Source of the DNA: Bacilli bacterium | Lineage (GTDB): Bacteria; Bacillota_I; Bacilli_A; RFN20; CAG-826 | Reading direction: 5' to 3' | DNA: 41,297 nucleotides | Assembly (NCBI GenBank): GCA_017445245.1 | Contig: JAFSUM010000013.1 | Location: forward strand, 1 to 41,297 | Shown here: positions 1 through 41,297 of the stretch, in pieces | Layout of the letters: every line of letters begins with the position of its first letter | Numbering within the stretch: the first letter of the stretch is position 1 | The notes under the pieces: generated by a model | The model's database searches: none | Seen by the model: the letters and a program-made list of their open reading frames with translations, nothing else | Told to the model about the DNA's origin: nothing | Translations under genes and position numbers: made by a program

Positions 1-273
1 GTTCTTGATGTAGTCAGCGTGCCCCGGGCAGTCGACGTGGGCGTAGTGACGATGTTCGGTTTCGTATTCGACGTGAGCAGAGTTGATCGTGATACCACGA
101 GCGCGCTCTTCGGGGGTCGCATCGATGTTGGCATAAGCCATATCCTTGGCAAGGCCCTTCATCGAAAGGACGTGGGTGATGGCCGAGGTAAGGGTGGTCG
201 TACCGTGGTCGACGTGGCCGATGGTACCAACGTTAACGTGGACGCGGTCACGGTTAAATTTTTCTTTTGCCAT
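1..273 (-). CDS. tuf: Elongation factor Tu, N-terminal part (cut by window edge)
   Basis: Only the first 91 codons are present; the gene runs off the left edge. The reading begins [20 protein letters not shown] and includes the switch I segment RGITIN and the G3 motif DCPGH, so the family is certain: the GTPase that brings aminoacyl-tRNA to the ribosome. The start at 271-273 is fixed by a GGAGGAA Shine-Dalgarno site at 281-287. It follows fusA in the str operon and also has its own promoter at 313-341. Odd point: the P-loop reads [11 protein letters not shown], whereas EF-Tu normally has GHVDHGKTTLT; the lysine codon AAG is ACG here. This may be real or a single-base sequence error. Confidence 0.97.
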
Positions 274-312
274 GATTAGTTTCCTCCAATGGGTTTTGAA
301 ATTGGCTGATTA

Positions 313-341
313 ATAATAGAGCAAGCGGTTTGGCTTTTCAA
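313..341 (-). promoter_or_regulatory. sigma-A type promoter for tuf
   Basis: On the minus strand TTGAAA (336-341) and TATTAT (313-318) are separated by exactly 17 bp, between the fusA stop and the tuf start. This would give tuf transcription in addition to readthrough from the str operon. A short inverted repeat ACTAC-N4-GTAGT (343-356) lies just upstream; it has no T-tract and is not a clear terminator. Confidence 0.7.
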
Positions 342-361
342 TACTACTAATGTAGTAAGGA

Positions 362-2464
362 TTAGCGGTTGCTCATGGACGATTTCTTGATGATTTCGTC
401 CTGGATGTAGCGCGGGCATTCGCCATAGTGATCGAACTGCATCGTGAAGTTGCCGCGGCCCTGGGTGAGGGAGCGGAGGTCGCCGATGTAACCGAACATT
501 TCGGCCAGCGGGATTTCGCAGTCGACCTGCTTGGCGTTGCCGCGTTGGGTCTCGCCAGTCATGACGCCGCGACGACGGGAGACGTCGCCGATGACATCGC
601 CGTAATACTGTTCGGGAACAGTGATTTCGACTTTCATGATGGGTTCGAGGATGACGGGATCGGCCTTCTTGGTCGCTTCTTTCAAAGCGAGGGAGGCAGC
701 GACCTTATAGGCAGCTTCGGAAGAGTCGACATCGTGGTAGGACCCGTCGAAAAGGGTGCACTTGATGTCGATCGCGGGATAACCGGCGACGAGGCCGCGC
801 TGCATCGCGTCTTCCAAACCTTGCTGGGTCGGCTTGATGAATTCCTTCGGAACGACGCCACCGACGATGGCATCGACGAATTCGAAGCCTTTGCCGGGGT
901 TGGGTTCGAAGCGGACCCAGACGTCGCCGTATTGACCGTGACCACCGGACTGCTTGACATAGCGGCCCTGGGCTTCGGCGGTGCGGCGAATCGTTTCGCG
1001 GTAGTTGACCTGCGGAGCGCCGACGTTGACGTCGACTTTGAATTCGCGACGCATACGGTCGACGAGGATGTCGAGTTGGAGCTCACCGACACCCGCGATG
1101 ATGGTCTGGCCGGATTCCGGGTCGGTGTGGACGCGGAAGGTCGGATCTTCTTCAGCGAGTTTGATGAGGGCGGCGGTCATCTTTTCCTGATCGCCTTTGG
1201 TCTTGGGCTCCACCGCTTCTTCGAGAACGGGCTCGGGGAAGGTGAGGGACTCGAGGATGACCGGTTCGTTTTCGTCGCAGATGGTGTCGCCGGTAGTCGT
1301 GGCCTTAAGGCCAACGACGGCGCCGATTTCACCGGCGTGGAGGCATTCGACTTCCTGGCGGTGATTGGCGTGCATGAGAACCAAACGGGCGATACGTTCC
1401 TTGCCTCCTTTGGAGGAGTTGAGGACGTAGGAGCCGGATTTGAGAACGCCTTGGTAGACGCGGACGTATGCAAGACGTCCGATGAAGGGGTCGGTCGCGA
1501 TCTTGAAGGCCAAGCCGACGAAGGGTTTGTTGTCGGTGGCTTCGCAGACGTAATCTTTGCCTTCGAGAGTTCCCTTTTCGCCCGGGATATCGAGCGGAGA
1601 GGGCAAGTAGTCGACAACCGCGTCGAGGAGCGGCTGGATGCACTTGTTCTTGTAAGCGGAACCGCAGAGGACCGGGAAGAAGGTACCGGTGAGAACCGCT
1701 TTACGGATGGTTTTCTTGATGAGTTCGACGGAGGGCTCTTCGCCTTCGAGTACCATCATCATGAGTTCGTCGTCGAAGTCGGCGAGTTTCTCGAGGAGGA
1801 TGGCGCGAAGTTCTTCGCACTTGTCCTTGAGTTCGGCCGGGATTTCGGTGATGGTCGGGGCGTCTTTCTTGTCATCGCCATAGACATAGGCCTTGCGCTC
1901 GATGATATCGCAGCAGCCCTTGAGGGAGGATTCCCTGCCGATCGGGTACTGGATAGCGGCGGCGTTGGCGGCTAGTCTCTCATGGAGAGAGGCGACGCAC
2001 ATATCGAAGTCGGCACCAGTCGCGTCCATCTTATTGCAGAAGACGATTCTGGGAACGCCGTATTTGGTGCCTTGGCGCCAGACGGTTTCGGTCTGGGGCT
2101 CGACGCCGTTTTTGGAGTCGAGGACGGTGACCGCGCCGTCGAGGACACGGAGGGAACGCTCAACTTCGACGGTGAAGTCGACGTGCCCCGGAGTGTCGAT
2201 GATGTTGAAACGGTGGCCGTTCCAGAAGCAGGTGGTCGCCGAGGAGGTGATGGTAATACCACGTTCCTGCTCTTGGGCCATCCAGTCCATGGTGGCAGTG
2301 CCTTCGTGGACCTCGCCGATCTTATGCGTACGCCCGGTGTAATAGAGGATACGCTCGGTCGTGGTGGTCTTACCGGCATCGATGTGGGCCATGATGCCGA
2401 TATTACGGGTATGGGGAAGATCGTAGGTGGCACTTTCCTTGATCTCAAGTTCGTTGTCGGCCAT
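362..2464 (-). CDS. fusA: Elongation factor G
   Basis: 700 aa, the usual EF-G length. This translocase GTPase moves tRNA and mRNA through the ribosome after peptide bond formation. The G domain shows an intact P-loop AHIDAGKTT (residues 26-34), RGITITS in switch I, DTPGH at 90-94 and NKMD at 144-147; domains II-V follow, including the [14 protein letters not shown] segment of domain IV. ATG at 2462-2464 is preceded by GAAAGGAAA. It lies 15 bp after rpsG and before tuf, the classical str operon order. Its intact P-loop lysine contrasts with the neighbouring tuf. Confidence 0.99.
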
Positions 2465-2479
2465 ATCGATTTTCCTTTC

Positions 2480-2950
2480 TTACCAGCGGTAATGGGCGTA
2501 GGCCTTGTTGGCTTCGGCCATCTTGTGGACGTCGAGTCTCTTCTTGACGGCGGCACCGGTGCCGTTGGCGGCATCGATGATTTCGCCGGCGAGCTTCTCT
2601 TCCATGGTCTTTTCACCACGGAGGCGCGCATAGGTGACGAGCCAGCGAAGGCCGAGGGTTTGTTTCCTTTCAGGCGAGACTTCGACCGGAACCTGGTAAT
2701 TGGCCGCGCCGATGCGGCGGACCTTGAGTTCGTTTTCCGGCATGATGTTGCCGATGGCGGTCGCGAAGACGTCGATCGCCGGTTTTTCGGTCTTCTCTTC
2801 GATGATCTTGAAGGCCTTGTAGATGATGCTCTGGGCGGTTCCGCGCTTGCCGTCGTACATGACGCGGTTGATCAAGCGGGTAACGAGCTTGGAGTTATAT
2901 ACTGGGTCGGGAAGGACATCACGCTTCGCGACAGCACCTTTTCTTGGCAT
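2480..2950 (-). CDS. rpsG: 30S ribosomal protein S7
   Basis: 156 aa, standard length. S7 nucleates assembly of the 30S head and binds the 3' major domain of 16S rRNA near the E site. The N-terminus [18 protein letters not shown] and the segments [12 protein letters not shown] and [11 protein letters not shown] are characteristic. The start at 2950 follows an AGAAAGGAG-type site, 18 bp after rpsL. In several bacteria S7 is the autoregulator of the str operon; whether that holds here cannot be seen. Confidence 0.99.
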
Positions 2951-2968
2951 ACTGGTCTAACTCCTTTC

Positions 2969-3388
2969 TTATTTGCTCTCTTTCGGCTTCTTGGTGCCGT
3001 AGAGGGAGCGGCCTTGACGACGGGCTTCGATGCCGGCGCAGTCAAGGGTTCCGCGGATGATATGGTAACGAACGCCCGGGAGGTCTTTGACACGGCCGCC
3101 GCGGATCATGACGGTCGAGTGCTCCTGGAGGTTGTGCCCTTCTCCACCGATGTAGGCGGTGACTTCGTAGCCATTGGACAAGCGGACACGAGCGTATTTA
3201 CGCTGGGCCGAGTTCGGCTTCTTCGGGGTCATCGTGCCGACACGAGTGCAGACGCCACGCTTCTGGGCGGAAGGCTGGCTGGTGGAACGTTTGTTCAGCG
3301 AGTTCCATCTCTTGCCTAAGGCAGGAGACTTGGATTTCTTGACCGCGGACTTGCGGCCCTGCCGAACCAACTGATTGATTGTTGGCAT
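2969..3388 (-). CDS. rpsL: 30S ribosomal protein S12
   Basis: 139 aa from ATG 3386-3388 ([13 protein letters not shown]). An in-frame ATG further upstream would add eight lysine/arginine-rich residues, but AAGGAGAA at 3394-3401 supports the internal start. S12 sits in the decoding centre and governs accuracy. The TPKKPNSA loop and [13 protein letters not shown] carry the two lysines at which streptomycin-resistance changes usually occur, and both are unmutated. Between SPALG and QKRGVCTR there is an insertion relative to the E. coli protein, like the one in Bacillus S12, which supports a Firmicutes origin. First gene of the operon, with a hairpin leader upstream. Confidence 0.98.
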
Positions 3389-3412
3389 GTGTTTTCTCCT
3401 TTTTTTCTTCAC

Positions 3413-3483
3413 ACAATTCCCGGTGTGTCATCACCGGGGTAAATAAACGGGGCTCGCGCCCTTTTTACTTACGTCCGAGTGAG
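3413..3483 (-). promoter_or_regulatory. Structured 5' leader of the str operon mRNA
   Basis: Between the promoter and rpsL the transcript would contain two hairpins: a 7-bp stem CCCGGTG/CACCGGG with arms at 3419-3425 and 3432-3438, and a GGGC-GCGA-GCCC hairpin with a GNRA tetraloop at 3450-3461. No T-tract follows either, so these are not ordinary terminators. A protein-binding leader for S7 or S12 feedback is possible but is inference. Confidence 0.4.
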
Positions 3484-3512
3484 ACAATACGCGTATACGA
3501 AAAGGAAGTCAA
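3484..3512 (-). promoter_or_regulatory. sigma-A type promoter of the str operon
   Basis: Minus-strand TTGACT (3507-3512), 17-bp spacer, TATTGT (3484-3489). It lies about 95 nt before the rpsL start, directly after the terminator of the toxin-antitoxin pair, so rpsL-rpsG-fusA-tuf is insulated from the upstream genes. Confidence 0.75.
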
Positions 3513-3523
3513 ATATTTTTTGA

Positions 3524-3554
3524 GAAAAGAAAGAAGGCCTCTAGCCCCCCTTCT
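3524..3554 (-). terminator. Rho-independent terminator after the PIN-toxin gene
   Basis: Minus strand: AGAAGG (3549-3554), an 11-nt loop, CCTTCT (3532-3537), then TTTCTTTT. It lies 12 bp past the toxin stop codon and just before the str promoter. Confidence 0.65.
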
Positions 3555-3566
3555 ACAAAACGGAGT

Positions 3567-3983
3567 CTATTTCCGCACCATCAAATACTCTTCAGGCGTG
3601 AAAATTGGAATGTGGCATTTGACGAAATCTTTTTTATTGTTCGTGATGATTGCGTCAAGCATGCACCGCTCGGCGCCTTCGACGAGAAGACTGTCTTCAT
3701 AATCGGGTCTGTCTGCGAACATGGCGTTAATGACATCATCGGCCGTCAATTCAACAAATTTAAAAACCCATCTGTATACGGAACGAAGGACGGCCATTCG
3801 CATATCAAGGTCATTCAATTGCCTGCGAACAACATATTCAATATCGCGGAAAGTCATCGTAGAAACGCATAACTCATCGTGAAAGTCGCGGGCCATCTCG
3901 AAAAACATCCGTGAATTAGCTCCGGTCACAGGCCTCATCAGCAGCATGTCGAGAATGACATTGGTGTCTACTAAGACTCTCAT
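3567..3983 (-). CDS. PIN-domain toxin, VapC-like
   Basis: 138 aa. PIN-domain proteins are Mg2+-dependent RNases; in toxin-antitoxin pairs they cleave tRNA or rRNA when the antitoxin is degraded. The N-terminus MRVLVDTNVILDML holds the first catalytic aspartate (D6). Acidic residues in DYEDSLLVEGAERCMLDAII and the following TNNKKDF supply the rest of the usual acidic cluster. The start codon overlaps the stop of the upstream Phd/YefM-type gene by 4 bp (ATGA), the usual arrangement in such operons. Nearest family: PIN_3-type toxins of Firmicutes. Target unknown. Confidence 0.85.
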   Translation of the reverse strand: MRVLVDTNVILDMLLMRPVTGANSRMFFEMARDFHDELCVSTMTFRDIEYVVRRQLNDLDMRMAVLRSVYRWVFKFVELTADDVINAMFADRPDYEDSLLVEGAERCMLDAIITNNKKDFVKCHIPIFTPEEYLMVRK

Positions 3984-4207
3984 CGATTGTTATCCCTTTC
4001 AGCCAAAAGAGCTTCGTAATCCAAATTGGGATCGCCGAGTATGCCCGCATAGGAGATAAACTCATCCAAAGATTTTTTACGCGGGTTCGGCGAAGTCAGC
4101 CGCATGATTGGGGTCCCGTTTTTGGTAACGAGAACATCTTCGTCTTGGCAAAGGTTCATGTATTTCATGAGATTTTCTTTCAGTTCAGTTGCAGTAATTG
4201 TTTTCAT
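3980..4207 (-). CDS. Phd/YefM-family antitoxin
   Basis: 75 aa. The N-terminal half MKTITATELKENLMKYMN, followed by DVLVTKNGTPIMRL, is the Phd/YefM DNA-binding fold; the C-terminal tail (DEFISYAGILGDPNLDYEA) would wrap and inhibit the PIN toxin. It overlaps the toxin gene by 4 bp and is first in the pair, as is usual. The promoter and two copies of a palindrome-containing repeat lie directly upstream (4227-4269), consistent with autorepression. No strong Shine-Dalgarno site is seen before ATG 4205-4207. Confidence 0.85.
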   Translation of the reverse strand: MKTITATELKENLMKYMNLCQDEDVLVTKNGTPIMRLTSPNPRKKSLDEFISYAGILGDPNLDYEALLAERDNNR

Positions 4208-4226
4208 CAGTCAATTAACCCCCACT

Positions 4227-4269
4227 ATTTTATTCTTTCGTACGATGTTTTTCAATATTTCGTACGATG
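4227..4269 (-). promoter_or_regulatory. Promoter and repeated operator of the toxin-antitoxin pair
   Basis: Minus-strand TTGAAA (4250-4255), 17-bp spacer, TAAAAT (4227-4232). The 12-bp sequence TTTCGTACGATG occurs twice on the plus strand, at 4236-4247 inside the spacer and 4258-4269 upstream of the -35. The copies are 22 bp apart (about two helical turns) and each contains the palindrome CGTACG. The layout fits cooperative repression by the antitoxin or the complex. Confidence 0.7.
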
Positions 4270-4313
4270 ACAAAAGCGTTTGCGAAAGTTCCCTTTTCCT
4301 TCAAAACAACCCC

Positions 4314-4343
4314 GAAAAGAAACCCCTCTGCAGCGAGAGGGGT
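4314..4343 (-). terminator. Rho-independent terminator after the ABC permease
   Basis: Minus strand: ACCCCTCT and AGAGGGGT form an 8-bp stem (arms within 4322-4343) followed by TTTCTTTT. It closes the GntR-ATPase-permease operon 19 bp past the permease stop. Confidence 0.8.
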
Positions 4344-4361
4344 ATGAATCATAACGCTTTT

Positions 4362-5513
4362 CTATCTTCCGTAAGCCGCGGAAGCCACGACGGTCATGGC
4401 CAGCGAGAGCAAGAGAACGACTCCGACAACAGATAAATAAAGGATGAGATCTAGTTTCGCGGGTTTAAACGATTTCCGTAGAAGTGCGAGCAACGCAAAG
4501 TACGAAACATCGAAGAAGAGCATGAGGGCATAGCCCGAGACGATCGATACCCCAGTATTGATGCCGACAACCGTCGATAAGGCAACACCGATGACAAGGG
4601 CGGTAACATGAGGGATAAGACCGATATAGACGTTACGAGCCTTCCAATGTCCCGCATATTCGCCACTAGGTTCTTTGGAGATAAAGAGATAGACGCAAGA
4701 GCCAGCTCCAAAGAGAACGGAGATAACAAGGCTCATGACCCACCAAATCGAATTGGCGCCCCAAGGATTCTGCCCGCCCTCGATGAGGGGGCTGATCAGT
4801 TGCACGAGGGCGCTCGTCATGCCAATCGGCCCGTAGCAATAACGGAAGGCCGCAGAAAGAGGATCGCCAGATCTTCCCGAAAGGCTCGCGGTCATTTCGC
4901 AGTAGAGCACCGGGGCCATCATGATCAAGCTTTGGAGGATGAGACCGCACACCATCAAGGCGATTTGGACGAACATCTGATCGCCTAAGCTCGCGAAGAA
5001 GCAGTTGGTGAAATACTGGGCAGCCAAGATGACGACAAAGGCCAAATAGGCCAAGGCAAAATACCCAAAATGGATATCCGCCCTGACCGTCGAACTGGTA
5101 TCCGTGGTCACAACCGCCGGGGTCGCGATATAACGCATTCCGAGGACGAAAACACCGATCCAATAGGCGACCGTAAAGGCTACTAGCAAGAAAACTAAAC
5201 CCAAAATAACGCGGGTTCTGCGGATGGTTCTGGCCTCAAATCCCGCCTGATAGAAACAATCCACCGCCTGCAAAGAACCTCGATATACGAAGATAAAAGC
5301 TGGCAACGCCAAGGCAAACATGGACGCCATAATGGCCAAGGCGATAAACGCGGTGTTTGAAATCGGGATGTACTGAGAATGGTATGGCGCGGTCTTATAG
5401 ACAATCGACGAGGATTGCATGATGGAGACGAACGGAATGGCGAGCAATAACGCCCCGACCAGCATGATCGGCCACCATTTCGAAATCTGCCATTTGATGT
5501 ATTGCTTAAGCAT
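4362..5513 (-). CDS. ABC-2-like membrane permease
   Basis: 383 aa, very hydrophobic, with roughly eight to ten predicted membrane segments (for example around residues 15-32, 55-77, 100-125, 150-170, 180-205 and several after 255). It has no ATP-binding motif and pairs with the ATPase encoded directly upstream; the two frames overlap by 8 bp and a GGGAGG site precedes ATG 5511-5513. With the GntR regulator this resembles YtrABC-type or BcrAB-type exporters of Firmicutes, some of which respond to cell-wall antibiotics. The substrate is not visible. Confidence 0.75.
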   Translation of the reverse strand: MLKQYIKWQISKWWPIMLVGALLLAIPFVSIMQSSSIVYKTAPYHSQYIPISNTAFIALAIMASMFALALPAFIFVYRGSLQAVDCFYQAGFEARTIRRTRVILGLVFLLVAFTVAYWIGVFVLGMRYIATPAVVTTDTSSTVRADIHFGYFALAYLAFVVILAAQYFTNCFFASLGDQMFVQIALMVCGLILQSLIMMAPVLYCEMTASLSGRSGDPLSAAFRYCYGPIGMTSALVQLISPLIEGGQNPWGANSIWWVMSLVISVLFGAGSCVYLFISKEPSGEYAGHWKARNVYIGLIPHVTALVIGVALSTVVGINTGVSIVSGYALMLFFDVSYFALLALLRKSFKPAKLDLILYLSVVGVVLLLSLAMTVVASAAYGR

Positions 5514-6402
5514 TTTTCTTTCCTCCCTTCTCGGCGAGCATCATCTCCAAGACGAGCAACTCATCCGGGTCGATGGGAATACGTTCGAGGAACATCGGCT
5601 CATAGGCTTTGTTGATTCGTTCCTCGATGCCCTCTTTGTCCAAAAGGACGAAATGGGAAACGGAGCCGACCTTCTTAAAGGAAACGACTTCGAAGCCGAG
5701 CCCTTCGAGCATCTCCGCTGTCAAAGCACATTTGAAAACGCCTTGGAATTTGACGAACTCGGTTCCGATGTCTTCCGATTCGCCCTCCTTGCCGAGTTTG
5801 CCTTTATGAAGTAAGACGAAGCGATCGGCAAGGCGTTCCAAAACGGGAATATTGTGCGAAGAAAGAACAACCGTCCTCCCCGCTTCGCCCGCCTGGATAA
5901 TTTCGCCTTTGATCTTTTCGACGACGAGAGGATCCAAGCCATCGAAAGCTTCGTCCATGAGCAGATATTCGCATTCCATGGCTAGAGCCAAGGCGATGAA
6001 AAGCTGACGCCTCATGCCTTTGGAATAGGTTCCGATGCCTCGTTCTAGCGGCAAACCAAAAGTATTGAGTAACTCAAAGAACCGTCCTTCATTTAATGGG
6101 GCGATGCCCTTATAGAAATTCGCGATGCCTTTCGGGGATGCTCCGTGCGGGAAATAAGGCGTGTCGCTTAGGAAGAACAAGGATTTCTTGGCTTCGATAT
6201 CGGAAGCGGGTTGCCCTCCGACGAGGATAGAACCCTCAATATTGGTATAAATCCCCGCGATGCAACGGAAGAGGGTGCTTTTGCCGGCTCCGTTCTCCCC
6301 TACTAATCCCGTAACCCCGGGACGGAAGGCGAGCGTGAGGTTATCGACCGCACGCAAATCGCCGAATCGTTTTGTCAAACCACTTATCTCAATCATCGGC
6401 AT
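5506..6402 (-). CDS. ABC transporter ATP-binding protein
   Basis: 298 aa. It drives the adjacent permease by ATP hydrolysis at the cytoplasmic face. Walker A GENGAGKST (35-43), signature YSKGMRRQ (about 126-133), Walker B YLLMDEAFDGLDP with the catalytic D150-E151, and H-loop SSHN (H183). The Walker B glutamate is followed by AFDG, where many exporters have PTNG. About 85 residues after the ATPase core are specific to this subfamily. The start may be ATG 6400-6402 or 6394-6396; either overlaps the end of the regulator gene. Confidence 0.9.
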   Translation of the reverse strand: MPMIEISGLTKRFGDLRAVDNLTLAFRPGVTGLVGENGAGKSTLFRCIAGIYTNIEGSILVGGQPASDIEAKKSLFFLSDTPYFPHGASPKGIANFYKGIAPLNEGRFFELLNTFGLPLERGIGTYSKGMRRQLFIALALAMECEYLLMDEAFDGLDPLVVEKIKGEIIQAGEAGRTVVLSSHNIPVLERLADRFVLLHKGKLGKEGESEDIGTEFVKFQGVFKCALTAEMLEGLGFEVVSFKKVGSVSHFVLLDKEGIEERINKAYEPMFLERIPIDPDELLVLEMMLAEKGGKKNA

Positions 6403-6727
6403 GTACCTCCATTTCCTCTAACGCATTCCGAATATCTTCGGACGTGTATCCTTTGCTAAATAGATGATGCAAGGTGTCGCGCACCTCGTTCTTCAAGGCC
6501 AAGACCTGTTTGACGAAATAGCCTTTCTTCGGGACGGAGACCAGAAGCCCCTGCTCCTCCAATAGGCCATACGCTTTGACGACGGTGTTCGGGTTGACCT
6601 TCTCTTGCATCGCAACCTCGCGGACCGAAGGCAAAGCATCGCCCGGGGCATAGACCCCTTTGACGATAAGACCCCGGAAGTAATCCGCGATCTGCTCGAA
6701 CAACATTTTCTGCGCTTGAAGAATCAT
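6389..6727 (-). CDS. GntR-family regulator, YtrA subfamily
   Basis: About 112 aa. The winged helix-turn-helix is clear: FEQIADYFRGLIVKG, PGDALPSVREVA, then NPNTVVKAYGLLEEQGLL. The short C-terminal part with no large effector domain is typical of YtrA-type GntR proteins, which repress a neighbouring ABC operon. I chose ATG 6725-6727; a GTG at 6743-6745 would add six residues, and ATG 6704-6706 would shorten it. No Shine-Dalgarno site distinguishes them. A perfect 12-bp inverted repeat (arms 6726-6737 and 6760-6771) overlaps the start and is the likely self-operator. Confidence 0.85.
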   Translation of the reverse strand: MILQAQKMLFEQIADYFRGLIVKGVYAPGDALPSVREVAMQEKVNPNTVVKAYGLLEEQGLLVSVPKKGYFVKQVLALKNEVRDTLHHLFSKGYTSEDIRNALEEMEVHADD

Positions 6728-6771
6728 CTGTATTAACTGTATCACTCAAAAGGACAGTTGTTAATACAGAT
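6726..6771. promoter_or_regulatory. Inverted repeat, probable GntR operator
   Basis: ATCTGTATTAAC at 6726-6737 and its exact reverse complement at 6760-6771, separated by 22 bp. It lies between the HAD gene and the GntR-ABC operon and covers the probable promoter and start codon, so bound repressor would block initiation. The next bases (ACTGT / ACAGT) partly extend the symmetry. Confidence 0.6.
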
Positions 6772-7340
6772 TAGGAAATGCCTAAAATTTCAAATTCGCG
6801 CCTAATCTGCGCTGCATTTTCAAAAAGGATGGCGATTATGCCGACTTTTTTGGCCGCTTCGACATTGACGGGATTATCGTCGATAAAGACGCATTCTTCC
6901 GCCTTGGCTCCGATTTTGTCTAGACAATAACGGAAATAACTGGCATCGGGCTTGGCCAAACGAATCTCAGCCGAGATGAACACATCCGCGAACAAATCCA
7001 TCAAGCCATGTTTATCGATGAGGCAACGGACGAATTCACTAGAAGCGTTGGAAAGAAGATAGACATCGCATTCTTTTAGGCCACGTAAAAGAGAAATATA
7101 GTCGACATGGGGTTTTGAAATGTCATACCACTCCTCGTGGATTTGGGACGCTGGGACGCCAGTCAAAGAAGAGAGATAACCAAGCAACTCCCGATAACTG
7201 AATTCACCTAAATCTACGCGGTTGATGACATCGCGTTTATAGGCGACGGCTTCTTCGTTGCTCATATGGCGGGGCAGCCAAACGGGCGCGACTTCGCTTG
7301 AGAGGACGCCGAAGAAATCCGTCAAGACGTGTTTGATCAT
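6771..7340 (-). CDS. HAD-superfamily hydrolase (HAD-IA type)
   Basis: 189 aa. Motif I is LTDFFGVL: the nucleophile D7 is present, while the usual second Asp is replaced by Phe. Many YihX-like members read DLGGVL here, so this need not abolish activity. Motif II is LLSNAS, motif III the lysine in LAKPDASYF, motif IV VFIDDNPVNV. These proteins are mostly small-molecule phosphatases; the substrate cannot be inferred. It starts inside the stop of the upstream metalloprotease gene (ATGA overlap), so the two are probably translated together. Confidence 0.85.
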   Translation of the reverse strand: MIKHVLTDFFGVLSSEVAPVWLPRHMSNEEAVAYKRDVINRVDLGEFSYRELLGYLSSLTGVPASQIHEEWYDISKPHVDYISLLRGLKECDVYLLSNASSEFVRCLIDKHGLMDLFADVFISAEIRLAKPDASYFRYCLDKIGAKAEECVFIDDNPVNVEAAKKVGIIAILFENAAQIRREFEILGIS

Positions 7341-8866
7341 GACACGGCAAAGGAAATCGTCGCATACGTGGACGTGATTTCCTTGATTTCAAAGGTAAAG
7401 GGCGAGACTCCTTTGGACACGAACGGGAACGAGCCGAACCCCTGCCCTTGTCCAAATAGAATGTCACGATATCTTAAGACCTCGCGGCCAAATGCGACGT
7501 CACGGTTACTATCGGAAGCGATGAAATAGGCGGGCAGGTTCCGTTTATCCTCGTCGATAGCTAACGTGCGAAGGAGGAAGTTATCGCGCTTCGGGCGGAC
7601 GATACTTCCGCTTTGGGTACCGCAGTTGTTCTGATAGAAATCGAGACTATAGGAGCCGATGTTATCTTGACTAACGTAATGAAGGGGTGCTTTGTTACGG
7701 TCGTTATAAACGCCTAGGCGCGCATCGACATGCGTGATTTTGATTCCCGGCCGACTCATGAGGCGATTCCCATCCGTCCGTTCGGCCTTCGCGTCAAAAG
7801 AATTGAGGTAGCTAGGCGTATAGAATTCAAAGAGCAGATATTCGTCAAAAGGCGTGCCGTTCCAGTCATTCGTTAGGAGGATGCAGTCCCCATTACCTTC
7901 GCTTTGGCGGATCGTAATCTCGCATTTGCCGTTTACGACATAGGGCTTGTTCCACCCCAAAAGCATCTTCGAAAAAGCATCATGGTCGCCTAAAGAGCAG
8001 TCCATCATGTCCATCCTACCTAAAGGCGAACAAGCGGAAGGATCGCTTGAAGAATCGGTATCGTAATAATCGATGAGACCGACCATGTGGCCGAATTCGT
8101 GGATGATCGTATGGGCATCGACTTTGTTGTCTCCATCGGGATGGAACATGTGATAGGAACTCCAGCCAATCGGCGCTGGATCGTTGATGACAAAGGCCCA
8201 CATCATGTTGTTTCGGTCAGACTTGCCATCGTCCATGCCCGAATAAGGCGCACTGTAGATGAAGAAGATGGGGTCGCCGTTTTCTAAAAGAGAATCCGGA
8301 TAGGTTTCATTATGCCAGGCGAGTGCCTCGGCGTAGATATCCACGAGAGCCGCCTTGGTACGGTTAGGGTTAGGCAAAGCCGCAAGGGCCTCATAGGATT
8401 TGGAAGGACGGAACCATTTGTCATCGACGTTCCCCTCGATCTGGAAACGATGGAAGGAAGCTTTGTCGTAATACTCCGCAAGGGAGAAATACTGGTTCCC
8501 ACTCCCGTCGCCAAAGAAGCCTTTTTTGATGTTGTTTAAGGCTTCATCTCCCAAAGAAGGCGCGGGATATGCGGCAAAATCCACGGGAATTACCGTAATC
8601 TTTTGTTTCCCTGTCGAAGGGATGACACGTCTTTTCGCCCCATAAGAATAGATGGTGGAAAGATCACACTCGATCTCGCCTTTGTCCAAGGTTTTTAACG
8701 TATCGAAAGTCGAAGGGCGACGGTACCCCTGCTCCACCACTTCCGGCACATCGCCATCGACCAAGGCGGGGAATTCATAAGGCGCGTAGACGCCCTTGTT
8801 CGCCGCGCAGGCAGAAAGAGAGAAGAGCAAGGCGGATAAGACAAACGTTCCCTTCTTGGTTGCCAT
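7337..8866 (-). CDS. M6-like zinc metalloprotease lipoprotein
   Basis: 509 aa from ATG 8864-8866. Residues 1-20 form a lipoprotein signal peptide ending in the lipobox LSAC (C20), so the mature protein should be anchored outside the membrane. The zinc motif HEFGH (256-260) is followed by MVGLIDYYD and a likely Met-turn in RMDMMDCSLGDHD, as in M6 peptidases related to immune inhibitor A. Substrate unknown. There is no good Shine-Dalgarno site: GATAAT lies 6 nt before the ATG, suggesting a leaderless message. An upstream in-frame extension lacks any signal peptide and was not used. Confidence 0.85.
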   Translation of the reverse strand: MATKKGTFVLSALLFSLSACAANKGVYAPYEFPALVDGDVPEVVEQGYRRPSTFDTLKTLDKGEIECDLSTIYSYGAKRRVIPSTGKQKITVIPVDFAAYPAPSLGDEALNNIKKGFFGDGSGNQYFSLAEYYDKASFHRFQIEGNVDDKWFRPSKSYEALAALPNPNRTKAALVDIYAEALAWHNETYPDSLLENGDPIFFIYSAPYSGMDDGKSDRNNMMWAFVINDPAPIGWSSYHMFHPDGDNKVDAHTIIHEFGHMVGLIDYYDTDSSSDPSACSPLGRMDMMDCSLGDHDAFSKMLLGWNKPYVVNGKCEITIRQSEGNGDCILLTNDWNGTPFDEYLLFEFYTPSYLNSFDAKAERTDGNRLMSRPGIKITHVDARLGVYNDRNKAPLHYVSQDNIGSYSLDFYQNNCGTQSGSIVRPKRDNFLLRTLAIDEDKRNLPAYFIASDSNRDVAFGREVLRYRDILFGQGQGFGSFPFVSKGVSPFTFEIKEITSTYATISFAVS

Positions 8867-8872
8867 GTGGAG

Positions 8873-8878
8873 ATTATC
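8873..8878 (-). promoter_or_regulatory. -10 box 6 nt before the metalloprotease start
   Basis: GATAAT on the minus strand, followed by six bases and the ATG. Transcription would start at or near the start codon. The -35 region is poor. Confidence 0.5.
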
Positions 8879-8962
8879 CCCTTTTTCTTGCGCGCATGAA
8901 AGGCAGCGTTGCCTATCCATATTGTTTACTGCATAAAAAATCGTTTTTTTATATGCAGAGAT

Positions 8963-8995
8963 CAAAAGCAAAACCCACCCCGTTTCCGAGGTGGG
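8963..8995 (-). terminator. Rho-independent terminator of rpoBC
   Basis: Minus strand: CCCACCTCG, loop GAAA, CGGGGTGGG (8974-8995, nine pairs with one G-U), then TTTTGCTTTT. It lies about 20 bp past the rpoC stop codon. Confidence 0.85.
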
Positions 8996-9016
8996 TAGAT
9001 GTCTATCAAGGAAGCC

Positions 9017-13045
<4,029 letters not shown>

Positions 13046-13063
13046 TGTTCTTTACCTCCGATA

Positions 13064-16000
13064 TTAGTCGTCGCTGCGCGAGCCGATGGACTGGACGGTG
13101 AGGCCTTCTTCGGCGGCGAGGTCCTGGGACTCTTCGAGAGTCGGGATTTCCTCTTCTTCCGGGCGCGGGGCTACCGCGGAGCGGATGGCCGAGTTGGTCT
13201 TGCGCTCCTCGATGAGGGAGACGCGGGCGAGTTCGTCCATGTCGATGACGCGGTCTTCCTTGTCGTAGAGCTTGGCGTTGAGGCCGAGACCCTTGAGTTC
13301 CTTGAGGAAGACTTTGAAGGCTTCGGGCATACCCGGAGTCGGGATGGGGTTGCCTTTGATGATGGCTTCGTAGGCTTTCCTACGGCCGACGCGGTCGTCG
13401 GACTTGATGGTGAGCATTTCCTGGAGGGTGTGGGCCGCGCCATAGGCTTCGAGGGCCCAGACTTCCATTTCGCCGAACCTTTGACCGCCGTTTTGCGCTT
13501 TGCCGCCCAAGGGCTGCTGCGTGATGAGGGCATAGGGTCCAGTGGCGCGGGCATGGAGTTTGTCGTCGACCATGTGGACCAATTTGATCATGTATTGGAC
13601 GCCGACGGCGATACGCTCTGCGTATCTTTCACCGGTACGCCCGTCGTAGAGGACGGTCTTGCCATCGGGGGAGAGACCGGCCTTTTCCATGATGGCCTGG
13701 ACTTCTTCGTTAGAGACACCGTCGAAGGCCGGGGTGGCGACGCGCATGCCGAGCTTACGGCAGGCGAGGCCGAGATGGACTTCGAAGATTTGGCCGATGT
13801 TCATACGGGAAGGAACGCCCATCGGGGAGAGGAGGATGTCGATCGGGGTGCCATCGGCGAGGAAGGGCATATCCTCGACCGGAAGAATCTTGGAGATGAC
13901 GCCCTTGTTGCCGTGACGGCCGGACATCTTGTCGCCTTCGGAGATCTTTCTCTTCTGGACGATGTAGACGTGGATGGCGAGGTTGACGCCATAGGGAAGC
14001 TGGTCCTTGTGCTCGCGGGAGAAGATCTTGACCGCGCGGACGACGCCACCGCCGCCATGAGGGACGCGGAGGGAGGCGTCTTTGCCTTCCTTGGTCTTCT
14101 CGGCGAAGATGGCCATGAGGAGCTTTTCTTCGGGGGTCGGTTCGGTGAGACCCTTCGGGGTGACCTTACCGACGAGGATGTCGCCTTCCTTGACTTCGGC
14201 GCCGGGGATGATGATGCCGTTTTCATCGAGGAACGCCTTCGCTTCTTCGGAGACGTTGGGGATGTCGCGGGTGATTTCCTCGGGGCCGAGCTTGGTCGCG
14301 CGGCATTCGCAGGTATGACGCTCGATGTGGATCGAGGTGAAGACGTCGTCTTTGACCATCCTTTCGGACATGACGACGGCGTCTTCGTAGTTGTAACCGT
14401 TCCAGGTCATGTAGGCGATGAGGATGTTCTGGCCTAGGGCGAGTTCGCCATTACGCATGGCGGGGCCGTCGGCGATGATGTCACCCGCTTTGATCTTGTC
14501 GCCTTCGTGGACGATCGGGGTCTGGTTGATGCAGGAGCCCTGGTTCGAACGGTCGAACTTGAGGAGCTGGTAGACGTGCGGTTCCTTGGAGCCTTCTTCT
14601 TTGACGACGATGCTCTGGGAATCGACAGATTTGACAACACCGGGCTTGGTGGCGATGACCGCTAGGCCGGAGTCACGGGCGATGAGTTTCTCCATACCGG
14701 TTCCGACGTAAGGAATCGAAGGACGGAGGAGCGGCAGCGCCTGACGTTGCATGTTCGCACCCATGAGAGCGCGGGTCGCGTCGTCGTGGGCGAGGAAGGG
14801 AATACAAGCAGCCGCGATGGAGATGACTTGCTTCGGCGAGACGTCGATATAATCGACGAGGGCGGGGCTCACCATGACGTTGTCGTCATCGTGGCGGGTA
14901 ACGATTTCCTCGTCCTCGATGAGGTAGACTTCGTCATCGAATTCGGCGCTTGGATCGACGGACTTGAGGGACACGGGTTCGGCGAGGTGGATGTTGGCCT
15001 CGGCGATGTAGTGGCCGCGTTCGTCGTCGGCGGAGAGGTATTCGGTGCGGTTGCGGGAAACGTAGTTCTTGCCACCGATATGGTAGACCAGGCGGTACGG
15101 GGTCATGATGAAGCCGTACTGGGAGATCTTCGCATAGGTGCAGAGGTTGTTGATAAGACCGATGTTCTGACCTTCGGGAGATTCGATCGGGCAGATACGG
15201 CCATAGTGGGTATAGTGGACGTCGCGGACTTCCATGGAGGCGCGGTCGCGGGTTAGACCGCCAGGGCCTAACGCGGAGATACGGCGCTTATGGGTGAGTT
15301 CGGCGAGGGGGTTGACCTGGTCCATGTACTGCGAGAGTTTGCTTACAGCAAAGAACTCGCGGATGGCGGACTCGAGCGGACGGGTGTTGATCAACGACTG
15401 CGGGGTCACGGACTCCATGTCGGAGATTGACATCTTCTGCTGGACGGTCTTGCTCATCTTGTTGAGACCGGCACGGAACTGGCCCTGGAGCAATTCGCCG
15501 ACGCAGCGGACGCGGCGGTTGCCGAGGTGGTCGATGTCGTCGTAGGCACCGATGCCGTCCATGAGGTTGAGGAAGTAGGAGAAGGTCGCGACCATATCCG
15601 ACGCGGAGATGCGCTGGAGGGTGCTGTTGAGGTCGTTGCCGATGATGTTGACGACGGGCTCGGATTCCTTGTCGAAGGCGTGGACCTTGACGATGGTGAC
15701 GATGCTATTGCCGTCGACCGCTTCGTTGACGGTGAGTTTCTTGCTATGGGCACCGGCTTCGAAGAATTCTTCGTCGCGGAGGGCCTGGACATCTTCCTCG
15801 GTGAGGAAATGTCCCTTTGGGAAGCGGATTTCGCCGTCGGCGGAAACCAGATTCTCGGCGAGCAAACGGCCGGGGAGGCGGTTATAGATGCAGAGTTTCT
15901 GGCGATATTTGAAGCGCCCTGCCCTACCGAGGTCGTAACGCTTTTCGTCGAAGAACTTCTGAATCATGAAGTTGACGACGCCTTCGGGGGTAACGGGTTC

Positions 16001-16774
16001 GCCGGGCTTGAGTTTCTTGAAGATTTCGATGAGGGCGTCTTCGGACGTCTTCACGCCATCTTTGGCGAGGGTGCCGCGGAGAGCTTCGGTGTCGCCGAAG
16101 AGGTCCAAGATGGACTTCTCGGTGAGGCCGAGGGCCTTGAGGAGGATCGTGGCCGGCATCTTGCGGGGCTGACGATCGACGCGGGTGTAGTAAAGATGCG
16201 ACTTGGCATCGGATTCGAACTGGAGCCAGGTTCCGCGATAGGGAATGATTTCGCCGTTATAGACATGGACGCCGGATTTGTCGATGGATTCTTCGAAATA
16301 GGCGCCAGGCGAACGGACGATCTGCGAGACGATGACACGCTCTGCGCCGTTGATGATGAAGGTGCCGGAATCGGTCATTCTCGGGAGGTTGCCCATGAAG
16401 ACCTCGGCTTCCTTGATCTCGCCGGAGTTCTTGAAGCGAAGGCGCAGTTTGACTTTGAGCTTGCTGGAGTAGTTCAAATCGGCCGCTTTGCATTCGAGCG
16501 GGGTGTGGATAGGCTCTTCGAGCCTGCAGGACACGTACTCGATGAAAAGGGTGTTGGAATAGTTGGCGATGGGGAAGGATTCCCTGAGGACTTCGTCGAG
16601 CCCCTTGTCGAGGAACCACTGGTAGGATTCCGTCTGAATTTCGACGAGATAGGGAAGCTCGAGATCACCGGAGATCTTGGAGAAATCGATACGCCCATTC
16701 GCCATGACCGGATAGTTCGTGCCCTTGGGGGATTTGTACTCGGTCATCGGGATGAAATTCTCTTCTAATGGCAT
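13064..16774 (-). CDS. rpoB: RNA polymerase beta subunit
   Basis: 1236 aa. It forms the catalytic cleft with beta'. The rifampicin region reads SQYMDQVNPLAELTHKRR followed by ISALGPGG, with the usual sensitive residues (D, H, S) in place; the AEL variant is Bacillus-like. YNYEDAVVMSERMV and GRHGNKGVIS are universal segments. AAGGAG overlaps the stop of the upstream methyltransferase gene, and ATG is at 16772-16774. A second ATG ten codons in is possible, but the first has the better site. Confidence 0.99.
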   Translation of the reverse strand: MPLEENFIPMTEYKSPKGTNYPVMANGRIDFSKISGDLELPYLVEIQTESYQWFLDKGLDEVLRESFPIANYSNTLFIEYVSCRLEEPIHTPLECKAADLNYSSKLKVKLRLRFKNSGEIKEAEVFMGNLPRMTDSGTFIINGAERVIVSQIVRSPGAYFEESIDKSGVHVYNGEIIPYRGTWLQFESDAKSHLYYTRVDRQPRKMPATILLKALGLTEKSILDLFGDTEALRGTLAKDGVKTSEDALIEIFKKLKPGEPVTPEGVVNFMIQKFFDEKRYDLGRAGRFKYRQKLCIYNRLPGRLLAENLVSADGEIRFPKGHFLTEEDVQALRDEEFFEAGAHSKKLTVNEAVDGNSIVTIVKVHAFDKESEPVVNIIGNDLNSTLQRISASDMVATFSYFLNLMDGIGAYDDIDHLGNRRVRCVGELLQGQFRAGLNKMSKTVQQKMSISDMESVTPQSLINTRPLESAIREFFAVSKLSQYMDQVNPLAELTHKRRISALGPGGLTRDRASMEVRDVHYTHYGRICPIESPEGQNIGLINNLCTYAKISQYGFIMTPYRLVYHIGGKNYVSRNRTEYLSADDERGHYIAEANIHLAEPVSLKSVDPSAEFDDEVYLIEDEEIVTRHDDDNVMVSPALVDYIDVSPKQVISIAAACIPFLAHDDATRALMGANMQRQALPLLRPSIPYVGTGMEKLIARDSGLAVIATKPGVVKSVDSQSIVVKEEGSKEPHVYQLLKFDRSNQGSCINQTPIVHEGDKIKAGDIIADGPAMRNGELALGQNILIAYMTWNGYNYEDAVVMSERMVKDDVFTSIHIERHTCECRATKLGPEEITRDIPNVSEEAKAFLDENGIIIPGAEVKEGDILVGKVTPKGLTEPTPEEKLLMAIFAEKTKEGKDASLRVPHGGGGVVRAVKIFSREHKDQLPYGVNLAIHVYIVQKRKISEGDKMSGRHGNKGVISKILPVEDMPFLADGTPIDILLSPMGVPSRMNIGQIFEVHLGLACRKLGMRVATPAFDGVSNEEVQAIMEKAGLSPDGKTVLYDGRTGERYAERIAVGVQYMIKLVHMVDDKLHARATGPYALITQQPLGGKAQNGGQRFGEMEVWALEAYGAAHTLQEMLTIKSDDRVGRRKAYEAIIKGNPIPTPGMPEAFKVFLKELKGLGLNAKLYDKEDRVIDMDELARVSLIEERKTNSAIRSAVAPRPEEEEIPTLEESQDLAAEEGLTVQSIGSRSDD

Positions 16775-16784
16775 GGTGTACTCC

Positions 16785-17381
16785 TTATTTTTTCGCGATG
16801 AGGATGCGATATCCTTTGTGTTGCGCGACCACCGATACTTCTTTGAACAAAGTCTCGAGGTAACGCTGGCAGGAGGGTGCCCCCTGTGCTTTGCGGATGA
16901 CTAGGATCAGGGAGCCGCCTTCATAAAGATGGCTCAGTGCGCCCGCGTACATCGCGTACGTAACCTTTTTTCCCGCGCGAATAGGCGGATTGGTTACTAT
17001 GGTGGAGAAGGATGCGTGGATGTTTTCGTAAACATCCGAAGACAGGATCTCGACTTGGTCCTCCACTCCTAACGCCTTGGCGTTGGCTTTGCAGCATTCC
17101 AATGCGCGAAGGTTGACGTCGGCTAGGGTCAGGTGCCGGCTGGGATCGAGTTTGGCGAGGGTCAGTCCGATCGGACCGATGCCGCACCCGAGGTCGAGGA
17201 TGTCGGAGCCAAGATCGGTCTTGGCGATGGTTTGTAGCAAGAGCCTGCTTCCATCGTCGAGGCCATCTTTGCTGAAGACCCCTGCGTCACTTTTTAGGCG
17301 GAACTTGGTCCCGAATATTTCATATTCGACGGTGATGTCCTTGTGGGCAAGACCCTCGACGTTATCGAAGTATTGGGGCAT
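16785..17381 (-). CDS. Class I SAM methyltransferase, RsmC-like (YbxB position)
   Basis: 198 aa from ATG 17379-17381, preceded by GGAAGG. SAM-binding motif I is ILDLGCGIGPIGL and the NPPIRAGK motif is typical of RsmC/RlmG-type enzymes that methylate guanine N2 in rRNA. The family's amino-terminal duplicated domain is absent. In Bacillus subtilis a similar gene (ybxB) lies between rplL and rpoB, as here. Exact rRNA target unknown. An upstream in-frame ATG at 17414 falls inside the preceding hairpin and lacks a ribosome site. Confidence 0.88.
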   Translation of the reverse strand: MPQYFDNVEGLAHKDITVEYEIFGTKFRLKSDAGVFSKDGLDDGSRLLLQTIAKTDLGSDILDLGCGIGPIGLTLAKLDPSRHLTLADVNLRALECCKANAKALGVEDQVEILSSDVYENIHASFSTIVTNPPIRAGKKVTYAMYAGALSHLYEGGSLILVIRKAQGAPSCQRYLETLFKEVSVVAQHKGYRILIAKK

Positions 17382-17397
17382 TTTCGTTCCTTCCTTA

Positions 17398-17435
17398 AAT
17401 AACGCAAACCCCACCCTGGGTTTCCCCAGGATGGG
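17398..17435 (-). terminator. Hairpin between rplL and the rpoB operon (attenuator or terminator)
   Basis: Minus strand: an 11-bp stem CCCATCCTGGG / CCCAGGGTGGG (17410-17435, one G-U pair) with a GAAA loop, followed by the broken T-tract TTTGCGTTATTT. The weak T-run suggests partial termination that lowers rpoBC expression relative to rplJL, as is known for this junction in other bacteria. Confidence 0.7.
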
Positions 17436-17461
17436 TGTTGGTAGTGATGGTTAAAGCCGAA

Positions 17462-17842
17462 TTACTTGACTTCGACTTCGGCGCCAGCGGCTTCGAGCTG
17501 CTTCTTGAACTCTTCGGCTTCGACGGGAGAGACCTTCTCCTTGATCGGAGCGGGAGCGGCGTCGACGAGCTTCTTGGCGTCCATAAGGCCGAGGCCGGTG
17601 ATGGCCTGAACGGCTTTGATGACGGCGACTTTGGCACCGGTGACAGCCTTGAGGGTGACGGTGACTTCGGTCGGGCCTTTGGCGACGGGGCCTTCTTCCT
17701 CAGCGGGAGCGGCGGCGGGGCCAGCAGCGACGGCGGCGGTGACGCCGAATTCGGCCTCGACGGCCTTGACGAGCTCAGAGAGCTCGAGGACAGTCATCTC
17801 CTTGAGGGAGGCGATGATTTCTTCGTTGGTAAGTTTTGCCAT
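17462..17842 (-). CDS. rplL: 50S ribosomal protein L7/L12
   Basis: 126 aa. N-terminal dimerisation domain ([20 protein letters not shown]), a flexible Ala/Gly/Pro/Glu hinge at about 38-58, and a C-terminal domain with the factor-binding [20 protein letters not shown] segment (usually KV.VIK.VR). It forms the stalk that recruits translational GTPases. 24 bp after rplJ, with an AAGGAG-type site before ATG 17840-17842. Confidence 0.99.
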
Positions 17843-17866
17843 GGTTGGATACTCCTTTCAATTGGC

Positions 17867-18361
17867 TTAGGCCGGCTGGCCTTTCTCCGCGAGGGCTTTG
17901 ACGGTCGCGGCGAACTTGGTGATGGGTGCGTTGAGGCACGATAGGAACATAGAGATGAGACCGTTCTTGTCCGGAAGCTTCGAGATGGCCTTCATTTCGT
18001 CCGCGTTGAGGACTTTGCCTTCGGCGAAGCCGCCCTTGAGGACGAGAGCTTCGTGGTACCTGGCAAACTTGACGAGGACCTTCGGGCCTTTGGAGAGCTC
18101 TTTGGAGAAGACGAATCCGTTCGGGCCGTTGAGCAAGTCGCCGAGAGAGGGTTTGTTTTCCTCTTCGAACGCGCGGCGGACCATCGTGTTCTTGTAAACG
18201 ACGAGGCTGGCGCCTTCCTTGGCCAACGTCTTACGGAGCTCTTGCATCTCGGCGACGGTGAGGCCTTGGTAGGACACAACCGTGAGGGACTCGGATTCAT
18301 CGAGGGACTTTTGGATCTCGACGACCTGTTCCTTCTTTGCGAGAAGGGCTTGTTGGTTCAT
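17867..18361 (-). CDS. rplJ: 50S ribosomal protein L10
   Basis: 164 aa. It anchors L7/L12 dimers to 23S rRNA and, in complex with them, represses its own mRNA. The segments VVSYQGLTVAEMQELRK, VVYKNTMVRRAF and NGPNGFVFS are typical. The 3' third is the L12-binding helix. Start at 18361 after AGAAAGGAGGTAC. The preceding leader at 18375-18485 resembles the L10 regulatory leader. Confidence 0.98.
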   Translation of the reverse strand: MNQQALLAKKEQVVEIQKSLDESESLTVVSYQGLTVAEMQELRKTLAKEGASLVVYKNTMVRRAFEEENKPSLGDLLNGPNGFVFSKELSKGPKVLVKFARYHEALVLKGGFAEGKVLNADEMKAISKLPDKNGLISMFLSCLNAPITKFAATVKALAEKGQPA

Positions 18362-18374
18362 GAGTATGTACCTC

Positions 18375-18485
18375 CTTTCTGTAGATATATGTGATGCTTT
18401 GATATTACTAAGTGGGTTTGTGAATGATTGCCTCAGCAGGGTGTTGGATTAAGGCGAGTGCCCCCGGCTATCTTAGGTATATCTA
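18375..18485 (-). promoter_or_regulatory. L10 (rplJ) ribosomal protein leader
   Basis: The 143-bp gap between rplA and rplJ contains, on the minus strand, AGATAGCCGGGGGCA and then CCCTGCTGAGGC. These resemble the conserved CCUGCCGAGG-type binding segment of the Firmicutes L10(L12)4 leader. It would mediate translational or attenuation feedback on rplJ-rplL. The position immediately before rplJ supports this; I did not fold it. Confidence 0.65.
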
Positions 18486-18504
18486 GCGGTTCACCAAATG
18501 GGGA

Positions 18505-19197
18505 TTAGTTCCTTCCGGAGAAGGTGATGGCGATGGCGGGTCCCATCGTCGAGGAGATGGCGGCGTTGAGGATGTAGGTGCCTTTGACGGTCGAGGGACG
18601 AGCCTTGACGACCGCGTCGAGGAAGGCGTTGATGTTCTCAACGAGCTTGGCGTCATCGAAGGAGACGCGGCCAGCGGAGATGGAGAGGTTGCCATCGCGG
18701 TCGACGCGGTAGGCGATTTTGCCGCGCTTGATATCGGCGACGGCGCCTTTGATGTCCATCGTGACCGTGCCGGTCTTGGGGTTCGGCATCAAGCCTTTGG
18801 GGCCGAGGACACGGCCCATTTTGCCGAGTTCGCCCATCATGTCGGGGGTCGCGACGATGATGTCGAAGTCAAACCAGTTCTCGCGGACGATCTTGTCGAG
18901 CATTTCCTTGCCACCGAAGAATTCGGCGCCGGATTCCTTGGCTTCTTCGAGCTTGGTGTTGGTAACGACGAGGATCTTCTTGGATTTGCCGTTGCCATGC
19001 GGAAGCGTGATGGTGCCACGGATCAGTTGATCGGCGAGGGTCGGGTTGACGTTGAGGCGGAGGGAGACGTCGACGGAAGCGTCGAATTTGACGGACGAGG
19101 TCTTTTTGACCAAGGCCGCGGCTTCTTCCACGGTATAGAGTTTGTTGGAATCGACCAGTTTGAGGGCCGCTTCGTATTTCTTAGCGAGTTTCTTCAT
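18505..19197 (-). CDS. rplA: 50S ribosomal protein L1
   Basis: 230 aa. It builds the L1 stalk that controls E-site tRNA release and can repress the L11-L1 mRNA. The segments TITLPHGNGKSKKILVV, VLGPKGLMPNPKTGTV and IAYRVDRDGNLSISAGRVSF are diagnostic. It follows rplK by 14 bp, with GGAGGGAACAACA before the ATG. Confidence 0.99.
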   Translation of the reverse strand: MKKLAKKYEAALKLVDSNKLYTVEEAAALVKKTSSVKFDASVDVSLRLNVNPTLADQLIRGTITLPHGNGKSKKILVVTNTKLEEAKESGAEFFGGKEMLDKIVRENWFDFDIIVATPDMMGELGKMGRVLGPKGLMPNPKTGTVTMDIKGAVADIKRGKIAYRVDRDGNLSISAGRVSFDDAKLVENINAFLDAVVKARPSTVKGTYILNAAISSTMGPAIAITFSGRN

Positions 19198-19211
19198 TGT
19201 TGTTCCCTCCC

Positions 19212-19622
19212 TTAGTCGACGATGGCGATACCCATCTGTCTGCAGGTGCCGGCGACGATCTTCTCGGCTTCCTCGACGTTCTCGGTGTTGAGGTCGGGGA
19301 GCTTGTACTCGGCGATTTCGCGGAGCTGAGCCTTGGTGATCTTGCCGACGATGGTCTTGGCACTGCCAGAACCCTTGGCGATGCCGGCCGCTTTCAGAAT
19401 GAGCGGCGCGACCGGGGTGGTCTTGACGACGAAGTCATAGGACTTGTCTTCATAGGCCGTGATGATGACTGGAACGACCTGGTCCCTTCTGTCGGCGGTC
19501 TTCGCGTTGAAGTCCGTGCAGAATTTGGCCATGTTGATCTGCGCCGAAGCAAGCTTCGGGCCCGGTTTGGCATTGCCGCCCGGGAGTTCCATCTTGACGA
19601 CTTTGACGACTTTTTTGGTCAT
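19212..19622 (-). CDS. rplK: 50S ribosomal protein L11, with shortened N-domain loop
   Basis: 136 aa. L11 binds the GTPase-associated region of 23S rRNA. The C-terminal RNA-binding domain is normal (LILKAAGI, GSGSAKT, LREIAEYKLPDLNT, GTCRQMGIAI). In the N-terminal domain the usual NPAPPVGPALGQAGVN segment is replaced by AKPGPKLASAQIN, four residues shorter and without the paired prolines where thiostrepton-resistance changes normally map. I recall similar shortened forms in some Mollicutes but cannot verify this. Start after AGGAGGAATTTCC. Confidence 0.98.
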   Translation of the reverse strand: MTKKVVKVVKMELPGGNAKPGPKLASAQINMAKFCTDFNAKTADRRDQVVPVIITAYEDKSYDFVVKTTPVAPLILKAAGIAKGSGSAKTIVGKITKAQLREIAEYKLPDLNTENVEEAEKIVAGTCRQMGIAIVD

Positions 19623-19717
19623 GGAAATTCCTCCTTATATGAATTTTCATGCAGTGGTGATACGGGCCTTCGTCAATGACCCTCCCACGCATAGCGACAC
19701 AAAACGTGCGCTCGAGT

Positions 19718-19746
19718 ATGTTACGCGTACGGATATGGCGTGTCAA
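19718..19746 (-). promoter_or_regulatory. sigma-A type promoter of the rplKA-rplJL-rpoBC cluster
   Basis: Minus-strand TTGACA (19741-19746), 17-bp spacer, TAACAT (19718-19723), about 95 nt before rplK. Its spacer ends in GTACGCG, close to the ATACGCG of the str promoter spacer. Confidence 0.75.
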
Positions 19747-19765
19747 TAAAAAGTTTTGCGAATAT

Positions 19766-20278
19766 TTAACGCGCGAAGGACAGGCGTTTGATGGGCGTCA
19801 ATTTTGCCGCGTCGAAAAGAACAATTCCCGTTTCATTGATAATGGCATAACCAGGGCCATCGTCACGGGGTTTGCCAATCGAACCGGGGTTAAGGTAAAG
19901 CACCCCCGCTTCTTCATAAAGGCATTTGAAATGGGTGTGGCCCCACAGGGCGACATCCCCCTTTTGGAAACGGGTATACCAAGGATGGTGCTGCAGATGG
20001 AAGGTTCGGTCCGCGAAAACAAACTCGCGGGAAAGGGGCAAGGCAAAACCAAGGCTCTCCCCATCGGAGGAATAGTCGCAGTTCCCTTTGACGGCCATGA
20101 CGGGAATGGTCAAGCCTTTGAAAAAGCGACAGCATGCCCCTTCGTCGCCATCGAAAGCGCCGAAAAGAATATCGCCCAAAACGATTAAAACGTCTGGCTT
20201 TTGCATCAAAATAGCGGTTTTTAGCAAATCTAAGCCGCGACTGGAACCATGCAAATCCGAGACGACGAGATAGGTCAT
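19766..20278 (-). CDS. Metallophosphoesterase, YfcE/MJ0936 type
   Basis: 170 aa, the size of YfcE phosphodiesterases. The five metal-binding blocks appear in order: SDLHG (7-11), VLGDILFGA, VKGNCD, a histidine in HLQHHPW, and WGHTHFK; LNPGSIGKPR is the usual closing loop. It acts on phosphodiesters in vitro in relatives; the cellular substrate is unknown. It is divergent from the 20367 gene. No Shine-Dalgarno site; CATAAT lies 6 nt before the ATG, so probably leaderless. Confidence 0.9.
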   Translation of the reverse strand: MTYLVVSDLHGSSRGLDLLKTAILMQKPDVLIVLGDILFGAFDGDEGACCRFFKGLTIPVMAVKGNCDYSSDGESLGFALPLSREFVFADRTFHLQHHPWYTRFQKGDVALWGHTHFKCLYEEAGVLYLNPGSIGKPRDDGPGYAIINETGIVLFDAAKLTPIKRLSFAR

Positions 20279-20284
20279 ATCGTT

Positions 20285-20290
20285 ATTATG
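20285..20290 (-). promoter_or_regulatory. -10 box 6 nt before the phosphoesterase start
   Basis: CATAAT on the minus strand, six bases before ATG 20276-20278. It predicts a message with essentially no 5' UTR. The -35 match is weak. Confidence 0.5.
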
Positions 20291-20353
20291 GAGCGCGTCA
20301 TTTCGCTTGAATAGTGGTCATTCACCCACCTAGCGCACACGTTGTTCCCGTGG

Positions 20354-20359
20354 GATAAT
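20354..20359 (+). promoter_or_regulatory. Extended -10 box 7 nt before the 20367 gene
   Basis: TGGGATAAT is an extended -10 (TG-N-GATAAT), followed by seven bases and ATG 20367. No Shine-Dalgarno-like bases lie between. It drives the unknown gene-kinase-regulator operon as a probable leaderless transcript. Confidence 0.55.
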
Positions 20360-20366
20360 CCTTCAT

Positions 20367-20960
20367 ATGAAACGCGCCCTCTCCCTCTATGACGACCTAA
20401 AATCGGCCTTCGATTACCTCACCTCTTCCTGGTTACGTTATTCCGTGAACGAGCGAACGGAACAAGAGGCCATGGTCATTCTTTTCGCTGGAAGTTTCCT
20501 TTTCGATAACCTCTTTGCCAAAGAGGACGCGGGCAAGGACATCACCGCCTTGGCCGCCAAAGAACTCGGGGACGATTTCAAGCCGAACGAGCTGGCCGAA
20601 ACCGCGACCAAGTTGCGCCTGGCGATGAACGCAGAGCATTTCGCGAGCAACGGGTCCCCGTTACGCGACTACCTCCTTTGGGTCGCCGAAGAGCATCCCG
20701 TTGTCATGGAGATGACCAAGGACCTTTATGGTTTGTTACCCCTGGCGGTAGCCGAGGCAATTTCTTCTTTGCTCATGGAACAAAACGAGCACTTCCTCCC
20801 CACCGAAGTAGCCGAACTGTCTTTCCTGAATTTCGTCACGGCGTTCCACCTTAATTACAAGGAACTAGAAGGCCCTCGCTTCAACACACGAGATTCCGCG
20901 TCCGCCTTCCTCGACGTGGAGGACGAGATGGAGCGCATTACGAAGGAAAACGTTAATTGA
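20367..20960 (+). CDS. Unknown acidic, helical cytoplasmic protein
   Basis: 197 aa; I do not recognise the family. It is rich in Glu, Asp, Leu and Ala, has no signal peptide or membrane segment, and looks mainly alpha-helical. It ends two or three bases before the histidine kinase gene (TGA at 20958-20960, ATG at 20964), so it is the first gene of a three-gene two-component operon. A role in the same signalling pathway is inferred from position only. A distant NusB-like helical fold crossed my mind because of the size and the nearby nusG, but I see no supporting motif. Confidence 0.75.
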   Translation: MKRALSLYDDLKSAFDYLTSSWLRYSVNERTEQEAMVILFAGSFLFDNLFAKEDAGKDITALAAKELGDDFKPNELAETATKLRLAMNAEHFASNGSPLRDYLLWVAEEHPVVMEMTKDLYGLLPLAVAEAISSLLMEQNEHFLPTEVAELSFLNFVTAFHLNYKELEGPRFNTRDSASAFLDVEDEMERITKENVN

Positions 20961-20963
20961 TAC

Positions 20964-22361
20964 ATGGGTAAGTCAAAAACTGTTTGGAGATACGTCGGCT
21001 GGATTTCTTTTATCCTCGTCGTTTTCCTCGCCGGCTTCCTCGTCTATGGTGTCATCCTCCACCAAACCACGTTCCCGGATTCCTATTATTCGTTCATCCG
21101 CACGTTCATCGTCGTCGCTTGGTTTTTGTGCGTGTTGATTATCGTCGTCGAAACCGTGGCGATGTTCTTTGATCCCGGTGCGACGTGGATCACGACGTTG
21201 CTGGCCATTGCCGCGACCGGCGCCCTATCCTTCTCAGCCGAAGCCTCACAATTCTATTTTCCAAACGGTTTTGCCAGTGAATGGATACCTCGCGTTTTCG
21301 CCACGCTTCACTTTGTGTTTATCGTCGCGGCAAGCTGCTGCGCCTATGCTTTCCTCGTTCGCGAGCACAAGCTCAAGGTCACGGCCAAGGAAATGAATAT
21401 CCTCGTCTGGCTCCTAATCGGATGCGCAATCTCCTATTATCCTTTAACCCTGATACGCATGGAGTTCATTTCGTTCCTTGGATTGTTTTTCTTCTTTTTC
21501 TTTTTCACGGGCAAGCTGTTGGTTCGTCTTCACTTCAGGGAGACCTTAACTTTGGCCACCCTCGTCGTCTATACGGACATGGCTCTGTTGTTGGGGACGG
21601 CTTTTACTTACGCTTTAGCCATCATTCCAGGCAGCTCCTATTCGGCGTATGGACTCTCCACCATTTCGACCTTTATCGTCATGTTCCTATTTCTTGTCGT
21701 CTATTTCGATTTCATCATGAAAACAACGCGAAAGGCCTACCAAACGGAGCAAGCGGAAAAAAGGGCGAAAACCCTGCAATCCGCTGTTCTAAAAGAGCAA
21801 ATCGCCCCTCATTTTATCTTTAATTCCCTGCAATCGGTCAAAACGAACTACCGCATCAGCCAAGACAAGGGAGACCGTTCAATTGACCTGCTTTCGAAGC
21901 ACCTGCGTACTTATGTAAAAAGCGGCGATAGGCAACTAGTTCCCTTTGTCGATGAGCTCGATTCAATCATGACGTTCGTCGAGCTGGCCAATCTGCGCAC
22001 CGACCATCCATATAACGTCATTTACGACATCGACAAGGAAGATTTCGAGGTCCCAATCCTCTCGATTGAACCTCTCATCGAAAACGCCATCCTCTATAGT
22101 GACGTCAACAATAAGGAAGACGGGCATATCGAAATCTCCTCTTTTGAGGAGGGAGATAGTATTATTATTCGGGTGACCGACAACGGAAAAGGCTTTGACG
22201 TGAACGCGGTTCGCGAAGGCGCCGTCGGCATAAAAAATGCCTTCGAACGCTTCCACTTGCTTCTAGGAGCCACGTGTCGCATCGAAAGTGAATTGGACAA
22301 GGGGACGACGATAACGATCGCCATCCCAAAGGGGGAACCGCATGAAAATAATCGTAGTTGA
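20964..22361 (+). CDS. LytS/YehU-type sensor histidine kinase
   Basis: 465 aa. About seven or eight membrane segments fill residues 12-250, including the run of eight phenylalanines at 174-181. A coiled linker at 255-278 precedes the His_kinase (PF06580-type) motif KEQIAPHFIFNSLQS with the phospho-accepting H283. The ATPase domain has N-box PLIENAILY (N374) and DNGKGF (406-411). The gene overlaps the response regulator by 20 bp. The membrane sensor half has no separate extracellular domain, so it may sense a membrane-related or small hydrophobic signal. Confidence 0.9.
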   Translation: MGKSKTVWRYVGWISFILVVFLAGFLVYGVILHQTTFPDSYYSFIRTFIVVAWFLCVLIIVVETVAMFFDPGATWITTLLAIAATGALSFSAEASQFYFPNGFASEWIPRVFATLHFVFIVAASCCAYAFLVREHKLKVTAKEMNILVWLLIGCAISYYPLTLIRMEFISFLGLFFFFFFFTGKLLVRLHFRETLTLATLVVYTDMALLLGTAFTYALAIIPGSSYSAYGLSTISTFIVMFLFLVVYFDFIMKTTRKAYQTEQAEKRAKTLQSAVLKEQIAPHFIFNSLQSVKTNYRISQDKGDRSIDLLSKHLRTYVKSGDRQLVPFVDELDSIMTFVELANLRTDHPYNVIYDIDKEDFEVPILSIEPLIENAILYSDVNNKEDGHIEISSFEEGDSIIIRVTDNGKGFDVNAVREGAVGIKNAFERFHLLLGATCRIESELDKGTTITIAIPKGEPHENNRS

Positions 22362-23118
22362 TGACGAACTTCACGCCCTGCACGATTTCTTAAGCACGAT
22401 CATCGGGGTCGAGAAAATCGAATACCAATTCTTCCGCGATGACGAGGAAGCAATTTCTCATTATGCCCAAGAGAATCCCATTGATGGCGCGTTCCTCGAT
22501 ATCAATATGGCTGGCATCAACGGTTTTGAACTCGCCAGAAAACTTCTCAAAATCCGCCCCAATTTGAAGATTTCCTTCATCACAGGCCTTTTAATTGAGG
22601 AAAAAGATGTCCCCTCCGACATCGCCCCTAACACGGTTTCGGTCATCCATAAGCCATATCGTCGCGAGGACCTAGGCGAAGCGCTCCGCAAATTCGGCGA
22701 CAGCAAATCGGCCTTGGAGGTCCGGATGTTTGGGGGGTTCGATTGTCTGATCAACGGTAAGGCCCTCCTCTTCTCCTCCAACAAGTCCAAAGAACTGTTC
22801 GCGTTATTGCTGGCCAACAACGGTCGCAGCGTCACCATGAACGCCGCGATTGCCGCCCTCTATCCCGAAAAGGAAGTCGAGAAAGCCAAAATCCTTTACC
22901 GCGATGCCGTTTGGAGACTTCGTAAGACCCTAGAGGAAGCCAAATGCGAGTGTGTGGTCTTCCAACGCGCCCTTTTGGTTTTGGATAAATCTTTCGTCAG
23001 CTGCGACTACTACGACTTGCTCGCGGGCAAGGACGTCTATTACGATGGCTCGTTCCTCCCCGAATACGAATGGGCAGAACCGTTCAAGCGCGAACTCGAT
23101 GCGCGGCTAGCAAAATAA
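22342..23118 (+). CDS. Response regulator, REC domain plus SARP-like DNA-binding domain
   Basis: 258 aa. Residues 1-115 are a receiver domain: acidic pair D7-D8, phospho-acceptor D53 in FLDINM, and K104 in IHKPYR. Residues about 125-225 match the OmpR-like winged helix of SARP-type regulators (RMFGGFDCLINGKALLF, SKELFALLL, then DAVWRLRKTL), ending in YYDGSFLPEYEWAE as in related Firmicutes regulators. It is the phosphorylation target of the kinase encoded just upstream. Regulated genes are unknown; the promoter of rpmG follows at once. Confidence 0.9.
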   Translation: MKIIVVDDELHALHDFLSTIIGVEKIEYQFFRDDEEAISHYAQENPIDGAFLDINMAGINGFELARKLLKIRPNLKISFITGLLIEEKDVPSDIAPNTVSVIHKPYRREDLGEALRKFGDSKSALEVRMFGGFDCLINGKALLFSSNKSKELFALLLANNGRSVTMNAAIAALYPEKEVEKAKILYRDAVWRLRKTLEEAKCECVVFQRALLVLDKSFVSCDYYDLLAGKDVYYDGSFLPEYEWAEPFKRELDARLAK

Positions 23119-23154
23119 CTATTGAGCACATCATTCCAACGGTGCGTGCGCCTC

Positions 23155-23183
23155 TTGACAAGCACGCGCCGCCCGAGTACGCT
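23155..23183 (+). promoter_or_regulatory. sigma-A type promoter for rpmG-secE-nusG
   Basis: TTGACA (23155-23160), 17-bp spacer, TACGCT (23178-23183), 27 bp before rpmG. No terminator is visible between the response regulator gene and this promoter. Confidence 0.7.
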
Positions 23184-23210
23184 TGTCAGCGCTGAAAGGT
23201 AAGATAGGCT

Positions 23211-23360
23211 ATGGCTCGTAAGAAAGTTTTTTTGATCTGCACCGAATGTCTAAGCCGCAACTATACCCTCAGCAAGCGCAGCGATGATCCGGTTCGGCAG
23301 GAACTCAACAAGTTCTGCCCGCGCTGCAACAAGCACACCTTGCACCGGGAAAGCAAATAA
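23211..23360 (+). CDS. rpmG: 50S ribosomal protein L33
   Basis: 49 aa, starting [20 protein letters not shown]. Two CxxC pairs (CTEC and CPRC) make this the zinc-binding form. It contacts the E site of the large subunit. GAAAGGTAAGA precedes the ATG. It lies directly before secE and nusG, as in Bacillus. Confidence 0.96.
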
Positions 23361-23371
23361 GGAGGATTCCC

Positions 23372-23566
23372 ATGACGCCTAAAAAATACATGTCGGAGGT
23401 CGCGAAGGAAGGCAAGCGCATCCGCTGGCCCAAGCGCGACGTTCTCATCCCCGCGATCGTCGTGGTCGTCATCATCGCCGGCGTTGCCGCCCTCTTCCTT
23501 TCGATTGAGGACCTTGCCGCCGGCAGAATCATCAGCATCCTGAAAGATGCATTCGGAGGTAAATAA
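23372..23566 (+). CDS. secE: Preprotein translocase subunit SecE
   Basis: 64 aa. Cytoplasmic amphipathic helix (KYMSEVAKEGKRIRWPKRD) followed by a single membrane helix at about 26-46 (LIPAIVVVVIIAGVAALFL). It clamps the two halves of SecY in the SecYEG channel. The KRIRWPKRD motif is the SecE hallmark. GGAGG lies 8 nt before the ATG. The gap to rpmG is 11 bp. Confidence 0.96.
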   Translation: MTPKKYMSEVAKEGKRIRWPKRDVLIPAIVVVVIIAGVAALFLSIEDLAAGRIISILKDAFGGK

Positions 23567-23568
23567 AC

Positions 23569-24123
23569 ATGGCCGAACAACTTGGCGAAAAGCAATGGTA
23601 TATCGTTAATACCTACTCTCAGCACGAATCGAAAACCGCGGATAACCTGATCAAGCGTATCGACACCATGGGCATGAAGGACCTCATCCTTCGCGTCCTC
23701 GTCGCCGAACAGGAAGTCCCCGTCCTCAAAGACGGCCTCCCGACCGGTAAGACCAAGAAGGTCAACCTCTATCCCGGTTACATCTTCGTCGAAATGATCA
23801 TGACCCACCAGTCCTGGTTCATCGTCCGTAACACTCCGGGTGTCACCGGTATTACCGGTTCCGGCGGTGGCGGTCAGATGCCGACCCCCGTTTCCCGTGA
23901 GGAAATGGAAGCCGTTCTTAAGAGAATGGGTTGGGTCGACGATTCGATGTACGATCGTTATGCCCCCGGCGATGCCGTCCGCGTCATCCATGGACCTCTC
24001 GAAGGAACCGAAGGCAAAATCATCTCCATCGACAAAGCCACCGGCGTCTGCCGCGTCGAGACGATGTTCTTCGGCCGTGTCACGCCCGTCGACGTCGACT
24101 TCTCCGAGATCGAAAAGCTCTAA
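23569..24123 (+). CDS. nusG: Transcription antitermination/termination factor NusG
   Basis: 184 aa. NGN domain (WYIVNTYSQHESK, LYPGYIFVEM, WFIVRNTPGVTGITGSGG) that binds the polymerase clamp, and a C-terminal KOW domain (GDAVRVIHGPLEGTEGKI). It couples transcription to ribosomes or Rho. Start two bases after the secE stop. A terminator follows, so unlike in Bacillus it does not continue into rplK. Confidence 0.98.
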   Translation: MAEQLGEKQWYIVNTYSQHESKTADNLIKRIDTMGMKDLILRVLVAEQEVPVLKDGLPTGKTKKVNLYPGYIFVEMIMTHQSWFIVRNTPGVTGITGSGGGGQMPTPVSREEMEAVLKRMGWVDDSMYDRYAPGDAVRVIHGPLEGTEGKIISIDKATGVCRVETMFFGRVTPVDVDFSEIEKL

Positions 24124-24141
24124 GGAGAATTCCGATTCCAT

Positions 24142-24175
24142 TAGCCCTTGCCCAAAGCGGGGGCTATTTCTTTTT
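24142..24175 (+). terminator. Rho-independent terminator of rpmG-secE-nusG
   Basis: TAGCCC (24142-24147) and GGGCTA (24161-24166) pair, with extra inner C-G pairs, followed by TTTCTTTTT. The 3' arm contains the stop codon of the convergent sigma-factor gene (24164-24166). Confidence 0.85.
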
Positions 24176-24802
24176 GCCGAACTTCAAGATGAGGCGCATC
24201 GACTTGTTGGCCCATTGCCGATATCTGCTGATGAGGTATTTGATCCGGTTTTCGCTGACCCCGCAAAGCCTAGCTGCCTCTGAAAATGAATAGTCAGCGG
24301 CCACAAGCCTTACGGCATCAAGCATCATCGGATCAGCGCCTTTTGGCAGGCGATTTAGGTCTTCAAGTCGCTCCGCATAGAGCAAAAAACTCCGCGGATC
24401 GTCCATGAAATTGTCCGAAGCGACGAAATCAGAAAGAGCATAGGCGGTTTCGTTTTCGTCGATAAGCGTCGCGTCGAGGGACAACACCCTCCCGCTGTCG
24501 CTTTCTTCTTTGATCTTCTTGGAGAGCTTATGGATGATGGCATGGTAAAGGTTGCTGAGGAAATAAGTTCGAAAGCGCACGGAGCCAAAACGGTAACCGG
24601 AAACCGACGAAGTGTAGGCACGAAAATACGCTTCGTTCAAATCCCAGTCATCGAGCATCCTGCACGCCTCGTTTGCTACCGAGTAGCAATTGCGGACGCG
24701 TTCTTTGAAAAAGCGTTCCGCGAACAAGGACTCTGCCTTATGGTCGCCTAAACGGGCCGCCAGCAAAAGTTCCTCGTCATTGAGGATTTCTGTAGATGTC
24801 AT
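24164..24802 (-). CDS. Sigma-70-family factor, SigH-like
   Basis: 212 aa from ATG 24800-24802. The N-terminal DEELLLAARLGDHKAESLFAERFF resembles the start of sigma region 2 in SigH, followed by an aromatic segment (RFGSVRFRTYFLSNLYHAI) in the position of regions 2.3-2.4. The C-terminal SFSEAARLCGVSENRIKYLI is a region 4 type helix-turn-helix. It follows rlmB by 13 bp, near the place of sigH in Bacillus (rlmB-yacP-sigH-rpmGB-secE-nusG). The sequence is divergent, so target promoters cannot be guessed. No Shine-Dalgarno site is seen; longer in-frame starts lie within rlmB. Confidence 0.72.
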   Translation of the reverse strand: MTSTEILNDEELLLAARLGDHKAESLFAERFFKERVRNCYSVANEACRMLDDWDLNEAYFRAYTSSVSGYRFGSVRFRTYFLSNLYHAIIHKLSKKIKEESDSGRVLSLDATLIDENETAYALSDFVASDNFMDDPRSFLLYAERLEDLNRLPKGADPMMLDAVRLVAADYSFSEAARLCGVSENRIKYLISRYRQWANKSMRLILKFGKKK

Positions 24803-24815
24803 GTGTATGTATTGC

Positions 24816-25538
24816 TTATTTACGCGAAAGGAAGATGTGCGAGACAAGGATTCCCGTCGCAACGGATGCGTTGAGCGAGTTTACGTGTCCGACCATGGGG
24901 ATCTTCACGATGAAGTCGCTGCGCTTTAAGACGAGGTTGGAAACGCCAAAACCTTCGCTGCCCACGATAAGGGCAATCGGGCATTTATAGTCGACTTGGT
25001 CAAGTTCGAGTTTGGCCTCGCCATCGCTAGAAACAATCCAATAGCCCGCGTCCTTGAGTTCAGAGATGGCTTGGGAAAGATTGCCAACCCCGCAGACGGG
25101 AACATGATGGACCGCGCCGGTGGAGACCTTGGCGACCGTAGAATTCAAAGGCACGTTTCCTTTGTTTCGGATGATGACGCCGTCCACGCCAAACGCATCG
25201 CAGGAGCGGAGAATCGCCCCGAGGTTCGCAGGATCCTCAAGGCCGTCTAGAATCAGGACAAGCGGGTATCTCCCCTTCTCCTTCCCGATTTCAATGAGCC
25301 TTCTAAGGGGAACGAGTTCAGGGAGTTTGGCCTGGGCGACGATCCCTTGGTGATGGCCGTTCCCGGCGAGTTTGTCCAGCTCCCTGTCTTCGACATAGGA
25401 TACCGGTACGCCAAAATCGGAAGCCAATTTAACAAGAGGGTCGTTCTCTAGACGCTTACGTGCGTAAACGTGTTTGGAGTCGCGCGAACGGATGCATTCG
25501 CGGACTGCGTTCTTGCCATAAACATAATAGTCTGCCAT
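24816..25538 (-). CDS. rlmB: 23S rRNA (guanosine-2'-O-)methyltransferase, TrmH/RlmB family
   Basis: 240 aa. An N-terminal substrate-binding domain (YVYGKNAVRECI) is followed by a SPOUT knot: motif 1 ILDGLEDPANLGAILRSC, motif 2 IVGSEGFGVS, motif 3 IPMVGHVNSLNASVATGIL. In E. coli, RlmB methylates G2251 in the peptidyl transferase P-loop. It lies 32 bp downstream of cysS, a Bacilli arrangement, but the mrnC gene often found between them is missing. No Shine-Dalgarno site; TCAAAT lies 7 nt before the ATG, a weak hint of leaderless start. Confidence 0.93.
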   Translation of the reverse strand: MADYYVYGKNAVRECIRSRDSKHVYARKRLENDPLVKLASDFGVPVSYVEDRELDKLAGNGHHQGIVAQAKLPELVPLRRLIEIGKEKGRYPLVLILDGLEDPANLGAILRSCDAFGVDGVIIRNKGNVPLNSTVAKVSTGAVHHVPVCGVGNLSQAISELKDAGYWIVSSDGEAKLELDQVDYKCPIALIVGSEGFGVSNLVLKRSDFIVKIPMVGHVNSLNASVATGILVSHIFLSRK

Positions 25539-25570
25539 ACGCGAAATTTGAACACCCCTACCCTAAAAAA

Positions 25571-26920
25571 TTAAAACCATCCCTTTTGCATGAGTTTTGC
25601 ACGGATTTCGTCGCTTTTTGCAAAGTTTTTGGAGGCTTTTGCCTCGTCATAGTCGCGATAGAGCCGTTTGCCTTCTTCCCCAAGTTCGAGATAAGGGGCC
25701 TTGATTCCGAGGACTTTCAGATAATCGCGGATGCGGCCATAGGAAAGGCTTAGGGCCGCCACATCGATCTCGCGGGTACGGAGCAACTGGTTGGCCGCTT
25801 TCATTTCGGCGTAGAGAACCGAAATGGCGTTAGGCGTATTTAGGTCATCGCACATCGCGTCGAAGAATTCTTTTTCCTCGTCGCCTTTTACTGCGGTGAC
25901 GTCGATATCGCGAAGCTCCAGTTTGATCTCGACGCTTTTGAGCGTTTGAAGAATCTTCGCGTAATTCTTTTCGGCCTCCCCGATCGTATCTTCGGTGAAA
26001 GTCAAAGGAGCACGATAATGGGTATTGAGCACCATGAGGCGGAAAGGCATGCCGCCATATTTGGCGACGACGTCCTTGGCTAAGATGACATTGCCCAGGG
26101 ATTTTGACATCTTCTCGTTATCGATATTGATGAATCCGTTATGCAACCAATAACGGGCCAACTTGTTGTGATTGTGGGCTTTCGATTGGGCGATTTCGTT
26201 TTCGTGATGGGGGAATTTCAAATCGAAGCCACCACCATGGATATCGATAAAACCGCCTTGGTCTTTGAAAATCGAAGCGATCATGACACAGCATTCGGTG
26301 TGCCAACCCGGGCGGCCTTCGCTCCAAGGGGTCTGCCATTTGATGCCTTCGTCCGTATGTTTCCACAAAGCGAAATCCAAGGGCGATTTCTTTATATCAT
26401 TAACTTCTATACGCGCGCCCGCATTAAGGGATTCGGGGGTGTTGCCCGAGAGCTCACCATAGTCTTCGACGGAGTCCACTTTGAAATACACGTCCCCGTT
26501 TTTCGCTTCGTAGGCCGCGCCGGAATCAACCAAATCGCCGATATAGGAAATCATCTGATCCATATATACGGTCGGGCGCGGGGTGATATCGGGCTGCAAA
26601 GCGCCGACTTCGTCGACCAAGGAAGCAAATTTGTGGATGACGTCTTCGGTCAATTGGCTTTCTTTGATGCCGAGCTCTTTCGCGCGATTGATGATCTTGT
26701 CATCGACGTCGGTGTAATTGGAAACGAACGTGACCTTATAACCCAGGGCCATAAAGAGTCTCCGCCACGCATCGAAGACGATGACGGGACGGAAATTCCC
26801 GATATGGGGATCGTTATAAACGGTCGGGCCGCAGACATAAAAGGACACTTTGCCTTCTTGAATGGGCTCGAAGGTCTCGAGCTTTCCACCTAATGAATTA
26901 AATAGACGAACTTCTCTCAT
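25571..26920 (-). CDS. cysS: Cysteinyl-tRNA synthetase
   Basis: 449 aa. Class I synthetase that charges tRNA-Cys. It shows the zinc ligand C30 in YVCGPTVYND, HIGN (39-42, the HIGH motif), WHTECC with another zinc ligand, and KMSKSLGN. The C-terminal SDEIRAKLMQKGW is typical of bacterial CysS. GATAAT (26929-26934) lies 8 nt before the ATG with no Shine-Dalgarno site, so the message is probably leaderless. rlmB follows. Confidence 0.98.
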   Translation of the reverse strand: MREVRLFNSLGGKLETFEPIQEGKVSFYVCGPTVYNDPHIGNFRPVIVFDAWRRLFMALGYKVTFVSNYTDVDDKIINRAKELGIKESQLTEDVIHKFASLVDEVGALQPDITPRPTVYMDQMISYIGDLVDSGAAYEAKNGDVYFKVDSVEDYGELSGNTPESLNAGARIEVNDIKKSPLDFALWKHTDEGIKWQTPWSEGRPGWHTECCVMIASIFKDQGGFIDIHGGGFDLKFPHHENEIAQSKAHNHNKLARYWLHNGFINIDNEKMSKSLGNVILAKDVVAKYGGMPFRLMVLNTHYRAPLTFTEDTIGEAEKNYAKILQTLKSVEIKLELRDIDVTAVKGDEEKEFFDAMCDDLNTPNAISVLYAEMKAANQLLRTREIDVAALSLSYGRIRDYLKVLGIKAPYLELGEEGKRLYRDYDEAKASKNFAKSDEIRAKLMQKGWF

Positions 26921-26928
26921 ACGGGCGT

Positions 26929-26934
26929 ATTATC
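26929..26934 (-). promoter_or_regulatory. Extended -10 box 8 nt before cysS
   Basis: Minus strand TGCGATAAT (TG-N-GATAAT), then eight bases and the cysS ATG. The gap to the upstream gph-like gene is only 48 bp. Confidence 0.55.
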
Positions 26935-26968
26935 GCACCCGCGCTCCCACTTGCGTAGCCGTTTATGG

Positions 26969-27619
26969 TTATCGAATAACCCTTTTGAGTTCTTCGGGGG
27001 TTTCCGCAAAGAAATCGGCATCGTTTTTTACGGCTTCGTAATCAACTTCGTACCCCCAGCCGCATAAAAGAACCTTCATGCCAGCGTTATGACCGGTCGC
27101 GATGTCAACGTGGCTATCCCCGATGAATAAGCATTCCTCCGGTTTCGCCCCAACTTCATTTAGATACTTGAACACGAAAGCGGGATTTGGTTTGACCGGA
27201 TCTCCTTCGTTGATACCATAGATCCGTTCAAAGAACCCTTCTCCAAAATGCATCGGGACGATAACTTGGGCAAGAGCGTCCGGCTTATTGGTCACGACCG
27301 CCATGCGGATTCCTTGATTCTTGAGTTCGGTAAGAACGGCATTTAAACCCAAAAATGGTTTGGCCCGTTCCGTCTGGTGTTCCTTATATAGGGCCATATA
27401 CACCGGCTTGAGAAGTTGAAACTCTTCTGGATTATCATGGTTGCGAAGAGCCCGATGAAGCAAAGCATCCGCCCCATCCCCGACTAAGGTTTTCGTCCCC
27501 TCGCGGTCATAACGCCACGGATATCCTTTTTGTTCCAACGCCGAATTAATCGCGAAAGTGATGTCATCGATCGTGTCGAGAATCGTGCCATCCAAATCGA
27601 AAATCAAATAGTTATACAT
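26969..27619 (-). CDS. HAD phosphatase, phosphoglycolate phosphatase/PpaX-like
   Basis: 216 aa from ATG 27617-27619 (MYNYLIFDLDGTILDT). Motif I DLDGTILD, motif II VVTNKPDAL, motif III in GDPVKPNPAFV, motif IV FIGDSHVDIATGHNAG, and a helical cap between motif I and II. These match Gph and the related pyrophosphatase PpaX, which clear 2-phosphoglycolate or pyrophosphate. The frame is open for 48 further codons upstream, but these cover promoter DNA. TATAAT lies 7 nt before the ATG and no Shine-Dalgarno site is present. Confidence 0.88.
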   Translation of the reverse strand: MYNYLIFDLDGTILDTIDDITFAINSALEQKGYPWRYDREGTKTLVGDGADALLHRALRNHDNPEEFQLLKPVYMALYKEHQTERAKPFLGLNAVLTELKNQGIRMAVVTNKPDALAQVIVPMHFGEGFFERIYGINEGDPVKPNPAFVFKYLNEVGAKPEECLFIGDSHVDIATGHNAGMKVLLCGWGYEVDYEAVKNDADFFAETPEELKRVIR

Positions 27620-27626
27620 TACATAT

Positions 27627-27632
27627 ATTATA
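27627..27632 (-). promoter_or_regulatory. -10 box 7 nt before the gph-like gene
   Basis: Perfect TATAAT on the minus strand; TTAATG lies 17 bp upstream as a weak -35. Transcription would begin at the start codon. The region from here to 27795 is AT-rich and otherwise holds no gene. Confidence 0.6.
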
Positions 27633-27795
27633 CGGGCATTATGCGCACGCATTAACGTCTGAAAAACACACGTAAAAAATGTTTTAAAATTTTCAAAAAC
27701 ATGAAAAACATCGATAGCATCGAATAAAAAAGAATAGATGCCATCGGCTGAAACCGCTTTCATTTATTTTTTCAAAAAAATTTTGCAAAAAAGTG

Positions 27796-27824
27796 TTGCA
27801 TTCATTTTTATTTCTTTCTATAGT
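27796..27824 (+). promoter_or_regulatory. Promoter of the giant ncRNA
   Basis: TTGCAT (27796-27801), 17-bp spacer, TATAGT (27819-27824). Upstream, 27760-27795 is A/T-tract DNA resembling an UP element. The predicted start at about 27829-27831 coincides with the first stem of the RNA (CCTCGCAA). Confidence 0.75.
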
Positions 27825-28011
27825 TATCGTCCTCGCAAGGGAACGGGGTTGCAAAACTCCGAAATTGCGAGAGGCCAAAACCGGGTTCGCCCGGCTCTGG
27901 TGAAGGGAATGCAAGATGCCCCGAGGGCCGTCAAAAGCCTCAAAGGTCTGCTCCTTCGAAAGAAGGGAACTGACGCGGCTTGAACTTCGTCAGTAAAGGA
28001 ACTCCCGCCCC

Positions 28012-29196
28012 TCGGTAAACCGAAGAAAGAGGAAACGCCTGAAGAAACCGCCTAGCGATCCTAGACGGAAGGAAGCAAGCGTCAAGGGCCCTTAGCCGAA
28101 AGGCGAAGGAAGCCACCGCCTAGAACCCTGGCGGCAAGCAAACTTGTAAGAAGGGGTTCTCCGAAAAGCCTTGGAAAGGGAACATTCGGAAGCAGGACCA
28201 AGCCGAACTTCACCGGAAGTCCTCGTGGGAACGGAAACGCCCACCCAGTACACTGGAAAAACGTTGCGTGCCGACAAAACCTCTCTCCCTGAGGCACAAT
28301 GCGGCAAAGGGCAACACCCGCTAGGAATCCTCCCCAGCCTGGTAAACCAGAAAAACGAAGGATGATGGTAGACGCTGATCAAAGCTCAGCCAAACCACCC
28401 AAGGGATTCGGGTAACCGAACCTCGCGGAGTAATCGAGCCGCCAGATGGAATCTGAAGAATTCGGTCGGAGAGGAACTTGGCTTCCCAAAAGGAAGTTCA
28501 CCCCTCCCCAAAGACGGGCTCCCATGAAAATGGATCTGTCCGGAATGGAATTCCAACCATTCGTCGGTAGAACCGACAGAACAAAACGGGATGCGGAAGC
28601 GATTCCGCTGACGGGAGAAAAACCCGCGGCCTTGACTTAGCGGCCGATGTAAACGAAAAAGCTTGTCTCCGCCAGGAAAGACGGCCAACCACCGCGACTG
28701 CCTGATACGGTAACCACCCCTGCCTGAATAAGGCTCCGGGTGGGGCGCATCCCCTTAGCCGGTGAAACCGAAAAACGGGAATACGAATCCTTCGGGCCTT
28801 TGGGGTCAGGTGGATCCGAAAACAGCCAGGAATTCATAACTGGTTGGTGCCAAAAGAGGCTCGGCGCGCGGTAAACCGCTGGAAATGCCTCGAACCTGAT
28901 CGAGAGGTCAGGCAGACGAAGACCTTCGGGTCCTCGAGGAAGTCGTTCCACCCTGAATCGTAAAGTCGGAACGTGGTCGATGCACTTAGGCGAATGAAGA
29001 TGTAACCTAAGGCAAAGGTCGAGACCCCTCAAGCCTCGCGGCAATGAAGGGCCTAGGGAGATAAGAAATCTCCTCGCCGGTAAACCGGAGAAACAAAAAT
29101 CTTGCCTCTGAACGGAACCGATTCAAGTCGGCCCTCCAGTAAGAGACGGATGTCGCAAGACAGCGGTTGGTTGGAATCTCCCGCGTGGTAAACCAT
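28012..29196 (+). repeat. Five GGUAAACC hairpin modules inside the ncRNA
   Basis: Four-base-pair stems with an invariant GG-UAAA-CC core lie at 28012-28023 (TCGG/CCGA), 28339-28350 (CTGG/CCAG), 28868-28879 (GCGG/CCGC), 29077-29088 (CCGG/CCGG) and 29185-29196 (GTGG/CCAT). The outer two pairs differ yet remain paired in every copy. Each is followed by an A-rich strand (for example AGAAAG, AAAAAC, AGAAAC). Looser relatives occur at 28411 (GGTAACC), 28709 (GGTAACC) and 28761 (GGTGAAACC). Confidence 0.8.
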
Positions 29197-29261
29197 GAAT
29201 TGCTCGTTCCCGTCGTGAGTTGGAGCTAACAAAGACGTTAAACCAGCAAGCCAAGCGGACA

Positions 29262-29290
29262 CCTCGCAGTGATGCGAGGCGTTTTCTTTT
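29262..29290 (+). terminator. Rho-independent terminator of the ncRNA
   Basis: CCTCGCA (29262-29268), loop GTGA, TGCGAGG (29273-29279), then CGTTTTCTTTT. The 5' arm is identical to 27831-27837 at the RNA's 5' end, so the 3' arm could alternatively close the whole molecule. Confidence 0.85.
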
Positions 29291-29391
29291 CTATGAAACG
29301 AAGGTACATACACGCATCTAGTTCCCTCTGAATACCCCCTACCATTCTTTTTTAGGATGGAAAAGCGGATAATCTTCGCAAGGAGGTTCCT

Positions 29392-30165
29392 ATGGAAGAA
29401 TACATATTGGAAGCCAAGTCGCTCCGCAAGACGTTCGCCCTTACCAATAAGCAGCGTCAGGAACGCCATCTCAATACATTGAATCTCGTCGCCGTAGACG
29501 ATCTATCGCTCCACCTGGTGCCTGGTGAAATCTACGGTCTACTCGGTCCTAATGGGGCGGGCAAGACTACAACCCTGCGCATGCTTTCGTCTTTGATCGC
29601 CCCGACGGGAGGCGAAGTTCTATTTCGCGGCGAAAACATCCACAAAAATATCAAAAACTATCGCAAAAAGGTCGCGTTTTTAACTTCGGATCTGAAATTG
29701 GACGATTTCTTTACTCCCGACTATACCTTCACCTATTTCGCGACTTTATATGGTATGAGGCCTGAGGAAACGGCCAAAAGGAAGGCCGAGCTCTTCGCCC
29801 AGTTTGGTATCGATCGCTTCGCCACGGCCCAAATCAAAAACCTCTCAACCGGCATGAAGCAGAAAGTCTCCCTCGCCGTTTCCCTTTGCCATGACCCCGA
29901 GGTCATCATTTTCGATGAACCAACCAACGGGCTAGATATCATTGCCTCACGTGACGTCGAGAACTTCTTGCTGAACCTCCGCCGCAAAGACAAAGCCATC
30001 ATCATCTCGACCCACATCTTCTCCCTGGTCGAAAAACTATGTGACCGGGTTGGCATTATTGATGAAGGTAAACTAAAACTCGAAGGAGACATCAAAACCC
30101 TGACCGCAGATCGGTCTATCGAAGATGTCTTCTTCGGCCTCGTTGACGGAAGGAGGGAAGACTGA
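29392..30165 (+). CDS. ABC transporter ATP-binding protein, NatA-like
   Basis: 257 aa. Walker A GPNGAGKT (52-59), signature LSTGMKQK (151-158), Walker B IIFDEPTNGLD (D175-E176) and H-loop STHIF (H208). It powers the NatB-like permease whose start overlaps its stop (ACTGATG). AGGAGG (29381-29386) precedes ATG 29392 and a GATAAT -10 lies at 29368-29373, about 80 bp after the ncRNA terminator. NatAB of Bacillus exports sodium; related systems export other small molecules, so the substrate is open. Confidence 0.92.
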   Translation: MEEYILEAKSLRKTFALTNKQRQERHLNTLNLVAVDDLSLHLVPGEIYGLLGPNGAGKTTTLRMLSSLIAPTGGEVLFRGENIHKNIKNYRKKVAFLTSDLKLDDFFTPDYTFTYFATLYGMRPEETAKRKAELFAQFGIDRFATAQIKNLSTGMKQKVSLAVSLCHDPEVIIFDEPTNGLDIIASRDVENFLLNLRRKDKAIIISTHIFSLVEKLCDRVGIIDEGKLKLEGDIKTLTADRSIEDVFFGLVDGRRED

Positions 30166-31352
30166 TGAAAAACCTAAATCATATCTTCCGAAAAGAGATG
30201 CGTCGCTTCTTCACCGACAAGCGCATGCTCGCGGCCCTCTTCCTCCCTGGCGTCATCATCGCCGTCTTTTACTTCTTGATGGGCAACATCATGACCAGTT
30301 CTGCCGTCACCTCTACCGATGTTACGGACTCCACTTATGTAATTGCCTATTCCAACAACTATGGAAGCGCAGAAAAGCCCCTTCTGACGATGGCGTTCGA
30401 CACCTATATGCAAAATAGCGATAAGGAGAAAACAAACAAAGTCGAATACCGCACCTTCCCCATCGCTGCTTTAGAAAACGAGAAACAAAAAGTCGTTGAA
30501 GGCAAATACGATCTCATCATCGCTTTCTCCGATGATTTCGATACGGCGGTCCAAGCTGGCAAGGGCAATCATCTCGACCTCTACTATAACGGCGCGACCC
30601 GCAAGGCCACGCATGTCTACCAGATTATGGGGAGTCTCGTGCGCGTTACCTATGACAACTATTTCGTGAATATTGACGCAAAAGGGCAATCGATTCCTGC
30701 AAATCTCGCTCCAAAAGATTATATGGGCAACCAGATTATGGGCATCATCTTCCCGATGGTCACGATCAGTTTGCTCTTCTCCACCGTCGTCTCCATCTGC
30801 CCCGATGCGGTCGCAGGCGAAAAGGAACGCGGCACCATGGCGGCGATGCTTCTTACCCCGATCGACCGCAAAGAATTGGCCATAGGCAAAGCGTTGGCCT
30901 TATTGGTTACAAGCCTTGCATCAGGCGCCGTGTCATTCCTAGGCATCGCGATTTCCTTGCCGAAGATGATGTCCGGTCTCTCCTTTAGTTTAGATTGGTG
31001 GGCCTATGTCTTGCTCGGCTTCTTGGTCCTAACCACGTTAACCCTATTCGTAGGCATCGGTTTGCTCGTTTCGACCCTTACCAAATCGAGCAAAGAGGCT
31101 ACGTCATATCTAGGCCCCATGACCGTCGTATTTGTGGCTCTCGCCGTCTTATCTGGCACCGTGAAGACCGGTTCCATCGGCTTTGCCTTCATCCCCTTCC
31201 TCAACGTCACGTCCTGCATGGGTATGATCTTGCAAGGCTCGATATCGATTCCCTTCTTCGTCATAACAATCGGTATGTCGGCTGTCCTGACTGCGGTCTT
31301 TATGTTCCTATCGACCAAGTTGTTCTCTAGCGAAAAGATCATGGTCAAATAA
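30165..31352 (+). CDS. ABC-2 type permease, NatB-like
   Basis: 395 aa. One N-terminal membrane helix (about 23-42), a large extracytoplasmic domain (about 45-185), then five or six membrane helices. The cytoplasmic loop AGEKERGTMAAMLLTPIDR is the hallmark of the NatB/ABC-2 family. It overlaps natA-like by one base and is closed by the bidirectional hairpin at 31357-31394. Confidence 0.9.
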   Translation: MKNLNHIFRKEMRRFFTDKRMLAALFLPGVIIAVFYFLMGNIMTSSAVTSTDVTDSTYVIAYSNNYGSAEKPLLTMAFDTYMQNSDKEKTNKVEYRTFPIAALENEKQKVVEGKYDLIIAFSDDFDTAVQAGKGNHLDLYYNGATRKATHVYQIMGSLVRVTYDNYFVNIDAKGQSIPANLAPKDYMGNQIMGIIFPMVTISLLFSTVVSICPDAVAGEKERGTMAAMLLTPIDRKELAIGKALALLVTSLASGAVSFLGIAISLPKMMSGLSFSLDWWAYVLLGFLVLTTLTLFVGIGLLVSTLTKSSKEATSYLGPMTVVFVALAVLSGTVKTGSIGFAFIPFLNVTSCMGMILQGSISIPFFVITIGMSAVLTAVFMFLSTKLFSSEKIMVK

Positions 31353-31356
31353 CGTA

Positions 31357-31394
31357 AAAAGGATGTCTAGGCCAAATGGCGACGACATCCTTTT
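31357..31394. terminator. Bidirectional terminator
   Basis: AAAAGGATGTC (31357-31367) and GACATCCTTTT (31384-31394) form an 11-bp stem. A T-rich run follows on both strands, serving the plus-strand permease and the minus-strand lipoprotein. Confidence 0.85.
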
Positions 31395-31396
31395 CG

Positions 31397-34027
31397 TTAA
31401 GCTTCAATGGGCGGAATGCTTCCTGGCTCGATAAGAACGGAGCCTCCATAAAGATCCCTGGTCATATCGCAGAGAACGGAATGGAAATAGAAATCGAACC
31501 CAAGGCGATATTTGTCTTTCTCAACCGTCGCGACCACGTCTTTGGGGAACGTGACGGCAAATTTCACGTTGAAATACGGGTCGTCATTCGGTTCTACGAC
31601 AAACCCCTCCTGACCAAGAAGAATGGGTTCGCTTTCGTGATAATTGTCTTTATTGGGCTGTCCCCAAATGGTCATACCTTCAAAAAGGGAAAGGGCATCA
31701 TAGTCTTCGTCGGACTCTGGATTAACGACCCCCTCCTTAGGAAGGGCGACCTGACGAACGAAACCTTCTACGAGCAAGTCGCCGTTCTCCTTTCGGGACA
31801 GCGACACTTCGTCCTTGATGTCATAATGACGGGCCAAAGCCCCGTTTTCGGTATAGGTAGGCAACGTCAAGGCGTTCAGCAAAGAATCATAAGACCATTC
31901 TTTTCCATCAAAATGAATGACGTGTTCTGGATCGACGGCATTCGTATCCGTGCCCCAGTTCAGCGTGAAGCTTGAGCGATTGTCTGAGCAAAGAAGTTCA
32001 AAGGGAAGATAAGCGCTCATAGTACTGCCGGAAATGTTGCCAAAGCCGATATCGTATTGGCCCACCATCATCTTTTTATAGTAGATATCCGACCAGACGT
32101 CCCCTACCCATTGCGTGACTTTCAGGGTCAAAGGGTTCGTGCCGTCATTGAAGGCCTCCGTCCAGAATTCGGCGAGCGGTTCCCCGATGGAAGCGATTTG
32201 GTCCTTGGTCTGCCAAGCCACCTCGATTTCGATTTCGTCCCCGGCTTTATAAAAGCCCTCTTCAATCAATTTTTCGGAGGCCTTGCGGAACGACTCACGC
32301 GCCTTTTCCAACGAATATCCATAGCCGTCCGTCCCCTCGGCAATAGAGGCAATGGCCGCTTTGTGCTCCGGGCTTCTCATATAAGAAATCCCGTTTAATT
32401 CGTCCAGAATATAGTTTTCGCCAAAAAAGTCCATCGACGGAACTCTTCCTAACATTTTTGCGAGGGTTTTGCGGTCTAAAGCAAAACTTAATCCGGAAAC
32501 GAAATCCTTGTTCGACATCGCGGGTTCGACTTCCCAGTAGTCTTCTTTCGGCGTTTGGACGATCGCGCCGTTTTCGCCAAATTGCTTTTCCCAGAACGCC
32601 TCGTCGCAAGTATTCATATTAAGGCGATACGTCCCGGCACTCGACGTCATGCAAACGCGTGGATCATCACAATACTCTGCCCATTGATCCGCAGGAAGAT
32701 AAGCGGCGTGAAGCTTGTTATCCAAAAAGGCCGCGAACGTCTTGTCGCTTGAGATAAACTGGGCGTGCACGCCTTGAATTCGATATCGGTCGCCGTCTTG
32801 GTAATAGGGGTTACGTTTGAAGGCTACGTATTCGTCCTTCGCCCATTCTTCGATTTGATAAGGGCCGACAGAGAGCCAATGGTCCGCAATCGTTTCGGTT
32901 TCGGTTTCAGTGCCCCAAATAGCCGTTCCCGCGGCGAAATCACCTCCACCGATTTCGGTGATGAATTCTGCCGGGACCGGGGAAAACATCGGGTTGCTAA
33001 GGTAGTACGTGGCGCGAAAAAGGTCACAGGCATAGTTGAACGTGAATTCCAAATAAGATTTACCGTCTTCCTCAAGAGAGCGAATGCCGACCTGTTCCCA
33101 AAGCTCTTCGTTAAATCCTTCTTTGGAGCCGGCGTAATAATCTTTCGTTCCTACAAACGAGGCAGCACCGGTGAGGTTTTCTCCTCCGCGCGCCATATGA
33201 TAGGCTTGGGTATAAAGGATTTTATACGGAGTGACATAATCCTCTAACGCGACGGGACGGCCGTTGAAGGAGGCGTATTTTTCCGACATCGTCCCATAAC
33301 GAACCTCGTCCCCCACCTTAACTTCGACCCGATACGTCGTCGCATAGCCTTTTTCGTCCGCGTCGATAACAATTGGATGACGTTGAGGAGACAATTCGCC
33401 AGACCACTCGTAATGATCCTTAGCCGCAGCAAGCTTTCTGGTATAGTAGGAGGCCCCTACAAATGCGTTCAACTCCTGCCCGGCCCTTGTTTTGCAGTTC
33501 ATCGTGTTAATCTTGTGTGGGTCCGCGTCTTCGGAAGTGTGCCAATAACGCTTCCACGCCTCGTTTGTTTCGCCTTCGAGGTCTCCGGTCAAACTACCTT
33601 CTTCCAATGTTCCAAAGCCATAACCTGGAACATATTCCTCCGCGCCTTTAAGGACGGAGGGGTGATACATGAGGTAGCTACCATCACCATAAAGGGTCAA
33701 GCCGGTCAATTTGTTCTCGACGGCAAACTTTTCTAGCTGGCCTAGTGCCTCGATTTTCGTCTCGTTATCTTCATAAGCCAAATAACGGACATCTTGAACG
33801 ACGGGATTGAGATCCTCTGAAGAAGAGATCGACGAAGGTCCTTCAGAAGAGATCTCGGAGGAGAGTTCGGAAGACCCCTCAGAGGATACTTCGCTTGTTT
33901 GCTGCGACTCGGAAGAAGCCTCACTGGTGTCCCTGCTACTAGCGACAGATGAAGAGGATTCGCCCCCGCCGCAGGCAGACAAAAGAATAGAAACAGCGAT
34001 TATCCATGCAAAACGGTTCTTTTTCAT
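31397..34027 (-). CDS. Solute-binding lipoprotein, peptide-binding (family 5) type
   Basis: 876 aa from ATG 34025-34027. The signal peptide ends in the lipobox LLSAC (C about 19), followed by GGG and a serine/glutamate-rich linker to about residue 70. The segment GPYQIEEWAKDEYVAFKRNPYYQ-type is typical of OppA-like SBP family 5 proteins, but the protein is about 300 residues longer than most. No permease or ATPase for it is adjacent, so it may serve a transporter encoded elsewhere. AAGGGG lies upstream of the ATG and TATTAT at 34045-34050 could be the -10. Confidence 0.85.
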   Translation of the reverse strand: MKKNRFAWIIAVSILLSACGGGESSSSVASSRDTSEASSESQQTSEVSSEGSSELSSEISSEGPSSISSSEDLNPVVQDVRYLAYEDNETKIEALGQLEKFAVENKLTGLTLYGDGSYLMYHPSVLKGAEEYVPGYGFGTLEEGSLTGDLEGETNEAWKRYWHTSEDADPHKINTMNCKTRAGQELNAFVGASYYTRKLAAAKDHYEWSGELSPQRHPIVIDADEKGYATTYRVEVKVGDEVRYGTMSEKYASFNGRPVALEDYVTPYKILYTQAYHMARGGENLTGAASFVGTKDYYAGSKEGFNEELWEQVGIRSLEEDGKSYLEFTFNYACDLFRATYYLSNPMFSPVPAEFITEIGGGDFAAGTAIWGTETETETIADHWLSVGPYQIEEWAKDEYVAFKRNPYYQDGDRYRIQGVHAQFISSDKTFAAFLDNKLHAAYLPADQWAEYCDDPRVCMTSSAGTYRLNMNTCDEAFWEKQFGENGAIVQTPKEDYWEVEPAMSNKDFVSGLSFALDRKTLAKMLGRVPSMDFFGENYILDELNGISYMRSPEHKAAIASIAEGTDGYGYSLEKARESFRKASEKLIEEGFYKAGDEIEIEVAWQTKDQIASIGEPLAEFWTEAFNDGTNPLTLKVTQWVGDVWSDIYYKKMMVGQYDIGFGNISGSTMSAYLPFELLCSDNRSSFTLNWGTDTNAVDPEHVIHFDGKEWSYDSLLNALTLPTYTENGALARHYDIKDEVSLSRKENGDLLVEGFVRQVALPKEGVVNPESDEDYDALSLFEGMTIWGQPNKDNYHESEPILLGQEGFVVEPNDDPYFNVKFAVTFPKDVVATVEKDKYRLGFDFYFHSVLCDMTRDLYGGSVLIEPGSIPPIEA

Positions 34028-34157
34028 CGAAAACCCCTTCTTTAATAATAGGCCACCTACGAATTTGTGAGGCACCGTTCTCCTTATGATATAAGCCGTT
34101 TCGTTTTTTTCTAGTGCCCTTCTGTTATGAATAATGAAGGAGGAAGGTCAAAGAATT

Positions 34158-34550
34158 CTAGGAAGTGGAATAACTGTCATCCAAACGGTAACCAATGACG
34201 ACATCAAAGCGGGTAATATCATGAAGATACTTATCCTTTATATATTTAAGTTCGCGCGGGAAGTTCTCCCTAAGATTTGTTGAAAGATCTCTGTTGTTCA
34301 TCAAAAGGGCTACCCAATATAGGCCGCGATAATAATGCGGCTTGGTGAAATCGAATATCTTTGGGTGGCCATCTCATATTTCGTAACGACTATGTAGCCA
34401 TGACAGTTTCGCTTTGCCGCCCCTCCTTCACCAATTCAATCTGGAGCAGCAGTAAAACCGAAGCCCATAATCGTTATGGATGTTTTCCTTTCCATAATTA
34501 TTAGGCCTCTCGATGATAGAGGGACTATCATGGCAAATCTGCCTTTTCAT
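34158..34550 (-). pseudogene. Decayed DUF3990-family gene
   Basis: Reading the minus strand with frame changes recovers a DUF3990-like protein: SPSIIERPNNYGKENIHNDYG then FYCC; IELVKE then AAKRNCHGYIVVTKYEM; KIFDFTKPHYYRGLYWVALL then MNNRD; and TRFDVVIGYRLDDSY before an early TAG at 34158-34160. At least three frameshifts are needed: after FYCC, one missing base at the conserved KEWA, and before KIFDF. The family normally continues past GYRADDSYF. These proteins are small, often mobile and often next to a DUF3791 gene; no clear partner remains here. The rest of 34028-34682 shows nothing else I can name apart from the terminator. Confidence 0.7.
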
Positions 34551-34633
34551 AGCTCAAACATACTGTGTGTATATAAAAATGCATTCCCAATTTACTGTGT
34601 TATATCGTTTTGTGTTTCGATATTACACACCAT

Positions 34634-34664
34634 GGAAAAAGCGCAGCCGTTTTCAGACTGCGCT
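34634..34664 (-). terminator. Rho-independent terminator of the hyd operon
   Basis: Minus strand: AGCGCAG (34658-34664), an 11-nt loop, CTGCGCT (34640-34646), then TTTTTCC. It lies about 20 bp past the hydA stop. Confidence 0.8.
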
Positions 34665-34682
34665 TGTTGAGACTAGAGAGTC

Positions 34683-36488
34683 TTATTCTTCGTCGAGCTT
34701 GTACTGCGGACGATTATCGACGTAGCTCGTATGGAGGAGCTCTTCGCTAAGTTCGGAGCAAGGCTCGCCAAGGAATTTCTCGTAGAGTTCCTTGATGTCG
34801 GGGTTGTTGTGCGATTGACGGAGGGTCATGCCCTTATCGATATCGTAGAGGACCTTGGCGCGCTTCTCGCGATAGGTGTCGAGGATATCGGGCCCTTCCT
34901 CGGGTTTGAGGTTGGGTTTGACGAAGGGTTGGCCACCGCCGTTGATGCAGCCACCAGGGCAGCCCATGATTTCGATGAAAGCGTAGGGGGATTTACCAGC
35001 GCGAACATCGTCGAGAAGTGGCTTGGCATTACGCATGCCAGAGGTGACCGCGATCTTGACCTTGGTGCCCTTGATGTCGATTTCAGCTTCCTTGACCGCT
35101 TCGAGACCACGGCAGGCGTGGAAGTCGATGGGGCCATATTCCTCACCGGTCATCCAGAAGTAGGCCGTACGAAGGGCCGCTTCCATAACACCGCCGGTGA
35201 CGCCGAAGATAACGCCAGCGCCAGAGTATTTGCCCAGCAGATCCTGGTCGAATTCTTCTTCGGGGAGTTCGTCCCAGAGGATACCGGCGCGGCGGATCAT
35301 CACCGCGAGTTCGCGGGTGGTGAGGACCGCGTCGACATCGGGGAGCTTCTCCACTGCCGCATTCTGCGGACGGTCGGCTTCGTACTTCTTCGCGGTGCAG
35401 GGCATGACGGAGACGACGAAGATGTCCTTCGGGTCGAGGTTATGCGTCTTGGCGAAGTAGGATTTGATGATCGCGCCTTCCATCTCGTGCGGAGACTTGC
35501 AGGTGGAGATATGCGGGATGATGTCCTTATAGAAGAACTCCATGTAGTTGATCCAGCCCGGAGAGCAGGAAGTGATCTGCGGGAGGACGCCGCCTTTGGT
35601 AATGCGGATAAGGAGTTCCTTGGCTTCTTCCATGATGGTGAGGTCGGCGCCGAAGTTGGTGTCGAAAACCCTGTGGAAACCAAGGCGATGGAGGGCGGCG
35701 GTCATCTTACCGGTGCCATCTTGTTCGCCAACCTTGTGGCCAAATTCTTCGGCGATGGCGGAACGGACGGCCGGAGCAGTCTGGACGATGACGTATTTGC
35801 CCTGTTCGAACGCGCGGTCGACGAGGTCGATTTCACGGTGTTCGCTCAAAGCGCCCGTCGGGCAGACGTTGATGCACTGACCGCACTGGATGCAGGGAAC
35901 ATTGGCGAAAGAAGCGTTGCCAGTCGGAGCGACGATGGTCTTGAAGCCGCGCTTCTCAAAGCCGAGGATGCCGATGCCCTGAGCTTCTTTGCAGCGCTCG
36001 ATGCAGCGGCCGCAGAGGATGCACTTGGAGGTATCGCGGATGATGCCAGGGGCGCATTCGTCGAGCGTGGTCTCGGTCTTCGCGCCTTCATAAGCGCCCT
36101 GACGGGCACCGGTGATGTTAGCGACTTCGAGGAGTTCGCACTGACCGTTTTTGACGCACTGCTGGCAGTCTTTGGAGTGGTTGGAGAGGAGGAGTTCGAC
36201 GGAAGCGCGACGGGCTTTGACGGCCATCGGGGAAGAGATTTTGATCTCGAAGCCCTTTTCGGCCGGGATGTCGGCGACCGGGTAGACGCAGGAGGCGAAG
36301 AGCTTGCCGCCGCGGGCAGTCGCGATTTCGACCAAGCAGACGCGGCAGGAGGCAAGGCTGTTCTTGCCATGGTTCCAGTAGCAGAGGGTGGGGATGTTGA
36401 ATCCGCAAAGGCGCGCGGCCTCGAGAACGGTCAAATTCTTGGGGACGGAGTAGATGCGGCCTTCGATTTTGATGTTAATGTTTTCCAT
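34683..36488 (-). CDS. hydA: [FeFe]-hydrogenase catalytic subunit HydA (multimeric, NAD-linked type)
   Basis: 601 aa from ATG 36486-36488, preceded by AAGGAGGG. In order: an N-terminal [2Fe-2S] domain (C36, C48, C51, C67), a His/Cys cluster H104-C108-C111-C117, two [4Fe-4S] motifs (C156-C166 and C199-C209), then the H-cluster domain with TSCSPGW (306-312), MPCTAKKYE (from 362) and IMGCPGGCINGGGQP. It makes H2 from protons, or the reverse. With HydB and HydC it forms the trimer that in Thermotoga and Acetobacterium confurcates electrons from NADH and ferredoxin. Maturases HydE, HydF and HydG are not in the window. Confidence 0.95.
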   Translation of the reverse strand: MENINIKIEGRIYSVPKNLTVLEAARLCGFNIPTLCYWNHGKNSLASCRVCLVEIATARGGKLFASCVYPVADIPAEKGFEIKISSPMAVKARRASVELLLSNHSKDCQQCVKNGQCELLEVANITGARQGAYEGAKTETTLDECAPGIIRDTSKCILCGRCIERCKEAQGIGILGFEKRGFKTIVAPTGNASFANVPCIQCGQCINVCPTGALSEHREIDLVDRAFEQGKYVIVQTAPAVRSAIAEEFGHKVGEQDGTGKMTAALHRLGFHRVFDTNFGADLTIMEEAKELLIRITKGGVLPQITSCSPGWINYMEFFYKDIIPHISTCKSPHEMEGAIIKSYFAKTHNLDPKDIFVVSVMPCTAKKYEADRPQNAAVEKLPDVDAVLTTRELAVMIRRAGILWDELPEEEFDQDLLGKYSGAGVIFGVTGGVMEAALRTAYFWMTGEEYGPIDFHACRGLEAVKEAEIDIKGTKVKIAVTSGMRNAKPLLDDVRAGKSPYAFIEIMGCPGGCINGGGQPFVKPNLKPEEGPDILDTYREKRAKVLYDIDKGMTLRQSHNNPDIKELYEKFLGEPCSELSEELLHTSYVDNRPQYKLDEE

Positions 36489-36502
36489 TTGTTCGGCCCT
36501 CC

Positions 36503-38404
36503 TTATTTCTTGATGATGGCCCCGAAGTGGCAGCCAGCCATACAGGAGCCGCACTTGATGCACTTGCTCTGGTCGATGGCGTGGACGAATTTGTTCGGGA
36601 GCGGCTTGACGGTGACAGGATCGGCGGTCGGCGCGATGCAGCTCACCGGGCAGTTACGGGCGCAGAGGGTGCAGCCCATGCACTTTTCGGGAAGGATCTG
36701 ATATTGCATCAGGTTCTTGCAGACGTGGGCGGGGCACTTCTTCTCTTTGACGTGCGCTTCGTATTCTTCGGGGAAGTTCGTCATCGTGGAGAGAATCGGG
36801 TTCGCGGCGGTCTGGCCGAGAGCGCAGAGGGAGCCGTTTTTGATGACGGTGGCGAGTTCCTTCATGTCTTCGAGGGTCTTTTCGGTGCCCTTGCCTTCGG
36901 TGATGGCAGTGAGCATTTCGAATAGACGCTTCGTGCCGATACGGCAGGGTGAACACTTACCGCAGGATTCGTCGACGATGAAGTCCATGTAGAAGTGGGC
37001 GATGTCAACCATGCAGTTGTCTTCATCCATGACGATCGCGCCGCCGGAACCCATCATGGAGCCACGGGCGACGAGGGTGTCGTAGTCGATCGGGGTGTCG
37101 AGATCTTTCTCGGTCAAGCAGCCGCCGGAAGGACCGCCGGTCTGAATGGCTTTGAAGGCCTTGTTGCCCGGGATGCCGCCGCCGATGTCATAGACGAGGG
37201 TGCGGAGGGTGGTACCCATCGGGACTTCGACGAGGCCGACGTTGTTGACCTTGCCGCCGAGGGCGAAGACCTTGGTGCCCTTGGAGCCTTCGGTGCCGAT
37301 GCAGTTGAACGCGCTCGCACCTTCGCGAAGGATGAAGGGAATCTGGGAAAGGGTTTCGACGTTATTGACGCAGGTAGGCTTGCCCCAGAGGCCTTTGATG
37401 GCCGGGAAGGGCGGACGGGGACGCGGCATGCCGCGCTGACCTTCGATGGAGTTAAGAAGAGCGGTTTCTTCGCCGCAGACGAAGGCACCGGCGCCAAGAC
37501 GGATATGGGCACGGAAGCTGAAGTCGGTACCGAGGATGTGATCACCGAGCAAGCCAACTTTCTCCATATCTTCGATGGCGCGTTGCAAACGCGAGACCGC
37601 GACGGGGTATTCGGCACGGACATAGAAGTAGCCTTCGGAAGCGCCGAACGCGTAGCCGGCGATCATCATACCTTCGATGACTTCGAAGGGGTTGCCTTCG
37701 AGGATCGAGCGGTCCATGAACGCGCCGGGGTCGCCTTCGTCGCCGTTGCAGACGACATATTTCTGATCGGCCTGGACATTGGCCGCGAATTGCCATTTAC
37801 GGCCGGTGGGGAAACCACCGCCGCCACGGCCGCGGATGCCAGAGGCGAGGACTTCGTCGATGACTTCCTGCGGGGTCATTTGGGTGATGGCCCGCTTCAA
37901 GCCTTTGAAGCCGTCGTAGCCGAGAGCTTCTTCGAGTAGGTCCGGATTGATGAGAGAGCAGCCATGGAGAGCGATACGGACTTGCTTTTTGTAGAAGTTG
38001 ATATCGTCTTGCTTAGCGACTTTCTCGTGGGTCTGCGGGTCAACGTAAAGGAGATTCTCGCAGATTTCTCCGCCGATGATGTCCTTCTCGATGATCTGTT
38101 TGACATCGGAGACCTTAACGGCGCGATAGAGGGTATCTTCGGGGAAGATTTTGACGAAGGGACCCTGGGAGCAGAAGCCGAAGCAGCCGACGTGGTTGAC
38201 GGTGACTTTGTCTTCGAGGCCGTGAGCCTTGAGTTCCTTCTCGATCTCGGCCTGGATATCGACCGAGTTATTGGCGATACAGCCCGTGCCACCGCAGACG
38301 ACGATGGCGCGCTTGCCGCCTTCGCCCTTCAATTTGGCATGAAGGACTTTGGTACATTCCGCGATATGGGTATCGAGGGATTGGACGGTTTTGATTTGTT
38401 CCAT
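36503..38404 (-). CDS. hydB: HydB, NuoF-like NADH/FMN subunit
   Basis: 633 aa. An N-terminal thioredoxin-like [2Fe-2S] domain (CGGTGC, then HVGCFGFC), a NuoF core with the FMN/NADH region GIRGRGGGGFPTGRKW and NGDEGDPGAFMDR, the [4Fe-4S] motif ESCGKCSPCRIGT, and C-terminal two-cluster ferredoxin (CMGCTLCARNCP and CIKCGSCMAGC). It binds NAD(H) and FMN and passes electrons to HydA. It starts two bases after the hydC stop, with GGAGG inside the end of hydC. Confidence 0.95.
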   Translation of the reverse strand: MEQIKTVQSLDTHIAECTKVLHAKLKGEGGKRAIVVCGGTGCIANNSVDIQAEIEKELKAHGLEDKVTVNHVGCFGFCSQGPFVKIFPEDTLYRAVKVSDVKQIIEKDIIGGEICENLLYVDPQTHEKVAKQDDINFYKKQVRIALHGCSLINPDLLEEALGYDGFKGLKRAITQMTPQEVIDEVLASGIRGRGGGGFPTGRKWQFAANVQADQKYVVCNGDEGDPGAFMDRSILEGNPFEVIEGMMIAGYAFGASEGYFYVRAEYPVAVSRLQRAIEDMEKVGLLGDHILGTDFSFRAHIRLGAGAFVCGEETALLNSIEGQRGMPRPRPPFPAIKGLWGKPTCVNNVETLSQIPFILREGASAFNCIGTEGSKGTKVFALGGKVNNVGLVEVPMGTTLRTLVYDIGGGIPGNKAFKAIQTGGPSGGCLTEKDLDTPIDYDTLVARGSMMGSGGAIVMDEDNCMVDIAHFYMDFIVDESCGKCSPCRIGTKRLFEMLTAITEGKGTEKTLEDMKELATVIKNGSLCALGQTAANPILSTMTNFPEEYEAHVKEKKCPAHVCKNLMQYQILPEKCMGCTLCARNCPVSCIAPTADPVTVKPLPNKFVHAIDQSKCIKCGSCMAGCHFGAIIKK

Positions 38405-38406
38405 GA

Positions 38407-38892
38407 TTAAGCCTCAGCCTCCATCTTCTTGTATTCGTCGATGATCTTGCCGACCTGGTCGGGGGTCACCTTCGGATAGACCTTGCCATTGATGGACATG
38501 GCCGGAGCAAGGGCGCAGGCGCCGATGCAGCGGATCGCCTCGATCGTGAAGAGGCCGTCCTTGGTGGTCTCGCCGGCCTTGATGCCGAGCAAGGTGGAGA
38601 ATTTATCGATGACCTGCTGGCTGTTCTTGACGAAGCAAGCGGTGCCAAGGCAGATGCCGATAACATACTTTCCTTTGGGTTTGAGCGAGAAGAAGGAGTA
38701 GAAAGTGACGACTCCATAAATCTCGGCGACGGGGATTCCCGTTCTATCGGAGATGATCTGCTGGACTTCCAGAGGGATATACCCATACTCCTTCTGGATG
38801 GCCGAAAGGATCATCATCAACGGCGAGGGCTCATTCGCGTATTTGTCGCAAATGTCATTTACGCCCTTCACCACTTCAGGCTTTATTGCCAT
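38407..38892 (-). CDS. hydC: HydC, NuoE-like [2Fe-2S] subunit
   Basis: 161 aa. Thioredoxin-like [2Fe-2S] protein with cysteines in GICLGTACFV and RCIGACALAP, as in NuoE. Third subunit of the NAD-linked hydrogenase. GACAGGAGGATAACGC precedes ATG 38890-38892; it is the first gene of the hydC-hydB-hydA operon. Confidence 0.95.
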   Translation of the reverse strand: MAIKPEVVKGVNDICDKYANEPSPLMMILSAIQKEYGYIPLEVQQIISDRTGIPVAEIYGVVTFYSFFSLKPKGKYVIGICLGTACFVKNSQQVIDKFSTLLGIKAGETTKDGLFTIEAIRCIGACALAPAMSINGKVYPKVTPDQVGKIIDEYKKMEAEA

Positions 38893-38928
38893 GCGTTATC
38901 CTCCTGTCACAACGTGACGTATGTGTAC

Positions 38929-38957
38929 ATTTTATGTGCGCGAGGGCACATCAACAA
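38929..38957 (-). promoter_or_regulatory. hyd operon promoter with a palindrome in its spacer
   Basis: Minus-strand TTGTTG (38952-38957), 17-bp spacer, TAAAAT (38929-38934). ATGTGC (38934-38939) and GCACAT (38946-38951) form a six-plus-six palindrome in the spacer, and ATGTGTACAT lies at 38921-38930 around the -10, so a redox-responsive repressor could bind. Further upstream GTTAA-N6-TTAAC (about 38975-38996) and TTTGAA-N6-TTCAAA (39021-39038) are extra inverted repeats. Confidence 0.5.
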
Positions 38958-39086
38958 CGGGAAATTTTGCGCACGTTAAATGTTAAAAATACTTAACTTT
39001 TTACTTGTCAATCAAAACGATTTGAATAATCCTTCAAAACGTTTTTCTGGTTTCCAAAAATTTGAAGCGAGATTTGCAAGATTCGT

Positions 39087-39605
39087 CTATTTTTGACGGG
39101 CTTTTTGAATGAGCTCTTCGAGTTCCTTCCGCTCTTTTGTAAACGGATGTCCGCCGAACGTTTCGCGGAAAGCACTAACTTTGTCGTAATGCCAAAGCAT
39201 CCACGCTTCTTTGCCTTTGGGGACGCGGTGGAACGGCAATGGGTACATGTGGGTTAGGATCGCGCGGACGGCATCGTGAGGAATATCGAACTCGCGCAAG
39301 GCGTTGATGCTGGCATAGTAAGCGTGCTGGGTCGCGTGGTGTTCGGGATGATGCTCGTCATGCCAATCGTAAAGGAAATAGTCATGGAGCAATGCGGCAG
39401 GGAGCAAGACATCGAGGTCCACTCCTTTCTTGCGTTGACCATGTTTTAGACAATAGAACGTGACGGCAAGGACGTGGTCATAGGTTGTAAAATCGCCATG
39501 CTGGCAATAAGACTTCATCTTATCGAATGCGGGGTGCAGCAAAATAGAACCGCATTGATCGAAGAGAGTTTGGGCTAATGATTTGCTGTCCAGCTTTTTC
39601 TGCAT
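39087..39605 (-). CDS. HD-domain phosphohydrolase-like protein
   Basis: 172 aa from ATG 39603-39605. The metal-binding residues of the HD superfamily are visible: H in YDHVLAVTFY, HD in LLPAALLHDYFLYDWHD, then further histidines (HHPEHHATQH). Family members hydrolyse nucleotides or other phosphate esters; the substrate cannot be read from the sequence. CATAAT at 39612-39617 lies 6 nt before the ATG and there is no Shine-Dalgarno site. Divergent or unrelated to the hyd operon beyond proximity. Confidence 0.82.
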   Translation of the reverse strand: MQKKLDSKSLAQTLFDQCGSILLHPAFDKMKSYCQHGDFTTYDHVLAVTFYCLKHGQRKKGVDLDVLLPAALLHDYFLYDWHDEHHPEHHATQHAYYASINALREFDIPHDAVRAILTHMYPLPFHRVPKGKEAWMLWHYDKVSAFRETFGGHPFTKERKELEELIQKARQK

Positions 39606-39611
39606 GAGGTT

Positions 39612-39617
39612 ATTATG
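39612..39617 (-). promoter_or_regulatory. -10 box 6 nt before the HD-domain gene
   Basis: CATAAT on the minus strand, six bases (AACCTC) and then ATG. It is almost identical in layout to the phosphoesterase start at 20278 (CATAAT-AACGAT-ATG). Confidence 0.5.
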
Positions 39618-39760
39618 TCTTTTTGACAATAAGATGGATGGTTTTTGTCCGTGGTTCCTTTTAGGAATGGTCTTTTACCAGTTAAACAACAAAAATGTTG
39701 GTTACTTTTGGTTTGGAAATGCGGGCATGGCCCGAAAACACACACGGCCCTTTTAAGCGC

Positions 39761-40813
39761 TTATTCAAAATACGCCTGCAGCTCTACGAACTGTTTGAAG
39801 CGGGGCAACGCAAAGGCGATCTTGCCATAACCAGTGGATTTGATAATCCCCTTTTCGATTAATTGCGATCTAAGACGCTGGAAATTACTTTCAGAAAGCT
39901 GCATCGCGCCGGAAATGGCGCGCAAGTCGGGATTATCACCATTTCCCGCCTCAAGACAAAAACGCTTTTCTTGGGCGGTAAGGTCCTTCCAAATCACCCC
40001 ATATCCATTCCTTCTAAGGTAATCGTCGTAATCAGACATGAGGCGGTTGTCTATTTCGTGGCGATCGTGGTTATAAAAAAGATAGCCAAGAACTTGGTAG
40101 GCAAACGCATATCCTTCCGTCAACTTGGCAAGCGCGGCTGCCGTTTCGATTGGAAGGCCCATCAGTCTTTGATACTCCCTAGCGATCTCGACAAGGTCCA
40201 AGGGTGGCAAATCGATTTTCGGCATGCGCGAAAGGAAGCTCGACGCTGAGGAGGATACGAGCGAGTTGACGTTGTTCTTTAACCCCGTCATCAGCAGAAA
40301 AAGCTCGTACCCCTTCCCGACCATGGACTGATAGAAATTCGCGAAGTATTTCATTTCGGGTGTAGGCGATACCTCGTCGATGGTAATCAAAACACGCTTT
40401 TTGGCCTCATTAGTCCGGCGCAGCAAGTTCTCAAAGATGATTTCAGGATTGGTAATGCCTTCGCCTTTTTTGATTTCGAGTGTGAATATCTTCGCGTTAA
40501 TGTTGATAGACCAGTCGAGGAAAAGGCTGTCTTTTTTCCCTTCATAAAGCAACTTTTCTGATAGCGGCCTGACTAGATCGCCTTGAGGGTTCACGTCCAA
40601 GACAATCCAATCCTTTTTCCCGCGGAATTCCTCGGCCAACTTGCGTAGCGTCACCGTTTTCCCAGAACCGCGCACCCCAGTAATTACATAGGAAAAAGTG
40701 GATGGATTTGGGGCAAGGAAGGTCGACATGATCTCCTCAAATTGTGCTTGTCTTTCAATAAAACTATATGGTGGCTTACCGAACATAAGGCTAAACGGGT
40801 TGTTTTTTTCCAT
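39761..40813 (-). CDS. P-loop ATPase with C-terminal winged helix (archaeal-type ATPase_2 family)
   Basis: 350 aa from ATG 40811-40813, with GGAGGAT 8-9 nt upstream. Walker A GVRGSGKT (46-53), Walker B RVLITIDEV, sensor-like LFLLMTGLKNNV, and a C-terminal helix-turn-helix about residues 275-345 (LRAISGAMQLSESNFQRLRS). Such AAA/STAND-like ATPases are common in gut Firmicutes and archaea; most have no known function. The start MEKNNPFSLMFGKPPYSF matches the family's typical beginning. The phased repeats at 40848-40913 lie directly upstream. Confidence 0.85.
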   Translation of the reverse strand: MEKNNPFSLMFGKPPYSFIERQAQFEEIMSTFLAPNPSTFSYVITGVRGSGKTVTLRKLAEEFRGKKDWIVLDVNPQGDLVRPLSEKLLYEGKKDSLFLDWSININAKIFTLEIKKGEGITNPEIIFENLLRRTNEAKKRVLITIDEVSPTPEMKYFANFYQSMVGKGYELFLLMTGLKNNVNSLVSSSASSFLSRMPKIDLPPLDLVEIAREYQRLMGLPIETAAALAKLTEGYAFAYQVLGYLFYNHDRHEIDNRLMSDYDDYLRRNGYGVIWKDLTAQEKRFCLEAGNGDNPDLRAISGAMQLSESNFQRLRSQLIEKGIIKSTGYGKIAFALPRFKQFVELQAYFE

Positions 40814-40847
40814 TGCTGTTATCCTCCAACTTCGGAAATAGTATGCA

Positions 40848-40913
40848 ACTTTATGCATTTTTATGCAACTTTATGTCACTTTATAAAACTTATAGTACTT
40901 TATAGTACTTTGT
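40848..40913. repeat. About seven tandem ACTTTAT repeats in 10-bp phase
   Basis: ACTTTAT or a near match starts at 40848, 40858 (TTTTTAT), 40868, 40878, 40888 (ACTTATA), 40897 and 40907 (ACTTTGT). The spacing of 9-10 bp places every copy on one face of the helix. It lies between the divergent ATPase and pilin genes, 35 bp from the ATPase start codon. Confidence 0.7.
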
Positions 40914-40962
40914 TCTTTCTATAGCAGAGATTATGGGCGAAGTCCCCTGCCGCTTTTCTACG

Positions 40963-40992
40963 TTTTGTAGTGATGCCCCCGTCACTACAAAA
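40963..40992. promoter_or_regulatory. 11-bp perfect inverted repeat upstream of the pilin gene
   Basis: TTTTGTAGTGA (40963-40973) and TCACTACAAAA (40982-40992), loop of 8 nt with five C. Followed on the plus strand by CCCGG, not a T-tract, so a poor plus-strand terminator; on the minus strand TTTTC-like bases are also lacking. It may be a leader hairpin or an operator. Confidence 0.5.
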
Positions 40993-41062
40993 ACCCGGTT
41001 CCCGAACGGCCTAAACCCACGCCCCACCGAATGCATTTGGCCAAAAGCCAGGAAAGGAAAAC

Positions 41063-41297
41063 ATGAAAAAAGCATTCAACAAGAAGAAGGGCTTCACCAT
41101 CGTCGAGCTCGTCATCGTCGTCGCCGTCATCGGCGTCCTCACCGCGATCCTCGTCCCGACCTTCGTGAACCTCACCAACAAGGCCAACGAGGCCTCCAAC
41201 CAGGCCTTCGTCAAGAACCTCAACACCGCCATGGCGATGCGCGAGGCCGAGGAAGGCAAGAACAAGACCATGTCCGAGGCCGTCGAGGACGCCAAGA
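41063..41297 (+). CDS. Type IV pilin-like protein (prepilin), cut by window edge
   Basis: 78 codons visible. MKKAFNKKKG followed by FTIVELVIVVAVIGVLTAIL is a class III signal: positively charged leader, cleavage between G and F, glutamate at +5 and a hydrophobic helix of about 20 residues. This identifies a pilin or pseudopilin for type IV pili or a competence-like system. AGGAAAGGAAA lies before ATG 41063. The codons are strongly C-ending (GTC, ATC, CTC), consistent with high expression. The rest of the locus lies outside the window. Confidence 0.88.
   Translation, partial: MKKAFNKKKGFTIVELVIVVAVIGVLTAILVPTFVNLTNKANEASNQAFVKNLNTAMAMREAEEGKNKTMSEAVEDAK

Follow-up and report, generated by a model that had tools for sequence, protein, structure and literature searches.

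The 41,297-nt window, the whole stretch of DNA analyzed here, carries a predicted transcription unit between a HAD-family hydrolase gene and an ABC transporter ATPase gene, comprising a promoter, a giant structured noncoding RNA (ncRNA) and an intrinsic terminator (Table 1). About 1,430 nt separate promoter from terminator without a plausible gene. Direct reading of the sequence gives a −35 element TTGCAT (27796–27801), a 17-nt spacer (27802–27818) and a −10 element TATAGT (27819–27824), and the 5′ end of the RNA is set at the predicted start, ∼27831. A first-pass annotation had placed promoter and terminator at coordinates that direct reading and a terminator scan show to be correct to a few bases. 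The window's own −35 is missed by a strict promoter scan because it is weak against the consensus; its TTG is kept in 29/29 copies of the unit, and the exact TTG...TATAGT arrangement in 21/29. The terminator pattern is confined to genomes that bear the RNA, with no matches in a reversed control. From the UP-like tract upstream of the promoter, strong transcription is predicted. Orthologues of the HAD hydrolase align only from about residues 42–49, and its ORF is probably over-extended; the true start would lie near 27619, which places the promoter in intergenic DNA. Elsewhere in the window, ORFs at 23305–24141 (278 aa), 31376–31975 (199 aa) and 34731–36701 (656 aa) have no Pfam match.

Table 1. 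Features of the RNA locus and its immediate neighbors (window coordinates)
Feature	Position	Strand	Basis or remark
HAD-family hydrolase	26969–27763	−	left neighbor, outside the system
A/T-rich UP-element-like tract with A-tracts	27757–27795	+	A/T and an AAAAAA block upstream of nearly all copies
Promoter	27796–27824	+	sequence; conservation among copies
Giant structured ncRNA, ∼1,460 nt	27831–29290	+	26 type-I homologues, covariation
5′ and central region	27831–28795	+	sequence variable (mean column identity 0.69), structure kept by compensatory changes
Pseudoknot 1	28327–28363	+	loop 28328–28332 with 28357–28362
Pseudoknot 2	28550–28592	+	hairpin loop 28551–28553 with 28589–28591
Pseudoknot 3	28744–28760	+	28745–28747 with 28757–28759; crosses helix 28749–28754/28777–28782
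3′ domain, most conserved third	28795–29257	+	mean column identity 0.80
Hairpin with GAAUUCAUAA loop	28825–28843	+	
Near-invariant core with hairpin GCGG-UAAA-CCGC	28846–28891	+	common to both types and to the copies of the sister genus
Intrinsic terminator (hairpin and T-tract)	29258–29290	+	terminator scan; conserved among copies
ABC transporter ATPase	29392–30165	+	right neighbor, outside the system

The first-pass annotation had described at least ten hairpins capped by GNRA or UUCG loops at a density beyond chance. A strict count of perfect stems (≥4 bp) yields eight, short of that number, but the density is indeed far above expectation: six GNRA hairpins against 0.31 expected (maximum 3 in 500 dinucleotide shuffles) and two UUCG hairpins against 0.02. 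Four UAAA hairpins (0.03 expected) are also present, and perfect tetraloop stems of all kinds number 20, compared with 6.0 ± 2.6 in the shuffles. The folding energy of the ncRNA lies at z = −4.8 relative to shuffled sequences. The longest ORFs on the RNA strand and on the opposite strand match no Pfam family above the cut-off, and the open frames vary in length and frame among copies, with none conserved, in agreement with the original reading that the region has no coding frame.

Of 31 genomes in the genus, 19 have homologues by BLASTN, often as two or three full copies per genome; related rumen bacteria carry from one to at least three, and the window's own genome has two, at 76% identity. 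The majority (type I; 26 copies of 1.39–1.47 kb, a few ending at a contig edge) run from promoter to terminator with the same ends and a mean identity of ∼64%. Three type-II copies of 1.56–1.60 kb (G026:C21, G026:C22 and G011:C18; L061–L063), ∼130 nt longer, share the core, promoter and terminator with type I and are strongly diverged in the remainder. The promoter-to-terminator unit is thus inherited as one piece. Contigs of metagenome-assembled genomes (MAGs) stop within the RNA or at its border, much like those that break at rRNA operons, so that copy numbers are lower bounds. Such contig ends occur at L032, L033, L034, L048, L052, L055, L057, L058, L059, L060 and L064.

RNAalifold places 74 helices in 23 type-I copies at −756 kcal/mol, compared with −248 kcal/mol for shuffled columns. 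Covariation was assessed in an alignment of 26 sequences and 1,458 columns by a G-test with average-product correction, with 20 alignments simulated on the tree as the null; the procedure follows the principle of R-scape in code of our own and is not the R-scape program. The consensus structure of these divergent copies contains 387 base pairs. From ∼1.06 million column pairs, 21 reach E<0.05 over the phylogenetic null, and 20 of these are predicted pairs; the last, 28551–28591, is complementary and non-nested and corresponds to a pseudoknot. Mutual-best covarying columns make up 123 of the 387 predicted pairs; a control with shuffled columns, taken through the same folding step, gives 1 of 233. 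Compensatory changes in which each pair type occurs in at least two copies affect 214 pairs, and 66 pairs show all four Watson-Crick types. For example, the pair 28597–28604 occurs as AU in 3 copies, GC in 6, CG in 9 and UA in 8, and 28523–28532 is paired in every copy (CG 1, GC 11, AU 10, UA 4). The homologues therefore exhibit the compensatory stem changes, rather than codon-like conservation, on which the first-pass annotation had made its RNA reading depend, and the fold is under strong selection. The complementary strand folds with nearly equal energy (−746 versus −756 kcal/mol), so the strand is set by the promoter, the terminator and the excess of GU over AC cells (787 versus 332), all of which identify the plus strand as the RNA. 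Among unpaired positions, 42% are A.

We consider it virtually certain that this is a structured ncRNA gene. The contrary view, that chance structure, decayed coding sequence or a misread protein gene accounts for the region, could appeal to long minus-strand open frames of up to 349 codons in some copies. However, these frames are not common to the copies and have no Pfam match above the cut-off, and the covariation refutes this view, to which we assign a negligible probability.

The RNA contains at least three pseudoknots. All 26 copies form the four inner pairs of pseudoknot 1, and these pairs show both C-G/G-C exchanges and T-A/C-G/A-T exchanges. The three pairs of pseudoknot 2 form in 24/26, 26/26 and 24/26 copies and include the column pair that passes the phylogenetic null, and those of pseudoknot 3 form in 25/26, 25/26 and 23/26. 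Within the 3′ domain, the GAAUUC sequence at 28830–28835 is the sole recurrent self-complementary hairpin loop and is a candidate self-kissing loop; its self-complementarity is not strictly kept, as it is palindromic in only 18/26 copies.

No match to any of 4,227 families (Rfam 15, gathering score) was found in the whole 41-kb window, and the RNA region at E≤10 returned only noise; ten related loci likewise assigned the RNA to no known family. Models for group I and II introns, rRNA, tmRNA, RNase P and SRP RNA do not match the RNA region. The tmRNA and SRP RNA models matched at other places in the related loci, indicating that the search works. Literature searches outside preprints and subscription papers returned work on OLE, ROOL and GOLLD, and none of the titles and abstracts listed describes a large RNA from this bacterial group. 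The Rfam search proposed in the first-pass annotation has thus produced no rRNA, intron or other family, and its suggestions of an undescribed class, longer than most, stand against Rfam 15 and the literature searched. Relative to Rfam, we are highly confident that the RNA is a new class.

The host range is narrow. Among 279 genomes of the order, R1, a model built on the conserved core of the RNA, is positive in 22, which belong to two genera of one family, and the RNA is present in four sister-genus genomes; class (395 genomes) and phylum (392 genomes) samples gave no match beyond the window's own genome. In a one-genome-per-species collection of ∼85,000 species, a 22-base core motif matched only MAGs titled Bacilli, Erysipelotrichaceae, Bacillales or Firmicutes, with one exception; the sources named in these titles are the rumen, omasum or abomasum of goat, roe deer and water deer. 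The exception, in Erythrobacter, is taken as a chance match, its score being confined to the motif itself. The host, judged from these sequence matches, appears to be one family of uncultured ruminant-gut Bacilli. No copy was found in phage and plasmid records by blastn or in viral contigs by two motif scans. The RNA was also not found in G005, G009 and G010, well-assembled genomes of the same genus, and is therefore dispensable in them.

Copies lie between unrelated genes (oligopeptidase F/RuvX, seryl-tRNA synthetase, RecN, nitroreductase), the setting that the first-pass annotation had predicted for homologues, and clustering of the flanking proteins revealed no recurrent partner gene beside them. 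In several species one copy adjoins, or lies within ∼5 kb of, an M18 aminopeptidase gene, a loosely shared arrangement. There is no tRNA in the 41-kb window. Neither protein genes nor phages nor tRNA clusters are linked to the RNA gene. At L038 (8300–9056, G004:C7), genes for a RelB antitoxin and for a second small toxin-like product lie directly downstream of an RNA copy, and beyond them stands an orphan copy of the last ∼36 bp of the RNA, its terminator.

In five relatives, cysS, HAD, ABC permease and ABC ATPase, the neighbors in the window, are contiguous without the RNA, within contig reach; the ABC pair is inverted in the window relative to these five. Close species share RNA positions, with 96–97% identity between G025 and G030 through RNA and flanks. 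On an rpoB tree, presence of the RNA is patchy but clustered, and supported branches force at least four changes; part of the absences may be false, because rpoB was not usable in several genomes and contigs are interrupted within the RNA. The rpoB frames of G013, G008 and G005 (L242, L241 and L243) span ∼1,380–1,430 codons compared with ∼1,240–1,290 in relatives, and an alignment break near residues 695–770 suggests an inserted segment. Two cases suggest exchange between lineages or copies: a G020 copy and a G025 copy are 92.6% identical over 0.9 kb with rpoB DNA at 74%, and at a locus in G003 the flank that lies upstream of one G024 copy is followed by the second G024 copy together with that copy's downstream flank. 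Both may be chimeric assemblies, as contig ends or short contigs are involved.

The multiplicity of copies among unrelated genes, the orthologous site without the RNA, the forced changes on the tree and the signs of exchange would all be expected of a selfish RNA gene that disperses as a non-autonomous mobile unit, the structure of its RNA serving to spread or retain the unit itself. However, neither target-site duplications nor terminal inverted repeats were detected at the copy flanks above mismatched controls, the shared positions in close species imply that movement is slow, and every copy has diverged deeply by compensatory changes, which implies that the RNA itself has long been under selection; the exchange cases, moreover, carry the risk of chimerism noted above. 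We regard this explanation as distinctly unlikely, and it is compatible with either a particle or an OLE-like scaffold as the gene product. A regulatory RNA or RNA sponge that base-pairs with mRNAs is very unlikely: where a genome has several divergent paralogues, each could act on targets of its own, but nearly the whole length is engaged in a conserved fold, and the unpaired stretches are short and either A-rich or near invariant.

On balance, we lean toward reading the whole as a free-standing ∼1,460-nt ncRNA gene of a new class whose product is an abundant particle that folds by itself and may be a homo-oligomer acting as a scaffold or container. In this model, the UP-element promoter would drive strong transcription, and the RNA would fold alone into a compact multi-domain particle held together by GNRA and UAAA loops, pseudoknots and A-rich joints. 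The functional or assembly core may be the conserved 3′ domain, and the faster-changing 5′ and central part may form the periphery of the structure. The precedents of ROOL, GOLLD and OLE suggest that the particle could then self-associate into a homo-oligomer and serve as a cellular scaffold or container. The homo-oligomeric state is a tentative proposal, to which we give somewhat less than even weight. More doubtful is the full form of the idea, that a chromosomal, multi-copy RNA of bacteria builds, by self-assembly and with no protein involved, an RNA particle among the largest in nature.

The main rival is an OLE-like arrangement, in which the RNA would scaffold a ribonucleoprotein with protein partners encoded elsewhere in the genome and perhaps a catalytic or membrane function. 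OLE is ∼600 nt long, binds proteins and occurs in Bacillota, and near-invariant single-stranded stretches of the new RNA (the CAUAA loop, the GAUAAGA loop and AAAAACUUG) resemble binding sites. The absence of a recurrent protein gene beside the copies and of an OLE model match speaks against this arrangement, which we think rather unlikely.

The giant structured RNAs known from bacteria are very few, and the functions of all of them are still open. A 2025 cryo-EM study of OLE, ROOL and GOLLD found that ROOL and GOLLD form RNA-only cages and OLE a dimer, and left open how common nanocages are among large natural RNAs (PMC12286853). The RNA described here makes that question directly testable because it is about twice the length of ROOL or GOLLD, exists in dozens of copies, is multi-copy outside phages and coexists with ROOL; its dozens of divergent natural copies are available for cryo-EM and probing. 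If the particle model is correct, RNA-only homo-oligomers would be a general cellular device, beyond the phage-linked cases. The finding also indicates that ruminant-gut genomes still hide sizeable RNA genes.

Comparison with the known large RNAs places the new RNA among them without assigning it to any. OLE (RF01071) is, like it, a large, highly structured Bacillota RNA. The partner protein gene oapA recurs beside the OLE gene, whereas no protein gene recurs beside the copies of the new RNA. HEARO, the IscB omega RNA (RF02033), is also large, structured and dispersed among unrelated genes, but no recurrent nuclease gene (IscB-type ORF) accompanies the new RNA, and the HEARO covariance model does not match it. 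GOLLD (RF02032) is similarly very large and pseudoknotted; its model matches neither the new RNA nor, in a search run without a positive control, any sequence in the genus. GOLLD is phage-linked, near tRNAs and ∼0.8 kb long, in contrast to the new RNA, which is neither in phages nor beside tRNAs and measures 1.46 kb. A conserved 3′ region and a less conserved 5′ region are described for GOLLD (PMC12286853), and the column identities of the new RNA (0.80 and 0.69) follow the same plan, a resemblance of layout only.

ROOL (RF03087) shares with the new RNA an occurrence in rumen bacteria, an ornate fold with several pseudoknots and a stand-alone gene. ROOL genes belong to phages or prophages and in many cases lie close to tRNA islands; in contrast, the new RNA is more than twice the length of ROOL and has housekeeping chromosomal neighbors, no tRNA in its 41-kb window and no phage or viral matches, and the ROOL covariance model does not match it. 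True ROOL RNAs above the Rfam cut-off are present at other places in two genomes that carry the new RNA, G003 (L250, G003:C128:23787–24351) and G011 (L251, G011:C118:9814–10359), such that two giant RNA classes coexist in the same genomes. With a predicted stand-alone unit of >500 nt, a covarying pseudoknotted fold and no conserved ORF, the new RNA belongs to the known kind of large ornate bacterial RNAs, and because the ROOL, GOLLD, OLE and HEARO models are not matched and the layout alone is GOLLD-like, it is a new class within that kind.
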